Assembly: GCA_016866775.1 (NCBI GenBank)
Contig: VGLJ01000013.1
Coordinates: 18,785-82,784, forward strand
DNA length: 64,000 nucleotides
Source: Candidatus Rokuibacteriota bacterium
GTDB lineage: Bacteria > Methylomirabilota > Methylomirabilia > Rokubacteriales > CSP1-6
Reading direction: 5' to 3'
Positions 1-64,000 of this stretch are shown here, piece after piece. The notes beneath the pieces are model-generated. The model worked only from the letters and a program-made list of their open reading frames with translations. It made no database searches and was not told where the DNA came from. The first letter of the stretch is position 1. The number at the start of each line of letters is the position of its first letter. The position numbers were made by a program, and so were the translations under genes.

Positions 1-54
1 GTCGATGAGGAGCGCGGCTATCCGGGACGCCACGCCCCTACGGTATCAGGGGAC

Positions 55-522
55 TCAGTGCCACCGGCCGGGACCGTGACTCCGCACGAACTGCGTGACG
101 ACGCGCCGCTGCTCGGGCGTGAGCGTGTCGTGGATCTCCAGGATCGCCTGCGTCACGGCGGCGTGGATCGTCTCGTGCCGCTGGTGCATCTTCGCGTGCA
201 GCGCCTCGACCTGCGCGGGGTCGATCCGATCGGCCTCGAAGAGCGCGAGCACCTCCTCGCGATGCGCCCGCCGGTCCGGCTGGTGCGCCTCGAAGGCGGC
301 GAAGGCGCGGCCGCGCGAGGCGTGGATCGCCGCGCGCTGTTCCGGCGTGACCTTCGCCTGGTCGAGCGCCTCGTCGAGGGCCGCCGACACCACGCGCTTC
401 ATCATCCTGCCGTGCATGCCGTGCCCGCCGGGGCCCTGGGCCCACGCGGCGAGCGCCGCGGCACCGGTCGCCACCGCCACCACCGGGATCGCCACCAGTC
501 CGAGCACCGTCCGTCGCTTCAT
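55..522 (-). CDS. Spy/CpxP-like periplasmic protein
   Basis: Starts MKRRTVLGLVAIPVVAVATGAAALAAWAQG (signal peptide); helical body with TPEQRAAI...LTPEQRRVV repeats typical of Spy/CpxP. Confidence 0.75.
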   Translation of the reverse strand: MKRRTVLGLVAIPVVAVATGAAALAAWAQGPGGHGMHGRMMKRVVSAALDEALDQAKVTPEQRAAIHASRGRAFAAFEAHQPDRRAHREEVLALFEADRIDPAQVEALHAKMHQRHETIHAAVTQAILEIHDTLTPEQRRVVTQFVRSHGPGRWH

Positions 523-625
523 GTCGTCCTCCTCGCGCGATGTCGTCGGACGCGTCACGCGTCCCGCACGGGCTCGACGATGCGGCGGCGTCGTGAAGCT
601 GGTGTGTGCGGAATGCAAAGAGTTG

Positions 626-1558
626 TTAGCGGGGACGGAGATGGACGACGTGACCGTCGGGATCGCGCACGAGCGACGGCTTCTCGCCCGAGGGGACGAC
701 ACCGATGATGCGCCAGGCGGCGAGATCGTTCATGCGCAGATCGCTCGGCATCGGGCGCCCGGTGCGCGGCTCGAGGTACTCGAGGAGCTCCACGGCGATG
801 CCGGCCGGTGCCGCCAGCGTCGTGATGCGCAGGCGCGCCCCGGGGACGTCGTTGAGCGCTTCCTGCTCGGGGCCGTGGTTGAGGCTCTCGCCCTTGAGGC
901 GCATGCCGAGCCCGTCGCGATAGAAGCGCAGGCTCTGCCCGGTGTCGGCGACGGTGATGGCGGTGTGGTCGATCCCGAGGAAGAGCCGATGCGTCCGGGC
1001 CCAGCGCGGGTCGCCCTTGTCCGGCGGGAAGTCGAGGATCTCGAGCGGATGCCCGTCGGGGTCACGGAAGTAGTACGCGTGGATCCCGCCGGCGTTCGGA
1101 TTCCACTCCGGCAGCCGCTGCGGCGACGCGGAGATGCCGGGCACCTGGTGACGCAGGAGCAGGTCGTGCGCCTTCTCCATGTCGCTCACGATGATCGCGA
1201 TGTGCTGGAACCAGCGGTCGTTGCTCCGCGAGTCCTTCGGGACCGGGCGCCCGCGCGCGCCGAACGCGATGAGCTCGATGCGCTCGTCGCCCAGCTTCAG
1301 CGTCGCCACCTTCGCCCGCCCGTCGCGCAGCCCGAAGAACGCGTTCCACTCCGGGCCGTTGAGGGTCTTCTCCGCGATCTTCTCGAAGGTCAGCACGCGC
1401 GTGTAGAAGGCGACCGCACGCTCGAGGTCGGAGACCGTGAGCCCGATCGCGTCGACCGCCTCGACGCGTGCCGCCGTCACGGCGGGCGCGGGCGTTTCGT
1501 GAAGCCACAACACCGCGGGCAGGACGAGCGCCGCGAAGGTCAGAGCGAGGCGGAGCAT
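626..1558 (-). CDS. Two-domain VOC (glyoxalase/bleomycin resistance) protein with signal peptide
   Basis: GLTVSDLERAVAFY ... DPDGHPLEILDFP ... GIDHTAITVADTGQSLRFYRDGLGM ... DPDGHVVHL. Confidence 0.85.
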   Translation of the reverse strand: MLRLALTFAALVLPAVLWLHETPAPAVTAARVEAVDAIGLTVSDLERAVAFYTRVLTFEKIAEKTLNGPEWNAFFGLRDGRAKVATLKLGDERIELIAFGARGRPVPKDSRSNDRWFQHIAIIVSDMEKAHDLLLRHQVPGISASPQRLPEWNPNAGGIHAYYFRDPDGHPLEILDFPPDKGDPRWARTHRLFLGIDHTAITVADTGQSLRFYRDGLGMRLKGESLNHGPEQEALNDVPGARLRITTLAAPAGIAVELLEYLEPRTGRPMPSDLRMNDLAAWRIIGVVPSGEKPSLVRDPDGHVVHLRPR

Positions 1559-1589
1559 CCCGGGGATCCTATGCCATAATCCCGCCGCC

Positions 1590-2117
1590 GTGACGGCCGA
1601 GTCTCCGTCTGCGCGCGCCGACGAGAAGGAGCGCTCGGTTCTCGTGGGTGTCGTCACCAGCTCCGTCGGCCTTCCCTTCGGCATCCTCGCGGTCGTGCTC
1701 GCCAACTCCGTCGCCCTGCTCGCGGACCTCCTGCGTGCCGCCGCGGCGCTGGTGGCCGTCGTCCTCTCGTGGCTGACGCTGCGGGCCGTGCGCCGCGCAC
1801 GACCCGACGCCTTCAACTACGGCCTCGGCAAGCTCGAGAGCTCGGTGCACGATCTCCTCGATCGCGCGCTCGAGGAATCGCGCCAGCTGCTCATCGTCCG
1901 CGTGCTCGCGCAGCACTTCGACGCGTACGAGCACGTGCGCGAGGTGCGCTCGCGGCGCTCCGGCGCGCGCATCTACATCGAGATCTTCCTGGGCTTCGAC
2001 GCGAGCCGCACGCTCGGCGGGGTGCAGCGCGCGGTCGACGCGATGCGGGCCGACCTCGAGGCGCTCATCGCCGGCAGCAGCGTGGTGATCGTTCCGGCCG
2101 CGGTGCGACCCGCGTGA
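1590..2117 (+). pseudogene. Cation diffusion facilitator family protein with internal segment missing
   Basis: CDF N-terminus (VLANSVALLADLLRAAAALVAVVLSWL...FNYGLGKLES) joined directly to a CDF cytosolic domain-like end (SVHDLLDRALEESRQLLIVRV...EIFLGFD); TM3-6 absent. Confidence 0.6.
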
Positions 2118-2518
2118 GCACGCCGCGCGTGGCCGTGGTGATCGGGAGCGGCGGGCTGAAGTGTCTGGCGGCGATCGCGCTGTTCGAGTTCCTGGAGAAG
2201 CAGGGCATCACGCCGGCACTGCTGGTGGGCGCCAGCGGCGGCGGCACGCTCGCCGCGGCCGCGGGCATCGGGCTCGATGCCGCGCGGATGCAGGATCTGG
2301 CGAAGGAGATGGTGAACCCGCGGCTGTTCCGGCGCTTCGACTGGCGCGCGGTGCTGGGTGCGCTCGGCGTCCCGTTCTTCCGCTTCGAGCAGACGTCGGG
2401 GCTGGTGAGGCCCGGGCCGATCCGCGCCGTGTTCCGCCGGATCTTCGGCGATCGACGGCTCGAAGAGCTGCCGATCCGGACGGTGCTGCTCGCCACCGAC
2501 CTCACGACCTTCGAGCCC
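2114..2518 (+). pseudogene. Patatin-like phospholipase, 3' truncated
   Basis: VAVVIGSGGLKCLAAIALFEFLEKQGI...LVGASGGGTLAA...LLATDLTTFEP, then homology stops where an antisense ORF begins. Confidence 0.65.
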
Positions 2519-2857
2519 CATCACGCCGCCGCACAGGCGCACCGCGCTCGCGACGATGGTCTGGAACACACGCTCGCGCGCCGCGAACGAGGGCCAGAGC
2601 GCGAACGAGAGGAGCGCGGCGATGCCGCCGTCGAGGGCCGCGTCCACGAACACGCTGCGGATCCCGGCGGTCTTCCGGTCGGCGGCCCTGCGGGACAGCG
2701 CGCGCCCGAGCGGTGCCCAGCCGACGACGAGCGCGGACAGGCCGAGCCAGACCACCGTATCGCCGGAGCGCGCCGTGAGCATGATCGCGAGCACGAAGAG
2801 GTAGCTCCCGACCCGGCCATAAAAGTTCAGACGGACGAGCGGATGCTCACGCGGCAT
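2518..2857 (-). pseudogene. MASE2-like membrane sensor domain, 3' truncated (catalytic domain missing)
   Basis: MPREHPLVRLNFYGRVGSYLFVL...VGWAPLGRALSRRAADRKTAGIRSVFVDAALDGGIAALLSFALWPSF resembles MASE2 domains of nucleotide cyclases. Confidence 0.5.
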
Positions 2858-2870
2858 GCGACGGAAACGT

Positions 2871-3053
2871 CTAGTCGCCCATGATCTCGCAGATGCCGAC
2901 CACTTCGTTGTAATACCCGTCGCACGACGCCGCCTCCGGCGCGACCGGCGCCTGGAAGTCCGCGTCACTGCGCACGTTCGCGACGGCATGCGTTCCGGCG
3001 CCCGCGGCGACGAGCGCGACCAGGCTGAGCGCTGCAGCGATCTTCGACTTCAT
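2871..3053 (-). CDS. Small secreted Cys-motif protein, family member A (60 aa)
   Basis: MKSKIAAALSLVALVAAGAGTHAVA... signal peptide; C-terminus SCDGYYNEVVGICEIMGD* matches members B and C. Confidence 0.7.
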   Translation of the reverse strand: MKSKIAAALSLVALVAAGAGTHAVANVRSDADFQAPVAPEAASCDGYYNEVVGICEIMGD

Positions 3054-3111
3054 GCTGTTCCTCCCCTTGGAATGGTGAACTGGCCCAGGGGAGTGCAAGA
3101 GCGGGACCGAC

Positions 3112-4107
3112 CTACGGCGCGCAGGCCCGCAGGGCGGCGAGGACGCGCGCCTTCGCGTCGGAGCCGCCGCCGCGCGGGCTGACGATCGGCAACGTGATGC
3201 CGGAGGCGCGGTACCGCTCGATCTTCCCGCGACATTCGGCCGGCGTGCCCGCGAGCGTGACCGCGTCGATGAGCTCGGCGGGCACGAGGCGCGCGGCCTG
3301 GTCGCGGTCGCCACGGCCCCACGCGGCCTTGACCTGCGCGACGGCATCGGCAAACCCCGCCTCCGCGAGCAGGCGGTTGTAGCGCGGAAAGAACCCGACG
3401 TAGAACGCCAGCCCGGGTCTGAGACGCTCGCGTGCCTCGGCACCGTCGTCCGCCACCTGGCAGGGCAGCAGCGACGCGATCTCGACGTCCTCGGGCCGCC
3501 GGTTCGCGCGCCGCGCGCCGATGGCGACGTTGTGGGCCGCGCGACGTCCGGCCTCCAGCGTCGGGTACGTCAGGATCACGCCCTGCGCGAGCTCGCCGGC
3601 GACCTGCAGCATCGTCGGAAACAACGCCGCGAGATAGATCGGGATCTCGCGACGGGCCGGTGCGAACCAGAGGTCGAAGCGCTCGATCTGGATGACCTCG
3701 CCCTTGTGCGACACGACGCCGTCGCGGAGCAGCGCGCGGACGATTGCGACAGTGTCGCGCACGCGCGGGATGGCGCGGCCGAACGCGAGCCCGTGCTCGC
3801 CTTCGACCTGCACGCGGTGGCTCGAGCCGAGGCCGAGGATGAAGCGTCCGGCCGAGAGCTGGTCGACCGTGGCCGCCGCCATCGCGATGGTCGGCGCGCT
3901 GCGAACGAACACGCTCGAGATGCTGGTCCCGAGCCGGATGCGCGTCGTGACCGCCGCGCACGCGCTGAGGACCGCGAAGTGATCGCCGGCGTGGCCTTCG
4001 GCCATCCACGCGGACTCGTACCCGAGCTCCTCGGCGAGCCGGACGCACTCGACGATCTCGGTCGGGGTGAGTCCGGTGTTGCTGAAGGCCACGCCGATGC
4101 GTCTCAT
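3112..4107 (-). CDS. LLM class flavin-dependent oxidoreductase
   Basis: MRRIGVAFSNTGLTPTEIVECVRLAEELGYESAWMAEGHAGD...LSAGRFILGLGSSH. Confidence 0.88.
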   Translation of the reverse strand: MRRIGVAFSNTGLTPTEIVECVRLAEELGYESAWMAEGHAGDHFAVLSACAAVTTRIRLGTSISSVFVRSAPTIAMAAATVDQLSAGRFILGLGSSHRVQVEGEHGLAFGRAIPRVRDTVAIVRALLRDGVVSHKGEVIQIERFDLWFAPARREIPIYLAALFPTMLQVAGELAQGVILTYPTLEAGRRAAHNVAIGARRANRRPEDVEIASLLPCQVADDGAEARERLRPGLAFYVGFFPRYNRLLAEAGFADAVAQVKAAWGRGDRDQAARLVPAELIDAVTLAGTPAECRGKIERYRASGITLPIVSPRGGGSDAKARVLAALRACAP

Positions 4108-5477
4108 CCGCCGAGGCGGTCGACGAGCGCGCGCGCCCAGGCCATGCGGTCGGGCGACATGACGAGCTTTTCGGCGAAGGGCTGACCGAACGGGCGCGTC
4201 GCGTCGATCCCCAGCTTCGCGGTGACCCCGCGCTCGTCGGCGCTCGGGTCCAGCATCGCGCCGAGGCTGCCGGCGATGACGACGAGGTCGCGGTCGGCCT
4301 GCATGCGCGTCGCGACCGCCCACATCACCTCGGACTCGTCGAAGACGTCGATGTCGTCGTCCACGACCACCACGAGCTTCAGGTAGTGGTCGACGCCGAG
4401 GACGATCGGGATCACGTGCTTGGCTTCGCCGGGCCGGCCCTGCGTGATCGAGACGTAGGCGGTGAACGAGGACGTGCCGGACAGCGGCACGTGGACGCCG
4501 GTGACGTTCGGGATGACGCGCGACACCGCGTTGGTGATCTCCGCCTCGCGGATGAGCCCGAGCGTGGTGATGTGGTCGCCGGCGCGGCCGGACCCGATCG
4601 ACTGGAACCACGGGCGCTCGCGCATGGCGATGGCGCGCGCCTCGAACACGTGCTGCGTGCTGCGTCGCGAGAAGTAGCCGGTGAACTCGCCGAACGGCCC
4701 TTCGGGCTCGCGCACGCCGGGCAGGATCTCGCCTTCGATGACGATCTCCGCGGTCGCGGGCACGTGGACGTCGGACGTCAGGCACGGCGCGATCTGGAAC
4801 GGCTCGCCGAACAGGCCGCCGATGACGTCGAACTTGCCGACGTCCGCGGGCGGATACGCCAGCGAGCCCATCGACACGAGCGGGTGCACGCCGAGCACGA
4901 CCGCGCACGGCAGCGGCTGGCCCCTGGCCTCGGCGCGCCGCTGGTACTCGAACATCCGCCGGCGTGAGTGGAGGCTCACGCCCATCTTCGTCCGGCCCTT
5001 CACCTGGAAGCGGTGGTAGCCCTCGGTCTCGACGCCGGTGTCGGGATCGCGCGCGACCAGCAACCCGGCCGTCAGATAGCGCCCGGCGTCACCCGGAAAA
5101 TATTCGGGGATCGGCAGCGCGGCGAGGTCCACGTCGGCGCCGCGCAGCACGCGGGCGCGGAACGGCGGATCGGCGACGATCACCGGCTTCACGTAGTCCT
5201 TGATCCGCCGCGCGTACTCGTTGGCGAGCCCGCGCTCGGTCGTGTCGAGCGCGAACCCGAGCGAGCGGCGGCTGGCGACGACGTTGGCGATGATCGGAAT
5301 GTCGGAGCCGGTCACGTTCTCGAAGAGCAGGATCGGAGAGCGCCGCCGGCGCTCGTACTCCAGCACGAGCGCCATCACGTCGTGCTCGAGCGACACGGCG
5401 TCCGGCACGCGCACGACCTCCCGCGGGTAGGCCGCCTCGTAGGCGGCGACGAAGTGGCGCAGGCTCTGACGGTCCAT
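4104..5477 (-). CDS. UbiD family decarboxylase
   Basis: ILLFENVTGSDIPIIANV...GREPEGPFGEFTGYFS-type motif (REPEGPFGEFTGYFSRRSTQHVFE). Confidence 0.9.
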   Translation of the reverse strand: MDRQSLRHFVAAYEAAYPREVVRVPDAVSLEHDVMALVLEYERRRRSPILLFENVTGSDIPIIANVVASRRSLGFALDTTERGLANEYARRIKDYVKPVIVADPPFRARVLRGADVDLAALPIPEYFPGDAGRYLTAGLLVARDPDTGVETEGYHRFQVKGRTKMGVSLHSRRRMFEYQRRAEARGQPLPCAVVLGVHPLVSMGSLAYPPADVGKFDVIGGLFGEPFQIAPCLTSDVHVPATAEIVIEGEILPGVREPEGPFGEFTGYFSRRSTQHVFEARAIAMRERPWFQSIGSGRAGDHITTLGLIREAEITNAVSRVIPNVTGVHVPLSGTSSFTAYVSITQGRPGEAKHVIPIVLGVDHYLKLVVVVDDDIDVFDESEVMWAVATRMQADRDLVVIAGSLGAMLDPSADERGVTAKLGIDATRPFGQPFAEKLVMSPDRMAWARALVDRLGG

Positions 5478-6376
5478 CACGGCGCCGCGGCCGGTGGAGG
5501 CCACGGAATGCCGAGTCTGTCCAGGCGACGCAGCCGATCCTGACCGAGCTGATCGTCCCACACCTCGGCGAGCGCATCCGGCGTCCAGCCGTCGGCGCGC
5601 GTCGCGGTTCGGAGCGGGGCCGGCTGCGACCACACCGCCACCTGGTTGCCGCGGACGTGCACGATCTGTCCCGTGATGTGCGCGGCCCTGTCGCTCACCA
5701 GGAACGCGGCGACGGGCGCGACGCCCTCCGGCGGCGCGAGGATCTGGCCGCGCCGCTGCTCGGGCACCCGCTCGGTCATGCGGGTGAGCGCCTCGGGCGA
5801 GATCACGTTGGCGCGCACGCCGTACTTCGCCATCGCCAGCGCCGTCGAGCGCATGAGCCCGACGATGCCTTCTTTCGCCGCCGAGTAGTTCGGTTGCCCC
5901 GGGCTGCCCTCGAGGCCGGCGGTCGACGTGAACCCGATGAGACAGCCGCGACGCTTCTCGCGCATGTGACGCGTGGCCGGCCGCCAGACCGTGAAGTGCC
6001 CCTTGAGGTGCACCTGGACGACGGCGTCCCACTCCTCTTCGCTCATGTTGAAGATCATCCGCTCGCGAAGGATGCCGGCGCAGCAGACGACCCCGTGAAG
6101 ATCGCCGAACTTCGTGAGCGCCAAGTCGACGACCGCTTCGCCGCCCGCCATGGTCGCGATGCTCTCGGCGAAGGCGACCGCGCGGCCGCCGCGCGACTCG
6201 ATCTCCTTGACGACGGCGTTCGCGGGCTCGCTCGACGGATGTCGCCCGTCGACGCTCACCCCGTAGTCGCTGACCACCACGCTCGCGCCGGCGGCGGCGC
6301 ACCCGAGCGAGACGGCGCGGCCGATTCCCGTCCCGCCGCCCGTGACCACGACGACCTTTCCGTCGAGCAATCCCAT
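5477..6376 (-). CDS. SDR family oxidoreductase
   Basis: GKVVVVTGGGTGIGRAVSLGCAAAGA; catalytic PNYSAAKEGIVGL. Confidence 0.92.
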   Translation of the reverse strand: MGLLDGKVVVVTGGGTGIGRAVSLGCAAAGASVVVSDYGVSVDGRHPSSEPANAVVKEIESRGGRAVAFAESIATMAGGEAVVDLALTKFGDLHGVVCCAGILRERMIFNMSEEEWDAVVQVHLKGHFTVWRPATRHMREKRRGCLIGFTSTAGLEGSPGQPNYSAAKEGIVGLMRSTALAMAKYGVRANVISPEALTRMTERVPEQRRGQILAPPEGVAPVAAFLVSDRAAHITGQIVHVRGNQVAVWSQPAPLRTATRADGWTPDALAEVWDDQLGQDRLRRLDRLGIPWPPPAAAP

Positions 6377-6407
6377 GGTCCGCTCCTCCAAAGCCTGTGG
6401 ACACCCC

Positions 6408-7304
6408 TCAGATCACGTTCGCCACGAGCTTGTCGTACGTCGCGTCCGGGGCGATCAGATCCCACTCGACCATGAACCGGCGCGCCCGCTCGAATTCCTC
6501 CTCCGCGTACGGCGCCGGATCGACGTAGCGCAGCCGGGGCAGATAGAAGTCGTCGGCCGTGAGCTGGCGGCGATACTGCTCGGGGATCTCGTCGAGCAGG
6601 TGATGGACGTGCCGCTTCGTGTCGGCGTTGATGCGCGTGACCGCGCCGCGGAGCGCGCGCATGATCTGCTCCAGCGTCGCGCGGTCGAGGTCCGGCGAGA
6701 TGTTCTCGACGCCGAGGTAGTGCGTCTCGACGATCTTCTTGTACCCGGTCTTCTCGGCGAGCGTGATCCACGGCTCCATGAGCGTGGCGGCATCCACGTC
6801 GCCGCGCTCGAGCGCTTCCCAGCGCTGCTGCGTGGGGCCGACGTGGAACGCGCGGATCTCGTCCTTCGAGAGGAAGCCGTGGAGCATGGCGATGGTCGCG
6901 TAGTGCGAGCCCTGGTGGAACTGCACGCCGACCGTCTTGCCCGCGAGCTGGATCGGCGCGTTCACCGGTGACTCCGGACGGACGTAGATGCCCTGGCACA
7001 CCATCGCGGGACGGCGGAACGCGATCGGAGCGCCGCGCTTGCTGTCGCCGGCGCGGCGGATCTGACCCCACTCGCAGCCGCGGAAGACGTCGCACGCGTT
7101 CTGCTCGAAGTAGTTCTGGTAGTTGAACGCGCTGACGAGCCGCGGATCGACGAGGCGCGGGTCGCCCGGCGGAAACGGCGGCGGCGGCGGCGGCGTGACG
7201 ATCTCGACGTCGAGCCCTTCCGCCGCGAACAGGCCTTCGGCCTTCGCGACGTACCAGTGCAGGGCCAGGACCGCGGCGACGCTCTCGACCTTGATGGACT
7301 TCAT
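6408..7304 (-). CDS. ABC transporter substrate-binding protein (NMT1/THI5-like)
   Basis: AVLALHWYVAKAEGLFAAEGLDVEIV...AGKTVGVQFHQGSHYATIAML. Confidence 0.85.
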   Translation of the reverse strand: MKSIKVESVAAVLALHWYVAKAEGLFAAEGLDVEIVTPPPPPPFPPGDPRLVDPRLVSAFNYQNYFEQNACDVFRGCEWGQIRRAGDSKRGAPIAFRRPAMVCQGIYVRPESPVNAPIQLAGKTVGVQFHQGSHYATIAMLHGFLSKDEIRAFHVGPTQQRWEALERGDVDAATLMEPWITLAEKTGYKKIVETHYLGVENISPDLDRATLEQIMRALRGAVTRINADTKRHVHHLLDEIPEQYRRQLTADDFYLPRLRYVDPAPYAEEEFERARRFMVEWDLIAPDATYDKLVANVI

Positions 7305-7341
7305 GGATGCCTCCCGCGGCGGAGTGTACCCTACGCCTCGC

Positions 7342-8352
7342 GTGACTCGGCTCCCCCTCCGGCTGGGCGTGGTGTACGACTTCCGGAATCCGCCGGACTC
7401 CGGGATTCCGACGTCGCGGCTCTACGCCGAGATCCTCGACCAGGTCGCGTGGCTCGACACGCTCGGCCTCGACCTCGTCTGGTTCACCGAGCACCACTTC
7501 GTGGACGACGGCTACCTGCCGTCGTGGACGCCGGTGGCCGGCGCGATGGCGGCGCGCACGTCGCGCGTGCGCTTCTCGTCGGACATCTGCCTGCTGCCGT
7601 TCAGCCATCCGGTGCGCCTCGCCGAGGACCTCGCGGTCCTCGACAACCTCAGCGGCGGCCGCATCGAGATCGGCGTCGGCATGGGCTATGCGCCGCACGA
7701 GTTCCGCGGCTTCGGCATCCCGTTGCCGCAGCGGCTGTCGCGGATGGAGGAAGGGCTGGAAGTCCTCACGCGCTGCTTCACGGGCGAGCGCTTCAGCTTC
7801 CACGGCACGCGCTACGCCTTCGACGACGTCGTGATCCGTCCGCGCTACGTGCAGGCGGGCGGTCCGCCGCTGTGGATCGCTGCGATGTCGGCGAGCGGCG
7901 CGGCGCGGGCGGCGCGCTTCGGCGCGCACCTCCTGCCGCAGGGTGAGCGCGCGCAGGTGCTCGATCCGTGGCGCGAGGCCTTGCGCGCCGCCGGCCGCTC
8001 TCCGGACGACCGTCGCGTCGGGATCATCCGCTCGTGCTTCGTCACCGACGATCCGGAGCGCGAGTGGCCCGCCGTGCGCGCGGCCGAGCGGTACCGCGGC
8101 GAGCTCTACAACCGGTTCTTCGCGGAGTCCGGCCAGGACCGTTCGTGGTACCGCGCGGGCTCGCGCATCCCGCAGACGTGGGTGGTGGGCGGCGTCGACC
8201 AGTGCGTCGCGGAGCTGTCGGCGTTCATCGCCGAGCACGGGATCACGGATCTCGTGACGTGGGCCGTGCCGCCGGGTTTGCGGCCGGAGCAGATGAACCG
8301 GAGCCTCGAGCGCTTCGCGCGTGAGGTCGCGCCCCGCCTGCGCGTAAAATGA
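7342..8352 (+). CDS. LLM class flavin-dependent oxidoreductase
   Basis: LDLVWFTEHHFVDDGYLPSW...VLDNLSGGRIEIGVGMGY; GTG start inferred. Confidence 0.88.
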   Translation: MTRLPLRLGVVYDFRNPPDSGIPTSRLYAEILDQVAWLDTLGLDLVWFTEHHFVDDGYLPSWTPVAGAMAARTSRVRFSSDICLLPFSHPVRLAEDLAVLDNLSGGRIEIGVGMGYAPHEFRGFGIPLPQRLSRMEEGLEVLTRCFTGERFSFHGTRYAFDDVVIRPRYVQAGGPPLWIAAMSASGAARAARFGAHLLPQGERAQVLDPWREALRAAGRSPDDRRVGIIRSCFVTDDPEREWPAVRAAERYRGELYNRFFAESGQDRSWYRAGSRIPQTWVVGGVDQCVAELSAFIAEHGITDLVTWAVPPGLRPEQMNRSLERFAREVAPRLRVK

Positions 8353-8380
8353 GGCGTTCGATCCGTCGACGAGGTGGCCG

Positions 8381-9676
8381 ATGAACCAGGACACGACGCC
8401 GCGATCCCAGGAAGAATCCGCACTCCTCGAGCTGGCCGCCAAACGGTTGCCGGGCGGCGTGCTCGGCACGGCACGCCACCGCGACGAGCTCGCGTTCGTG
8501 GTCAAGCGCGCGCAGGGCGCCCGGCTGTGGGACTGGAGCGGGCGCGAGTACATCGACTACCTGCTCGGCTCGGGGCCGATGTTCCTCGGCCACGCGCATC
8601 CCGCGGTGACGAAGGCCGTCACGCGGCAGCTCGAGGACGGGACGACCTATTTCATGGTCAACGAGCCGGCGATCCGGCTGGCCGACGAGATCTGCCGCGC
8701 GGTGCCGTGCGCCGAGCAGATCCGGTTCACGTCGACGGGCAGCGAGGCGACGTTCTTCGCGATGCGCGCCGCGCGCGCGTTCCGCCACCGCGACAAGATC
8801 ATGAAGTTCGAGGGCGGCTATCACGGCAGCAACGACTACGCGCACATGTCGCAGACGCCGAGATCACCGAAGGCGTTTCCCGCGGCGATGCCGGATTCCG
8901 CCGGCATTCCGCACGTCCTCGAGGGCGAGGTGCTGATCGCGCCGTACAACGATCTCGCGACGGTCGAGGCGCTGCTCGCCGTGCACGCCGACAGCCTCGC
9001 CGCCGTCATCGTCGAGCCGTTCCAGCGTGTGATCCCGCCGCGCGACGGCTTCCTCGAGGGCCTGCGCCGTCTCACGCGGCGCTACGGCATCGTGCTGATC
9101 TTCGACGAGGTGGTGACCGGCTTCCGGTTCGCGTACGGCGGCGCGCAGGAGCACTACGGCGTCACCCCGGACCTCGCGTCGTTCGGCAAGATCATCGGCG
9201 GCGGGTTTCCGCTCGCGGCGGTGGCCGGTCGCGCGGACATCATGCAGGGCTTCGATCCGCGGGGCGAAGGGACCGGCGCGTTCGTCTCGCAGACCGGCAC
9301 GCTGAACGGCAACCCGGTGGCGTCCGCCGCGGGCCTCGCGTCGCTGGCCGAGCTGCGCAAGCCCGGCGCGTACGAGCGAGTGAACACGATCGGCGGCGCG
9401 CTGATGACCGGCCTCGCCGATCTGACGAAGAAGCTCGGGATCACGGCGCAGGTCGTCGGCCACCCGACGGTCTTCGACATCTTCTTCACCGACACCCCGA
9501 TCATGGACTGGCGCGCGACGCTGACGAACGACGGCGCGAAGCTGCGGCGCTTCAACGAGGCGTGCCTCAAGCGCGGCATCCTCAAGGGCGCGTCGAAGAT
9601 CTACGTGTCCTGCGCGCACACCGAGAAGGACGTCGAGCAGACGCTCGCGGTCTTCAAGGAGGCGCTGACGGCATGA
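8381..9676 (+). CDS. Glutamate-1-semialdehyde 2,1-aminomutase-like class III aminotransferase
   Basis: SRRLPGG-like ALPGGVLGTARH..., STGSEATFFAMRAARAFRHRDKIMKFEGGYHG, LIFDEVVTGFR, GKIIGGGFPLAA. Confidence 0.9.
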   Translation: MNQDTTPRSQEESALLELAAKRLPGGVLGTARHRDELAFVVKRAQGARLWDWSGREYIDYLLGSGPMFLGHAHPAVTKAVTRQLEDGTTYFMVNEPAIRLADEICRAVPCAEQIRFTSTGSEATFFAMRAARAFRHRDKIMKFEGGYHGSNDYAHMSQTPRSPKAFPAAMPDSAGIPHVLEGEVLIAPYNDLATVEALLAVHADSLAAVIVEPFQRVIPPRDGFLEGLRRLTRRYGIVLIFDEVVTGFRFAYGGAQEHYGVTPDLASFGKIIGGGFPLAAVAGRADIMQGFDPRGEGTGAFVSQTGTLNGNPVASAAGLASLAELRKPGAYERVNTIGGALMTGLADLTKKLGITAQVVGHPTVFDIFFTDTPIMDWRATLTNDGAKLRRFNEACLKRGILKGASKIYVSCAHTEKDVEQTLAVFKEALTA

Positions 9677-11067
9677 ACGACGTCGCCGGCCTCGCCGTCT
9701 CGACCACCTCGGCCGACGCGCTGGCGGCATACGAGCGCGGCGTCGACCTCTTCCTCCGCTGGCGCGCCGGCTCGATCGAGGCGCTGGACGCGGCGCTCAC
9801 CGCCGATCCAGAGTTCGCGCTCGCGGCGTGCACGCGCTCGTACATCGCGTGGCGCATGGGCCGGGTCGACATCGCGGACGCGGCCGCGCAGCAGGCCGTG
9901 AAGACGGCGGGCAGCGCGCGTCACGAGCGCGAGCGCCTGCACGTGCAGGCCGTCGACGCGGTTCGCCGCGGCGCTTCGCCGGACGCGTATCAGATCCTGG
10001 AGCGCATCACGGCCGAGCACCCGACCGACCGGATCGGCGTGCGCATCCTCGGCCTGAACTGCATCACCCAGGGCGACTATCGCGCCGGCATCGGTCTGGC
10101 GCGCCGCAGCCTCGCGGCGAGCCCCGACGAGCCGCAGTACCTCACGATGCTCGGATTCTTCCTGGAGCAGTCCGGGTACAACGACGAAGGGCTCGAGGCG
10201 AGCCTGCGCTCGCTGGCGAAGGACCCGACCAATCTCTACACGTATCACGCGGTCGGGCACGCGTATCAGGCGCGCGGCGACTACCGGAACGCGCTGGAGA
10301 CGTTCGAGCGCGCGGCCTCGCTCGAGCGCTACGCACACGTGTTGTGGCACCTCGCCGAGGCGCACGCGATCCTCGGCGACGGGCGGATGACGCGCGACTA
10401 CTGGGCGTCCACCTCGCCGCCGCTGCCGCTCTACGAGCGCATCGAGCTCTTGTGGCGGCTCGAAGTGCTGCGTCACGAGGGCACCGACGACGCCGTGTGG
10501 CAGGAGCTCGCGAAGCAGGCGGAGAAGCTGCTCGCGCACGCGGACTTCCTCACGACGTGGATGCATCACTGGATCGGCGTCGCCTTCGCGCACGTCGGTG
10601 ACTGGGAGAAGGCGACGCGGCAGCTCGCGCGGCTGCGCGGCCTGCCGGCGGGGCGCGCGAGCGGGCAGTGGTCGACGCTCGGCGCGGCGCTCCTCGAAGC
10701 CGAGATGGCGATGATGCGCGGCGACGCCGCAGCCGCGGTGGAGCTCATGGCGCCGTCGGTCGAGGCGATCGACACGATGGGCGGCGGCAGCCGCGAGCAG
10801 AAGGACATCTTCCGCGACGTGTTCCTGGAGCTGCATCGACGCCTCGGCCGCGTGGCGCAGGTGATCGCGCTCGCGCAGCAGCGCCTGCTCGCCAATCCGT
10901 GGCATCTGCAGTCGCTCGCGGCGCTCGCGTGGGCGTACGAGCGGGCCGGCAACGCGGCGCTGCGGCGGCAGGCGTGCCGCCAGCTCGTGTCGCGCGCGCA
11001 GGACGTCGGCGCCTCCGACGCGCCGGAAGTCGTCGCCGCGCGCAAGGTCCTCGAGGTCGCCGCCTGA
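9673..11067 (+). CDS. TPR-repeat protein
   Basis: Tandem helical repeats (YLTMLGFFLEQSGYNDEGLEASLRSLAKDPTNLYTYHAVGHAYQARGDYRNALETFERA); overlaps upstream aminotransferase stop. Confidence 0.8.
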   Translation: MNDVAGLAVSTTSADALAAYERGVDLFLRWRAGSIEALDAALTADPEFALAACTRSYIAWRMGRVDIADAAAQQAVKTAGSARHERERLHVQAVDAVRRGASPDAYQILERITAEHPTDRIGVRILGLNCITQGDYRAGIGLARRSLAASPDEPQYLTMLGFFLEQSGYNDEGLEASLRSLAKDPTNLYTYHAVGHAYQARGDYRNALETFERAASLERYAHVLWHLAEAHAILGDGRMTRDYWASTSPPLPLYERIELLWRLEVLRHEGTDDAVWQELAKQAEKLLAHADFLTTWMHHWIGVAFAHVGDWEKATRQLARLRGLPAGRASGQWSTLGAALLEAEMAMMRGDAAAAVELMAPSVEAIDTMGGGSREQKDIFRDVFLELHRRLGRVAQVIALAQQRLLANPWHLQSLAALAWAYERAGNAALRRQACRQLVSRAQDVGASDAPEVVAARKVLEVAA

Positions 11068-11069
11068 GC

Positions 11070-12203
11070 GTCGGACATCGCACGAGCGACGTCGTCGTGG
11101 TCGGCGGCGGCATCGTCGGCCTCGCCGTCGCGTACTTCCTCGCGCGCGCCGGCGTCGGCGTCACGCTGCTCGAGCGCGGCGCCCTCGGGCGCGAGGCATC
11201 GTGGGCCGCCGCCGGATACCTCTCGTTCCAGGGAAGCAGCAACAAGCCGGGGCCGCGCCTCGAGCTCACGCGCGCGAGCTTCGAGATGTACGAGGGGTGG
11301 GTGCGTGAGATCGGCGAGCTCACGCCGGCCGACACCGGGTTCTGGCGCTGCGGTTTGCTCGAGATCGCTCTCTCCGGGGCCGAGGCCGCCGAGGCGCAGG
11401 CGCGCGCCGCGTGGCAACGCAAGGCGGGCTACGCGGTCGAGTGGCTCGATGCCGCCGCGGTTCGGAGCCGCGAGCCCGGGCTCGGCGCCGAGCTGCCCGT
11501 GCACGGTGCGCTCCTGTTTCCCGGCGTCGCCCAGGTGCGGCCGCCGCGGATGCTGAGGGCGCTGGCCGAGGCGACGCGCCGCCGCGGCGTCCAGATCCGT
11601 GAGCAGGCGCCCGTCGCCGGCATCGTCCGCGAGGGCGATCGCGTCACCGGTGTCGTGCTGGCCGGCGGCGAGACGATCGCGGCGCCCGTTGTCGTGAACG
11701 CCGCGGGAAGCTGGGCGTCACAGCTCGCGCCCGAGATGGCGGTCATGCCCGTGAAGCCGATGAAAGGCACGGTCGTCCTCCTCGAGGTCGCGACGCCGCC
11801 GACGCGCGAGCTGCTCGTCAGCGAGCGTGGCTCGATCTATCCGCGCACCGACAACAAGGTGGCGGTCGGCGCCACCGTCGAAGACGTCGGCTACGACAAG
11901 GAGGTCCGGCTCGGCTCCGTGCGGACGCTCGTGAATCAGGCGCTCGCCGTGCTGCCGGAGCTGACGGATGCGCGCGTCGCCGGGTCGTGGGCGGGACTCC
12001 GGCCGTACTCGCACGACAACCTGCCGTATCTCGGCCCGGTGCCCGGGCTGCGCGGCGCCTACGCGGCGACGGGTCACTATCGATCCGGAATCCTGCTCGC
12101 GCCGATCACCGGCGTGTTGCTGACCGAGATGATCTTGCAGAAGCCGCCGACGCTGCCGCTGGAACCGCTCGCGGTGGCGCGCGCGGCGAGGAGTGAAGGA
12201 TGA
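11070..12203 (+). CDS. FAD-dependent oxidoreductase, glycine oxidase (ThiO)-like; start approximate
   Basis: DVVVVGGGIVGLAVAYFLARAGVGVTLLERG...GLRPYSHDNLPYLGPVPG...GHYRSGILLAPITG. Confidence 0.85.
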   Translation, partial: VGHRTSDVVVVGGGIVGLAVAYFLARAGVGVTLLERGALGREASWAAAGYLSFQGSSNKPGPRLELTRASFEMYEGWVREIGELTPADTGFWRCGLLEIALSGAEAAEAQARAAWQRKAGYAVEWLDAAAVRSREPGLGAELPVHGALLFPGVAQVRPPRMLRALAEATRRRGVQIREQAPVAGIVREGDRVTGVVLAGGETIAAPVVVNAAGSWASQLAPEMAVMPVKPMKGTVVLLEVATPPTRELLVSERGSIYPRTDNKVAVGATVEDVGYDKEVRLGSVRTLVNQALAVLPELTDARVAGSWAGLRPYSHDNLPYLGPVPGLRGAYAATGHYRSGILLAPITGVLLTEMILQKPPTLPLEPLAVARAARSEG

Positions 12204-12892
12204 AGCGGATGGGCGTTCTCGGCGGGATGAGCGCGCAGGCGACGATGGATTTCGAGGCGCGCGTGCATCGCGGCGCGCAGGCGCTGATCCCGCAGGACTG
12301 GACGCGCGGCTATCCGCCGATGGTCGTGTGGTACCACCGCGAGCTTCCGTTGCGCATGGACGCGAACGGCCGTCCGGTGGAGCCGCGGCAGATCGATCCC
12401 CGACTCGCCGAGGCCGCCGCGACGCTCGGCGCGCTCGTCGACTTCATCGTCATGCCGTGCAACGCCGCGCACGCGGGGCTGCGCGAGATCCGCGACGCCG
12501 CGCGCTGCCCGGTGCTCAGCATGATCGACGTCGTCGCCGAGGACGTCGTCCGGCGCACGTGCCGTCGCGTCGGGTTGCTCGGCGCGCGTGGCGTGCCTCA
12601 GCCGTACCTCGACGCGCTGGCGGAGCGCCCGGTCGCGGTCGAGCGGATCGACGCCGCGCTCCAGCTCCGTCTCGATGCCGGCATCCAGGCGATCATGGAA
12701 GGCCGCGAGGGCAAAGAGGAAGCCGAGGCGGCGCGTGCCGCCGTCGGCGACTTGCGCGCGCGGTCGGTGGACGCGGTGATCCTCGGCTGCACCGAGATCC
12801 CGCTGCTGCTGCGGGACGACGCCGACGCGCCGGACTTGATTCACCCGGCGGCGTTGCTCGCCGAGGCCGCTGTCCGGTTCGCGATTGCCTAG
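12200..12892 (+). CDS. Aspartate/glutamate racemase family protein
   Basis: MKRMGVLGGMSAQATMDFEARVH...FIVMPCNAAHA...VILGCTEIPLLL. Confidence 0.9.
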   Translation: MKRMGVLGGMSAQATMDFEARVHRGAQALIPQDWTRGYPPMVVWYHRELPLRMDANGRPVEPRQIDPRLAEAAATLGALVDFIVMPCNAAHAGLREIRDAARCPVLSMIDVVAEDVVRRTCRRVGLLGARGVPQPYLDALAERPVAVERIDAALQLRLDAGIQAIMEGREGKEEAEAARAAVGDLRARSVDAVILGCTEIPLLLRDDADAPDLIHPAALLAEAAVRFAIA

Positions 12893-12919
12893 AGGAGCGC
12901 TCCTCCCGGCAGTCGCGGA

Positions 12920-12942
12920 GGGCCGGGATTCACTCCCGGCCC
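12920..12942. terminator. Hairpin between convergent racemase and top6A
   Basis: Perfect inverted repeat GGGCCGGGA-TTCAC-TCCCGGCCC. Confidence 0.6.
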
Positions 12943-12988
12943 GGAGCGAGGGGGGCTTGGGGGGCGCGTCTCGCACCCCCCATGTCGA

Positions 12989-14092
12989 TCAATCCAGCCA
13001 GTCCTTCTCTTTCAGCTTCCGCGGGAGATAGCGCTTCGTCAGGTACTGGAAGTCCTTGTTCGCGAGCGCGTCGAGCTCGTACTTGAGGCCGCTCGACAGC
13101 ATCCGCTTGATCTCCTCCTGCCACGGCTTCTTCTGGAACCAGTTGTAGTTGAGGAGCTCCTTGGCGCGGGCCGTGTCCTTCTCGTTGAGCTTGATGCCGA
13201 CGTTGCGCGGCAGGCCGTACGCCTCGGGATCCGCGCTCGAGAGCCCGATGAACTTCGCCTTCGGGATCGCCATGCGCTGGCTCTCGAACGCGAGGTTGAT
13301 CGAGCCCTGCTTGATGACCGAGTAGATGTAGTAGCCCCACGGATCGTTGTCGACGAGGACGTAGACCGGGAGGCTTTTCTCCTCGTGGAGCCGGCGCGCC
13401 AGGCGCCGCACGCCGCGCGGCGGCTGGCCGTTGCCCGTCAGCAGCACGCAGTTGTAGCGGCGCCAGAACTTGTCCTCCGACAGACGGTTCCACTGCGTGC
13501 CCTTCTCGACGAGGAGCACGAAGTCTGCGGTGCAGCGCGCGATCTGCAGGTACTCCGGCTCGACGATCGACGGCACCGAGTAGCCGCCCTTGCCGAGCCG
13601 CGTGCAGTCCACGCGGTCGCCGTCGTCCACGAACACCACGGGGCCGACGATCGAGCCCGCGTTCTCCGCGCGCACGTGCAGCTCCTCGCGGAGCGCGGCG
13701 AGCGAGACCTCCAGGTCCTCGATGATCGGGTCGGACTCGTCCTGCGTGTCGAGCGTGTTCTCGTGCGAGTTCTTGATCGTGTGCTTGGTCCGGTAGTAGA
13801 TCTCGCGGAGCGACGTCGTGAGGTTCGCGCGCTGCAGCTCCGCGAGCGCGTCGGCGACGAGCACGGTCTGCATGAACTTCTTGGCCATGGCCATGTTGAA
13901 GAACGAGCGGGCCTGCTTGCGCTTGCCCATCTCGATCAAGCCCTTGCGCTCGTTGAACGTGACGTTCGAGAGCGCGCGCACGGGGATGGTGAGCGTCGGG
14001 TCCTTGCGCTTCTCGGCGGCGGTGATGACGACGTCCGCCACGCCGACCAGCTTCTTCTCGACGACCGTGGGCTTGTGGGCTTTCTTGGCCAT
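12989..14092 (-). CDS. top6A: DNA topoisomerase VI subunit A (Spo11-like)
   Basis: LREIYYRTKHT (catalytic Tyr), Toprim-like VYVLVDNDPWGYYIYSVIKQGSINLAFES. Confidence 0.93.
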   Translation of the reverse strand: MAKKAHKPTVVEKKLVGVADVVITAAEKRKDPTLTIPVRALSNVTFNERKGLIEMGKRKQARSFFNMAMAKKFMQTVLVADALAELQRANLTTSLREIYYRTKHTIKNSHENTLDTQDESDPIIEDLEVSLAALREELHVRAENAGSIVGPVVFVDDGDRVDCTRLGKGGYSVPSIVEPEYLQIARCTADFVLLVEKGTQWNRLSEDKFWRRYNCVLLTGNGQPPRGVRRLARRLHEEKSLPVYVLVDNDPWGYYIYSVIKQGSINLAFESQRMAIPKAKFIGLSSADPEAYGLPRNVGIKLNEKDTARAKELLNYNWFQKKPWQEEIKRMLSSGLKYELDALANKDFQYLTKRYLPRKLKEKDWLD

Positions 14093-14094
14093 GC

Positions 14095-16002
14095 CTACTT
14101 CTTCTTTTTCTTCCTGAGCGTGGTGGCCTTCTTCGCGCGCGGCAGGGGCCTGACCTTGTCGTCCGTCTTCGCATGGGCGACGGCGCCATTGGTCGCCGCC
14201 ACCGGCGCGGCGTCGGCCGCCAGGACCGGCACTTCACCCTCGACACCTTCGGGCGTGACGATGATCGAGTGCGGCAGGCCTTCGGGCCCGCTCCCGTTCC
14301 TGCCGAGCGCGGCGTCGGTCTTCTCGCCGCCGGTGATCCGGTTCGCCATCTTCTGGAGCTGGTCCTTCAGCTTCGCCGTCTGGAGCTTCCCGCCCTTCAG
14401 ACGGTTGCAGGACTCGACGATCTCCTCGATGTAGAGCTCGAAGATGTTCCGCCGCCGATGCTCGCTGTGCGCGCGCTCGCGCCGCCGGAGGAAGGCGCGC
14501 AGGCGCCGCCCGCACTCGTTCAGCGCGAGCGCCATCTCCTTGCGGATCTCGTCGTAGTCGGCGATCGCTTCCTTGGACTCGCTGGTGAACGGCACCCAGA
14601 CCGAGGCCATGTGGACGAAGATCACCATGGGCCCGCCCGGGAGCGCGCCGCGCGACTGCGTGAGCCCGTAGTTGCGCCAGCTCGTGTCGAGCGCCGACTT
14701 CGTGATCGCGCACGCCGCCGGCTGGTACTGGAGCGGCACGCGGTTGGCGTAGCGGATGATGCGCGCGAGCTCGTCGTCGGTGTCGTGCTTCTCGCCCTCG
14801 GCGAGCGGCTCCGCTTTCGTCGTCGCCGGTTGGGCCTGGTCCGGGCTCTTGCCGTACGCGAGACCGGCCTCGATCACGAACGGGTTGCCGCGGTAGACCG
14901 CGGGCGGCCGCGTCACCGCCGTGTAGAACTCGCCCTTGATCTGCTTGTAGAGGCCCGCGAGGATCGCGCGCTCGCCGATGGGTGAGAGACAGTTCGTCGT
15001 CGGCGCCATGATCTTCGTCGACTGGATGGCCTTGAAGAGGTTCTCGGCCGCGTGCCCGTGGATGTCGCGCGGGCGCGCGCGCGGCGAGAGGCCGGCGGTC
15101 TTGCGGATCTCCTCGGCGACGGGCGGCGAGACACGGCTGAAGTCGCACGCGAGGAATCCCGTGAGCGAGTGGCTCGACGTGTCGTGCAGCATCTTGAGCA
15201 GCATCCCGAACTCGATGCCGTAGGGATGCGGCTTGATCTCGCGCGGCGTCGGCGGGAGCTGATCGTACGTGCGCGGATACTTCTTCGTCTCGCCCTCGGG
15301 CGTGACGTAGGTGAGCGTCACGTGCGGGTTCGAGATGACGGTCTGCTCGATGTACTCGTCGACCGAGGCGCGCCCCTTCTGGTAGCGCCCCTCGATCTCC
15401 ATGCTGACCTGCGTGCCGCGCCGCGCGTCCCACTCGATCTGCTTCTCGGAAAGGATGCGCGGCTCGTTCTTCTTGGTGTCGATCTGCACTTCGAAATCGT
15501 GCGCGGCGGCGCGCGCGCTCGTGCGCGAGATGATGTGCACCGGCTTGCCGGTGGTGAGCTGCGCGTACATGCCGGCGGCGGAGATGCCGATGCCCTGCTG
15601 CCCGCGGCTCATGCGCAGCCGGTGGAACTTCGAGCCGTAGAGGAGCTTCGCGAAGATCGGCGGGATCTGCTTGCGCACGATCCCAGGGCCGTTGTCGGCG
15701 ACGGTCACGCGGAAGCGCGTGGCCTGGCTGGCCGGCGCGTCGCCGACCACTTCGACCTTCACGAGGACGTCGGGCAGGATCCCGGCTTCCTCGCAGGCGT
15801 CAAGGGCGTTGTCGACGGCTTCCTTGACGCAGGTGAGGAGCGCCTTGCGCGGGTTGTCGAACCCGAGCAGGTGGCGGTTCTTGGTGAAGAACTCGGAGAC
15901 CGAGATCTCGCGCTGGCGCGCGCCCATCTCGACGGCGGTGACCGTCTTGGGGGCCTCGGAGGCGCGCTTGGGGGCGACGGCGGCGGCTGTTGCGGTAGCC
16001 AT
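14095..16002 (-). CDS. top6B: DNA topoisomerase VI subunit B
   Basis: EFFTKNRHLLGFDNPRKALLTCVKEAVDNALDACEEAGILPDV, VADNGPGIVRKQIPPIFAKLLYGSKFHRLRMSRGQQGIGISAAGMYAQ (GHKL). Confidence 0.95.
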   Translation of the reverse strand: MATATAAAVAPKRASEAPKTVTAVEMGARQREISVSEFFTKNRHLLGFDNPRKALLTCVKEAVDNALDACEEAGILPDVLVKVEVVGDAPASQATRFRVTVADNGPGIVRKQIPPIFAKLLYGSKFHRLRMSRGQQGIGISAAGMYAQLTTGKPVHIISRTSARAAAHDFEVQIDTKKNEPRILSEKQIEWDARRGTQVSMEIEGRYQKGRASVDEYIEQTVISNPHVTLTYVTPEGETKKYPRTYDQLPPTPREIKPHPYGIEFGMLLKMLHDTSSHSLTGFLACDFSRVSPPVAEEIRKTAGLSPRARPRDIHGHAAENLFKAIQSTKIMAPTTNCLSPIGERAILAGLYKQIKGEFYTAVTRPPAVYRGNPFVIEAGLAYGKSPDQAQPATTKAEPLAEGEKHDTDDELARIIRYANRVPLQYQPAACAITKSALDTSWRNYGLTQSRGALPGGPMVIFVHMASVWVPFTSESKEAIADYDEIRKEMALALNECGRRLRAFLRRRERAHSEHRRRNIFELYIEEIVESCNRLKGGKLQTAKLKDQLQKMANRITGGEKTDAALGRNGSGPEGLPHSIIVTPEGVEGEVPVLAADAAPVAATNGAVAHAKTDDKVRPLPRAKKATTLRKKKKK

Positions 16003-16098
16003 ATCACTTCAATAGAAGCAGAGACTTGCGGAATGACCAAGTTTTCCGCGCTCAAGGGTTCATCACCTCGTGACGAAAGGGCGATCGAGGACCATCCC

Positions 16099-16992
16099 AT
16101 GAGCCGGCGACCCCTTCGTCAGACGATCCTCGGCAGCGGCCTCGGCCTCCTCCTTCTCCTCGCCCTCAGCACGAGCGCGCTCGCGCAGGCGCGTGTCCTG
16201 CCCGCCGAGATCAAGGACAGCCGGACGACCGGAAGCTTCGCGGGACTGGAAATCGAGCTCAAGGTGATCGGCGACGCGGTCGCCGATGCCAAAGCCTTGC
16301 GCGCGATCCCCGCGGCTGCGACCGACGACACTGGACGGAACCTGCTCGACGGCGAGGACCGCGGCGGCGCCGAGGAGTTCAGGGAGCTCTCGAGGTCGGA
16401 CCGTAACGCCGTCACCGTCACGCTCAAGCTGAGGAATCCGGCCCGTCAGGCGATGACCCTGAAGGAAGTCAGCGGCGTCGTGGAGCTCTTCGTACCGCAG
16501 CGGGATCCGGCGTCGGTGGTCGTCATCGCCGACATCAAGAAGACGGCCGGGGCGCCGTTCGCGGCTCCGGCACTCGCGGCGGCCGGGCTCGAGATCACGA
16601 TGTGGACGAAGGCGCAGGTCGACGCGCGCAAGAAGGCCGAGCGCGAGCGGCTCAAGGCGCGGATGGAGAAGACCCGGAACGATCCGAGCGCGATCGGCGA
16701 GACCATGGGCCGGATGGTCGGCGAGATGTTCAGCTTCGGCGGAAGCGAGGGAAGTCTCTCGTTCCAGATCAAGGGACCGACGAAGAAGATCGTCGGCATC
16801 GAGTTCCTCGACGCGAAGGGCGCCGTCCTCTCATCCGGCGGCCGCATGACCGTGGGCGGCGGGACAGAGCAGACGCGCACCTATGACCTCGGCGACAAGC
16901 TCGCGCAGGCCGCGCGCGTGCGGATCTACGTCGCGACCGAGGCGTCCCTCGTGCGGGCGCCGTTCACGCTGGTCGGTGTCCCGCTGCCCTGA
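16099..16992 (+). CDS. Secreted hypothetical protein
   Basis: MSRRPLRQTILGSGLGLLLLLALSTSALAQA signal peptide; no family recognised. Confidence 0.7.
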   Translation: MSRRPLRQTILGSGLGLLLLLALSTSALAQARVLPAEIKDSRTTGSFAGLEIELKVIGDAVADAKALRAIPAAATDDTGRNLLDGEDRGGAEEFRELSRSDRNAVTVTLKLRNPARQAMTLKEVSGVVELFVPQRDPASVVVIADIKKTAGAPFAAPALAAAGLEITMWTKAQVDARKKAERERLKARMEKTRNDPSAIGETMGRMVGEMFSFGGSEGSLSFQIKGPTKKIVGIEFLDAKGAVLSSGGRMTVGGGTEQTRTYDLGDKLAQAARVRIYVATEASLVRAPFTLVGVPLP

Positions 16993-18021
16993 TCACGCGA
17001 GCTCGCCGCGGACCCGCCGTGCGCCCTCGACGAGCGCCTTCAGCTTCCCGAACGCCGTCTCGCGCGCGAGGTACTTCATGCCACAGTCCGGCGCCGGGAC
17101 CAGCCGCTCCGGCTTCAGGTACGTGAGGCCCGCGCGGATGCGCGCGGCCACGGTGTCCGGCGACTCGACGTTCCGGTCCGCGAGGTCGATCACGCCCAGC
17201 ATGATCGTCTTCCCCGCGAGGTCTCCGAGGATCCCGAGGTCGAGCTTCGGCTGCGCCGCCTCGATCGAGATCTGCGTCGCGATCGAATCCGCGAGCTGCG
17301 GGAGGAACGAGTACCCGGTCGGCTTCTGCGTCTTCACGACGGCCGCGTAGCCGAAGCAGAGATGCACCACGGTGGGCACGGTGATGCCGTCGAGCGCGCG
17401 GTTGATCGCGCGCACGGCAAAGCGCCGGGCGGCCTCGGGATCGTTGCGCAGCCACGGCTCGTCGAGCTGGATCACGTCCGCGCCCGCGGCCTGCAGATCG
17501 CGCAGCTCGGCGTTCACGGCGAGTGCCAGATCCATCGCGAGCGCTTCCACGTCCGGATAGAACTCGTTCCTCGCCTGCTGCGCCATCGTGAACGGGCCGG
17601 GCAGCGTGATCTTCGCCGGCCGATCCGTGTTCCGGCGGAGGAACTGCATGTCGCGCAGCTCGATGGGCCGCGTGCGCTGGATCTTGCCGACCACGCGCGG
17701 CACCGGGGTCTCGTTGCCGTAACGGTCTCGGATCATCGCGGGGTTCTTGATGTCGACGCCGTCCAGCGCCGTGGCGAAGCGGTTCGAGTAGCTCTCGCGG
17801 CGGATCTCGCCGTCGGTCACGACGTCGATGCCCGCGCGCTCCATGTCCCGGATCGCCACGATCGTGGCGTCGTCCTGCGCCTGCTCGAGCAGCGGCTCGG
17901 GGATGCGCCAGATGCCTTGCTCGCGGATGCGCGGCACGCGCTTCGCCAGCAGCAGCGCGCGGTCCACGAGCCAGTCGGGCTGCGGATAGCTACCGACCAC
18001 CGTCGTCGTCAACATCGTCAT
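16993..18021 (-). CDS. Cobalamin-independent methionine synthase (MetE C-terminal domain)-like protein
   Basis: TTTVVGSYPQPDWLVD...VTDGEIRRESYSNRF...IQLDEPWL...GVIDLADRNVESPDTVAARIRAGL. Confidence 0.88.
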   Translation of the reverse strand: MTMLTTTVVGSYPQPDWLVDRALLLAKRVPRIREQGIWRIPEPLLEQAQDDATIVAIRDMERAGIDVVTDGEIRRESYSNRFATALDGVDIKNPAMIRDRYGNETPVPRVVGKIQRTRPIELRDMQFLRRNTDRPAKITLPGPFTMAQQARNEFYPDVEALAMDLALAVNAELRDLQAAGADVIQLDEPWLRNDPEAARRFAVRAINRALDGITVPTVVHLCFGYAAVVKTQKPTGYSFLPQLADSIATQISIEAAQPKLDLGILGDLAGKTIMLGVIDLADRNVESPDTVAARIRAGLTYLKPERLVPAPDCGMKYLARETAFGKLKALVEGARRVRGELA

Positions 18022-18755
18022 GTCTCCCTGTACGAGGCGACCATTCGCTCGAGCCGGCGCAGCGCGAGCTCGTGCATCCCGGTCATCACGAGCACCAGGA
18101 TGATGCCCGCGTAGACGCCGGGGCTGTTCAGCAGCGTCCGGTAGCGGGTGATCAGGAACCCCAGTCCTTCCGCGGCGCCCAGCATCTCGGCCACGATGAC
18201 GCCGACGATCACGAGCGCGCCGCCGAGCCGGAGCGCGGCGACGATCGACGGCAGGCTTGCCGGCAACGCGATGAAGAGGATCTGCTGCAGACTCGTGGCG
18301 CCGAAGGCGCGCGCGGTCTCGCCGAGCGCCGGGCTCAGCGCGGCGACGCCCGCCACCGCCGTCAGCATCGTCGGGATGAACGCGTAGATCGACGCGAACG
18401 CGATCTTCGACTCGGCGCCCAGCCCGAACCACACCATCATGACGGGATAGAGCACGACGAGCGGCACCGCGTACGCGCTCCGGAAGACGGGCAGCAGCAT
18501 GCGGCGCGCTCTCGGCGACGCGCCGATGATCTGGCCGACCAGGATGCCGCCGCCGCACGCGATGACGTACGCGACGAGGATCTCGCCGACCGTCGTCGGC
18601 AGGCTCGCGAGGTACTCGCCATGGTTCTCGACGAGCGCGCCGACAGCCTCGCTCAGCGAGGGGACGAAGAGGCGCGGGATGACGCCGGCGCGCGGCAGCA
18701 CTTCCCACGCCGCGAGGATCGAGAGGTACAGCGCCGCCTGGCTCACGCGCGTCAC
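18018..18755 (-). CDS. ABC transporter permease (nitrate/sulfonate/taurine type)
   Basis: Multi-TM; MLLPVFRSAYAVPLVVLYPVMMVWFGLGAESKIAFASIYAF; ARAFGATSLQQILFIALPASLPSI. Confidence 0.88.
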   Translation of the reverse strand: MTRVSQAALYLSILAAWEVLPRAGVIPRLFVPSLSEAVGALVENHGEYLASLPTTVGEILVAYVIACGGGILVGQIIGASPRARRMLLPVFRSAYAVPLVVLYPVMMVWFGLGAESKIAFASIYAFIPTMLTAVAGVAALSPALGETARAFGATSLQQILFIALPASLPSIVAALRLGGALVIVGVIVAEMLGAAEGLGFLITRYRTLLNSPGVYAGIILVLVMTGMHELALRRLERMVASYRET

Positions 18756-19525
18756 CGGCGCTCCGCCTGGCGGATGTGCTGCCAGATCCGCTCCTTCAGG
18801 ACCCCGAACCGCTCGCTGGACGTCATCGCGAACGTGCGCGGCCGCGGCAAGTCCACCGCGACGTCGTCCACGATGCGTCCCGGGCGCGCGCTGAGCACGA
18901 TCACCCGATCGGCGAGGTACACGGCTTCGTTCAGGCTGTGCGTCACGAAGAGCACGGTCTTGCGCGTCTCCGACCAGATGCGCAGCAGCTCGTCGCCGAG
19001 CAGCATCCGTGTCTGCTCGTCGAGCGACGCGAACGGCTCGTCCATCAGCAGCACGGCCGGATCCTGCACGAGGCCGCGCGCGATGGACACGCGCTGCTTC
19101 ATCCCGCCGGAGAGTTGATGCGGGAGCTTCTCCTCGAAGCCCGCGAGTCCGGTGAGCGCGAGCATGTCCCGGGCGGCCGCGCGCCGCTCCAGCTTCGACA
19201 CCCGACGGAGCTTCAGCGGGAACGCGACGTTGTCGACGGCGGTGAGCCACGGCAGGAGGTTCGCCTCCTGAAAGATCATGCCGACCTTGCGGGGCATCGG
19301 CGCGGTGATCCGCTCGCCGTCGCAGAAGACGGTGCCGCTCGACGGCCGGCGCAGCCCGGCCACGAGCGAGAGCAGCGTGGACTTGCCACACCCGCTCGGG
19401 CCGACGATGGCGACGAACTGGCCGTCGGGCACCTCCAGGTCGATGCCGTCGAGCGCGAGCACGCCGGCGCCGTCCGCGCCGAAGCGATGCGACACGCCGT
19501 GGATCGAGACGAGCGTCTTCGTCAT
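18752..19525 (-). CDS. ABC transporter ATP-binding protein (nitrate/sulfonate/taurine type)
   Basis: IVGPSGCGKSTLLSLVAGL (Walker A), LSGGMKQRVSIARGL, VLLMDEPFASLD. Confidence 0.95.
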   Translation of the reverse strand: MTKTLVSIHGVSHRFGADGAGVLALDGIDLEVPDGQFVAIVGPSGCGKSTLLSLVAGLRRPSSGTVFCDGERITAPMPRKVGMIFQEANLLPWLTAVDNVAFPLKLRRVSKLERRAAARDMLALTGLAGFEEKLPHQLSGGMKQRVSIARGLVQDPAVLLMDEPFASLDEQTRMLLGDELLRIWSETRKTVLFVTHSLNEAVYLADRVIVLSARPGRIVDDVAVDLPRPRTFAMTSSERFGVLKERIWQHIRQAERR

Positions 19526-20277
19526 GCGACCCGTCTCCAGAACCCCAGGCGCGACTCGACGACACGCAGCACTTCGTTCACGAAGACGGCCGCGATCGCC
19601 ACGATGACGAGCGCCGCGTAGAGCTGCGGCATCTGGAGGTTCTCGCCCCACGCGGCGATGCGGTAGCCGATGCCGTCGCGCGCCCCGTAGATCTCGCACA
19701 GGAGCACCGCGGTGATGTTGAAGATCATCCCGAGCCGCGCGGACTCGAGGAGGATGGGCGCCATCGACGGCAGGTAGATCTCGCGGATCACCTGCCAGGG
19801 CGTCGCCCCGTACGCGCGGCTCACCGTCACCAGCTCCCGCGGCACCGACTCGACGGCCGCGATGCCGCCCATGATCACGACGAAGAGGGTCGTGAAGACG
19901 CCGAACGCGATCTTCTGCGGGATGCTGACGCCGAACACGAGGATGAAGACCGGCAGGAAGATCGACTTCGGCACGCCGAAGAGGAAGTTGATCAGCGGCC
20001 GGAACAGCGCGCCGAGGAACGGCACCTCGGCGAGCGCGAAGCCGATGAAGAGCCCGGCCGGCGCGGCGATCAGGAAGGCCGCGAGCACTTCCCACGCGGT
20101 CACCCCGAGGCTGGCGAGGACCTCGGGACGGCGCGCGAGCTTCAGGAGCGCGTCGAGGATCGTGCTCGGCGCGGGCGCCAGGCTCGGGTCGAGCGCGCCG
20201 CGACGGACCAGCACTTCCCAGAGCAGGAAGAGTCCGACGCCGCCGGCGGCGACGATCAGGCGCTCGTGCCGCCGCAT
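19522..20277 (-). CDS. ABC transporter permease (second permease of same operon)
   Basis: LFRPLINFLFGVPKSIFLPVFILVFGVSIPQKIAFGVF; SRAYGATPWQVIREIYLPSMAPI. Confidence 0.88.
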   Translation of the reverse strand: MRRHERLIVAAGGVGLFLLWEVLVRRGALDPSLAPAPSTILDALLKLARRPEVLASLGVTAWEVLAAFLIAAPAGLFIGFALAEVPFLGALFRPLINFLFGVPKSIFLPVFILVFGVSIPQKIAFGVFTTLFVVIMGGIAAVESVPRELVTVSRAYGATPWQVIREIYLPSMAPILLESARLGMIFNITAVLLCEIYGARDGIGYRIAAWGENLQMPQLYAALVIVAIAAVFVNEVLRVVESRLGFWRRVA

Positions 20278-20284
20278 CGGTCCG

Positions 20285-21226
20285 CTAGGGCTTCGTCGGC
20301 GCGATCGGCATGTTCACGAACACCTCGCCGGCCGGCGCCATGTCCTTCACGCCGCTCGCCGCCGCCAGCTCGAGCGCCTTCTCCACCGACGCGAGCTTCG
20401 ACTGCCCGTCGCGCGAGAGCTTGAGGAACGTGCGCTCGAACTCCATCTTCGCGATCTCGGGCGAGAGCTCGTTGTTGGTGGCGATGGTCTTGATCGCGTA
20501 GTCGGGGTGGTGGCGCATGGACTCGAGCGCGCCGTAGAGCGCGTTGAGACCTTTCTGGATGAAGGCGCGCCGCTCGTTGATGTTCTTCTCGGTCGCCGTC
20601 CAGCCGCCGATGAGGTTCGGCGGCATGGCCGTCGCGAAGTCGATCAGCACCCGCACCTTCCCCTCGGAGACCACCTGAGAGCTGAGGGGCGAGTAGATCA
20701 CCGCCGCCGCGAGGTTGTTGTTGAGCAGGTTCGGCACGAGCCCGCCACCGCCGACGCCGATGCGCTGGAACGTGGCCTTGTTCGCGCTCTGCGCCCACAG
20801 CGCGAGCGTGTCGGTGCCGGAGCCGGCGGACGTGATGCCGACCTTCTTGCCGTCGAGCTCCTTGACGGCCTTCACCGCCGAGTCCGTCTTCACGCCGAGG
20901 ATCCACCCCGACCACTCGTCGCTGAAGCCGCCGACCACTTTTGTGAGCACGCCGCGCTTCCGTGAGGTCGCGATCAGCGGCACCGCGACCGAGCCGAGAT
21001 CCGCCGAGCCCGCGCTGATCGCCTCGAACGTCTCGCCGCCGCCGCGGTAGATCGTGATCTCCGGCTTCAGGCCCTCTTTCTCGAAGAGGCCCTTCTCTGT
21101 CGCGACGGTCGCGAGGATCGTCGGGAAGTACGTCTTCGTGGCGCAGCCGATGCGGATGACTTCCTGGGCTTCGGCGCCGGTGACCAGCCCCAACAGCGCG
21201 ACGACCAGCGCGACGAGCTTTTTCAT
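20285..21226 (-). CDS. ABC transporter substrate-binding protein
   Basis: MKKLVALVVALLGLVTGAEAQEVIRIGCATKTYFPTILATVATEKGLFEKEGLKPEITIYRGG. Confidence 0.88.
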   Translation of the reverse strand: MKKLVALVVALLGLVTGAEAQEVIRIGCATKTYFPTILATVATEKGLFEKEGLKPEITIYRGGGETFEAISAGSADLGSVAVPLIATSRKRGVLTKVVGGFSDEWSGWILGVKTDSAVKAVKELDGKKVGITSAGSGTDTLALWAQSANKATFQRIGVGGGGLVPNLLNNNLAAAVIYSPLSSQVVSEGKVRVLIDFATAMPPNLIGGWTATEKNINERRAFIQKGLNALYGALESMRHHPDYAIKTIATNNELSPEIAKMEFERTFLKLSRDGQSKLASVEKALELAAASGVKDMAPAGEVFVNMPIAPTKP

Positions 21227-21337
21227 CGCGTCCTCCCGGTTCGTGGTGTGCCGGGAGACTACAAGAGAATCAAGAGGTTGGCCAGCACCGCACACAACCT
21301 GCCTGTTCTGGAGGGCGCCGGCGCTAGGCTCGTCCTG

Positions 21338-21787
21338 ATGATCTTCGCGTCGTGGAGCTGGCGCTCGTGGGTCCTATTCGTCCTGGCCGCCGTTGCGGTG
21401 GCCGCGTATTTCGGCGTGCTGCCGGCGGTCGAGCAGGCGCTCGAGCCGCCGACGGCGCCGGAGGTCGTCGCGAAGCTCGCCGCTCAGCCCAAGGTCGCGC
21501 AGTCGTTCAGCGAGCCGCTGTACGGCCGGATGGACGCCTGGATGCTCATCTTCCTGTTCGTCTTCGTCTCGCCCCTCGCGCTCCTCATGGCCGTGACGAT
21601 CGGCATCTTCCTGCTGTCCGCGCTCGCCGGCGCGTTCGCGCCGCTGCTCGGCGGCGAGAAGATCGCGATGCTCGTCATGGAAATCGGCAGCATCGTCGCG
21701 GTCTTCATGACCCGCGACTCCTGGCTGCCGCCGCTGATGTACTTCCTGGGGCTCGTCGCGCGCGCCTACGTCGTCATCGCCGCCTAG
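21338..21787 (+). CDS. Small membrane protein, unknown function
   Basis: Three to four hydrophobic segments; MIFASWSWRSWVLFVLAAVAVAAYFGVL... Confidence 0.6.
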   Translation: MIFASWSWRSWVLFVLAAVAVAAYFGVLPAVEQALEPPTAPEVVAKLAAQPKVAQSFSEPLYGRMDAWMLIFLFVFVSPLALLMAVTIGIFLLSALAGAFAPLLGGEKIAMLVMEIGSIVAVFMTRDSWLPPLMYFLGLVARAYVVIAA

Positions 21788-21798
21788 CGACGTACGAG

Positions 21799-21975
21799 TC
21801 AGTCGCCCAGCGAATCACACACGCCGGCCGCGGCGTTGTACCAGCCCTCGCACTTCGGCTCCTCGTACGTCGCCGGTGACGCGGTGCCGTTCTCGCCCAT
21901 CCCCGCGGACCGCGTTCCCGTCGCGCAGCCCGCGCACGCCGCGAGCATCACCAGTCCGAACACTGCGATACGCAT
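21799..21975 (-). CDS. Small Cys-motif lipoprotein, family member B (58 aa)
   Basis: MRIAVFGLVMLAACAGCATGTRSAGMGENGTASPATYEEPKCEGWYNAAAGVCDSLGD*; lipobox LAAC; matches members A and C. Confidence 0.75.
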   Translation of the reverse strand: MRIAVFGLVMLAACAGCATGTRSAGMGENGTASPATYEEPKCEGWYNAAAGVCDSLGD

Positions 21976-22025
21976 TGAAGTCACGCCGCGCCTCCTCGTC
22001 TCGTTTGTGGGACGACCACGCTCCC

Positions 22026-22041
22026 TGCAAGGAGCGATCCA
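22026..22041 (-). promoter_or_regulatory. Putative sigma-54 (-24/-12) element upstream of lipoprotein B
   Basis: Minus strand TGGATCGCTCCTTGCA; GG-N10-GC spacing vs consensus TGGCACG-N4-TTGCW. Confidence 0.45.
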
Positions 22042-22175
22042 CGACGGCAGACGTTCGAGGAGATGGAAAATCGCCATCCCGATCGACCGTCGTCGGAGTC
22101 GCGACGGGGAGACCGCGGGGCGTGTTTGCGTCGACCGTGGCGTTATGCCTCAATGAGCGCCGAAAGGAACCGACG

Positions 22176-23213
22176 ATGCGCTACCGCCCCTTCGGACGAA
22201 CCGGTCTCTCCGTCTCCGCCCTCGGCTTCGGCTGCTGGCCGATGGCCGGCGATCGCTACGGCGCGGTCGAGGATCACGAGGCCATCAAGGCGATCCACCG
22301 CGCGCTCGACCTCGGCGTGAACTGCGTCGACACCGCGCCGGCGTACGGCGGCGGCCACTCGGAAGAAGTCGTCGCGCAGGCGCTCGAGAAGCGGCGGCGC
22401 GACGTCATCCTCGTCACGAAGTGCGGCGTCCGGCCGCCGCCACCCGGCCAGCTTGGACCGCTGCGCGATGCGAGCCGCGCCAACATCCTGCGCGAGATCG
22501 ACGCGAGCCTGAAACGATTGCGCACCGACTGGGTCGACGTGCTGCTGATCCACTGGCCGGATGCCTCGACACCGTTCGACGAGAGCATGCGGGCGCTGGA
22601 AGAGGTGGTGACGTCCGGCCGCGCGCGCTTCGTCGGCGTGTCGAATTTCACCGGCGCGATGATCGCCGACTGCCTGCGCACGCGACGCGTCGACGTCTCG
22701 CAGGTCGGTTATCACATGTTCGATCGCCGGCAGGAGCGCGAGACGTTTCCCCCGTGCCTCGAGCACGGGATCGGCGTCATGGGCTATGGCTCGCTCGGCC
22801 ACGGATTGCTGACCGGCGCGTTCACGCCCTCGACGTCGTTCGGTGAAGTCGCGCGTGACTGGCGCGGCGGCGGCGTGGCGTTCGGCCAGCCGATCTTCCG
22901 CGGCGACAACTTCAAGCGGAACGTCGGCGTCGTCGAGCGGATCCGCAAGGAGATCGCGGAGCCGCGCGGCGTGGCTGTGAGCCAGATCGCGCTCGCGTGG
23001 GTGCTCGGCCATCCGGCGCTCAGTACCGCGCTCGTCGGCGCGCGCACGCCGGCCGAGGTCGACGCCAACAACGCCGGCGCGGAGCTCGAGCTCTCGGCGG
23101 ACGAGCGCGCGAGGATCGACGCGATCCTCGAGGGCGCGGCCGGGCGCGTGCGCGAGTTCACGCCGCTGCGCCCGGCGATGGAGCCGTGGGGCGCGGAGAT
23201 CCCCGCGCGCTAG
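22176..23213 (+). CDS. Aldo/keto reductase
   Basis: MRYRPFGRTGLSVSALGFGCWPMAG...NCVDTAPAYGGGHSEEVVAQAL...ALSTALVGARTPAEV. Confidence 0.92.
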   Translation: MRYRPFGRTGLSVSALGFGCWPMAGDRYGAVEDHEAIKAIHRALDLGVNCVDTAPAYGGGHSEEVVAQALEKRRRDVILVTKCGVRPPPPGQLGPLRDASRANILREIDASLKRLRTDWVDVLLIHWPDASTPFDESMRALEEVVTSGRARFVGVSNFTGAMIADCLRTRRVDVSQVGYHMFDRRQERETFPPCLEHGIGVMGYGSLGHGLLTGAFTPSTSFGEVARDWRGGGVAFGQPIFRGDNFKRNVGVVERIRKEIAEPRGVAVSQIALAWVLGHPALSTALVGARTPAEVDANNAGAELELSADERARIDAILEGAAGRVREFTPLRPAMEPWGAEIPAR

Positions 23214-23308
23214 GTCAGCAGCTCGCCGGGCGTGCCGATCGCCGCGCCCACGTCCGCGGGGAGACGAATGGTGAACATGGCGAGACCGAGGCCGGTCCCG
23301 CCAGAAGT
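23210..23308 (-). pseudogene. Histidine kinase C-terminal remnant
   Basis: Minus-strand frame reads GGTGLGLA-MFTIRLPADVGAAIGTPGELLT*; G2 box joined directly to a terminal HATPase strand; not in the supplied ORF list. Confidence 0.5.
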
Positions 23309-23367
23309 TCCGGACCACGGGTGGTGGAGCGTTGTTTGGCGTATGCTCCTCCGCCAAGGAGGGCTTC

Positions 23368-24153
23368 ATGCCGAGACCACGTGGCCGCTTCCTTCCGATC
23401 CTCATCAGCGCCGCGGTCCTGGCGAGTGGGTGTGCGACGGCCGACCTGACCCCCGCCCGGCTCGCCGTCAGCCCCGCGGAGCAGCCGCTCGTCGAAAAAG
23501 GCCGTGCGCTGTTCAACGACACGAAGCTCTCGGGCGACGGCAAGTTCTCGTGCGCCACCTGTCACCCGAACGACGCGCACACGAACAACAAGACGTACGT
23601 GGGCGTCGACGTCGTGAAGGACGGCGATCCGCGCGGACGGAGCACGCCGACGATGTGGGGCGTGGGCCAGCGCGCGGCGCTCTCGTGGGCGGGGACGGCG
23701 CCGAGCCTGCAGGGGAACATCCGCGGCATCATCGTCAACCGCATGAAGGGACCGGAGCCGTCGCCCGACACGCTGGCGGCGCTGGTCGCGTATCTGAAAT
23801 CGCTCGGCTATCCCGCCAATCCGTATCTGAAACCCGACGGCACGCCGACGGACGCCGCGCCCGCCGCCGCCAAGCGGGGCTTCGCGGTGTTCGAGCGCGC
23901 GGGGTGCAAGGCCTGCCACCTCCCGCCGACGTACGACAAGAAGGACGTGGAGGACGTATTCTCGGGCGGGACGTTCAAGGTCCCGTCGCTGCGCGTCGTC
24001 CGGCACACCGCCCCGTACTTCCACGACGGGCGCTTCCAGACGCTCGACGAGACGGTGAAGTTCATGTGGGAGTACGTGCAGAAGGCCGGCACGTCGGAGA
24101 AGCTGACGGACGCCGACCTGCGCGATCTCGTGGAGTTCATGAAGATCCTGTGA
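23368..24153 (+). CDS. Di-heme cytochrome c peroxidase/MauG-like protein (lipoprotein)
   Basis: VLASGCATAD lipobox; two CxxCH sites (CATCH, CKACH); GRSTPTMWGVG, HTAPYFHDGRFQTLDE. Confidence 0.88.
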   Translation: MPRPRGRFLPILISAAVLASGCATADLTPARLAVSPAEQPLVEKGRALFNDTKLSGDGKFSCATCHPNDAHTNNKTYVGVDVVKDGDPRGRSTPTMWGVGQRAALSWAGTAPSLQGNIRGIIVNRMKGPEPSPDTLAALVAYLKSLGYPANPYLKPDGTPTDAAPAAAKRGFAVFERAGCKACHLPPTYDKKDVEDVFSGGTFKVPSLRVVRHTAPYFHDGRFQTLDETVKFMWEYVQKAGTSEKLTDADLRDLVEFMKIL

Positions 24154-24161
24154 TGGCTTAG

Positions 24162-24197
24162 GCCCGCGCCGGTCTTTGACAACGGCCCGGCGCGGGC
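24162..24197. terminator. Strong hairpin downstream of cytochrome gene
   Basis: 11-bp perfect stem GCCCGCGCCGG...CCGGCGCGGGC, 14-nt loop. Confidence 0.6.
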
Positions 24198-24240
24198 GTA
24201 GCGTCCGCACCACCTGCCGATCCGCCAGAGGAGGTGCGCG

Positions 24241-25386
24241 ATGAGCGCGTACAAACTCATCTCGGCCGATTCCCACATCGTCGAACCGCCGGACCTCTAC
24301 GCGAGCCGCATCGAGCCGAAGTTCCGGGATCGAGCGCCGCGGATGGAGCGACTGAAAACGCCCGCGGGCCGCGAGTTCGACGCCTGGTTCATCGACGGCC
24401 AGCAGGCCGGCACGCTGGGTGCGGTGATCCAGGCGGGCCAGCGCTTCGAGGACCCGTCGCAGATCGACTTCCTCGGCACGTGGGAGGGCGTGCGGCTCGG
24501 CGCCTACGACCCGCACGCGATGGTGAAGGAGAACGAGATGGACGGCGTGTGGGGCGCGTGCCTGCAGCCGAGCCAGGGCCTCTTCTGGTACCGAATTCCG
24601 GAGACCGCGCTGCTCTCCGCGATCTGCCGCGTCTACAACGACTGGATCGCGGACTTCTGCAAGCCGTTCCCCGATCGCCTGAAGGGCATCGCGATGCTGA
24701 ACGTGGACGACGTCGAGGAGGGCGCGCACGAGCTGGAGCGCTGCGCGAAGCTCGGGCTGGTCGGCGCGTTCATCCCGGTGTCGCCGCTGCCCGATCGTCC
24801 GTACAGCGATCCGGTCTACGACCGCCTCTGGGCGACGGCGCAGGACCTGAACGTTCCGCTGCTGCTGCACATCGGCACCCCGCGCCACGGCGTTCCCGGC
24901 TGTGAGTTCACGATGAACCTCAGTGAGCTCACCGGCGCGGGCCGCTCGACGACGGACTACTGGGTGCGCTACTCGCTGTCCTCGATGGTCTTCGCGGGCG
25001 TCTTCGATCGCTTCCGCACGCTCAAGGTCGGCTCGGTCGAGCACGAGGCGTCGTGGCTCCCGCACTGGCTCAAGCAGATGGACTTCACGTATCGCGAGCG
25101 CCCGGTGTTCACGAAGGGCTGGAAGTCGGCGGAGGGTCTCCTCCCGAGCGACTACTGGCAGCGCAACATGTTCGTGGAATTCATGGAGGACGACCTCGCG
25201 ATCCAGCTCCGTGATTCGATCGGCGTCGACACGATGCTGTGGGGCAGCGACTTCCCGCACGCGGAGTCGACGTGGCCGAAGTCGCGCGAGTTCCTGAACC
25301 GGATCTTCTCGGGCGCGCCGGAGGACGTGGTCCGCAAGGTCACGTGCGACAACGCCGCGCGCCTGTTCGGGTTCAGTCTTTCATGA
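24241..25386 (+). CDS. Amidohydrolase family protein
   Basis: LISADSHIVEPPDLYASRI...MLWGSDFPHAESTWPKSREFLNRIF. Confidence 0.9.
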   Translation: MSAYKLISADSHIVEPPDLYASRIEPKFRDRAPRMERLKTPAGREFDAWFIDGQQAGTLGAVIQAGQRFEDPSQIDFLGTWEGVRLGAYDPHAMVKENEMDGVWGACLQPSQGLFWYRIPETALLSAICRVYNDWIADFCKPFPDRLKGIAMLNVDDVEEGAHELERCAKLGLVGAFIPVSPLPDRPYSDPVYDRLWATAQDLNVPLLLHIGTPRHGVPGCEFTMNLSELTGAGRSTTDYWVRYSLSSMVFAGVFDRFRTLKVGSVEHEASWLPHWLKQMDFTYRERPVFTKGWKSAEGLLPSDYWQRNMFVEFMEDDLAIQLRDSIGVDTMLWGSDFPHAESTWPKSREFLNRIFSGAPEDVVRKVTCDNAARLFGFSLS

Positions 25387-25703
25387 CGGAGACGATCGAC
25401 GGGTTCGTGGCGGTGGCTCAGGTCTCCGACCTGCCGCCGGGCAAGATGACGTGGGTGCCGGTCGATCGCGAGCGTGTCCTCGTCGCCAACGTCGGCGGCA
25501 CGTTCTACGCGATCCGAGACATCTGCGGCCACCGCCACGAGTCGCTGTCGAAGGGCACGCTGTTCGGCTACGTCGTCGAGTGCCCGTTGCACTTCGCGTG
25601 TTTCGACGTGCGCTCGGGCAAGTTCATCAGCGGCCCGGCGTCGGCGGACATCCAGACGTACGAGGTGCGGACTGACGGCGATGTCGTATACGTGAAGCCA
25701 TAG
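25383..25703 (+). CDS. Rieske [2Fe-2S] ferredoxin-like protein
   Basis: ICGHRHESLSKGTLFGYVVECPLHFACFDVRSGKFISGPA (CxH...CxxH). Confidence 0.92.
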   Translation: MTETIDGFVAVAQVSDLPPGKMTWVPVDRERVLVANVGGTFYAIRDICGHRHESLSKGTLFGYVVECPLHFACFDVRSGKFISGPASADIQTYEVRTDGDVVYVKP

Positions 25704-25735
25704 CTTCAGTCTTCATCGCCGTCCTCACCATCGCC

Positions 25736-26671
25736 ATGCTCGCCGGCGCGAGCGTCGGCGATGCCCAGGAAGCGCCGGGGTCCGCGACGATCGGCGGCAC
25801 GTCCCGCGAATGGAAGAAATCCTCGCTGGCGGCATTTCGGGGTGGACTGCGCGAGCTGGGATGGGAGGAAGGCAAGAACCGCACGATCGAGGAACGGTTC
25901 GCCGACGGGGAATTCTCGCGACTGCCCGCGCTCGCCGACGAGGTGGTGCGCCGAAAAGTCGACGTCATCGTCGTGGCGACGTCGGCCGCCACAAGCACCG
26001 TGATGGCGGCGACGAAGACCATCCCGATCGTCATGCTGGATGTCGGCGACCCCATGTCGTCGAAGCTCGTGACGAACCTCGCGAAGCCCGGCGGCAACGT
26101 GACCGGCTTCACGAACCTCGCGCTCGGCCTCACGGAGAAGCGGCTCGCGCTCCTGAAGGAGACACTGCCTCGCGCGACGCGCATCGGGATGCTCTCGCAT
26201 GCCGACAGTCCGATCCGCGCGCCACAATGGCGGGATGCCGCGGAGGCCGCCCCGCGCCTGGGTGTGACGCTCCAGCCCATGGACATCCGCAATCGCGGCG
26301 ACCTGCCCCGGGCGTTTCAGGCGGCGGCGAACGCCAGGGCGGATGCGGTGGTGGCGATGGCGGATGCGCTCAACACGGTGCTGACCCGCGAGATCCTCGA
26401 GCTCGGCGCGAAGCATCGGCTCCCGGTGATGGTGGAAGACCGCGAGCGCGTCGAGGCCGGCGCCCTGCTGTCGTACGGCACGGATCCGCGCGATCTCTAT
26501 CGGCGCGCCGCCTCGTACGTCGACCGCATCCTCAAGGGCGCGAAGCCGGGCGATCTCCCGGTCGAGCAGCCGACGACCTTCGAGCTCGTGATCAACGTGA
26601 AGGCTGCGAAAGCGCTCGGGCTGACGATCCCGCCGGCGGTGTTGCTCCGGGCTGACGCCGTCATCGAGTGA
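25736..26671 (+). CDS. ABC transporter substrate-binding protein (TrpX/YtfQ-like ABC_sub_bind)
   Basis: LRELGWEEGKNRTIEERFADG...TIPIVMLDVGDPMSSKLVTNLAKPGGNVTGFTNL. Confidence 0.85.
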   Translation: MLAGASVGDAQEAPGSATIGGTSREWKKSSLAAFRGGLRELGWEEGKNRTIEERFADGEFSRLPALADEVVRRKVDVIVVATSAATSTVMAATKTIPIVMLDVGDPMSSKLVTNLAKPGGNVTGFTNLALGLTEKRLALLKETLPRATRIGMLSHADSPIRAPQWRDAAEAAPRLGVTLQPMDIRNRGDLPRAFQAAANARADAVVAMADALNTVLTREILELGAKHRLPVMVEDRERVEAGALLSYGTDPRDLYRRAASYVDRILKGAKPGDLPVEQPTTFELVINVKAAKALGLTIPPAVLLRADAVIE

Positions 26672-26720
26672 CACCGCGAGCTGCGTCGCGCTATCCTCCG
26701 TTCCACGGAGGCGCCACCCG

Positions 26721-27986
26721 ATGAAATTCACCTGGTTCAACCTGATGCCCTGGCCTTATTTGCCCGACGACTTCCGCGAGAAGCATCGGAGCGTGTGGGT
26801 CGACATTCCCAACACGCTGTACGACCCCAGGAAAGGGCACCACGTCTACCACACGTACCTCGATCAGCTCGAGTACGCGGAGACGCTCGGGTTCGACGGC
26901 ATCGGGTGCAACGAGCACCATCAGAACGGGTACGGGCTCATGCCCTCGCCGAACCTCATCGCGGCGACCCTGAGCCGGCGCACGTCGAGATCAGCGCTCT
27001 GCGTGATCGGCAACTCCATCGCCGGGTACAACCCGCCCATTCGCGTCGCCGAAGAGTTCGCGATGCTCGACGTCATCTCCGGGGGACGGCTCGTCGCCGG
27101 GTTTCCCGTCGGGACGCCGATGGACACCAACTTCTGCTACGGGCAGATCCCCGCGCTCACGCGCGACAAATATAAGGAAGCGCACGACATGATCATGAAG
27201 GCCTGGGCCGAAGACGAGCCCTTCGCCTTCGACGGGAAATACAACCAGCTCCGCCACGTCAATTGCTGGCCGAAGCCCATTCAGAAGCCGCATCCGCCCA
27301 TCTACATTCCGGGCGGCGGGTCCATCGAGACGTGGGACTTCTGCCTCGACTACGACTACAACTACTCCTACCTGTCCTTTTTCGGATACCTGCGCGGGAA
27401 GTCGCTGCTCGACGGGTACTGGGAGCGTGTCGCCAAGCGCGGCAAGGACGAGTCGCCCTATCGCGCCGCGTTCGCGCAGATCATCTGCGTGGCCGACACC
27501 GACGCCGAGGCCGAGACGCTCTACGCCGAGCACTGCCTCTACTTCTTCAACCGGTGCCTGCACGTCTTCCCGCCGTTCGCCGATCCGCCGGGCTATCGCA
27601 CGCAGGCCACCGTGAAGTACGGCGCGCTGTCGCAGCTCACGGCGAACCGGCAGAAGATCCTCGAGAACCTCACGTGGAAGCAGCTCGTCGACGAGCGCTT
27701 CGTCATCGCGGGCAGCCCCGAGACCGTGCGGCAGCAGCTCGAGGAGTGCATCAAGAACCTGCGCATCGGCCACCTCTTCTGCCTGATGCACAACGGCGAC
27801 ATGCCGGACTGGAAGACGCGCCACTCCACGAAGCTCTTCGCCGAGAAGGTCATGCCGCACCTGCGCGACCTGTGGCCCGAGTGGAAGCACGACGAGCGCT
27901 GGTGGATCCATCCGATGGACGAGCGCATCCGGCCCGAAGAGCGCCGGCCCGGCGCGGAGAAGTCGCGCGAGGGATGGCCCGCATGA
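26721..27986 (+). CDS. LLM class flavin-dependent oxidoreductase
   Basis: MKFTWFNLMPWPYLPDDF...LGFDGIGCNEHHQNGYGLMPSPNLIAA...VISGGRLVAGFPVGT. Confidence 0.9.
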   Translation: MKFTWFNLMPWPYLPDDFREKHRSVWVDIPNTLYDPRKGHHVYHTYLDQLEYAETLGFDGIGCNEHHQNGYGLMPSPNLIAATLSRRTSRSALCVIGNSIAGYNPPIRVAEEFAMLDVISGGRLVAGFPVGTPMDTNFCYGQIPALTRDKYKEAHDMIMKAWAEDEPFAFDGKYNQLRHVNCWPKPIQKPHPPIYIPGGGSIETWDFCLDYDYNYSYLSFFGYLRGKSLLDGYWERVAKRGKDESPYRAAFAQIICVADTDAEAETLYAEHCLYFFNRCLHVFPPFADPPGYRTQATVKYGALSQLTANRQKILENLTWKQLVDERFVIAGSPETVRQQLEECIKNLRIGHLFCLMHNGDMPDWKTRHSTKLFAEKVMPHLRDLWPEWKHDERWWIHPMDERIRPEERRPGAEKSREGWPA

Positions 27987-28765
27987 AGTGGCGGACGATC
28001 GACACGAAGAAGGGTACGCGCTGCCGCGTGCTCGAAGGCGGCAGCGGCGCGCCGCTGGTCTACTTCCACGGCGCCGGCGGCCTGCTCAAGGACAATCCGT
28101 TCCTCGACGCGCTCGCGCAGCGCCACTCGGTCTTCGCGCCCGAGTGGCCGGGCTACGGCGACTCCACCGGCGACGAGCTGCTCGAAGACATGCTCGACTT
28201 CGCGCTGCACGGCTGGGATCTCGTCGACGCGCTGGGCCTCAGCCGGCCGCACCTCGTCGGCCACTCGATGGGCGGGATGATTGCCGCGGAGATGGCCTGC
28301 CTCGCGCCGCGCGATCTCGGCAAGCTCGCACTCGCCGCGCCCGCCGGGCTCTGGATGGACGAGCATCCGATCCCCGACATCTTCGCGATGCTGCCGTTCC
28401 AGATCGCGGACGTGCTCTTCGCCGATCCGCAGCAAGGCCAGGCGTTGCTCACCGGCGGCGCCGACCTCTCGGAGATCGAGGCGCTGAAGGACTTCTACAT
28501 CGCCACGCAGCGCCGGCTCTCGATGGCCGGCAAGATCCTGTTCCCGATTCCGAACCGGCGCCTGTCGAAGCGTCTTTACCGTCTGAAGGCGGAGACACTG
28601 CTCGTGTGGGGCGCGCAGGACCGGCTCATCATCCCGGCGTACGCGACGCAGTGGCAGTCGCTGATCCCGACGGCGCGCGTGGAGATGATCGACGGCGCCG
28701 GCCACATGCTGCCGTACGAGCAGCCGGCCGCGTTCGTCGCCGCGGTCCAGAAGTTCCTCGCCTGA
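27983..28765 (+). CDS. Alpha/beta hydrolase
   Basis: LVYFHGAGGLLKDNPFLDALA...HLVGHSMGGMIAAEMA...DGAGHMLPYEQPAAF. Confidence 0.92.
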   Translation: MKWRTIDTKKGTRCRVLEGGSGAPLVYFHGAGGLLKDNPFLDALAQRHSVFAPEWPGYGDSTGDELLEDMLDFALHGWDLVDALGLSRPHLVGHSMGGMIAAEMACLAPRDLGKLALAAPAGLWMDEHPIPDIFAMLPFQIADVLFADPQQGQALLTGGADLSEIEALKDFYIATQRRLSMAGKILFPIPNRRLSKRLYRLKAETLLVWGAQDRLIIPAYATQWQSLIPTARVEMIDGAGHMLPYEQPAAFVAAVQKFLA

Positions 28766-29277
28766 TCCACGACGACTGGCGCTTCTGTCCGCGCTGCGGT
28801 TCGCCGCTCGAGCCGCGGCTCTCCGGCACGTCGCGGCTCTCCTGCGCGCGCTGTGACTTCGTGTTCTTCGCCAACATGGGCGTGGGCGTCGCGGCGGTGA
28901 TCGACGACGGCGCCGGGCGCGTGCTCCTGGTGCAGCGCGCGCCGGGTCAGTTCGGCGCCGGGTTGTGGTGCATCCCGTGCGGCTACGTGGACTGGGGCGA
29001 GGATCTCCGAGCGGCGGCGGCGCGCGAGGCGCTCGAGGAAGCGGGCGTTGCCGTCGAGATCGGCGACGTGGCGCAGGTCACCGTGAACCGTCACGCCCCC
29101 GATCGGCCCACGGTCGGGATCTGGTTCCATGCACGCCTCGTGGACCCACGGGCCGAGCCTCGCGCCGGCGACGATGCCGTCGCGGTGGGCTGGTTCGATC
29201 CGTCGGCGCCGCCGCCGCTCGCGTTCCCGACCGACCAGCCGGTTCTCGCGGCTCTCGCCGCCCGTCGCCCGACTTAG
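28762..29277 (+). CDS. NUDIX hydrolase with N-terminal zinc ribbon; start uncertain
   Basis: FCPRCGSPLEPR...CARCDFVFF; Nudix box GYVDWGEDLRAAAAREALEEAGV. Confidence 0.88.
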   Translation: MIHDDWRFCPRCGSPLEPRLSGTSRLSCARCDFVFFANMGVGVAAVIDDGAGRVLLVQRAPGQFGAGLWCIPCGYVDWGEDLRAAAAREALEEAGVAVEIGDVAQVTVNRHAPDRPTVGIWFHARLVDPRAEPRAGDDAVAVGWFDPSAPPPLAFPTDQPVLAALAARRPT

Positions 29278-29984
29278 CCGCCGAAGAGGTTGTCCAGCAG
29301 CCGGTAGCACTGCATCTTCATGAGCGGCGCGAGATCCTGCGCCTCGCGCGCGAGCTTCTCTTCTTCCAGATCGAAGTGCTCGTGGGTCCACTCGCGATTG
29401 ACCTCCGCGAGCCCGCGGACCATGGCCGGTGTGAGCTCGAGGTGGAAGAGAAGTCCGTACGCGTTTTGATAGACGAACGCCTGGTTGCGGCACAACGGAG
29501 ACGTCGCCAGCAGCGAGGCGCCGCGCGGCAGATCGAACGCGTCGCCATGCCACTGCAGGACACGCACGTCCCGCTCGAATCCCTTGAAGAGACGATCCGC
29601 CGAACCCGCCGCCGTCAGCTGCACCGTGTCGTAGCCGATCTCCTTCGCGGGCTTTCCGTCCTTCTCATTGGGGAAGACACGCGCACCGAGCGCGTGAGCG
29701 ATGAGCTGGCTGCCGAGGCAGATCCCCAGCATCGGCATCCTTCCCATCGCCGCCCTGATCAGCGTCAGCTCGTCGTTCTTCGAAGGGAAGTCTTCGTACA
29801 CGCCCATCGGGCCGCCCATGAGGACGAGCGCGGAGCATCGCAGGACATCCGGCACGGTGTAGCGCTCCCACAGCCTGACCACCTCGAAGGCGATGCCGTG
29901 GTCCTGCATGTAGTCGGCGATGTAGCCGTGCCCCTCGTACGGAACGTGCTGAAGCACGACCACCGGGTTGTGATCGCCGGCCAT
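29274..29984 (-). CDS. Class I glutamine amidotransferase (GMP synthase-like)
   Basis: LVLMGGPMGVYEDFP...MLGICLGSQLIAHALGARVFPN...VLQWHGDAFDLP. Confidence 0.9.
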   Translation of the reverse strand: MAGDHNPVVVLQHVPYEGHGYIADYMQDHGIAFEVVRLWERYTVPDVLRCSALVLMGGPMGVYEDFPSKNDELTLIRAAMGRMPMLGICLGSQLIAHALGARVFPNEKDGKPAKEIGYDTVQLTAAGSADRLFKGFERDVRVLQWHGDAFDLPRGASLLATSPLCRNQAFVYQNAYGLLFHLELTPAMVRGLAEVNREWTHEHFDLEEEKLAREAQDLAPLMKMQCYRLLDNLFGG

Positions 29985-29997
29985 GCGGACAGAATAC

Positions 29998-30024
29998 GGC
30001 GTGGCGGCCGACCGCCGCCACGCC
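29998..30024. terminator. Hairpin between small periplasmic gene and amidotransferase
   Basis: 11-bp perfect stem GGCGTGGCGGC-CGACC-GCCGCCACGCC. Confidence 0.55.
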
Positions 30025-30034
30025 CGCGATCGAT

Positions 30035-30286
30035 CTACTTCTTCATTTCCAGCTTGATGTTGCCGGCCTTCGCCGCTTCCTCGTACTTCTTCACCGACTC
30101 GGCGTGCTTGCCGGCCTTGTGCAGGTCGTTCGCCTGCGCGGCCATGTGACGTGCGCCGGACGCCTGCGCGTCGAAGCGGCTGCCGAGCTGCTTGTCGACC
30201 TGCGCCTGAAGCGCGGGGCACTGGCCTGCCAGCGCCGTGAGCGGAAGGGCGAGGACCAGGGCGATACCGAGCAGGGGCGTCTTCAT
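30035..30286 (-). CDS. Small secreted protein, unknown function
   Basis: MKTPLLGIALVLALPLTALAG signal peptide; QCPALQAQVDKQLGSRF... Confidence 0.65.
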   Translation of the reverse strand: MKTPLLGIALVLALPLTALAGQCPALQAQVDKQLGSRFDAQASGARHMAAQANDLHKAGKHAESVKKYEEAAKAGNIKLEMKK

Positions 30287-30456
30287 CGCATCCTCCTCTG
30301 TCCGATCGAAAGGTCGGAGCGGTCGGAACACGGGCTCGAACGGCGCGATTGCCGATTGCCCCTAGGCGCGCGACTCTAGGAGCGTCAGCCCTCGAAGTCA
30401 ACCGGGCCCAGGGAGGACGGGATGTTCGACCTGAATCCCCCGCGCATCCCAAGGGT

Positions 30457-31332
30457 ATGAAGACCACAACGTCACGGCCCGTCGCCCAGGTCATCCACCC
30501 CGAGCCCGTCATCGAGGGCGCCGGGGTCCATCTGCGCCGCAGCATCGGCACGCGGCAGCTCGACCACCTCGATCCGTTCCTGCTGCTCGACCACTTCGAG
30601 TCGGTCGAGCCGCGCGACTACGAGGCGGGGTTCCCGTATCACCCGCATCGCGGGATCGAGACCGTCACCGTGATCCGCCACGGTGAAGTGAAGCACGGCG
30701 ACTCGCTCGGGCATCGCGGCAGCATCGGCGCGGGCGACATCCAGTGGATGACGTCCGGCAGCGGCATCATGCACGAGGAGATGCCACAGGTCCGTCCGGA
30801 GGGCATCGCCGGTCTCCAGCTCTGGCTCAACCTGCCCGCGCGGGAGAAGATGACGCGGCCGAAGTATCGCGATCTCAACGCGGCACAGCTCACGGAAGTG
30901 GACACCGAGACGGGCGCCAGGCTGCGCGTGATCGCCGGCGAATCGCAGGGCGGCCGTCTCGTCGGGCCCGTGGAGGGCCTCGCCGTCGCGCCGAAGTTCA
31001 TCGACGTCACGCTGCCGCCCGGCGCCACGTTCGTCGAAGAGATCCCGCGCGGCCACACCGCGTTCGCGTACGTCGATCACGGCGAGGTCCGCTTCGGGCC
31101 CGCGCAGTCGGGTGTGCAGGCGCCGGCGCTGGTGATCTTCGGCGACGGTGACACTGTCGAAGCCTCCGCGCACGGCGCCGGTGGACGGTTCCTCTTGGCG
31201 GCCGCGCGCCCGCTGCACGAGCCGATCGCGCGCTACGGTCCGTTCGTCATGAACACGCGCGCGGAGATCGAGGAGACGCTGCGCGAGATTCGCTCGGGGC
31301 GCTTCATCCGCGAGGAGCCGCGCGATGCCTGA
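30457..31332 (+). CDS. Pirin family protein
   Basis: LDHFESVEPRDYEAGFPYHPHRGIETVTVIRHGEVKHGDSLGHRGSIGAGDIQWMTSGSGIMHEEMP. Confidence 0.95.
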   Translation: MKTTTSRPVAQVIHPEPVIEGAGVHLRRSIGTRQLDHLDPFLLLDHFESVEPRDYEAGFPYHPHRGIETVTVIRHGEVKHGDSLGHRGSIGAGDIQWMTSGSGIMHEEMPQVRPEGIAGLQLWLNLPAREKMTRPKYRDLNAAQLTEVDTETGARLRVIAGESQGGRLVGPVEGLAVAPKFIDVTLPPGATFVEEIPRGHTAFAYVDHGEVRFGPAQSGVQAPALVIFGDGDTVEASAHGAGGRFLLAAARPLHEPIARYGPFVMNTRAEIEETLREIRSGRFIREEPRDA

Positions 31333-31341
31333 GGAGAGCGC

Positions 31342-32673
31342 ATGAGCGTTCCCGACACGCTGCCGTTTCACCTGCGCGGCAACTTCGCGCCGGTCGCGAA
31401 GGAGGTCACCGCCTTCGATCTTCCGGTGCAGGGGGCGATCCCGCGCGCGCTGCGCGGCCGCTACGTTCGCAACGGCCCGAACCCGAAGAGCGGCACGTCG
31501 CCCCACTGGTTCCTCGGCGACGGGATGCTGCACGGCGTGGAGCTTCGCGACGGGCGCGCCGTCTGGTATCGCAACCGCTGGGTGCGGACGCGCACGTTCG
31601 TCGAGGACGCGCGCTGGCTGCGCGAGGACTACACGCCGGACGTCACCGTGGGGCTCGCCAACACCCACGTCATCGCGCACGCGGGCCGCATCGTGGCACT
31701 CGTCGAGACGTCCTTGCCCACCGAGGTGACGCCGGAGCTCGACACCGTCGGCTGCGTCGACTATGGCGGCCGCCTCACGACGGGCATGACGGCGCATCCG
31801 AAGATCTGCCCGCGGACCGGCGAGCTCCACTTCTTCGCCTACAGCTTCATGGCGCCGTGGCTCACGTATCACCGCGCGGACGCCGCCGGCCGCCTCGTCC
31901 AGACCGAGGCCATCGAGGTCCCGGGGCCCACGATGATCCACGACTTCGCGATCACCGATCGGCACGTCGTCTTCATGGACCTGCCCCTCGTCTTCGACCT
32001 CGAGATGGCGATGGCAGGGTCGATGCCGTACCGCTGGAGCGACGAGTACGGCGCCCGGCTGGGCGTGATGCCGCGCGGCGGGACGAACGCCGACGTGCGG
32101 TGGCTCGAGGTCGCGCCGTGCTACGTGTTCCACCCGCTGAACGCGTACGAGGACGAAGACGGCGCCATCGTCCTGGACGTCGTCCGCTATCCCGAGCTCG
32201 GGCGCACGGGATCGAATTCCGCCACGGCGGCCTTCATGCACCGCTGGCGCATCGACCTCACCGCCGGCCGCGTCGGCGAGCAGCCGCTCGACGACCGCGC
32301 GGTGGAGTTCCCCCGCTTCGACGACCGGCGGATGGGCACGCCGTATCGCTACGGATACGCCGTGTACACGGAACAGGGCGCCGACCGCGGCACCGGCACC
32401 TCCGTGATCAAGTACGACCTGCGGACCGGCGGCTCGGCGATGCACGATTTCGGCCCCGGACGCGTGCCGTCGGAGCCGGTGTTCGTGCCGGCGTCGGATG
32501 CTGCCGCCGAAGACGAGGGCTGGCTGATCAACTACGTCTACGATGCCGCGCGCGACGGCAGCGACCTCGTGATCCTCGACGCCCGCGACGTCACCGCGAA
32601 GCCCGTCGCCACGGTCGCGCTGCCGCAGCGCGTGCCGTTCGGCTTCCACGGAAGCTGGATTCCAGACGCCTGA
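31342..32673 (+). CDS. Carotenoid oxygenase family protein
   Basis: GRYVRNGPNPKSG...HWFLGDGMLHGVEL...MTAHPKICPRTGELHFF...MIHDFAITDRHVVFMDLP (metal-binding His). Confidence 0.95.
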   Translation: MSVPDTLPFHLRGNFAPVAKEVTAFDLPVQGAIPRALRGRYVRNGPNPKSGTSPHWFLGDGMLHGVELRDGRAVWYRNRWVRTRTFVEDARWLREDYTPDVTVGLANTHVIAHAGRIVALVETSLPTEVTPELDTVGCVDYGGRLTTGMTAHPKICPRTGELHFFAYSFMAPWLTYHRADAAGRLVQTEAIEVPGPTMIHDFAITDRHVVFMDLPLVFDLEMAMAGSMPYRWSDEYGARLGVMPRGGTNADVRWLEVAPCYVFHPLNAYEDEDGAIVLDVVRYPELGRTGSNSATAAFMHRWRIDLTAGRVGEQPLDDRAVEFPRFDDRRMGTPYRYGYAVYTEQGADRGTGTSVIKYDLRTGGSAMHDFGPGRVPSEPVFVPASDAAAEDEGWLINYVYDAARDGSDLVILDARDVTAKPVATVALPQRVPFGFHGSWIPDA

Positions 32674-32713
32674 CGCCTCCGGTAATATCGTCCGCAACCA
32701 CAGGGAGGCGGCC

Positions 32714-33157
32714 ATGAAGATCGCGTACGTGCAGGCGTCCTGGCACACCGACATCACCGATCACTGCAAAGCGGCCTTCATCGAGGAGATGGCCCGGCAC
32801 GGCCACGGCAAGAGCGCGATCGAGTTCTTCTCCACGCCCGGCAGTCTCGAGATCCCGCTCATGGCGCGCAAGCTCGCGAAGACCGGCCGGTACGCCGCGG
32901 TGTGCGCGAGCGGCCTCGTCGTGAACGGGGGCATTTACCGGCACGAGTTCGTCGCGCAGGCCGTGCTGCAGGGCATCGTCCAGACGTCCCTCGACACCGA
33001 AGTGCCCGTGCTCTCCGCGGTGCTGACGCCGCATCACTTTCACGAGCACGCCGTCCACGAGGCGTTCTTCAAGGAGCACATGCGGACGAAGGGGACGGAG
33101 CTGGCCGAGGCGTGCGTCGGGATCATCGAGAACCTGGCGGCGGTCCAGGCGGCCTGA
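32714..33157 (+). CDS. 6,7-dimethyl-8-ribityllumazine synthase-like (type II RibH)
   Basis: MKIAYVQASWHTDITDHCKAAFIEEM...TPGSLEIPLMARKLAKTGRYAAVCASGLVVNGGIYRHEFVAQAV. Confidence 0.85.
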   Translation: MKIAYVQASWHTDITDHCKAAFIEEMARHGHGKSAIEFFSTPGSLEIPLMARKLAKTGRYAAVCASGLVVNGGIYRHEFVAQAVLQGIVQTSLDTEVPVLSAVLTPHHFHEHAVHEAFFKEHMRTKGTELAEACVGIIENLAAVQAA

Positions 33158-33215
33158 TCGTTTCGATCACCACGATTGATTGGCGTCCGCGCGGCCATGC
33201 GGTGACGATGCTCGC

Positions 33216-33749
33216 GTGGCCGCGGGCATCGAACGGCTCCTGAACCGCCTCGCGCGTGCGCCGAAGGACGTCGCCCGAACGATCGGTGACGCCCCGGCCG
33301 CCGCGCTCGCGCGGCGCCCGGAGCCGCAGAGCTGGTCGCCCACCGAGATCCTCTGTCACCTGCGCGACGTCGAGGAGCTCTTCCAGCTTCGCTTCCACAC
33401 GATCCTCGCCGTCGACGAGCCGCCGATTCTCGCGTTCGGCGCGGCGCCCGGAGATCTGAAGTCGTGGAGGATCGGCGGCGCCATCGGTCATCCGCTCGAC
33501 CCGGATCGATGGGCGGCCGAGCGTCAGTACATCCGGAACGACGCGCGAGAGGCGTTCGCCGCGTGGCGGCGGCGGCGCGGGGAAGTCCTGACCTTACTGT
33601 CCGCGCTGCCCCCGATCGACTGGCTGCGCGGCGGCGTTCATCCGACGCGCGGACGCCGCACGCTGGTCGAGTGGGTGACGAGCCTCGCGGGGCACGACGA
33701 CAACCACCTCGACCAGCTTCAGTCGGCGTGCGTGTCGATGACCTTCTGA
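33216..33749 (+). CDS. DinB superfamily protein; start approximate
   Basis: WSPTEILCHLRDVEELFQLR...LVEWVTSLAGHDDNHLDQL. Confidence 0.85.
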   Translation: MAAGIERLLNRLARAPKDVARTIGDAPAAALARRPEPQSWSPTEILCHLRDVEELFQLRFHTILAVDEPPILAFGAAPGDLKSWRIGGAIGHPLDPDRWAAERQYIRNDAREAFAAWRRRRGEVLTLLSALPPIDWLRGGVHPTRGRRTLVEWVTSLAGHDDNHLDQLQSACVSMTF

Positions 33750-34201
33750 AACGCGGCCTTCGGCATGGCGCCGATGACCCGATCGACGACCTCGCCGTCC
33801 TTCACGAAGAGGATCGTCGGGATCGAGCGGATGCCGTACCGCGCCGCGAGCGCGGAATTCTCGTCGATGTTCACCTTCATCAGGGGCACGCCGGTGGAAT
33901 CGGCGATCTCCTCGAGGATCGGCGCGACGATGCGGCACGGACCGCACCACGCCGCCCAGAAATCGACCATCACGAGGCCGTCGCTGGCCGCGATCGCCTC
34001 GTCGAATGTCTGCTCGTTCAGGGCCTGTGTCATCTCTGCCTCCGCCCTTGGGAGCACGACGCGCTCGGCGGGGATTCCGGCACCGTTCTGGCCGGGGAGG
34101 GCGGCCAGAAGGCCGAGGGTGAGGGCGCCGGAGAGCAGGCTCCGGCGGGACACTCCTTGCGTCGAGGGCGCCTGCGGCACGCGGGCCGGCGCGGGAGTCA
34201 T
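33719..34201 (-). CDS. Thioredoxin with N-terminal twin-arginine-like leader
   Basis: VMVDFWAAWCGPCRIVAPILEEIA (WCGPC); leader SRRSLLSGALTLGLLAALPG. Confidence 0.9.
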   Translation of the reverse strand: MTPAPARVPQAPSTQGVSRRSLLSGALTLGLLAALPGQNGAGIPAERVVLPRAEAEMTQALNEQTFDEAIAASDGLVMVDFWAAWCGPCRIVAPILEEIADSTGVPLMKVNIDENSALAARYGIRSIPTILFVKDGEVVDRVIGAMPKAAFQKVIDTHAD

Positions 34202-34312
34202 ACGACAGTCATCGGCGGGGGCCGCCGCCGACATGAGCCCGTTGTCGACAACCCCGGGCCGAGTCGCGTACTTTCTCCCCAACAGGTACGACGCGTCCCA
34301 GGAGGGGCACCG

Positions 34313-35035
34313 ATGAGTGACACCAATCCGATCCGCCCGGACAGCGGCGATCGCCTTACCCAGGTGTTCTTCAGCGACCTCCCGGGCATGGCGGGCATCG
34401 TCACTGTCGTCACGCAGCCCTTCGCCCAGGAATCGATGCGCACGGTCCTGCGGCTGCCCGAGTGGATCCCGATCGTCGTCGCGCTCGGCATCTCGGCGCT
34501 GCTCGCGCTCTACAAGATCCTCATCATGCGGCGCTCCGCGGCCCCCGCGCGCGCGATCTGCGTGCCGTTCGTGGCGCTCGTCGTCTTCGCCGCCTATGCC
34601 ACCGGCAACAACGTCGTCTACTACGCCAAGGAAGGGCTGATGCAGCCGCTGTCCGCCGAGCAGGCCGCCACGCTGAAGCGCGAGCGCGACAACCTCGAGC
34701 AGCAGGTCAAGAACTCCGAAGAGCTGATCGGCAAGATGCGCCGCGCGCTCGGCGTCGGCGAGCCCGAGAAGACCTCCGCGCGCCCGGAGCCATCGGCGTG
34801 GGCGCGACTCTTCGGCGTCCCGCCCGCTGAGGCGCAGCCGCAGCCGCAGCCGCGCCGGCCCGAGGCGCGCGACACCGCGCGTACGCCGGGCAACGACCTC
34901 CAGCGGCTGAAGGACGAGCTCCGAAAGTTCGACGTCGAGCAGCGGCAGCTGAAGGAGCGGCTCGAGACGATCAAGCCGGACGTCGGCAAGGCCAGAGAGC
35001 AGCAACAGCAGCAGCCGCTGATCAAGAGCTGGTGA
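34313..35035 (+). CDS. Membrane protein with C-terminal coiled coil, unknown function
   Basis: Two TM segments (WIPIVVALGISALLALYKIL, AICVPFVALVVFAAYAT) then charged coiled coil. Confidence 0.65.
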   Translation: MSDTNPIRPDSGDRLTQVFFSDLPGMAGIVTVVTQPFAQESMRTVLRLPEWIPIVVALGISALLALYKILIMRRSAAPARAICVPFVALVVFAAYATGNNVVYYAKEGLMQPLSAEQAATLKRERDNLEQQVKNSEELIGKMRRALGVGEPEKTSARPEPSAWARLFGVPPAEAQPQPQPRRPEARDTARTPGNDLQRLKDELRKFDVEQRQLKERLETIKPDVGKAREQQQQQPLIKSW

Positions 35036-36278
35036 GGTCGGCGCCGCGCACCTCGCGCAGCCGCCGCTCGAGGAACCGGCGCTCGGCGTCGTTCGTGACC
35101 AGCGCCAGCGCGCGCGCGTAGCTCGCCGCCGCGTCGGTGAAGTGTCCGAGGCGACGGAGCAGATCCGCTCGCGCCGAGTGCAGCAGGTGATAGCGGTCGA
35201 GATCCCGCGACAGCGCGTCGATCAGAAAGAGCCCGGCGCGCGGCCCATAGGCCATCGCCACCGCCGCCGCGCGATTGAGCGCCACGACCGGCGACGGCTG
35301 CAGCCGCTCGAGCAGGTCGTAGAGGCGCACGATCTGATGCCAGTCGGTGTCCTCGGCGCGGGCCGCCTCGCAATGCAGCGCGGCGATCGCGGCCTGCAGC
35401 GCGAACGGTCCCGCGCCCGCGCGTAACCCCTCCTCGACGAGTGGCAGCGCTTCGGCGATCTGTGCCTTGTTCCAGCGGCGGCGATCCTGCTCTTCGAGCA
35501 ACACGATCTCGCCCGCGGCGTCGAGGCGAGCGTCGCGCCGCGCGTCGTGCAACAGCATCAGCGCGAGGAGCGCCGTCGCCTCGCCGGGCGCGGGCCGCAT
35601 CAGCGCCAGCAAGACGCGCGCCAGGCGAATCGCCTCCGCACAGAGATCGATGCGTACGAGGACGTCGCCGCGCGTCGCGGCGTATCCCTCGTTGAACACC
35701 AGGTAGATCACCGTCAGCACCGCTTCGAGGCGTTCCGGCATCTTGTTGATGTCGGGCACCTCGTATGGAATGCGGGCCTCGCGGATCTTGGTCTTCGCCC
35801 GCACCAGCCGCTGCGCCATCGTGGCGGTCGGCACGAGGAATGCGCGTGCGATCCGGTCCGTTTCGAGGCCGCCGAGCGTGCGAAGGGTCAGCGCGACCTG
35901 CACGTCGGGTGCCAGCGCGGGGTGGCCGCACGTGAAGATCAGCCGCAATCTGTCATCGGGAATCTCGTACGGGTCGTACTCGGTCTCGGCCAGTGCCTGG
36001 CCGAATCCCGCCGAGACGTACTCTTCGAGCTTGTCCCCGAGCCGCGCCCGGCGGCGGATCCGATCGATCGCCTTGTGGCGAGCGGTCTGGATGATCCAGG
36101 CGCGCGGGAACTCCGGGACGCCCGACGCCGGCCACTGTTCCGAGGCGGCGGCGAACCCCTCCTGCGCCGCGTCTTCGGCCACGTCGAAGTCGCCGACGAG
36201 CCGGATCAGGGTGGCGACGATCCGGCCCCAATCCGCGCGATATGTCTCAGCGATCGCCGCCTCGACGTCCGCGGGCAT
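35022..36278 (-). CDS. RNA polymerase ECF sigma factor with long C-terminal helical/TPR extension (ECF42-like)
   Basis: YRADWGRIVATLIRLVGDFDVAEDAAQEGFAAA...PRAWIIQTARHKAIDRIRRR; long extension (LVFNEGYAAT...LLHDARRDARLD...YDLLERLQPSPVVALNRAAAVAMAYGP). Confidence 0.93.
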   Translation of the reverse strand: MPADVEAAIAETYRADWGRIVATLIRLVGDFDVAEDAAQEGFAAASEQWPASGVPEFPRAWIIQTARHKAIDRIRRRARLGDKLEEYVSAGFGQALAETEYDPYEIPDDRLRLIFTCGHPALAPDVQVALTLRTLGGLETDRIARAFLVPTATMAQRLVRAKTKIREARIPYEVPDINKMPERLEAVLTVIYLVFNEGYAATRGDVLVRIDLCAEAIRLARVLLALMRPAPGEATALLALMLLHDARRDARLDAAGEIVLLEEQDRRRWNKAQIAEALPLVEEGLRAGAGPFALQAAIAALHCEAARAEDTDWHQIVRLYDLLERLQPSPVVALNRAAAVAMAYGPRAGLFLIDALSRDLDRYHLLHSARADLLRRLGHFTDAAASYARALALVTNDAERRFLERRLREVRGADLTSS

Positions 36279-36306
36279 ACGTCACGTTAGATAATTCTTC
36301 GCCGGG

Positions 36307-36335
36307 TGTCGATTCGGCGGCGCCTCGTTCGATTC
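36307..36335 (+). promoter_or_regulatory. Putative ECF42-type promoter upstream of DGPF gene
   Basis: TGTCGA-N17-CGATTC, 17 bp upstream of the GTG start at 36352. Confidence 0.55.
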
Positions 36336-36351
36336 AGTGGTGGAGGGACAC

Positions 36352-36708
36352 GTGAAATACATGCTGCTGATCTGCCGCAACGAGCCGGTCTGGGACGCGA
36401 TGCCGGCAGCCGAGCGGCGACAGATCTACGCGGAGATGGTCGCGCTCTCGGAAGAGCTCGAGGGCCGCGGCCAATATCTGGGGGGTCATCCCTTGCACCC
36501 CGCGTCGTCCGCGACGAGCGTGCGGGTCCGCGACGGCAAGCGGCTCGTGACCGACGGCCCGTTCGCCGAGACGCGCGAGCAGCTCGGCGGCTACATGATC
36601 GTCGACGTGAAGAGTCTCGACGACGCCATCGACATCGCGGGACGGATGCCGCTGGCGCGCACGAGCACGATCGAGATTCGCCCCGTCCGTGAAGGAGAGC
36701 CGACATGA
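36352..36708 (+). CDS. YciI/DGPF-domain protein
   Basis: MKYMLLICRNEPVWD...RDGKRLVTDGPFAETREQLGGYMIVDV (DGPF). Confidence 0.93.
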   Translation: MKYMLLICRNEPVWDAMPAAERRQIYAEMVALSEELEGRGQYLGGHPLHPASSATSVRVRDGKRLVTDGPFAETREQLGGYMIVDVKSLDDAIDIAGRMPLARTSTIEIRPVREGEPT

Positions 36709-37067
36709 TCAAGGGACTGCGTGGCGCGACCATCTGGAGCGAAGACATCAACAACCTGCTGCCGTTCTCTCGCGACGTGCTCGGCTTCAAGGTCGGCGTG
36801 CAGAGCGACGGCTTCGTCGTCCTCAGTGAGCAGGGGGCGCCGCCGTGGCTCGCCCTCGGCACGCATAGCCAGGTCCGTGGCCGGAACACGGATCCCGCGC
36901 GGCACATGGTGAGCCTGACCTCCGACGCCGTCGACTCCGACTGGAAGCGCCTGAAAGGCGCCGGCGTCGAGTTCATCGAGAACCCGACGGACTACGGCAC
37001 GCTGCGGATCGCGACGTTGAAGGATCCCGAAGGCAACCTGCTCCAGCTGCTGCAGCCGCTGACGTAA
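36705..37067 (+). CDS. VOC family protein
   Basis: [29 protein letters not shown]...[14 protein letters not shown]. Confidence 0.88.
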
Positions 37068-37091
37068 CATCGTGCGGGAGGAGAGCCAGGG

Positions 37092-38206
37092 ATGAGCCGA
37101 GTCCGTTTGCTCGTCGGGACACGCAAGGGCGCCTTCGTACTCAACTCGGACGGGACGCGCAAGCAGTGGGACGTGAGCGGTCCGCACTTCGGCGGCTGGG
37201 AGATGTACCACCTCAAAGGCTCGCCCGTGGATCCCAATCGGCTCTACGCGTCGCAGTCGTCGAGCTGGTTCGGGCAGGTGATCCAGCGCTCGAACGGCGG
37301 CGGCAAGACGTGGGAGGCCGTCGGCAACAAGTTCGTCTACGACGGGCCGACGGGCACGCACCAGTGGTACGACGGCACGCCGCATCCGTGGGAGTTCGCG
37401 CGCGTGTGGCACCTCGAGCCGTCGCTGACCGATCCCGACACGGTCTACGCGGGGGTCGAAGACGCCGCGCTGTTCCGCACGACCGACGGCGGCCAGACGT
37501 GGCACGAGCTGCCGGGCCTGCGCACGCACGAGTCGGACATCTCTGGCAGCCCGGCGCGGGCGGCATGTGCCTGCACACGATCCTGCTCGATCCCGCGACG
37601 CCGGGGCGGATCTTCATCGCGATCTCGGCCGCCGGCACGTTCCGCAGCGACGACGCCGGGAAGACGTGGCGGCCGATGAATCGCGGGCTCCGCTCGGAGC
37701 AGATTCCGAACCCGACGGCCGAGGTCGGCCACTGCGTGCATCGCATCGCGATGCATCGCGCGCGGCCGAACGTGCTGTTCATGCAGAAGCACTGGGACGT
37801 GATGCGGAGCGACGACGCCGGCGAATCGTGGCGCGAGGTCAGCGGCAACCTGCCGACCGACTTCGGCTTCCCGATCGACGTGCACGCGCACGAGCCGGAG
37901 ACGATCTACGTGGTGCCGATCAAGAGCGATTCCGAGCACTATCCGCCCGCCGGCAAGCTCCGCGTCTACCGCAGCAAGAGCGGCGGCAACGAGTGGGAGG
38001 CGCTGACCAGGGGCCTGCCGCAGGCCCACTGCTATGTGAACGTGCTGCGCGACGCGATGTCCGTCGACGCGCTCGACCCGTGCGGTCTCTATTTCGGGAC
38101 GACCGGCGGCCAGGTGTATGGCTCCGCGGACGCCGGCAACAGCTGGGAGCCGATCGTGCGCGACCTGCCGTCCGTCGTGTCCGTGGAGGCGCAGACGCTG
38201 CCATGA
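37092..38206 (+). pseudogene. BNR/sialidase-like beta-propeller protein, frameshifted near 37545
   Basis: Two frames join: [11 protein letters not shown]...[20 protein letters not shown] / [24 protein letters not shown]...[12 protein letters not shown]...[11 protein letters not shown]. Confidence 0.8.
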
Positions 38207-38502
38207 CGGTGCGCGTGGTCGTGCCCGCCCATCTCCGCACGCTCGCGCGTGTGAACGGTGAGCTGAAGATCGACGTCGACGGTCCCGTCACGCAGCGCAC
38301 GGTCCTCGATGCGCTCGAGGCGACGTATCCCGTGCTGCGCGGGACGATCCGCCATCACGTCACCAGGGAGCGGCGCGCCTTCCTCAGGCTGTTCGCCTGC
38401 GAGCAGGATCTGTCCCACGAATCGCCGGACACCCCGCTGCCCGAAGCCGTCGCGACCGGCGCCGAGCCCTTGCTCATCATCGGCGCGATGGCCGGCGGGT
38501 AA
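38203..38502 (+). CDS. MoaD/ThiS family (ubiquitin-fold) protein
   Basis: [23 protein letters not shown]...[11 protein letters not shown]-terminal GAMAGG (Gly-Gly). Confidence 0.88.
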
Positions 38503-38517
38503 TCGAAAAGGAGAGCC

Positions 38518-39051
38518 ATGCTCGCGAAAATCGGTATCGCCGTGGCGGTCATCGTCGTCGTGCTCGCGGCGGTCGTCGCGCTGCAGCCGTCGGAGTTCCG
38601 TGTCGAGCGCAGCACGACCATTCCCGCGCCGCCCGCCGCGGTCTTCGCGCAGATCAACGACCTCCAGAAGTGGGAAGCGTGGTCGCCGTGGGAGAAGCTC
38701 GATCCGGCGGCGAAGAAGACGTTCTCCGGTCCCCCGGCCGGCGCCGGCGCCTCCTTCGCGTGGGCCGGCAACCATGACGTCGGCGAAGGCCGCGTGACGA
38801 TCACCGAGAGCCGCCCGAACGAGCTCGTCCGGATCCGGCTCGACATGATGAAGCCGATGGCGGCGAGCAACCTCGTGGAGTTCACGCTCGAGCCCGTCGG
38901 CGATCAGACGACCGTCACCTGGAGCATGACCGGGCACAACGGCTTCGTGTCGAAGGCGGTGGGCCTCGTGATGGACATGGACAAGATGGTCGGCGGCCAG
39001 TTCGAGAAGGGCCTCGCGAGCCTCAAGTCCGTCGCCGCGGCGAAGTCATGA
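38518..39051 (+). CDS. SRPBCC family protein
   Basis: VERSTTIPAPPAAVFAQINDLQKWEAWSPWEKLDPAAKKTFSGPP. Confidence 0.88.
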   Translation: MLAKIGIAVAVIVVVLAAVVALQPSEFRVERSTTIPAPPAAVFAQINDLQKWEAWSPWEKLDPAAKKTFSGPPAGAGASFAWAGNHDVGEGRVTITESRPNELVRIRLDMMKPMAASNLVEFTLEPVGDQTTVTWSMTGHNGFVSKAVGLVMDMDKMVGGQFEKGLASLKSVAAAKS

Positions 39052-39407
39052 ACGTCGCGCTCTGGATCGTGCAGGTGCTGCTCGCGGGCCTCTTCCTGTT
39101 CGGCGGCGTCGTGAAGCTGATGATGCCGATCGCCGAGCTCACGCAGCAGACCGGCATGCCGGCGTGGTTCATGCGGTTCATCCCGATCGCCGAGATCCTC
39201 GGCGGGCTCGGGCTCCTGTTGCCGTCGCTGCTCCGGATCAAGCCCCGCCTGACGCCGCTCGCGGCCGCGGGCCTCGTGATCATCATGATCGGCGCGACGG
39301 TCATCTCGCTGCCGGGCGGCGTCGTGATGGCGCTGATGCCGCTCGTGACCGGGCTGCTCGCGTTCTTCGTCGCCTACGGACGGTGGCGCCTGGTGCCCCT
39401 GCCGTGA
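39048..39407 (+). CDS. DoxX family protein
   Basis: MNVALWIVQVLLAGLFLFGGVVKLMMP...IAEILGGLGLLLPSLLRI. Confidence 0.85.
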   Translation: MNVALWIVQVLLAGLFLFGGVVKLMMPIAELTQQTGMPAWFMRFIPIAEILGGLGLLLPSLLRIKPRLTPLAAAGLVIIMIGATVISLPGGVVMALMPLVTGLLAFFVAYGRWRLVPLP

Positions 39408-40621
39408 AGATCTTCTACGGATGGGTCATCGTCGCGGTCGGCATCGTCGTCACCTGCGTCGGGTTCGGCTCGATGATGTCCCTCGCCGTGTTCCTCCAGC
39501 CCATGGCCGAGGCGATGGGCTGGTCGCGCACGGCCATCGCGACGGCCGCGCTGCTGAATTTCCTGGCGATGGCCGCCGGCGCATTCATGTGGGGCGCCCT
39601 CTCCGACCGATTCGGCACGCGCGTGGTCGTGGTCGCCGGCGGTGCGCTGATGGGGCTGGGCCTCGTCACCGCGAGCCGCGCGACCTCGCTCGGCTGGTTC
39701 CAGCTCTCCTTCGGCGTGCTCGTCGGTCTGGCGGCGGGAAGCCTGTACGCGCCGATGACGTCGACGACCACGCGCTGGTTCACGCGCCATCGCACCCTGG
39801 CCGTCGCGCTCGTCTCCGCCGGGTTGAGCTTCGGCGCGACGTTCATGGCGCCGTTCGCGCGCTGGCTGATCAGCACGTACGACTGGCGGACCGCGATGCT
39901 GGTCCTCGGCGATCTCGTGTGGCTGATCGTCATCCCGGCCGCGCTGCTCGTGCGCAACCCGCCGACGACCGCGGTGCGTGTCGCGGCGTCGTCGTCCGCG
40001 AACGGCGGCCCCGCGCTCACGGTGGGCCAGGCGCTCCGCACGCCCCAGTTCGCGGCCATCGCGTTCACCCACTTCGCGTGCTGTGCCGCGCACTCGGGCC
40101 CGATCTTCCACATGGTCACGAACGCGATCGATCACGGCGTGACCGCGATGGCCGCGGCCACGGTCTTCAGCGTGGCCGGCCTGGCGTCGTTCAGCGGCAA
40201 GATCGTGTGCGGCGTCGTGGCCGATCGTGTCGGCGTCAAGCGCACGCTCGTGACCGGGCTCGCGCTCCAGGCCGCCGCCATCAGCCTCTATCTCGTCACG
40301 CGCGAGCTCGGCGGGTTCTACGGTGTCGCCGTGATGTTCGGGTTCGCGTACGGCGGCGTGATGCCGCTCTACGCGGTCGTCGTGCGCGAGTACTTCGGCG
40401 AGCGGATCATGGGCGCGGTGTTCGGCGGCGTGTCGACCGTGGCCACGCTCGGCATGGCGCTCGGCCCGGTGGCGGGCGGCTGGCTCTACGACGGGCTCGG
40501 CAGCTACGCGTGGATGTTCATCGCGTCGTCGGCCATCGGCGCCGGCGCCGTCGCGGTGGCACTGACGTTCCGTCCGCCGGCAAGTGTGCGACACTTGGCC
40601 CCAGCCGGAGGGACAGCCTGA
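39404..40621 (+). CDS. MFS transporter
   Basis: 12 TM pattern; FYGWVIVAVGIVVTC...WGALSDRFGTRVVVV...GVVADRVGVKRTLV; GTG start overlaps DoxX stop. Confidence 0.9.
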   Translation: MKIFYGWVIVAVGIVVTCVGFGSMMSLAVFLQPMAEAMGWSRTAIATAALLNFLAMAAGAFMWGALSDRFGTRVVVVAGGALMGLGLVTASRATSLGWFQLSFGVLVGLAAGSLYAPMTSTTTRWFTRHRTLAVALVSAGLSFGATFMAPFARWLISTYDWRTAMLVLGDLVWLIVIPAALLVRNPPTTAVRVAASSSANGGPALTVGQALRTPQFAAIAFTHFACCAAHSGPIFHMVTNAIDHGVTAMAAATVFSVAGLASFSGKIVCGVVADRVGVKRTLVTGLALQAAAISLYLVTRELGGFYGVAVMFGFAYGGVMPLYAVVVREYFGERIMGAVFGGVSTVATLGMALGPVAGGWLYDGLGSYAWMFIASSAIGAGAVAVALTFRPPASVRHLAPAGGTA

Positions 40622-41526
40622 TGACGGTGGCCGCGGACCACGACGTGCCCGTTCCCTACATGCAGCGCACGCGCGACTACTACGCCGCGCTCGGGTTCGG
40701 GGCCTATCGGTGGGCGCATTGCACCGACGTCCCGTTCACGCCGTTGAGCAAGCCGCTCGCGCAGTCGCGAGTGGCGCTCATCACGACCGCCGCGCCGTAT
40801 CAGCCGGACAAGGGCGATCAAGGGCCCGGAGCGAAGTACAACGCCGCCGCGAAGTTCTACAAGGTGTACGCCGACTCCACCGACTCGATTCCGGACCTGC
40901 GCATTTCCCACGTCGGCTACGACCGCAAGCACACGACCGCCGAGGATCCGAGCACCTGGTTTCCGCTGAAGCAGCTGCAGCTCGCGGTGAAGGCCGGGCG
41001 CATCGGCGCGCTCGCGCCGCGCTTTTACGGCTCGCCGACGAACCGGAGCCAGCGGGTGACCACGGAGAGCGACGCGCCGGAGCTGCTGCGGTGCTGCAGG
41101 GGCGACGGCGCCGACGTCGTGCTCCTCGTTCCGTCCTGACCGGTCTGTCACCAGACCGTGAGTCTGGTTGCCCGCCACCTCGAAGCGAACGGGCTCCCCA
41201 CCGTGATCATGGGCTGCGCGAAGGACATCGTCGAGCACTGCGGCGTGCCGCGGTTCGTCTTCAGCGATTTCCCGCTCGGCAACTCCGCGGGCAAGCCGTT
41301 CGACGTCGAGTCGCAGGCCGCCACGCTCGAGCTGGCGCTCCGCGTGCTCGAGTCGGCGCCGGGGCCGCGCACCACGGTGCAGTCGCCGCAACGGTGGAAC
41401 GACGACGCCACGTGGAAGGTCGACTACAACAACCTCGAGAAGATGACGCCGGAGGATCTCGCGGAGCGGCGCAAGGAGTTCGAGGCCGTGAAGGCGACGA
41501 TCAAGGACATGCCGGGCCGTACATGA
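40621..41526 (+). CDS. GrdB/PrdB-like reductase, probable selenoprotein (UGA/Sec at 41137-41139)
   Basis: Two co-linear frame-identical ORFs separated only by TGA: ...DVVLLVPS-[TGA]-PVCHQTVSLVARHLEANGLPTVIMGCAKDIVE... Confidence 0.88.
41150..41168 (+). promoter_or_regulatory. Putative bacterial SECIS hairpin
   Basis: ACCAGAC-CGTGA-GTCTGGT (7-bp perfect stem, 5-nt loop), loop begins 18 nt after UGA, G at second loop position; alternative hairpin CGGTCTG-TCAC-CAGACCG at 41141-41158. Confidence 0.6.
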
Positions 41527-42716
41527 GCAAGCCGTTCACCGGCATCCGGATCCTCGACTTCACCCGCTATCTCGCCGGCCCCTACGGCACCTACCAGCTC
41601 GCGCTGCTCGGCGCGGACGTGATCAAGATCGAGTCGCGCGACGGCGACGAGACGCGCCACCAGCTCGTGAAGAGCGAGTGGGCGGAGCGCAAGATGCCGC
41701 CGAGTTTCCTCGCGGTCAACGGCAACAAGCGCAGCATCACGCTCGACATGCGCAAGCCCGAGGCCGTCGCGATCGTGAAGCGTCTCGTGACGACCGCGGA
41801 CGTGGTGTGGGAGAACTTCCGGCCGGGCGTGATGGACAAGCTCGGTCTCGGCTACGAGACGCTCGCCGCGATCAACCCCCGACTGATCTATTGCGCCGTC
41901 TCCGGCTTCGGACACTCCGGTCCGGAGAAGACGACCGCCGCGTTCGACGGCAAGCTGCAGGCGATGTCCGGGATCATGTCGATCACGGGCGAGGCCTCGC
42001 AGGGGCCGATGCGCGCGGGCTTCGCCATCTGCGACACCATCGGCGGCATCACGGCCGCGCTCGCCGTGTCCAGCGCGCTGTATCAGCGGACGCACACCGG
42101 CAAGGGGCAGTTCGTCGACGTCGCGATGCTCGACGCGGCGCTCGCGTTCCTGCCCGGGCCCGTGTCGGAGTGGACGGTGGCGGGCATCGAGCAGAAGCAG
42201 ATCGGCAACGGCTCCGTGAGCCGCAAGCCGACGGCGGGCCGCTTCCGTGCGAAGGGGAGCTATCTCGTCCTCGCGGTGCTCACCGAGCCGCAGTTCCAGC
42301 GGCTGATGCAGACGATCGGGCGGCCGGACGCGCTGATGGATCCACGCTTCAAGGACTGGACGGCGCGCACGGACAACCTGCCCGCGCTGCGCGAGGTGAT
42401 CGAAGGCGCGCTCGCGAGCGACGACGCGAAGACGTGGGAAGGGCGGCTCACCGCCGCCGACGTGCCGTGCTCCTCGATCTGGAAGATCGAGGAGATCGTC
42501 GAGCATCCGCAGCTGAAGCACCGCGACGTGCTGCAGACGGTCGACTCGACGTTCGGCCCGATGAAGCTGGTCAGCGCGGGGTTCCGTCTCGCGCACGGCA
42601 GCCCGGGCATCGACCGCCCGCCCCCGACCCTCGGCGAGCACACCGACGAGGTGCTGCGCGACGCGGGGTACGCGCCGGACGAGATCGAGCGTCTCCGTCG
42701 CGACGGCGTCCTCTAA
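41523..42716 (+). CDS. CaiB/BaiF family CoA-transferase
   Basis: GIRILDFTRYLAGPYGTYQLALLGADVIKIESRDGDETR...VVWENFRPGVMDKLGLGYE. Confidence 0.95.
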   Translation: MSKPFTGIRILDFTRYLAGPYGTYQLALLGADVIKIESRDGDETRHQLVKSEWAERKMPPSFLAVNGNKRSITLDMRKPEAVAIVKRLVTTADVVWENFRPGVMDKLGLGYETLAAINPRLIYCAVSGFGHSGPEKTTAAFDGKLQAMSGIMSITGEASQGPMRAGFAICDTIGGITAALAVSSALYQRTHTGKGQFVDVAMLDAALAFLPGPVSEWTVAGIEQKQIGNGSVSRKPTAGRFRAKGSYLVLAVLTEPQFQRLMQTIGRPDALMDPRFKDWTARTDNLPALREVIEGALASDDAKTWEGRLTAADVPCSSIWKIEEIVEHPQLKHRDVLQTVDSTFGPMKLVSAGFRLAHGSPGIDRPPPTLGEHTDEVLRDAGYAPDEIERLRRDGVL

Positions 42717-43744
42717 GCGCGCGGCGCGGGCGGCAGCGCCGGCGTCACCCCCGCGATGCGCGCGAAGTGCGCGCTCAATCGTTCGCCGAAGAGCGACGCA
42801 TCGAGCGGGTTCAATCCCGACTCTCCGACCGGCGCGAGCCGTGCCGCCGCGGTCCGGACGAGCGCGCGGATGCACGCCAGCGCCTCGTAGTAGGCCAGCC
42901 GCGTGGCGTCGAGTCGCTGGCGCCGCCGGTAGCCGTTGACGTAGCGCGCGGCGAGCACACGCGCCGCCAACCCGACGACTCCCCGAAGCACAGGCGGAAC
43001 ATCCATCAGCTCGACGGGGATGAAACGCAGGATCACGCGCGTCGACGCCACGTCGAGCGCGGGATGAGCCACGACCGTGTTCGCCCAGTCGATGACGCCG
43101 GTGACCCGGCCGCCGGCCATCAGGATGTTCAGTGGATGGAAGTCTCCATGACAGATGACGCGACGGCGCTCGTCGGCCGGCCGATGCTCGACGAGCCAGC
43201 GCATCGCCCTCTCCAGACCCGAGAGCTTCTCCTGGGCGATGCGACGTTCGAGGCGCGCCAGAAAGCCCTCGACGGTGACGAGCTCACGACCGAGCGGTGA
43301 GCCCGCGCGATCGAACGCTTCGAGCAGCACGTCGGCGTCGAGCGCGTGGAGCCGAAGCTGGGTCGCGACCAGCGTCGACGCGACGCCGAGGCGCCGCTCG
43401 GCGAACAACGGCCGGCCGGGCAGGCGCTCCATGACGAGGAACGCGCCGCCGATGATCGTCGCGTCGGCATTCGCGAGCAGCACGCGCGGCGCCGGGTACC
43501 CGAGCTCCGCCACCACGTTCTGGACCACGCGCTCGCTCAGCGCGCGCGCGGGCGGGTGCTGCCGATCGAAGACGCGAAGGATGAGCGGGATCGAGAACGC
43601 CTCCGGCGCGCCGGCGAGGCGGAAGCCGAAGATCCGCGTGTCGTAGCCCCCGCTGGTGGGCGCCGGCGGTTCCGCGTAGTCCAACGCGGGCTCTCGGAGC
43701 TCGAGGCGGAGATGCTGCAGCAGCGAGTCGCCGAGCGGCGGCAT
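42713..43744 (-). CDS. APH-type phosphotransferase family protein
   Basis: FLVMERLPGRPLF...RRVICHGDFHPLNILMAGGRVTGVIDWANTVVAHPALDVAS. Confidence 0.9.
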   Translation of the reverse strand: MPPLGDSLLQHLRLELREPALDYAEPPAPTSGGYDTRIFGFRLAGAPEAFSIPLILRVFDRQHPPARALSERVVQNVVAELGYPAPRVLLANADATIIGGAFLVMERLPGRPLFAERRLGVASTLVATQLRLHALDADVLLEAFDRAGSPLGRELVTVEGFLARLERRIAQEKLSGLERAMRWLVEHRPADERRRVICHGDFHPLNILMAGGRVTGVIDWANTVVAHPALDVASTRVILRFIPVELMDVPPVLRGVVGLAARVLAARYVNGYRRRQRLDATRLAYYEALACIRALVRTAAARLAPVGESGLNPLDASLFGERLSAHFARIAGVTPALPPAPRA

Positions 43745-43829
43745 GGCGCCGCCATCTTATCGAGCCGCGCACCCTCCGCGCTGCCCGCCGCGTCTCAAGG
43801 AGCGTCGAGTCTTCCGAGGGAGGAACGTG

Positions 43830-44015
43830 ATGCCTTGGAGAAGCGTGTTCGCGGTCGGGATCGTTGCGCTCGCGCTCTTCGCGGGCTGCGCCACAGGGAC
43901 CCAGTCGTCCGGGCAGGGATTCGCGAGCCCCGCGGATGCCGAGAGCCCACGGTGCAGCACGGGTCTGTACTGCAACCGTGCCGCCGGACTGTGCGTCGGC
44001 GGCGGACAGCAGGCG
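43830..44015 (+). CDS. Small Cys-motif lipoprotein, family member C (C-terminal end unresolved)
   Basis: MPWRSVFAVGIVALALFAGCATGTQSSGQGFASPADAESPRCSTGLYCNRAAGLCVGGG; N-terminal GCATGT-S-G and C-terminal AAG[VL]C align with member B; no stop before the convergent regulator, so end given is only where that gene begins. Confidence 0.6.
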
Positions 44016-44999
<984 letters not shown>

Positions 45000-45001
45000 C
45001 G

Positions 45002-46204
45002 TCACGCCGCCTCGACGGGGAATCGCATGGTGACCCGCGTGCCGCGCCCGGGCTCGGAGGCGATGTCGATGCGGCCGCCGTGCGCGGCGACGATCCGCTC
45101 GGCGATCGTCAGCCCGAGTCCGCTCCCGTTCGGCTTGCCCGAATAGAACGGCTCGAACACGCGCGCGAGCACGTCGGCGGGAATGCCGGGCCCGGTATCG
45201 CTCACCGCGAGCCCCACGTGCCCGTCCTCGCGGCCGACCTCGAACGACAAGCGCCCGCGGCCGTTCATCGCCTGCACGCCGTTGAGCGCGACGTTCCAGA
45301 GGACCTGCGTCACCTGGTCGCGCTCGAAGGGGAAGCGCGGCACGGCCGGGTCGACCGCCACTTTCACGTCCACACGGGGCGCGCGCGAGCTGCGGATCGC
45401 GCCGACCGTCGCCGCGCGCTCCTCCGTCGTGAGCCCGGCCTCGTCGGTGAGGAGCGCCGTGGCATTGACGATGGCGGCGAGCGGATTGCGGATCTCGTGC
45501 GCCATGCCGGCGGCGAGCTCGCCCGTCGTGGCGAGGCGCTCCGCTTCGCTCAGCCGCGCGTGGAGCCGCTCGCTCTCGCGGCGCGCGTGCTCGAGCACCA
45601 TGATGATGACGGCGAACGTCGAGAGGAAGTAGAGCGTGATGAACACGCCGTGCATCGTGAAGTACGCCGCCGACCCGGGCGGCGCGTCCACGAACTGCGT
45701 CCACACGCGATGCAGTCCCCACAGGACGAGCAGGCCGGCGAGCAGCCGCTCCCCACGCACGCGCCCGCGGCTCTCCTGCGTCCGCCACGGCCAGAACAAC
45801 GCGCCCGCCGCGATCTGCACGATGCCGAGCGCCGCGCCGACGACCTGAAGACCTTCACTGCCGCGGCCGAGCGTGGTCACGAGCGCCAGCACGAGCGCGA
45901 GCGCGCCGCCGATGAGGACGTCGCTGCGCCTGAGGCGATAGTCCCACCCGTGCGCGAGCGCCGCGGCGAGGATGAAGCCGACGGCCGCGACGGTCGCGAC
46001 ACCGGTCGCGACGCTCGGATCCTCGAGCCCGAAGATGACGACGTCCACGACGCGCAGGCCCTTCGACAGGCCGTACGCGCCCCAGCCGAAGAGGAGGTAG
46101 CGGAAGAACCGCAGGCGGTGCGACGAGTAGAGGTACGCGAAGATCAAGAGCTGGATCGCGAAGGCGACCGTCGAGATACAGGTCAGGACCAGCGGCACCG
46201 GCAT
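45002..46204 (-). CDS. Membrane sensor histidine kinase
   Basis: About 7 TM N-terminus; [57 protein letters not shown]. Confidence 0.92.
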
Positions 46205-46236
46205 CCAGACTCCTCCAATTCGAACCGGCCTACAGC

Positions 46237-46252
46237 GGCAAGACGCGTGCCG
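46237..46252 (-). promoter_or_regulatory. Putative sigma-54 promoter toward the histidine kinase/regulator operon
   Basis: Minus strand CGGCACGCGTCTTGCC: GGCACG-N4-TTGC, GG-N10-GC. Confidence 0.6.
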
Positions 46253-46294
46253 AGGCGAAATCGCTGAATTTGGGATGCTCGCCGGCGCGGACGC

Positions 46295-46387
46295 GTTTCA
46301 CTTCAGAACGCCGTTCCAATCCGGAACACCGGCTCCTTTTGACCAGGGCCGCTGTTCCAATGTGGACCACCCGTTCCGCGGTGAAAC
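46295..46387. promoter_or_regulatory. Putative upstream activator array: four 15-bp palindromes in two pairs
   Basis: GTTTCACTTCAGAAC (46295), GTTCCAATCCGGAAC (46313), GTTCCAATGTGGACC (46354), GTTCCGCGGTGAAAC (46373); spacings 18, 41, 19 bp. Confidence 0.6.
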
Positions 46388-46441
46388 CTGCGCCGGGCTC
46401 GCGATCGGCGGAAACACGCATGATTTCGCTCGATTCGCGTT

Positions 46442-46457
46442 TGGCACGCCGTGTGCC
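46442..46457 (+). promoter_or_regulatory. Putative sigma-54 promoter toward the repeat-peptide gene
   Basis: TGGCACGCCGTGTGCC: full TGGCACG, GG-N10-GC spacing. Confidence 0.6.
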
Positions 46458-46486
46458 CTCTGCCCCACGCTCAGGAGGACAACAAC

Positions 46487-46666
46487 ATGAAGCGCAGACA
46501 TGCAGTCGCACTCGGTCTCGCGGCGGTGCTCCTCACGAGCGCCGCGCACGCCGCGCAGGACGTGGTCGAAGCCCCGCGCGGCCAGGACGTCGTCGAGGCC
46601 CCGCGCAGCCAGGACGTCGCGCAGGCGCCACGTGGTGAGGATCCGGTCCAGGCGCCGCGCAACTAA
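46487..46666 (+). CDS. Small secreted tandem-repeat protein (59 aa)
   Basis: MKRRHAVALGLAAVLLTSAAHA + AQDVVEAPRG QDVVEAPRS QDVAQAPRG EDPVQAPRN*; AGGAGGA ribosome-binding site upstream. Confidence 0.75.
   Translation: MKRRHAVALGLAAVLLTSAAHAAQDVVEAPRGQDVVEAPRSQDVAQAPRGEDPVQAPRN
46556..46663 (+). repeat. Four tandem 27-bp (9-codon) units
   Basis: caggacgtggtcgaagccccgcgcggc and three diverged copies; consensus [QE]D[VP][VA][EQ]APR[GSN]. Confidence 0.9.
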
Positions 46667-46671
46667 GGTGC

Positions 46672-46704
46672 GCGCCGGACGAGGCGGTCTCGCTCGTCCG
46701 GCGC
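46672..46704. terminator. Strong hairpin after repeat-peptide gene
   Basis: 12-bp perfect stem GCGCCGGACGAG-N9-CTCGTCCGGCGC, 5 bp after the stop codon. Confidence 0.65.
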
Positions 46705-46734
46705 TCGCTGTCCCGCGGCCCCTCCGCGCGAGCG

Positions 46735-47505
46735 TTACTTCGTGTTGCCCTTGATGAACGCTTGTACGTGTGTCCACGCGTCCGCGGACGCGTCCTTGAA
46801 CTCGTCGAACTTCCGGTCGAAGAAGCTGTGCGGCGCGGCCGGGTACACGTGCTCCTCGTGCTTCACGCCGGCCTTCTTCAGCGCGTCGGCGAACGCCTTG
46901 CGATCGGCGTCCGGAATGCCTTCGTCCGCGCCGCCGTAGATCGAGAGCACGGGCGCCTTGTACTGCGCGGCCGCGTCGATCGGCTTGGGGCGATCGGGCC
47001 AGCGCTTGAGGCCGAGCGGCCACCCATAGAACCCGATCACGCCGGCGTAGCCGAGCGCGCTCGCGGCCTGGAGATAGGCGAGCGCGCCGCCGAAGCAGAA
47101 GCCCACGGAGAACAGCGCGCGCACTTGCCCGCCGTCCTTGCCGCGCAGGTGCGCGGCGCACGCCGCGATGTCCGCCTGGAGCTGATCGGGCTTCGTCTGC
47201 GACACGTGGTCGAGGAACGGGAACGCGTCGCTCCGATCGTCGTTCGCCGCGCTGCGCGCGAAGAAGTCGAACGCCACCGAGTCGACGCCGATCTCCGCGA
47301 AGCGATCGGCGAGCGCCTTGTAGTACGGATGCAGGCCGCGCACGTCGGGGATGACGATCATCCCGGCGCCCGACGGCTTCGCCGCGCGCGCGCCGTAGGC
47401 CATGAACCGCGTGCCGTCGGAGGACGTGAGCCGGAGATCGGTGCCGCCGGCGGAGCCGCCGGCGATCGGCGGAATCGGCGGATAGGAATCGTTGTCAACG
47501 CACAT
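46735..47505 (-). CDS. Dienelactone hydrolase family protein
   Basis: GMIVIPDVRGLHPYYKALADRFAEIGVDSVAFDFF...FSVGFCFGGALAYLQAA...YPAAPHSFFDRKF. Confidence 0.92.
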   Translation of the reverse strand: MCVDNDSYPPIPPIAGGSAGGTDLRLTSSDGTRFMAYGARAAKPSGAGMIVIPDVRGLHPYYKALADRFAEIGVDSVAFDFFARSAANDDRSDAFPFLDHVSQTKPDQLQADIAACAAHLRGKDGGQVRALFSVGFCFGGALAYLQAASALGYAGVIGFYGWPLGLKRWPDRPKPIDAAAQYKAPVLSIYGGADEGIPDADRKAFADALKKAGVKHEEHVYPAAPHSFFDRKFDEFKDASADAWTHVQAFIKGNTK

Positions 47506-48961
47506 GCGCCCCTCCCGTCAGCAGGTCCGCGGCCTGCTTCTCGACCGCGGTGCCCTTGAAGAAGTCCGGATTGACCTCGCCCCAGAACCGCACGGCGTTC
47601 GCGAACATGAAGTCGCGGAAGTCGTCGTCGGTCAGCAGCCCGTGCTCGACCAGCTCGTACGCCTCCGGCACCACCTCCGTCATGTCAGGCACGTCGAAGT
47701 GCCCGATGTCGGAGCTGAAGATCGCGTTGAGCCGCGCGCGCATCGGATTCGCCTTCGTGTTGAAGGCCCAGGCGTTGGCCGGGTCGTCGGCCTCGCACCC
47801 GAAGTAGAAGCGCGGCACGAAGAGGTCCTTGATGTCCTGCTTCTTCTCGATCTTGCAGCGGAAGTAATCGTCGGGATCCTCGACGCCGCCGTTGAGCTCC
47901 GAGGCGTCTCCCACCGTGAGGCCTTCCCCACGCCGCACCGCCTCGACCATCTCGGGACGGCCGTACCGCTCCGTGTACTGGAGCAGCGTCGCGACGTCGA
48001 GCTTGCTCGGGTGCGTGCTCTGGACGGCGGTGCCGTTGCGCTTCTCCCAGTGGCCGATCAGGTCCGCGTAGAGCATGCACGCCCAGCCGACGCCGCCTTC
48101 GAGGAAGGCGAAGTTGAGGTCGGGGAACCGGCGGGTGACGCCGCCGAAGAAGATCGCCTTGGCGACGGAGTGACCGCCCGACGCGAAGTGGCCGATGTGG
48201 TTGTAACAGAAATTGGACGGTGAGTTGCGGAGCAGGATCGACCGCGCGCCGTTGTGGAAGCTGGGCGCGAGCTTCAGCTCGCGGCACGTCTGCCACACGG
48301 GGTCGTAATCGTGGGGGCTGTCGATCCCGATGACGTCGTACCACTCCAGGTGCTTCGAGACCTCGGGGTGCTCCTCCTCGAGCGCCTGGATGCGGCGCCG
48401 CATGAGCCCGCCGATCATCGGCACCTTGTAGCCGAGCTGCTTCACGCAGAACTCGAGCTCCTCGATCGCTTCCTCCGGCGTGTACATCGGGACGATGCAC
48501 GCGGGGATGATCCGACCGCCAAGCCCGCGGAACTGATCCATGGTGAACACGTTGTAGGCGCGGCAGATGGCGCGGCGGAGGCGCGTGTCCTGCATGCGGT
48601 GATAGCCGAGCCCGGCCGTGGGGTACACGACGCAGAAGTCGATGCCCAGGTCCTCGAGGCGCTCGTACATGAGGCGCGGGAGCATCGCCGTCGCGCGGTC
48701 GAGCACATTCTCGCTGGGCGTGGCCCAGAACGACTCCATGCCCACGCGCTTCCGCGCGCGCTCGGCCACCGACATCTTGAGCGAGTTCGGCACGCGCGAG
48801 CTCGCGAGGTCGTACGCTTCGACGGCCGCGTCGCCCGCGATCTTCCGGAACTGCTCCCGCATGACGGGGCTGTATTCGAGCCAGTGCCCGTCGGCGTCGA
48901 TGACCGGGTGGCTCAGGCGGGAGCGGATCTTCCGGGCCTCGTTCTGACCGTTCGTGGACAT
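47495..48961 (-). CDS. Amidohydrolase family protein
   Basis: HPVIDADGHWLEYSPVMREQF...NFAFLEGGVGWACMLYADLIGHWEKRN...IFSSDIGHFDVPDMTEV. Confidence 0.88.
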   Translation of the reverse strand: MSTNGQNEARKIRSRLSHPVIDADGHWLEYSPVMREQFRKIAGDAAVEAYDLASSRVPNSLKMSVAERARKRVGMESFWATPSENVLDRATAMLPRLMYERLEDLGIDFCVVYPTAGLGYHRMQDTRLRRAICRAYNVFTMDQFRGLGGRIIPACIVPMYTPEEAIEELEFCVKQLGYKVPMIGGLMRRRIQALEEEHPEVSKHLEWYDVIGIDSPHDYDPVWQTCRELKLAPSFHNGARSILLRNSPSNFCYNHIGHFASGGHSVAKAIFFGGVTRRFPDLNFAFLEGGVGWACMLYADLIGHWEKRNGTAVQSTHPSKLDVATLLQYTERYGRPEMVEAVRRGEGLTVGDASELNGGVEDPDDYFRCKIEKKQDIKDLFVPRFYFGCEADDPANAWAFNTKANPMRARLNAIFSSDIGHFDVPDMTEVVPEAYELVEHGLLTDDDFRDFMFANAVRFWGEVNPDFFKGTAVEKQAADLLTGGAHVR

Positions 48962-49006
48962 CGAGCACCTCGATGGCGGAAGGGTGACCAATAGTACACT
49001 CTCACC

Positions 49007-50197
49007 ATGTCTTTCCACTTCAACCCCATGGCCCCCGAGTTCGTCGCCGATCCGTATCGGACGTATCACCGTCTGCGCACCGAAGATCCGGTGCATCACA
49101 GCCCGCTGGGCTTCTGGGTGCTCACGCGCTACGAGGACGTCGTGGCGTCGCTGCGCGACCCGCGATTCCAGAAGGAGCCGATGATCGCGGCCGTCGCCGC
49201 GCGCATGGGCGTCCAGGCGGGGACGATCGGCCTCTCGATGCTCGATCGCGATCCGCCGGACCACACGCGCCTGCGCGGGCTCGCGAGCAAGGCGTTCACG
49301 CCGAAGGTGGTGGAAGGGCTCCGGCCGCGCGTGCAGGAGATCGTCGACGGCTTGCTCGATCGCGTCGAGCCCGCGGGACGCATGGACCTCATCGAGGAGT
49401 TCGCGTATCCGATCCCGGTCAACGTGATCTGCGAGATGCTCGGGGTGCCGGTCGAAGACCACGAACGCTTCAAGGGCTGGTCGCTCGACCTCGCGCGCGG
49501 GCTCGACAGCATCATGCTCGGGCCCGAATCCGAGGTGGCGAAGCGGAGTGGACAGGCGCGCCAGGGACTGACGGAGTACATGCGCGAGCTCATCGCGCAG
49601 CGCCGGGCGGCGCCGCGCGCGGACCTGCTCTCCGCGCTCATCGCGGCCGAGGAAGCCGGCGACAAGCTCACCGAGCACGAGCTGCTCGCGACCTGCATCC
49701 TCCTGCTGGTCGCCGGCCACGAGACCACCGTGAACCTGATCGGTAACGGGATGCTCGCGCTGCTCCGGCATCCGGACCAGCTCCGGCTCCTGCGCGAGCA
49801 GCCGACGCTGATCGCGACGGCGGTGGAGGAGCTGCTGCGCTACGACGGGCCGGTGCAGCGCACGGCGCGCACGCCGACGGACGACGTGACGTTCGCGGGC
49901 GGCCGCACGATCCCGAAGGGCGAGATCGTGATGCCGTTCATCGGCGCCGCGGACCGGGACCCGGCGCAGTTCCGCGATCCCGACCGTCTCGACATCACGC
50001 GCACCGAGAACCGCCACATCGCGTTCGGCCTCGGCGTCCACTTCTGTCTCGGCGCGCCGCTCGCGCGCGTCGAGGGCCAGATCGCGATCAACACGCTGAT
50101 CAAGCGGCTGCCGCACCTCGCGGTGGCGATCGATCGGCCGGAGTATCGGCAGAGCCTGACGCTGCGCGGGCTCACCGCGCTGCCCGTCACGTTTTGA
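49007..50197 (+). CDS. Cytochrome P450
   Basis: LVAGHETTVNLIGNG (I helix), ExxR region, heme loop FGLGVHFCLGAPLARVEGQ. Confidence 0.96.
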   Translation: MSFHFNPMAPEFVADPYRTYHRLRTEDPVHHSPLGFWVLTRYEDVVASLRDPRFQKEPMIAAVAARMGVQAGTIGLSMLDRDPPDHTRLRGLASKAFTPKVVEGLRPRVQEIVDGLLDRVEPAGRMDLIEEFAYPIPVNVICEMLGVPVEDHERFKGWSLDLARGLDSIMLGPESEVAKRSGQARQGLTEYMRELIAQRRAAPRADLLSALIAAEEAGDKLTEHELLATCILLLVAGHETTVNLIGNGMLALLRHPDQLRLLREQPTLIATAVEELLRYDGPVQRTARTPTDDVTFAGGRTIPKGEIVMPFIGAADRDPAQFRDPDRLDITRTENRHIAFGLGVHFCLGAPLARVEGQIAINTLIKRLPHLAVAIDRPEYRQSLTLRGLTALPVTF

Positions 50198-51291
50198 AGA
50201 TCACCCGCGTCGAGACGCTCGTCCTCAACCTGCCGATGCTCATCGACGCGGCCACGCCGATGATGGCCGGCCGCCCCCGAACGAGCATCGACATGCTGCT
50301 GGTCCGTATCGATACCGACGCAGGCGTGAGCGGGTGGGGCGAAGCGTTCGGGCACCGCGTCTTCCCGGCGACGCGCGCCGCCATCGACACGCTGCTCGGG
50401 CCCATGGTCGTCGGGCGCGACGCGACGCAGATCCAGGCGATCAACGACGATCTGCAGCGCACGCTGCACGGCGTCGGCCGGAACGGGCCGACGATCTACG
50501 CGCTCTCCGGCCTCGACATCGCGCTGTGGGACATCGCCGGCAAGGTCGCGGGGCTTCCTCTCTATCGGCTGCTCGGGGGCGGCGCGCGCGCGGATCTGCC
50601 GGCCTACGCGAGCCTGCTCCGCTACGGCACGGCGGATGCGGTGAAGCACTACACCGCGCAGGCGCTCGCGCGCGGCTATCGCCACGTCAAGCTGCACGAG
50701 ATCACGGTGCCCGAAGTGAAGGCGGCGCGCGACGTGGCCGGCGCCGGCATCCCGATCATGGTCGACACGAATTGCCCGTGGACGGTCGCGCAGGCCGTCG
50801 AGATGGCGCAGCGCCTCGCGCCGTTCGATCTCACGTGGCTCGAGGAGCCCGTCTGGCCGCCGGAAAATCTCGCGGGTCTCGCCGAGGTGCGTACGCGCGG
50901 CGGCATCCCGACGGCGGCCGGCGAGAACTACGGCACCGTGTGGGAATTCCGCCGCGCCTGCGAGGCGGGCGCGATCTCGTACGCGCAGCCGAGCGTGACG
51001 AAGATCGGCGGCGTGACGGAGATGCGTCGCGTGATCACGGTGGCCGAGACGCTGGGCGTGCAGGTGATCCCGCACTCCGCGTACTTCGGCCCGGGCCTGC
51101 TCGCATCGATCCACTGCATCGCCGCGATGGCCGGCGAGGGGTGGGTGGAGCGGTTCTACTGCGACTTCGCCGAGAACCCGCTGGGCGACGCGATCCATCC
51201 GGACAAGCGCGGCCGCATCGCCGTGCCGCAGGGCCCGGGCCTCGGCGTCGATCCGGACCCGCAGGTGGTGGCGAAGCTCCGTACGAGCTGA
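50194..51291 (+). CDS. Mandelate racemase/muconate lactonizing enzyme family protein
   Basis: LSGLDIALWDIAGKVAGLPLYRLLGGGAR...IMVDTNCPWTVAQAVEMAQ...WLEEPVWPPENLAGLAEVR. Confidence 0.93.
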   Translation: MKITRVETLVLNLPMLIDAATPMMAGRPRTSIDMLLVRIDTDAGVSGWGEAFGHRVFPATRAAIDTLLGPMVVGRDATQIQAINDDLQRTLHGVGRNGPTIYALSGLDIALWDIAGKVAGLPLYRLLGGGARADLPAYASLLRYGTADAVKHYTAQALARGYRHVKLHEITVPEVKAARDVAGAGIPIMVDTNCPWTVAQAVEMAQRLAPFDLTWLEEPVWPPENLAGLAEVRTRGGIPTAAGENYGTVWEFRRACEAGAISYAQPSVTKIGGVTEMRRVITVAETLGVQVIPHSAYFGPGLLASIHCIAAMAGEGWVERFYCDFAENPLGDAIHPDKRGRIAVPQGPGLGVDPDPQVVAKLRTS

Positions 51292-51433
51292 CCGGCTCGT
51301 GGACTGTATGCGCGCGCAGGCACCACGGCGCCGTCTATCGTCATGTCGCAATGGTGCGTCCGCCGGCAGTGATCACGCCACGTGCCGCGCCGGCGGCGCG
51401 CATCGCCGTCGCCGACCTGCTGCCGCCCGCGCG

Positions 51434-52285
51434 CTAGAAGGGCTTCGCGCCCTTCACGACCGTGCGCTGAAGCACCCGGCGGTGCTTGCCCATCTCGTAG
51501 TTCCGCGCCGCGCGATGGAGCAGGCAGCGGTTGTCCCACATCACCAGGTCGCCGGGGCGCCACTGGTGCGTGTAGATGAACTCCGGCTGCGTCGTGTGCG
51601 CGAGCAGCCGATCGAGCAGCGCGACGCCCTTCGCTTCAGGCATCCCGATCACGTGTGAGGTGTGCGAGCCGAGATACAGCGACTTCACGCCCGTCTCCGG
51701 GTGTGTACGCACGAGGGGATGCGTGACCGGCGGGCGCTCGCGCTTCTGCGCTTCGGTCGCCGGCGGTCCGCCGAGCTTGCGGCGGCTCGCCTCCCAGCTG
51801 TGCTCGACCTGCAGCGTCGCGATCGCGCGCTTGAGGTCCCCGGGAAGCGTGACGTAGCCGAGCGCGCAGTTCGCGAACTGCGTGTCACCGCCGTCGGGCG
51901 GCAGCTCGAGCGCGTGGAGCATCGTCATCAGCGACGGCTCCGCGTGATACGACTTGTCCGTGTGCCAGGAGTAGTTGCCGACGCTGTCCGGCTCCGCCGT
52001 CGGATTCCCGTGCTCGTCGAGGTTGTGAACCGTGTGCACCAGCGGCCAGCGCGTGCCGTCCGGCGCGCGGCCGACGTGCCCCTCGACCTCGCCGAACTGC
52101 TCCGTGAGCACGAGCTGTTGATCGGCGGTGAGGCGCTGGCCACGGAAGACGAGCAGGTGATGCTCGAGGAAGGCGGCCAGGATCTCGTCCTTGAGCGCGG
52201 GTGAGAGTGGCCGGGACAGGTCGATGCCCGTCACCTCGGCGCCCGCCGCATCCGAGAGCCGCCCGACCGTCAGCATGCCCGGCAT
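51434..52285 (-). CDS. TauD/TfdA family dioxygenase
   Basis: GAEVTGIDLSRPLSP...NYSWHTDKSYHAEPSLMTMLHALELPPDGGDTQFAN...WRPGDLVMWDNRCLLHRA. Confidence 0.95.
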   Translation of the reverse strand: MPGMLTVGRLSDAAGAEVTGIDLSRPLSPALKDEILAAFLEHHLLVFRGQRLTADQQLVLTEQFGEVEGHVGRAPDGTRWPLVHTVHNLDEHGNPTAEPDSVGNYSWHTDKSYHAEPSLMTMLHALELPPDGGDTQFANCALGYVTLPGDLKRAIATLQVEHSWEASRRKLGGPPATEAQKRERPPVTHPLVRTHPETGVKSLYLGSHTSHVIGMPEAKGVALLDRLLAHTTQPEFIYTHQWRPGDLVMWDNRCLLHRAARNYEMGKHRRVLQRTVVKGAKPF

Positions 52286-52309
52286 GATAGTGCGGTCCGA
52301 GAGGAGAGG

Positions 52310-52579
52310 CTATGGCCCGGCGCGTTCTCGCCGGTGAAGGCCCCCTTCGCGAGAGACCGCGTTTCCCCACGTCGTCAGGATCCGGCAATCGACGCGGCGC
52401 AGCGCCCCTCGGATCTCGACCGTCCGGCGGCTTCCGCTCTCCGTCGTCCCGGACTCGCACCATCCGATGAGGCGGTACGTCACCTCGCAGACGAACTCCT
52501 TCTCCGCATAGAGACGTCCCGTTCCCTCGAGCGGCATCGCCGCGAGCACATCGCTCAGCCACTCCTCCTCGGCGCTCAC
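52310..52579 (-). CDS. Hypothetical protein
   Basis: ORF only; MSAEEEWLSDVLAAMPLEGTGRLYAEKEFVCEVTYRLIGW. Confidence 0.4.
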   Translation of the reverse strand: MSAEEEWLSDVLAAMPLEGTGRLYAEKEFVCEVTYRLIGWCESGTTESGSRRTVEIRGALRRVDCRILTTWGNAVSREGGLHRRERAGP

Positions 52580-52583
52580 CCCG

Positions 52584-52808
52584 TCACGTCGTCAAGGCGA
52601 GCCACTGGAGCAGACCGAGCAACAGCGCGACGAGCGCGCAGAACGCCCCGACCAGGAGCGCGACGACGCCAACGGTGCCCGCGGTTTCGCGCAAGCGCGC
52701 ACGCCGATCTTCGGAGAGGAATCTGGAGAGACCCGTTCCGGGCCGTGGCCGGGACTGCACTATCTCTCCAACCTGCCCACGCGACGGTGCACACGCCGTA
52801 TCTACCAC
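52584..52808 (-). CDS. Small membrane protein, hypothetical
   Basis: ORF with one TM segment (VGVVALLVGAFCALVALLLGLLQWLAL). Confidence 0.4.
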   Translation of the reverse strand: MVDTACAPSRGQVGEIVQSRPRPGTGLSRFLSEDRRARLRETAGTVGVVALLVGAFCALVALLLGLLQWLALTT

Positions 52809-52856
52809 GGCGTTAGCATCTCGTTAGCGATCCTGATGGCTAGGCCACGTGGCTAC

Positions 52857-53495
52857 CTACGGGACCAGACCTTCGCGCTGCGCGGCAACGGCGGCCTCGG
52901 TGCGATCGGCGACCCCGAGCTTCAGGAAGATGCCCGCGAGATGCTTCTTCACCGTCGCGACGCTGCACCCGAGCGCGGCGCTGATCTCCTTGTTCGTCTG
53001 GCCGCGCGCGCCGAGGCGCAGGACGTCGAGCTCGATCGCGCGCAGTGCGCTGCCCGCTCGCGCGGCCGCGGCGCTGTCCGCCACCACCGATCGCAAGAGC
53101 TCGGTGGGAAGCACCGACTCCCCGTTGGCCACCGCCCGGATCCCGGCCAGCACTTCCGCGCGCGAGGCTCCCTTGAGGAGATAGCCCGCGGCGCCCGCGG
53201 AAATGGCTTGCCGCGCGAGCGCCGGATCGTCGTGCATCGTGAGGATCAGGACGCGCAAGCTCGGCCGGGCGCTCTTGAGCCGCGCCAGGACCGTGAGGCC
53301 GCCTTCGTCGGGCAACTGAAGATCGAGGAGCGCCACGTCCGGTTGCGTGCGCTCGACGGTCGGCAGCGCTTCCGCGCCCGTCGCGGCTTCGCCGACCACG
53401 TCGAAGGAGGCCGCGCTCAACATGCTGCGGAGGCCCTCGCGCACCATCGCGTGGTCGTCGACGAGGACCACCTTGACGTGCCGGGCGCGCTTCAC
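52857..53495 (-). CDS. NarL/LuxR-family response regulator
   Basis: VKVVLVDDHAMVREGLRSML...VALLDLQLPDEGG...LRAIELDVLRLGARGQTNKEISAALGCSVATVKKHLAGIFLKLGV; GTG start overlaps kinase TGA. Confidence 0.9.
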   Translation of the reverse strand: MKRARHVKVVLVDDHAMVREGLRSMLSAASFDVVGEAATGAEALPTVERTQPDVALLDLQLPDEGGLTVLARLKSARPSLRVLILTMHDDPALARQAISAGAAGYLLKGASRAEVLAGIRAVANGESVLPTELLRSVVADSAAAARAGSALRAIELDVLRLGARGQTNKEISAALGCSVATVKKHLAGIFLKLGVADRTEAAVAAQREGLVP

Positions 53496-55058
53496 GACCG
53501 TCGCGGGCGAAGGGGAAGGAGCGCGGAGACGGTGGTGCCACCCGCCGGCGCGGCGTCGAGCGCGAGGCTCCCGCCGGCGAAGTCCATCGGCCATCGGAAA
53601 CCCTTTCCCGTCATCCGTCACGAGGAGGTGCAGCCACTCGACGTCCTGGCGAATCGCGAGCTCGAGACAGGCGGCGCCGGCGTGACGCGCGGCGTTCGTC
53701 ACCGCCTCCTGAACGATGCGGTAGGCCGCGATCTCGACCGAGGCGTCCAGCCGCGCGTTGCCGAGATTCTCGGACAGCGTCACGGTCCACCGCCGCTCCG
53801 CGCCCACGTCGGCGAGGAGCTCGCGGATCGCGGCGATCCACCCGGCGCTCTCGAGCGAGGTGGGCCGCAAGGCTTTGAGCACGCGGCGTGTCTCGTCGAC
53901 CGCGCGCGCGAGGCGGTCGTGCGCCTTCGAGAGCTCGAGACACGCTTTCCCGGGCGCGCGTCGCCACAGCGCTTCGCAGTTCTCGACGTGCTGGCGCGCG
54001 CTGACGACGAGCTCGGCCACGCCGTCGTGGAAGTCGGCGGCGATCCGTCGGCGCTCGTCCTCGTGGGCCGACACGATCACCTCCCGGCGCAGCCGCCGCT
54101 GCTCCCGGGCGAGGACGGCCTGCACCGCGAACGCCTGGACCAGCCCGACCTCCTCCGGACTGAAGATCCGGCCCGTGCGGTCGGCGACGGTGACCGCGCC
54201 GATCACTTCGTCGTGCATGACCAGCGGGACCGCGAGCGCGGCGCGGATCCCGCCGAGTCGACGTCTGAGCTCGTCCGTCAGCACGATCGCGGGATCCCCA
54301 AGGGTATCGCCCGTGCTCACGACGCGGCGCTCCCGGACCGCGAGCCCCGCGACGCCGACGCCCGGCGGCAAGTTGTACGGCGGCCGCAGTGAGGGACCGA
54401 GATCGCCGGCGAAGGTCACGCAGACCAGCGTCCCGGTCTCGCGATCGACCCGGAACATCACGACCGCGGCCGCCTCGAGGAGACGCCTCACGGTCGCGGC
54501 GATCTCGCCTTCCACCAGCTCCGCCTCGTGCGTCTCCGCCAGCCGCCGGCTGATCTCCGAGAGCGCGACGGCCGCACGCCGCCGCCCCTCGCTCTCCACC
54601 GCGAGCCGCGCGCGGTCGAGCCCGCGCCCGAGCTGCTGGCCGATCGCGCCGAGGATGGCACGCTGCTCGTCCGTGACCGGCAGCCGCTCCGACCAGGACA
54701 GCGTGACCACGCCCGCCCGCGCCTGCCCGTTGCTGACCACCGGCGTGAAGACGAGCGAGCGGGGCACGCGGGGAAGGGTCGCGAGTCCCGACCCCTTGAA
54801 GCGCGGATCGTTGGCGACGTCGTCGGTCACGACGGCACGGCCGGTCGTCAAGCCCTCGACGACGTAGTCGGGCAAGGTCGTCAGCACGATGCGGTAGTCG
54901 GGATCGAGGATGGCCTTCGGCACGTGATACCCCGCGAGCGGCAGGTACACGCCGTGCGCGTCGCGCATGGTGAAGACGAGCGTCGTGTCCGCGCCGAGCA
55001 CGCGCCCTCGCCCGATGTCATCGCCGCGTATCTTACGTCGGCCGCGCCATAGCCACAT
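53492..55058 (-). pseudogene. GAF-GAF NarX/DegS-type sensor histidine kinase, disrupted near 53590
   Basis: GAF modules; HEDERRRIAADFHDGVAELVV; HATPase N box ...IVQEAVTNAARHAGA; DGKGF then frame change to DFAGGSLALDAAPAGGTTVSALLPLRPRRS*. Confidence 0.75.
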
Positions 55059-55124
55059 GGCGCTGCTCGCGTAGCCATCCGGTCATTGACGGCCCGAATC
55101 GGGCGCGTAAGCTACGGTCTCACC

Positions 55125-55376
55125 ATGATCCTGGCCAGGACGTTCAGAGGGCTTCGCGCCGCTCCCGCTCCGCCGGCGCCCGGACGGTGGGCCGCGTTCG
55201 CGGCGTCACCGGCCTTCAGCGAGCATTACTGCACCGGCCACGCGCGGCTCGAAGAGGCGTCGCTCTGGTACGTGCGCCGTGTCGGCCTTCGCAGGGAGTA
55301 CGTGTGCGTCTCGGCGTATCGGGAGCTCCCGGAGAGCGCGCACGCCGTCTGGGAGATCCACGACGAGGCGTCCTAG
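55125..55376 (+). CDS. Hypothetical protein
   Basis: ORF with plausible start; ASLWYVRRVGLRREYVCVSAYRELPESAHAVWEIHDEAS. Confidence 0.45.
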   Translation: MILARTFRGLRAAPAPPAPGRWAAFAASPAFSEHYCTGHARLEEASLWYVRRVGLRREYVCVSAYRELPESAHAVWEIHDEAS

Positions 55377-55388
55377 CCGGCCGCCTGA

Positions 55389-56300
55389 CTAGCCGCGGTC
55401 GAGGACGGGCTTCACCTCCTCCGCGAGGATGTCGATCGTTTCCATGATCGCGGGGTAGGTCGAGTACGAGACCTCGAGCGCGATGTGGTCGACGCCGAGG
55501 CGCTGGTACTCGGCGAGCTGGCCCGCTACCTGCTTGATCGTGCCCTTGATCGGATGGCGCCCGCGCAGGAACTTCTCCTCCACGGCCCACTCGTGCACGC
55601 CGTCGATGAAGAGCGCGATCCGAAGCGACAACGCGGGCTGGCCTTCCCGTCCTTCTTCCTTCCAGAACTTCATCACGCTGTGCTTGGCTTGACGGAACGT
55701 CTCCGGCGTCGCGCCGGTGGCGTGCCACCCGTCGCCGAGGCGCGCCACGCGCCGCAGCGCCGGCTCGCTCATGCCGCCGATCCAGATGGGCGGCCGCGGC
55801 TTGCGTAGCGGCATCGGCGAGACCTGGAGCCCGGAGAGCTGGTGCCGCGCGGTCTTCAGCTCCGGCGTGGCGTCGGTCCACAAGGTCTTCATCAGCGTGA
55901 TCGCTTCCTCGGAACGGCTCACGCGCTCCTTGAACGGCACGCCGAGCGCCGCGAACTCGCCTTCCATCCATCCGATCGCGACGCCGACGATGAGACGCCC
56001 GCCGGACAGCACGTCGACGCTGGCGAGGTGCTTCACGACCGGAATCGGCGTGCGGTAGGGGAGGATCACGACGCTGGTGCCGAGCGAGACGCGCTCGGTC
56101 GCCGCCGCGAGCCACGGCAGCACCGCGAGCGGGTCGAGCATGTCGTGGCGGTAGATGACGTCGACGTCGTGCGGCACGATCACGTGGTCGGTGACCCAGA
56201 CGGAGTCGAGCCCGGCTTCCTCCGCGTGGCGCACCACCGCGAGCATGCGCTCGACTTCGATCGGCCGTCCGTAGTGCGGAACGCAGATCCCGAGTTTCAT
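55389..56300 (-). CDS. LLM class flavin-dependent oxidoreductase
   Basis: MKLGICVPHYGRPIEVERMLAVVRHAEEAGLDSVWVTDHVIVP...DVLSGGRLIVGVAIGWMEGEF. Confidence 0.92.
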   Translation of the reverse strand: MKLGICVPHYGRPIEVERMLAVVRHAEEAGLDSVWVTDHVIVPHDVDVIYRHDMLDPLAVLPWLAAATERVSLGTSVVILPYRTPIPVVKHLASVDVLSGGRLIVGVAIGWMEGEFAALGVPFKERVSRSEEAITLMKTLWTDATPELKTARHQLSGLQVSPMPLRKPRPPIWIGGMSEPALRRVARLGDGWHATGATPETFRQAKHSVMKFWKEEGREGQPALSLRIALFIDGVHEWAVEEKFLRGRHPIKGTIKQVAGQLAEYQRLGVDHIALEVSYSTYPAIMETIDILAEEVKPVLDRG

Positions 56301-56322
56301 CGACGCCCTCCCCCGGTGCGAA

Positions 56323-57244
56323 CTATATACCGGGGGATGCCTCGCAACGCTGCTGGAGCCACTCGAGGATCTTCGGCCACACTTCCTGACGGGCGCCGCG
56401 GCTCGCGACGATCCGGGCGTGATCGTAGTCTTCGCTGAAGCCGTGACGACGTCCGCAGATGACGAGGCGCTTGTCCGCCGCACCCAGGGCGGCGAACAGC
56501 CGGACGCAACCCTTGACGGGCGCGATGTAACGATCGCCCACGCCCGCGAGGCAGAGCGCGGGGGTGCGCACGGAGGCCAGGGCCGAGAGGTAGTTGATCC
56601 GGTCGCGACCGCGCCACCGGCGCGTCAAGTTCCAGCGAAACCACTGGTTGACCACCCCACGAAACTCGCCTTCCGGCCCGAGTCGAAGCAGGCGGCTCCG
56701 CGCGCGGCTCCCCAGGCTGTTCGCCGCGGCGATGCCCGTGATCGTCGCGAGACCCCGCCAGCCGAGCCCCGCACCCGTCGCCTGGCTTGCGAGCGTCACC
56801 ACGCCCTGCGCGCGCCCGGCGGCCTGCGGGTTTCGTGCGAGGTACATCAGGAACGCGAGGCCGCCGCCGCTGTGGCCCACATAGAACAGGCGGTCGGTCT
56901 GCGCCCGGAGTCGCACCGCTTCGACGGCGGCGGGAACGTCGAGGCGGCCGAAGTCCTCGAAGATCGTGCGACGGTCGCGTCCTTCGCTCGCCCCATGACC
57001 ACGCAGCTCGAGGACCCAGCAGGGGAACCCGTAGTTGGCCAGGTACGCGGCGAGACGGGTCACGACATTGCCGTTCGAGAACGTGCCGTGGGTCAGCAGC
57101 ACCGGTGCGGCGCGTCGGGCCCCGGGGCTCGAACTCGATGAGCGCGAGTCGCACGCCGTCGGCGGTGACGGCCTCAAGCGTGCGCGGGACGTGCGGTCCC
57201 TCGTCTCGCGCGCCGATGGCGCCGTGGCGCGATGCCGTCGCCAT
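56323..57244 (-). pseudogene. Alpha/beta hydrolase, frameshifted near the N-terminus (about 57115)
   Basis: N-terminal frame EAVTADGVRLALIEFEPRGP then other frame APVLLTHGTFSNGNVVTRLAAYLANYGFPCWVLELRGHGASEG...FYVGHSGGGLAFLMY. Confidence 0.8.
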
Positions 57245-58586
57245 CAGGCTCGACCTGCACCGCGGCCCTGTCGCATCTCCTCAAGCCGATCGTGCGCCAC
57301 GAGCGCCTGAATCAGCGGCGTGTAGAACACGCCGTCGCCGACGAGCGTGATCCGGTCCTCATGCACCGTGACCCAGTCGCGTTTCGCCAGCGCTTCCCAG
57401 ATGTCAGGAAATTCGTCGAGGACGTCCAGCCCGGTGATCTCACGATAGAGATCGCGGTCGACGGCATGGGAGACGAGGAACTGGTAGAGCACGGTCAGGC
57501 GCAGGTCGGCCTGCTCGTAGTGGTACGCGCGCTCGATCGGGAATCGGCCGGCATCGATCGCACCGAAGTGCTCGTCGACATGCGTGTGATTCATGTACGT
57601 CCAGCCGGGGTGTGCGCGAGTGCCGAAGAAGTGCGAGATCCCCGCAAAGCCCCAGCCCCACGTCTGCGAGCCCGTCACGGTGCCGTCGGCGGCATACGCG
57701 AAGCGATGGCGCCACTGGTCCTCGTATCGCAACGGTGACGGCGCCACGGAGACGATCTTTTCCCAATCGTAGGTTGTCACCTGGCGGTAGCCGTTCGCCG
57801 CGAGGAAGTCGCGCCCGACGCGGTAGAGGCGCAGGTTCTCGTCCGGCGACGGCAGCTCGTCTCGCCGGTTCCGCGCGAAATCCGTCCGCCCGGCGACGTT
57901 GAGCTCGTAGTGCGTGAGGTGTTCGACACCGGCCGCGACGACGGCCTTCAGATCGTGGAGCATGCCCGCCACGGTCTGGCGGGCCATCCGAAGATCAGGT
58001 CCACGCTGACGGGCAGGCCCAGCGCATGGCACCACTCGATCGTCTGGAACACCTGCGAGGCCTTCTGCTTGCGACCGCTCATCGCGATCATCTCGTCGTC
58101 GAGCTGCTGCACGCCGATGCTGACCCGGTTGACGCCCGCGTCGCGCATCGCGACGAGCTTTTCGCGGGTAAAGAGCTGCGGGATGCCTTCGAGCGTGACC
58201 TCCGTCTCGGGGCCGAGCGCGGGAAAGACGGCGCGGACGATGTCCAGCAGGGTCGCGTACTGGTCGGCCTTGTACAGGTTCGAAGTCCCGCCGCCGAAGT
58301 AGATCGAGGCCAGCCGCTCGCCCGCGAAATACTCGCGATACATCGCGCCCTCGCGCGCGAGGTACCGCAGGTACGTGTCGAGCTGCGTGCGATTGCGGTA
58401 GACCTCGCTCGGAAAGAGACAGAAGCCGCAACGGTCCGGATCCGTCGGCAGGCAGCAGGGCGTCGCCACGTAGAGGTTGAGCTGCTTCGGGATCTCGCGC
58501 TGCGAGGCGGCGCGCTCGGCCATCACGTCGGCGACGAGGACGTCGCGCTCGAGCCAGAAGAGCGGGGACGGATGACCGTGAAGCAC
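57244..58586 (-). pseudogene. HemW/coproporphyrinogen oxidase-like radical SAM protein, frameshifted near 57982
   Basis: LNLYVATPCCLPTDPDRCGFCLFPSEVYRN...SIYFGGGTSNLYKADQY...VNRVSIGVQQLDDEMIAMSGRKQ...VSVDLIFGWP / QTVAGMLHDLKAVVAAGVEHLTHYELNV. Confidence 0.8.
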
Positions 58587-58745
58587 GCGGTTGGCGTGGC
58601 GGCGGGTGCGGTGCGCGTCGATGTGCGCCTGCGCCGCGCCGACGCCATCACGCCCGAAGTCGAAACGTGTGCGGGGCGCCTCCAGCCGCTAAAGGTAGCC
58701 CCCGCCTTTTACTGTCGGGGGCGCGAGATTGTCAAGCGCGGAGTG

Positions 58746-61258
58746 TCAGGCGGAGCGCGCGCGGGGGCCGGTGACGGCGGCAATCGCCGTCAAAAGGTCT
58801 TCGATAGCTATGGGTTTAGAGAGCACGGCGTCGATCCGCCGACGGCGGCGCTCCTCGGCGTCGATCTCGATGCCGAACCCGCTCATGAGGATCACGGGCA
58901 CTTCCGGCTGCTGCAGCTTCGCCGCTTCGCTCACCTGCCAGCCGGTGACGCCTTGCATCGCGAGATCCGCGATGACGACGTCGAAGCGTCCGTCCTCGAG
59001 CTGCTCGAGGGCCGTCGGCGGATCGCCGGTCACCACCTCGTGTCCGTACGCTTCGAGAATGTCGCGAATCGCCTCGGCGATGTCGGCCTCGTCGTCGACC
59101 ACCAGACATCGAAGCCCCGGCGCCGGTGGTGCGAGCGCCGCCGGCGGCGCTTCGCGCTCCGGCGCCGCCGTCGCGACGGGAAAGCTGAGCAGGAACGTGG
59201 TGCCGGCGTCGGGCGCGCTGTCGACCGTGATCTCGCCCCCGTGCCGCGACACGATGCCGTACGTCACCGACAGACCGAGTCCGGTTCCGCGTGGGCCCTT
59301 GGTCGTGAAGAACGGATCGAAGAGGTGACGCTTGACCTCGTCGGTCATGCCGATCCCCGTATCGGCGATCGTTACGGTCACGCGGTCGCCGCCGTGCGCC
59401 GTCGCGACGGTGAGGCGGCCCCCCTGCGGCATCGCATCGACCCCGTTGAGGATGAGGTTCGTCATCACCTCGCGCAGCTCGGACGCCGAGCCGAGCACGG
59501 CGGGCACGGGCGTGAGCTGGCGCGAGACCGTGATCTGCAGACCGTGCCGCGCCGCCGTGTCCCGCCATTGCGACTCGGTGAGCGTGATCGCGTCCTCGGC
59601 GATCTGGGTGAGATCGACCGGCGCGAGCGGGCGGTCCTTGCGGACGCGCGTGAAGTCCTGCAGGGGGGCGGACGGTGTTCGAGCCGTCGAGCGCGGACTG
59701 CTCGATGACGCGGAGCCAGCGCAGCATCCGCGCGTCCTTCACGTGTTGCTGCAGGAGCTGCGCACGGCCGAGGATCGCGGCCAGGAGGTTGTTGAAGTCG
59801 TGCGCGATGCCCGACGCCATCTCGCCCAGCGCGCGCAGACGCTCGGCGCGGACGAGGTGCTCCTGCGCCCGGAGCAGCTCCTCGTGGATGCGGACGCGTT
59901 CGTCGTAGTGCATCGCGCTGCGCAACGCGAGCGCGACGAGCTGCGCCGCGTGGCGCAGGAAGCTCTCCTGCGATGCCGTGAACGGCGCGCCGGTCTTCGC
60001 GATGGTGAGGACGCCCAGGATGTCCCTCCCCCGCCAGCGCCGGAACGCCGAGCCATTGGCGGCCTTCCCGCGTCTCGTGGATCGGCTGCGCTTCACGAAG
60101 GACCGCCGCCGGCAAGCCGGCGACGTCCGAAGCGTCGGTCCCGATCTGGAAGATCAGCTCGAGGTCCGCCTCGCGGCTGGCGCGCCAGTAGAGCTCGACG
60201 GTATCGGCGGCGAGACCGCGGCGCAGCGGCTCGTGCAGCGCCCCGAGGATGGCGCTGCGCTCGAGCTCGCCCGTGACGTTCCGGGCGAGGTCGTGAAGCG
60301 ATGAGAGCTCCTCGACCTGGCGTGCGTTCGCCTCGAAGAGGCGCGCGTTCTCGACGACGACCCCGGCCTGGGCGGCAATGGACTCGATCAGCGCGAAGTC
60401 CGCGGGCTGGAGCTCCGGGGTGCGGGAGACCCAGAGCGCGATGAGGCAGCCGACGAGGCGATCGCGCGCGACGATGGGCACGAACATCTGCGCGCGGTGC
60501 GCGGTCGCCTTGCGAATCGCCTCGGGGATGCCGCGCTCCTCGGCGACGTTCGGCGAGAACATCGCCCGGCGCCCCGCGACGCCGGCGGCATAGAACGCGC
60601 TCGTCTTCACGGAGAGCGTGAGACGGCGCAACGCATCGACATCCTGCGGCGGCAGGCGATAGCCCTGGATGGGCTTCGTGACGGTGTCGCGGCCCACGAG
60701 GAGCGCCTGCATCGCGGCCCCGGCGCTGGTCGCGACCGTCGAAAGCGCCCACGAAGGCAGCCGCGGCAGCTCGGCGCTCGGCGACCACCAGGCGGCGTAG
60801 AAGATTCCGACGGGCTCACCGCCCACGATCATCGGAACGATGAGCGCTGCGTGCCGTGGCAACGCGCCGAGGAAGGCGGGTGGAGCGCCGCGCGCCCAAT
60901 CGGGGTGTTGCGAGCTCACGGTCTCCCGGTCTCGCAGGGCGGCCGCGATGATCGGCCAGCGCGAAAGCGGCAGCGGCGTCCGCAGGAGCGCCTCGGGAAT
61001 CGATTTCGGGATGTGGTATCCCGCGATCGGGCGGAGGATCCGCGCGTCGGGGTCGAGATGATAGACGGCGCCGCTCTCCGCGCCGCTCAGCCGTTGCACC
61101 TCTCCCGCGATCTTGCGAAGGATTTCGACGGCGGGCGCGCCCCGCGCGAGCGCCGCGCTGACGGCCATCAAGCTCTGGGCGACGGAGGACTCGAGCTGCG
61201 CGTCCTGCGTCATACGGGGCGTGTCGTCGAGGGCATCCACTGTGAGCATAACACTCAT
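58746..61258 (-). pseudogene. GAF-GAF-HisKA-HATPase-REC hybrid sensor kinase, two frameshifts (about 60030 and 59663-59668)
   Basis: Three frames join: VYHLDPDARILRPIAGYHIP...AAQAGVVVENARLFEAN / DILGVLTIAKTG...LRALGEMASGIAHDFNNLLAAILGRAQLL / ASELREVMTNLILNGVDAMPQGG...GPRGTGLGLSVTYGIVSRHGG...LRCLVVDDEADIAEAIRDILEAYGHEV. Confidence 0.85.
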
Positions 61259-61280
61259 AGTTGTGGAGTATCGTAAGCCA

Positions 61281-62426
61281 ATGGCGACGCTCCACGAGCC
61301 CACCATCGCCACCGACGAGCTCCGGCCGACCCATCTCGAGGTCGACCTCGCGCGGCTCGCCGAGAACTACCGCGTGATCGCGCGCCACGTGGCGCCGGCG
61401 CGCGTGATGCCGATCCTCAAGGCCAACGCGTACGGCCATGGCCTGGTCGAGGTCGCCCGCAAGCTCGAGGCGATCGGGGCTCCCTCTATCGGCGTGGCGT
61501 ATCTCGAGGAGGGGCTCCACCTCCGGCGGCAGGGGATCCGGATGCCGGTGCTGGTCATGGGCGGGCTCGTCGGCTGGCAGGTGCCCCGCTTCCTCGAGCA
61601 CGACCTCACGATCACCGCGTCGTCCGTCGACAAGCTGCGCGCCATCGACGAGCACGCGGCGGTCGCCGGCCGGCCGGCCAAGGTGCATCTGAAAGTCGAC
61701 ACCGGCATGGAGCGGATCGGCGTGCACTGGTACAGCGCGGAGCCCTTGCTCGAGGCCTCGCTCAGGTGCCGCCACGTGCGCGTCGAGGGGATCTTCACGC
61801 ACTTCGCGAACGCCGACGGCGGCGATCTCGCCCACGCGCGGCTGCAGCTCGAACGCTTCCAGGAAGTGCTGGCGTTCTACGAGCGCCGCTCGCTGCCGAC
61901 ACCGCTCCGCCACGCCGCGAACTCCGGCGCGATCCTGCAGTTGCCCGAGAGTCACTTCGACCTCGTGCGCCCCGGCATCCTCTTCTATGGCGCAGGGCCG
62001 TCGCCCGAGACGCCGGCGACGCTGCCCGTGCGGCAGGCGCTCAGGTGGGTGACGCGCGTCGTCTACTTCAAGGTCGTGAAGCCCGGGAACCCGGTGAGTT
62101 ACGGCTCGTCATGGGCGCCGGCGGAGCTCACGCGCGTGGTGACGCTGCCCGCCGGGTACGGCGATGGCTACATGCGCGCGATGAGCGGCAAGGCCGAGGT
62201 GATCGTGCACGGCAAGCGGTATCCCGTCGTCGGCCGCATCTGCATGGATCAGATGATGGTGTCGATCGGCTGGGACTCCGCGCACAACGGCGACGAGGCG
62301 GTGCTGCTCGGCGGCGAGGGCGACCACGCGATCACGATCGAGGAGCTCGCGTCGTGGGCGGGCACGATTCCCCACGAGGTCCTCACCAGCATCAACACGC
62401 GCGTGCCGCGGGTGTACCGGGGCTAG
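61281..62426 (+). CDS. alr: Alanine racemase
   Basis: [42 protein letters not shown] (PLP Lys), [28 protein letters not shown]. Confidence 0.95.
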
Positions 62427-62428
62427 CC

Positions 62429-62494
62429 TCGAGGGGGGCCGCGACGGCCCCCTCGAAACTCCCCCCAGGATTCGGTTGCGGCGGCAAAGCCGCC
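62429..62494. terminator. Two consecutive hairpins between convergent genes
   Basis: TCGAGGGGGGCCG-CGA-CGGCCCCCTCGA (62429-62456) and GGCGGC-AAA-GCCGCC (62480-62494). Confidence 0.6.
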
Positions 62495-62509
62495 CTCGAA
62501 CGGCGCGTA

Positions 62510-63004
62510 CTACTTCAGCGCGTCGATTCCCGCCTGGCCGACCTGCGCGTCTTGCTGCGACGTCACGCCCGACACGCCGATGCTGCCGATGACCTTGCCG
62601 CCGACGACGATCGGGATGCCGCCCTCGAGCACGCTGTAGCCGAGGTTCAGGAGGCGGAGGTTGACGCCGCCCTGCGCGACGGCGTCCTGCAACGCCTTGG
62701 TGGGACGCCGGAGCGCGACCGCCGCCCTGGCCTTCTCCTTCGCGATGTCGACGCTGCCCCACTGCGCGTTGTCGAGGCGATGCACCATCACCGTCTGTCC
62801 GCCGGAGTCGAGGATGGTGATGACGACCGGCCACTTGTTCTTGTTGGCCTCCGCCTCCGCGCCGGCCATGGTCTTCTTGGCCTGCTCGAGGCTGATCGGG
62901 GCGCCGTATTCCGGCGGCGCTGGGGCCTGCGCGCCGGCGACGGCTGCGGTGAGGACGACGGCCACGCTGACGACGAGGGACAGGAGCCACTGCCTCGTCA
63001 TCAT
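62510..63004 (-). CDS. Secreted GlcG/HbpS family heme-binding-like protein
   Basis: [26 protein letters not shown] signal; [43 protein letters not shown]...[41 protein letters not shown]. Confidence 0.9.
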
Positions 63005-63848
63005 GCCGCCGTCGGCGTCGCGGTCGAGGCGCGGCTGCGGGCGGTACGGATCGTCGTGGACCGTGATCATCCGCTGCGGCGCCGACGGCAAACCGAGCGC
63101 GGTGAACTCGACGCCGAACCGGCGAAACGCCGCGGCGACGTCGTCCGGGGTCGCCGCGCGGCCGAGCGAGACGGTCACGGCCTCGGTGTGGCCTTCCGTC
63201 ACGGCCGCGCGCGTGCAGGTCGCGCTGACGGGGAACGTCGCGTCGAGGATCTTGCCGGTCTCGCGCGCGACCTTTTCTTCCTCGCCGGGGATGAAGGGGA
63301 TGATGTTGTCGAGGATCTCGAGCGCGGCGACGCCGGGGGAGAGTCCCGCGACGGACACGCCCTGCATCGACGTCATCACGACGCGCTGCACGCCGAACCG
63401 GTCGAGCAGCGGCTTGAGCGTGACGACGAGCCCCATCGTCGTGCAGTTCGGCAACGGCGCGATGAAGCCCTGCCATCCGCGCCGGCGCCGTTGCTCGTCG
63501 GTCCACGCGGCGTGCGCGAGGTTGACGCCGGGCACGAGGATCGGCACGTCGTCCTCGTAGCGGAACGCGGAGGCCGTGCTCAGGGCCGCGGCGGTCTTCG
63601 CGTACTGCGGCTCGAGCACGCGCGCGGCCTCCGACTCGACCGCGGAGAACACGATGTCGACGTCGCGCACGTCGAGCCTCGGTGCACCACCAGCGCCGGA
63701 TCGCGTCGCCGTAGCGCTTGCCCGCCGAGCGCTCCGACGCGGCGAGCTTCACCACCTCGAACCAGGGATGCCCGGCCAGCGCCGCGAGGAACTGCTGCCC
63801 GGCGATGCCGGTGGCGCCGACGACGGCGACGCGTCTCGCGCGTGACAT
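63002..63848 (-). pseudogene. Aspartate-semialdehyde dehydrogenase (archaeal/fungal type), frameshifted near 63680 and lacking its C-terminus
   Basis: [46 protein letters not shown] / [20 protein letters not shown]...[23 protein letters not shown]...[13 protein letters not shown]...[17 protein letters not shown]. Confidence 0.85.
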
Positions 63849-63878
63849 TGCGGCTCCTCCTCGTTCCAGAAAACGGCT

Positions 63879-64000
63879 CTACCGGCTTTCGTGTGGGTAG
63901 AGATCGAGTCCTCCGCAATGGAAGTAGCTGGCGATCTTGAAGTGCTCCGGGTTGCGGAAGCCGCGGGCGGTCTTCTTCACCCACTGGATCACGGCGTTGA
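63879..64000 (-). mobile_element. 3' end of a transposase (ISL3-like), continues beyond window
   Basis: Minus-strand reading NAVIQWVKKTARGFRNPEHFKIASYFHCGGLDLYPHESR*; not in supplied ORF list because it runs off the edge. Confidence 0.75.

Follow-up and report, generated by a model that had tools for sequence, protein, structure and literature searches.

Reading frames at the locus

The window, as we call the whole stretch of DNA analysed (64,000 nucleotides), is part of a genome of 5.13 Mb that is 97.5% complete and has a G+C content of 69.7%. Together with the genes present, this high G+C content points to a probable Rokubacteria-like member of Methylomirabilota. Three related reading frames with a common layout, here named members A, B and C, lie inside 41 kb of this one genome. 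Each consists of an N-terminal export-type signal, a linker of about 20–25 residues rich in proline, alanine, glycine and serine, and a conserved C-terminal core.

From its translation and codon score, member A (2871..3053, minus strand) was assigned as an ORF of 60 aa that starts with a type-I-like signal peptide. The full minus-strand translation, MKSKIAAALSLVALVAAGAGTHAVANVRSDADFQAPVAPEAASCDGYYNEVVGICEIMGD*, confirms the 60-residue product with a C-terminal cysteine motif that the first-pass annotation had described; the plus strand of the same interval gives an unrelated translation. The motif CDGYYNEVVGIC (2889..2924, minus strand) is followed by EIMGD and the stop codon, and the whole protein contains two cysteines. 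Signal peptide cleavage, called by eye, is predicted after THAVA and would leave about 35 amino acids. A Shine-Dalgarno-like site, AAGGGGAGGAACAGC, stands ahead of the ATG. Using a codon model trained on the contig and including terms for the start codon and the Shine-Dalgarno site, the frame of A scored +26 and the other five frames were negative. Promoter- or terminator-like sites were sought at A and none were found.

The start of a truncated ORF for a MASE2 membrane domain (2525..2857, minus strand; PF05230, 26.3 bits with a cut-off of 25) is located 13 bases past the stop of A on the same strand, making it a possible co-transcribed partner. In other bacteria, MASE2 is usually found ahead of a cyclase domain. 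Member A could then regulate from the periplasm, as a small protein transcribed together with a MASE2-type membrane sensor whose signalling it modulates. Apart from the spacing, the shared strand and a score above the Pfam cut-off, this role would agree with the absence of both A and this MASE2 protein from the other genomes of the host's family that were searched. However, a clear Shine-Dalgarno site is lacking ahead of the MASE2 ORF, which breaks off at about 2525 and carries no enzyme domain. Proximity to MASE2 is the sole clue from gene context, and neither B nor C has a MASE2 neighbour; we regard a role of this kind as quite improbable. The MASE2 frame continues into the antisense of a patatin gene. 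At about 2525 the patatin-like gene (plus strand) and the MASE2 gene (minus strand) end abruptly together, as if an intervening stretch were missing through a genomic deletion or an assembly join. A cation-efflux protein of 175 aa (1590-2117, plus strand) has only the start of its family (2-68 of 198) together with the dimerisation domain, and the gene looks internally deleted, in frame.

Member B (21799..21984, minus strand) has a lipoprotein-like signal and encodes 61 aa if translation begins at GTG 21984, or 58 aa if it begins at ATG 21975. The GTG is better spaced from the Shine-Dalgarno-like site of B than the ATG and may be the start. The lipobox-like cysteine was read by eye as that of LAAC or CAGC, and two cysteines are found besides those at the signal peptide. 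The motif CEGWYNAAAGVC (21817..21852, minus strand) is followed by DSLGD and the stop codon. The codon score, from the same model with the same terms, was +16, with four of the five other frames negative. An unnamed convergent gene flanks B on one side and an aldo/keto reductase gene on the other. Elsewhere in the window, the genes for subunits A and B of topoisomerase VI are adjacent in this bacterial genome (12989-16002, minus strand).

Member C (43830..44018, plus strand) has a B-like lipoprotein start, FAGCATGTQSSG..., with a lipobox-like LFAGC as read by eye, and an altered cysteine core, CSTGLYCNRAAGLC (43953..43994, plus strand). Compared with B, the core has one extra residue before the glycine and one after the tyrosine, the latter being a third cysteine. 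The resulting spacing is C-x5-C-x6-C, giving three cysteines besides that of the lipobox, and the GD* end is absent. The frame beginning at ATG 43830 meets no stop before 44618, which gives 262 aa and a weak coding score, and it runs antisense through the gene of a convergent sigma-54 regulator, whose end is at 44016. Since there is no nearby stop and the frame passes antisense into the next gene, C as assembled does not yield a clean tiny protein, and its 3' end is here altered or lost. Of the three very small exported proteins previously proposed, A and B are therefore retained and C is not cleanly tiny.

The neighbours of C are an APH-type kinase gene and that of the sigma-54 response regulator (44016-44999, minus strand). 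The regulator lacks the end of the receiver domain and the start of the AAA+ domain, matching Response_reg at 2-68 of 111 and Sigma54_activat from 46 of 168; without the AAA+ start, the protein seems to have lost, in frame, its ATP-binding region. Beside it, a histidine kinase gene (45002-46204, minus strand) matches HisKA at 3-45 of 66, with HATPase close after, and looks internally shortened. A 59-aa ORF at 46487-46666 (plus strand) has an export signal and four QDVVEAPRG-type repeats, and no Pfam match.

The missing stop of C, together with several neighbouring genes that look internally deleted, could indicate that all three ORFs descend from a single lineage-specific lipoprotein and are now decaying without a function. 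Against this, the frames of A and B are intact, with strong Shine-Dalgarno-like sites and good coding scores, and in both the C-terminal motif is complete down to its final residue. We consider decay of the whole set unlikely.

Similarity among the members

Both A and B end in C[DE]G[YW]YN-x3-G[IV]C[DE]x[ML]GD, so that two cysteines ten residues apart bracket G-[YW]-Y-N-x3-G. The claim that the motif of A recurs 19 kb away holds exactly in B (21799-21975, minus strand; 18.9 kb away). The full motif occurs twice in the window and not once in 20 Mb of random sequence generated by a first-order Markov model with the dinucleotide make-up of the window, and the loose form C.G.Y....G.C occurs once in that random sequence. 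Small proteins with export signals and a common cysteine-bracketed C-terminus, as represented by A and B, are thus beyond chance.

Pairwise similarity was evaluated with the signal peptides removed, using 20,000 shuffles per pair. The mature regions of A and B scored 71 against a shuffle maximum of 54, and those of B and C scored 89 against a maximum of 58. The similarity of A to C is weak when taken alone, being reached by 32 of the 20,000 shuffles. By these comparisons the similarities between A and B and between B and C are real and more than chance.

Members B and C are clear paralogues, because GCATGT-[QR]-S-x-G, ASPA and the core are common to both, and judged by sequence C is the closest paralogue of B. 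After the signal peptide the same residue is found at 25 of 41 aligned codons, with a different codon at 14 of the 25. The altered copy noted earlier at C thus stands as a paralogue, but with an extra cysteine and without the terminal GD. Differences between B and C at codon positions 1, 2 and 3 number 15, 13 and 24, and those between A and B over the last 17 codons number 3, 5 and 8. This third-position excess is what would be expected for selected coding sequence, and with so few codons the pattern is indicative rather than proof.

Distribution in other genomes

A profile of A and B found one further convincing place in the genome, at 43848-43994 of the window (plus strand), which is member C. 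Protein, pattern and profile searches of the genome gave no copies besides A, B and C, all on one contig. A search of 56 further genomes of the host's family with the C-terminal profile gave no members, and neither did searches of the order with a one-mismatch pattern and a B–C profile or of about 94 genomes of the phylum with exact patterns for the A/B core and the C core; exact patterns miss diverged relatives, and profiles of two to three sequences can miss fast-evolving small proteins. Weak profile matches in relatives were rejected, as they covered the signal or the linker, or low-complexity translations, and none contained the core. Homologues of the convergent neighbour of B are present in 31 relatives, and no B-like gene was found near the copies in the relatives that were fetched.

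An exact-pattern scan of 84,980 GTDB species gave 5 matches, against about 9 expected by a rough estimate assuming uniform composition; none of the 5 has an export signal, and they look unrelated. Viral contigs likewise gave 5 pattern matches, 3 of them one identical short sequence and none with an export signal, and tblastn against phages and plasmids found nothing. No long repeat is common to the DNA flanking A, B and C, which therefore gives no sign of a mobile element as carrier.

The first-pass annotation had called the family recurrent. Since no further copies or homologues turned up in the relatives searched, the refuting test proposed there speaks against a widespread family, while the copies in the window are still homologous to one another. 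On the searches made, the family is small and lineage-restricted, and local rather than widely recurrent.

Comparison with known families

That the proteins belong to no named family was upheld: searches of Pfam and PHROGs, and of NCBIfam and PADLOC for A and B only, gave no credible match, the best being far below cut-off, and no credible sequence relatives were found in PDB, also when using the A/B profile.

The core of the CBM_14 or peritrophin-A domain (PF01607) is a short cysteine-bracketed stretch with glycine, aromatic residues and asparagine, which the core of A and B resembles. The predicted hairpin might then be a minimal glycan-binding module, like the core of the invertebrate chitin-binding CBM_14 domains. 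This is a very improbable reading: the CBM_14 profile had no match over the whole genome at E<=10, Pfam gave no CBM_14 match on the A, B and C proteins, and PDB gave none for the A/B profile. The full set of CBM_14 disulfide cysteines is lacking too, as A and B have one core pair instead of several. Another likeness is to small bacterial lipoproteins and further small exported proteins confined to one lineage, which make up a broad class and no single family. With these the members share a signal peptide or lipobox-like cysteine, a length of about 60 aa, a Pro/Ala/Gly/Ser-rich linker and a narrow distribution. They differ from these in the shared cysteine-bracketed C-terminal core and in matching no named family by sequence.

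Predicted structure and proposed role

Two AlphaFold2 runs with shallow alignments gave paired strands at residues 47-49 and 54-56 in A and 45-47 and 52-54 in B. The strand blocks have pLDDT values of 66-72, and the whole models a mean pLDDT of 54-56 and a pTM of about 0.25. Structure prediction thus places a hairpin at the same position in A and B, but because overall model confidence is low the hairpin is a prediction only. An export signal, a flexible linker and a terminal core between cysteines would suit a disulfide hairpin that is either tethered or set free.

Our preferred reading, to which we give about an even chance, is that A, B and C are paralogous, lineage-restricted exported mini-proteins presenting a predicted disulfide-closed hairpin in the envelope. 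The two core cysteines would pair as a disulfide after export, and the core would fold as a beta-hairpin exposing the aromatic pair and the asparagine. B and C would be lipid-anchored in the envelope through the lipobox-like cysteine, and A would be a free, soluble periplasmic protein. Function may reside in the hairpin, which would bind a protein or glycan of the envelope, and the linker may serve to hold it at a distance. The family may have been born by duplication in this lineage, with C now diverging or decaying. The broader proposal of a new family of envelope-displayed disulfide-hairpin peptides, which one lineage would make both as soluble and as lipid-anchored proteins and which would recognise a common partner, is speculative and unlikely.

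A catalogue of new gene families drawn from uncultivated taxa gives its own total as 404,085 (PMC10849945). Because such catalogues already hold hundreds of thousands, the family formed by A, B and C would alone be a modest addition. If the proposal is true, paralogues anchored in different ways would have kept one tiny exported motif, and an orphan family open to testing would be added to an apparently uncultivated lineage.

What the first reader, a model, noticed from the sequence alone, without database searches (positions are those of the whole stretch)
46487..46666. Secreted protein consisting of a signal peptide plus four 9-residue repeats
After a clear signal peptide (…LLTSAAHA) the whole mature product is AQDVVEAPRG QDVVEAPRS QDVAQAPRG EDPVQAPRN, i.e. 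[QE]D[VP][VA][EQ]APR[GSN] x4. The DNA repeats have diverged at synonymous and non-synonymous positions while keeping the APR core, suggesting selection on the peptide rather than recent duplication. The regular Arg at each unit end would allow cleavage into equal nonapeptides. That is speculation: a multi-copy pro-peptide or an adhesive/disordered surface peptide are both possible.
Basis: partly seen in the sequence, partly recalled or inferred. Interest (0 to 1): 0.72.

Follow-up and report, generated by a model that had tools for sequence, protein, structure and literature searches.

The report
Stress-regulated secreted QAPR-repeat peptide of Rokubacteria
This small exported protein, made almost only of a repeated nine-residue motif, belongs to an undescribed protein family found in nearly every genome of one soil- and groundwater-bacterial family and nowhere else searched, and it is the apparent dedicated target of a neighbouring two-protein signalling system.

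Summary
Window 46487-46666 (+) encodes a 59-aa protein: a Sec signal peptide, then A plus four [QE]D[VP][VA][EQ]APR[GSN] units. No shuffle of the mature part is as periodic. The gene is real: good ribosome site, orthologues, pN/pS as low as 0.22 in moderately diverged pairs.

It belongs to an unnamed family of exported repeat proteins present in 53 of 57 genomes of its GTDB family (Candidatus Rokubacteria) and in 0 of 38 other genomes of the phylum. The shared core is [DE][VI]QAPR. Most species carry a long form (helix with Cys, 4-41 units, helical hairpin with Cys) beside M16, rhomboid and HtrA-like proteases. The window's short form sits divergently from a histidine kinase and an NtrC-type regulator, behind a sigma-54 promoter and a palindromic enhancer pair. 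That pair occurs once in each of 11 genomes, always in this gap, and in none of 46 others.

Best reading: a disordered, multivalent envelope effector of a dedicated sigma-54 two-component system, wired like ZraPSR but unrelated to ZraP. 'Equal nonapeptides' is not supported, because spacing varies; Arg is the best-kept residue, so processing is not excluded. The window's own kinase and regulator carry in-frame deletions.

The parts
46487..46552 (+). Sec signal peptide MKRRHAVALGLAAVLLTSAAHA (AxA cleavage motif, no lipobox Cys)
   Evidence: Sequence; hydrophobic core and position conserved in 12 orthologues
46556..46582 (+). Repeat unit 1, QDVVEAPRG
46583..46609 (+). Repeat unit 2, QDVVEAPRS
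46610..46636 (+). Repeat unit 3, QDVAQAPRG
46637..46663 (+). Repeat unit 4, EDPVQAPRN, followed by the stop codon 46664-46666
46473..46478 (+). Shine-Dalgarno AGGAGG
46442..46456 (+). Sigma-54 promoter TGGCACGCCGTGTGC (GG-N10-GC)
   Evidence: Same element aligned upstream of the gene in 8 genomes and present in 4 more kinase-linked loci; the own genome encodes sigma-54
46295..46309 (.). Enhancer palindrome 1, GTTTCACTTCAGAAC (one mismatch)
   Evidence: Paired with palindrome 2 at 18-bp phase; the pair is unique in the genome
46313..46327 (.). Enhancer palindrome 2, GTTCCAATCCGGAAC
46354..46368 (.). Degenerate palindrome GTTCCAATGTGGACC
   Evidence: Sequence only; weak
46373..46387 (.). Enhancer palindrome 3, GTTCCGCGGTGAAAC
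   Evidence: Aligned across orthologous promoters
45002..46204 (-). Divergent sensor histidine kinase with a polytopic N-terminus (about 6-7 hydrophobic segments), HisKA and HATPase_c; carries a 43-residue in-frame deletion relative to orthologues
   Evidence: Pfam, hydropathy, alignment
44016..44999 (-). NtrC/AtoC-type sigma-54 response regulator; a 121-residue in-frame deletion relative to orthologues removes part of the receiver and the Walker A motif
   Evidence: Orthologue domains; alignment

Best explanation
The window gene encodes a Sec-exported, intrinsically disordered peptide that presents several copies of a short linear motif, [DE][VI]QAPR, in the cell envelope (periplasm). It is the dedicated output of the divergent two-component system. 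A polytopic sensor kinase phosphorylates an NtrC-type regulator, which binds the palindromes at 46295-46387 and fires the sigma-54 promoter at 46442-46456. The logic resembles ZraSR/ZraP: an envelope signal leads to a burst of a small periplasmic effector, which probably acts by multivalent binding of an envelope partner or of misfolded or protease-bound protein. The long paralogue does the same kind of job under other control, beside a cluster of extracytoplasmic proteases. Shown by sequence and comparison: export signal, repeat family, selection, sigma-54 promoter, enhancer pair and its uniqueness, synteny. Inferred: periplasmic residence, disorder in vivo, envelope-stress role, motif binding.
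For: Promoter and enhancers: TGGCACG-N4-(N)TGC and three GTTYC-N5-GRAAC palindromes are conserved between kinase and repeat gene in 8 aligned genomes and in 4 further loci. The paired palindrome occurs exactly once in each of 11 genomes, always in this gap, in none of 46 others, and never with the reversed control. Linkage: of 13 genomes with the kinase at 60% identity or more, 11 have the repeat gene divergently next to it; one is cut by a contig end, and in one the promoter now drives a different small gene and an ECF sigma factor. Envelope contexts of the family: an ECF sigma factor plus zf-HC2 anti-sigma beside the G039 member, an ECF sigma factor after the G044 member, fusion to PG_binding_1 in G052, and M16, rhomboid and HtrA-like proteases around the long form. 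Motif: Q 94%, A 89%, R 94% over 462 AP/SP/TP-centred units in 40 proteins while linkers vary. Repeats are modelled without structure: pLDDT about 40 in the long form, no secondary structure in the short form.
Against: No expression or localisation data exist and no binding partner is known. In this assembly the regulator lacks 121 residues including Walker A and the kinase lacks 43; the missing regulator segment is not found elsewhere in the genome at high identity. So here the system is either mis-assembled or decaying. The envelope-stress signal is inferred from neighbours, not from the sensor domain, which matches no Pfam family. The long form, which is nearly universal, has no link to this kinase.
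Confidence: 0.55

Rival explanations
1. Multi-copy pro-peptide: the exported precursor is cut after each Arg (QAPR|G) by an extracytoplasmic protease into short peptides, which may act as a signal, a substrate or a bioactive product.
For: Arg is the most conserved residue of the unit in kinase-linked forms, 54 of 55; the long-form spacer SLAGAR also ends in Arg or Lys; the mature product is only repeats; proteases flank the long form in most genomes.
Against: Spacing is 8, 9, 10, 13 and more within and between proteins. Some family members have QAPV, QAPL or QAPA units (G016). The long-form HtrA-like protease lacks the Asp of Arg-specific trypsins. No protease is next to the short form.
Confidence: 0.2
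2. Accessory or feedback regulator of its own kinase: the secreted peptide binds the sensor's outer face and damps or triggers it, like ZraP on ZraS, or a pheromone on a polytopic kinase.
For: Exclusive pairing with one polytopic kinase and auto-wiring of the promoter.
Against: The same motif is nearly universal in long proteins not linked to any kinase; the kinase N-terminus has little predicted extracytoplasmic domain.
Confidence: 0.15
3. Physical filler: a flexible, zwitterionic low-complexity polymer (wall spacer, crowder or condensate former) in which composition, not the motif, matters.
For: At most one aromatic residue per protein, D/E and K/R in similar numbers, repeats unstructured in models, repeat number free to vary.
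Against: Position-specific conservation of Q-A-P-R while linkers drift and synonymous divergence between near-identical peptide units (22 units in L062, no two neighbours identical in DNA) point to a sequence-specific need.
Confidence: 0.1

Closest known systems
ZraPSR of enteric bacteria (PMC4987338)
   Same: A sensor kinase plus sigma-54 response regulator controls a divergent promoter for a small exported protein; NCBIfam ranks AtoS and ZraS first for the kinase, and AtoC, NtrC and ZraR first for the regulator, all below cut-off.
   Different: The exported protein is a four-unit disordered repeat with no match to any Pfam model; the sensor is polytopic rather than known to carry a periplasmic zinc sensor; the signal is unknown.
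PEP-CTERM PrsK/PrsR systems
   Same: Polytopic kinase and sigma-54 regulator; PEP_resp_reg and PEP_his_kin models match below cut-off.
   Different: No PEP-CTERM sorting signal on the target; the target family is different.
Multi-copy peptide precursors such as yeast alpha-factor (own knowledge)
   Same: Secreted precursor with several similar units, each ending at a basic residue.
   Different: Unit length and sequence vary within one precursor; no dedicated processing protease identified.
Small metal-binding protein (SMBP) type helical hairpins
   Same: The long form's C-terminal hairpin gives SMBP among its structure matches.
   Different: Chance level (E above 1), no His-rich motif, and absent from the window's protein.

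Membership tests
ZraP (zinc-associated periplasmic chaperone) | Sequence match to the family's Pfam or NCBIfam models | tested here: not met
   No Pfam hit at E up to 1; NCBIfam gives only a chance signal-peptide match
ZraP (zinc-associated periplasmic chaperone) | Divergent from a kinase plus sigma-54 regulator, sigma-54 promoter | tested here: met
ZraP (zinc-associated periplasmic chaperone) | Zinc-dependent chaperone activity | not testable with these tools
   Needs protein; the mature window peptide has no His or Cys
Rokubacterial QAPR-repeat family (defined here) | Sec signal peptide plus three or more [DE]x(0-2)[QE][AS]PR units | tested here: met
Rokubacterial QAPR-repeat family, long form | N-terminal CPPEV helix and C-terminal EAEAACKAG hairpin | tested here: not met
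   Absent from the window protein; present in A1 members
Multi-copy pro-peptide | Demonstrated cleavage between units | not testable with these tools
   Needs mass spectrometry
Sigma-54-dependent gene | GG-N10-GC promoter with upstream enhancer, and a sigma-54 gene in the genome | tested here: met

The most novel reading that the evidence does not exclude
A Gram-negative peptide-signalling circuit: a Sec-exported precursor carrying several Arg-ended copies of a short peptide is processed outside the inner membrane and sensed by the divergent polytopic kinase, which through sigma-54 amplifies the precursor's own gene.
Probability: 0.08. Interest if true: 0.88.

Novelty: new variant of a known kind. 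Interest (0 to 1): 0.6.

Why it matters
It defines a signature protein family of an uncultured bacterial lineage: found in 53 of 57 genomes of the family and nowhere else searched, with no match above cut-off in Pfam or NCBIfam and none significant in PHROGs. It also attaches one branch of that family to a specific, testable sigma-54 switch. The near-universal long form inside a cluster of extracytoplasmic proteases, one of them with a probable selenocysteine rhodanese domain, suggests an envelope protein-quality system particular to Rokubacteria. The clean enhancer and promoter footprint gives a ready reporter for finding the signal.

Tried and rejected
Pfam, NCBIfam and PHROGs for the repeat protein: no match except chance hits to the signal peptide or low-complexity part. 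Phage records: no match. PDB by sequence and by fold with the long form: nothing significant. Paper search for the motif 'QAPRG': two unrelated papers. Trypsin-type cleavage by the neighbouring protease: weakened by the S1 position. Other targets of the regulator: a search for the enhancer pair found only this one site in the own genome. A spurious-ORF reading was rejected on orthologues, pN/pS, ribosome site and promoter footprint.

Full report
OBSERVATION. It has an AGGAGG ribosome site, a Sec signal peptide ending SAAHA, then one Ala and four 9-residue units. The periodicity of the mature part was not reached in 100,000 shuffles. Units differ by synonymous changes more than by amino-acid changes. 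Among 11 orthologues pN/pS falls to 0.22-0.35 in several moderately diverged pairs. This is a real, selected gene.

FAMILY. A search of the own genome found a second, longer repeat protein broken over two contig ends: its start is on C47, and its end, followed by a protease gene, is on C153. Relatives showed a large family. A long-form query hit 53 of 57 genomes of the same GTDB family and 0 of 38 other genomes of the phylum. A scan of one genome per species for 85,462 species gave 30 loci, all named Candidatus Rokubacteria or Rokuibacteriota. The shared core over 462 units in 40 proteins is [QD][DE][VI]QAPR[GS]; by-protein weights are Q 94%, A 89% and R 94% around the Pro used as anchor, while the linkers vary in length and sequence. 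There are several architectures. The long form has a signal peptide, a CPPEV helix, 4 to 41 units often interrupted by SLAGAR, and a C-terminal EAEAACKAG hairpin; AlphaFold models the helices with confidence and the repeats as unstructured. The short form has only a signal peptide and repeats, like the window's. One member carries a PG_binding_1 domain. No library or solved structure gave a significant match.

CONTEXT OF THE SHORT FORM. In the window the gene is divergent from a histidine kinase and an NtrC-type regulator. The kinase N-terminal half finds 17 of 57 family genomes. Of the 13 at 60% identity or more, 11 have the repeat gene divergently beside it, one is cut by a contig end, and in G035 the slot holds another small gene and an ECF sigma factor. 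A more distant kinase in G031 also has a repeat gene. Upstream of the repeat gene, eight aligned genomes share TTTGGCAC-N6-TGC, a sigma-54 promoter (T-less in a few first positions), and three GTTYC-N5-GRAAC palindromes, two of them 18 bp apart. The palindrome pair occurs once in the own genome and once in each of ten others, always in this gap, in none of 46 remaining genomes, and never in the reversed-pattern control. The own genome encodes sigma-54. This is a dedicated switch.

CONTEXT OF THE LONG FORM. In most genomes it lies between two divergent M16 peptidase genes (with a rhomboid protease beyond) and a co-directional HtrA-like Trypsin_2 protease, then HIT. In a few the HtrA-like gene is missing from this place. 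The own genome's two contig ends fit the same order. The residue six before the catalytic Ser is Pro or Ala, not Asp, so Arg specificity is not expected by the classical rule (sequences; rule from general knowledge).

MECHANISM. The best reading is a periplasmic, disordered, multivalent motif protein, released by a dedicated sigma-54 system in the way ZraSR releases ZraP. ZraR drives divergent sigma-54 promoters for zraSR and zraP, and ZraP is a periplasmic chaperone in envelope stress (PMC4987338). Independent hints at the envelope are ECF sigma/anti-sigma neighbours (G039, G044), the PG_binding_1 fusion (G052), and the protease cluster of the long form. What the motif binds is unknown. Arg is the best-kept residue in kinase-linked units (54 of 55), which fits either binding or cleavage. 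Varying unit length argues against a product of equal peptides.

CAVEAT. Compared with orthologues, the window's kinase lacks 43 and its regulator 121 residues, both in frame; the latter removes the Walker A motif. The missing regulator stretch is not elsewhere in the genome at high identity. Either the assembly dropped these pieces or the circuit is decaying in this organism. The family-level case rests on the intact relatives.

Noticed in passing
L007:327-1757 (-), also L049, L057-L059, L061, L062, L068, L070, L074, L075: The HtrA-like protease next to the long repeat gene ends in a membrane segment and a rhodanese domain whose frame stops at AYC[TS]-TGA in 11 of 11 copies; the reading after the TGA is conserved (PDExTSARxAxxL...GYxDVxILKGGL), so the TGA is probably selenocysteine. 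The own genome has a tRNA-Sec above the Rfam cut-off.
   Followed up: partly
window 44772-44819 and 45365-45406 (-): In-frame deletions of 121 and 43 residues in the response regulator and kinase relative to all orthologues aligned; assembly error or decay not decided.
   Followed up: partly
L135 (G035:C152), about 4054-4926 (-): In G035 the same enhancers and sigma-54 promoter drive a small non-repeat gene followed by an ECF sigma factor; in G044 an ECF sigma factor follows the repeat gene.
   Followed up: partly
L045 (G039:C63) 732-1977 (-): A short repeat gene follows an ECF sigma factor and a zf-HC2 anti-sigma factor.
   Followed up: no
L069 (G052:C131) 5440-6108 (+): QAPR repeats fused to a PG_binding_1 peptidoglycan-binding domain.
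   Followed up: no
L046, L060, L143: A second long repeat gene lies beside conserved genes of another set, including CBS-domain-like proteins.
   Followed up: no
L121 (G012:C5) 2729-2878 (+): Beside a distant homologue of the kinase there is a small secreted ORF without repeats, MKRLTLALLLAFTALSGVGVASADEATGPNSIQVE.
   Followed up: no
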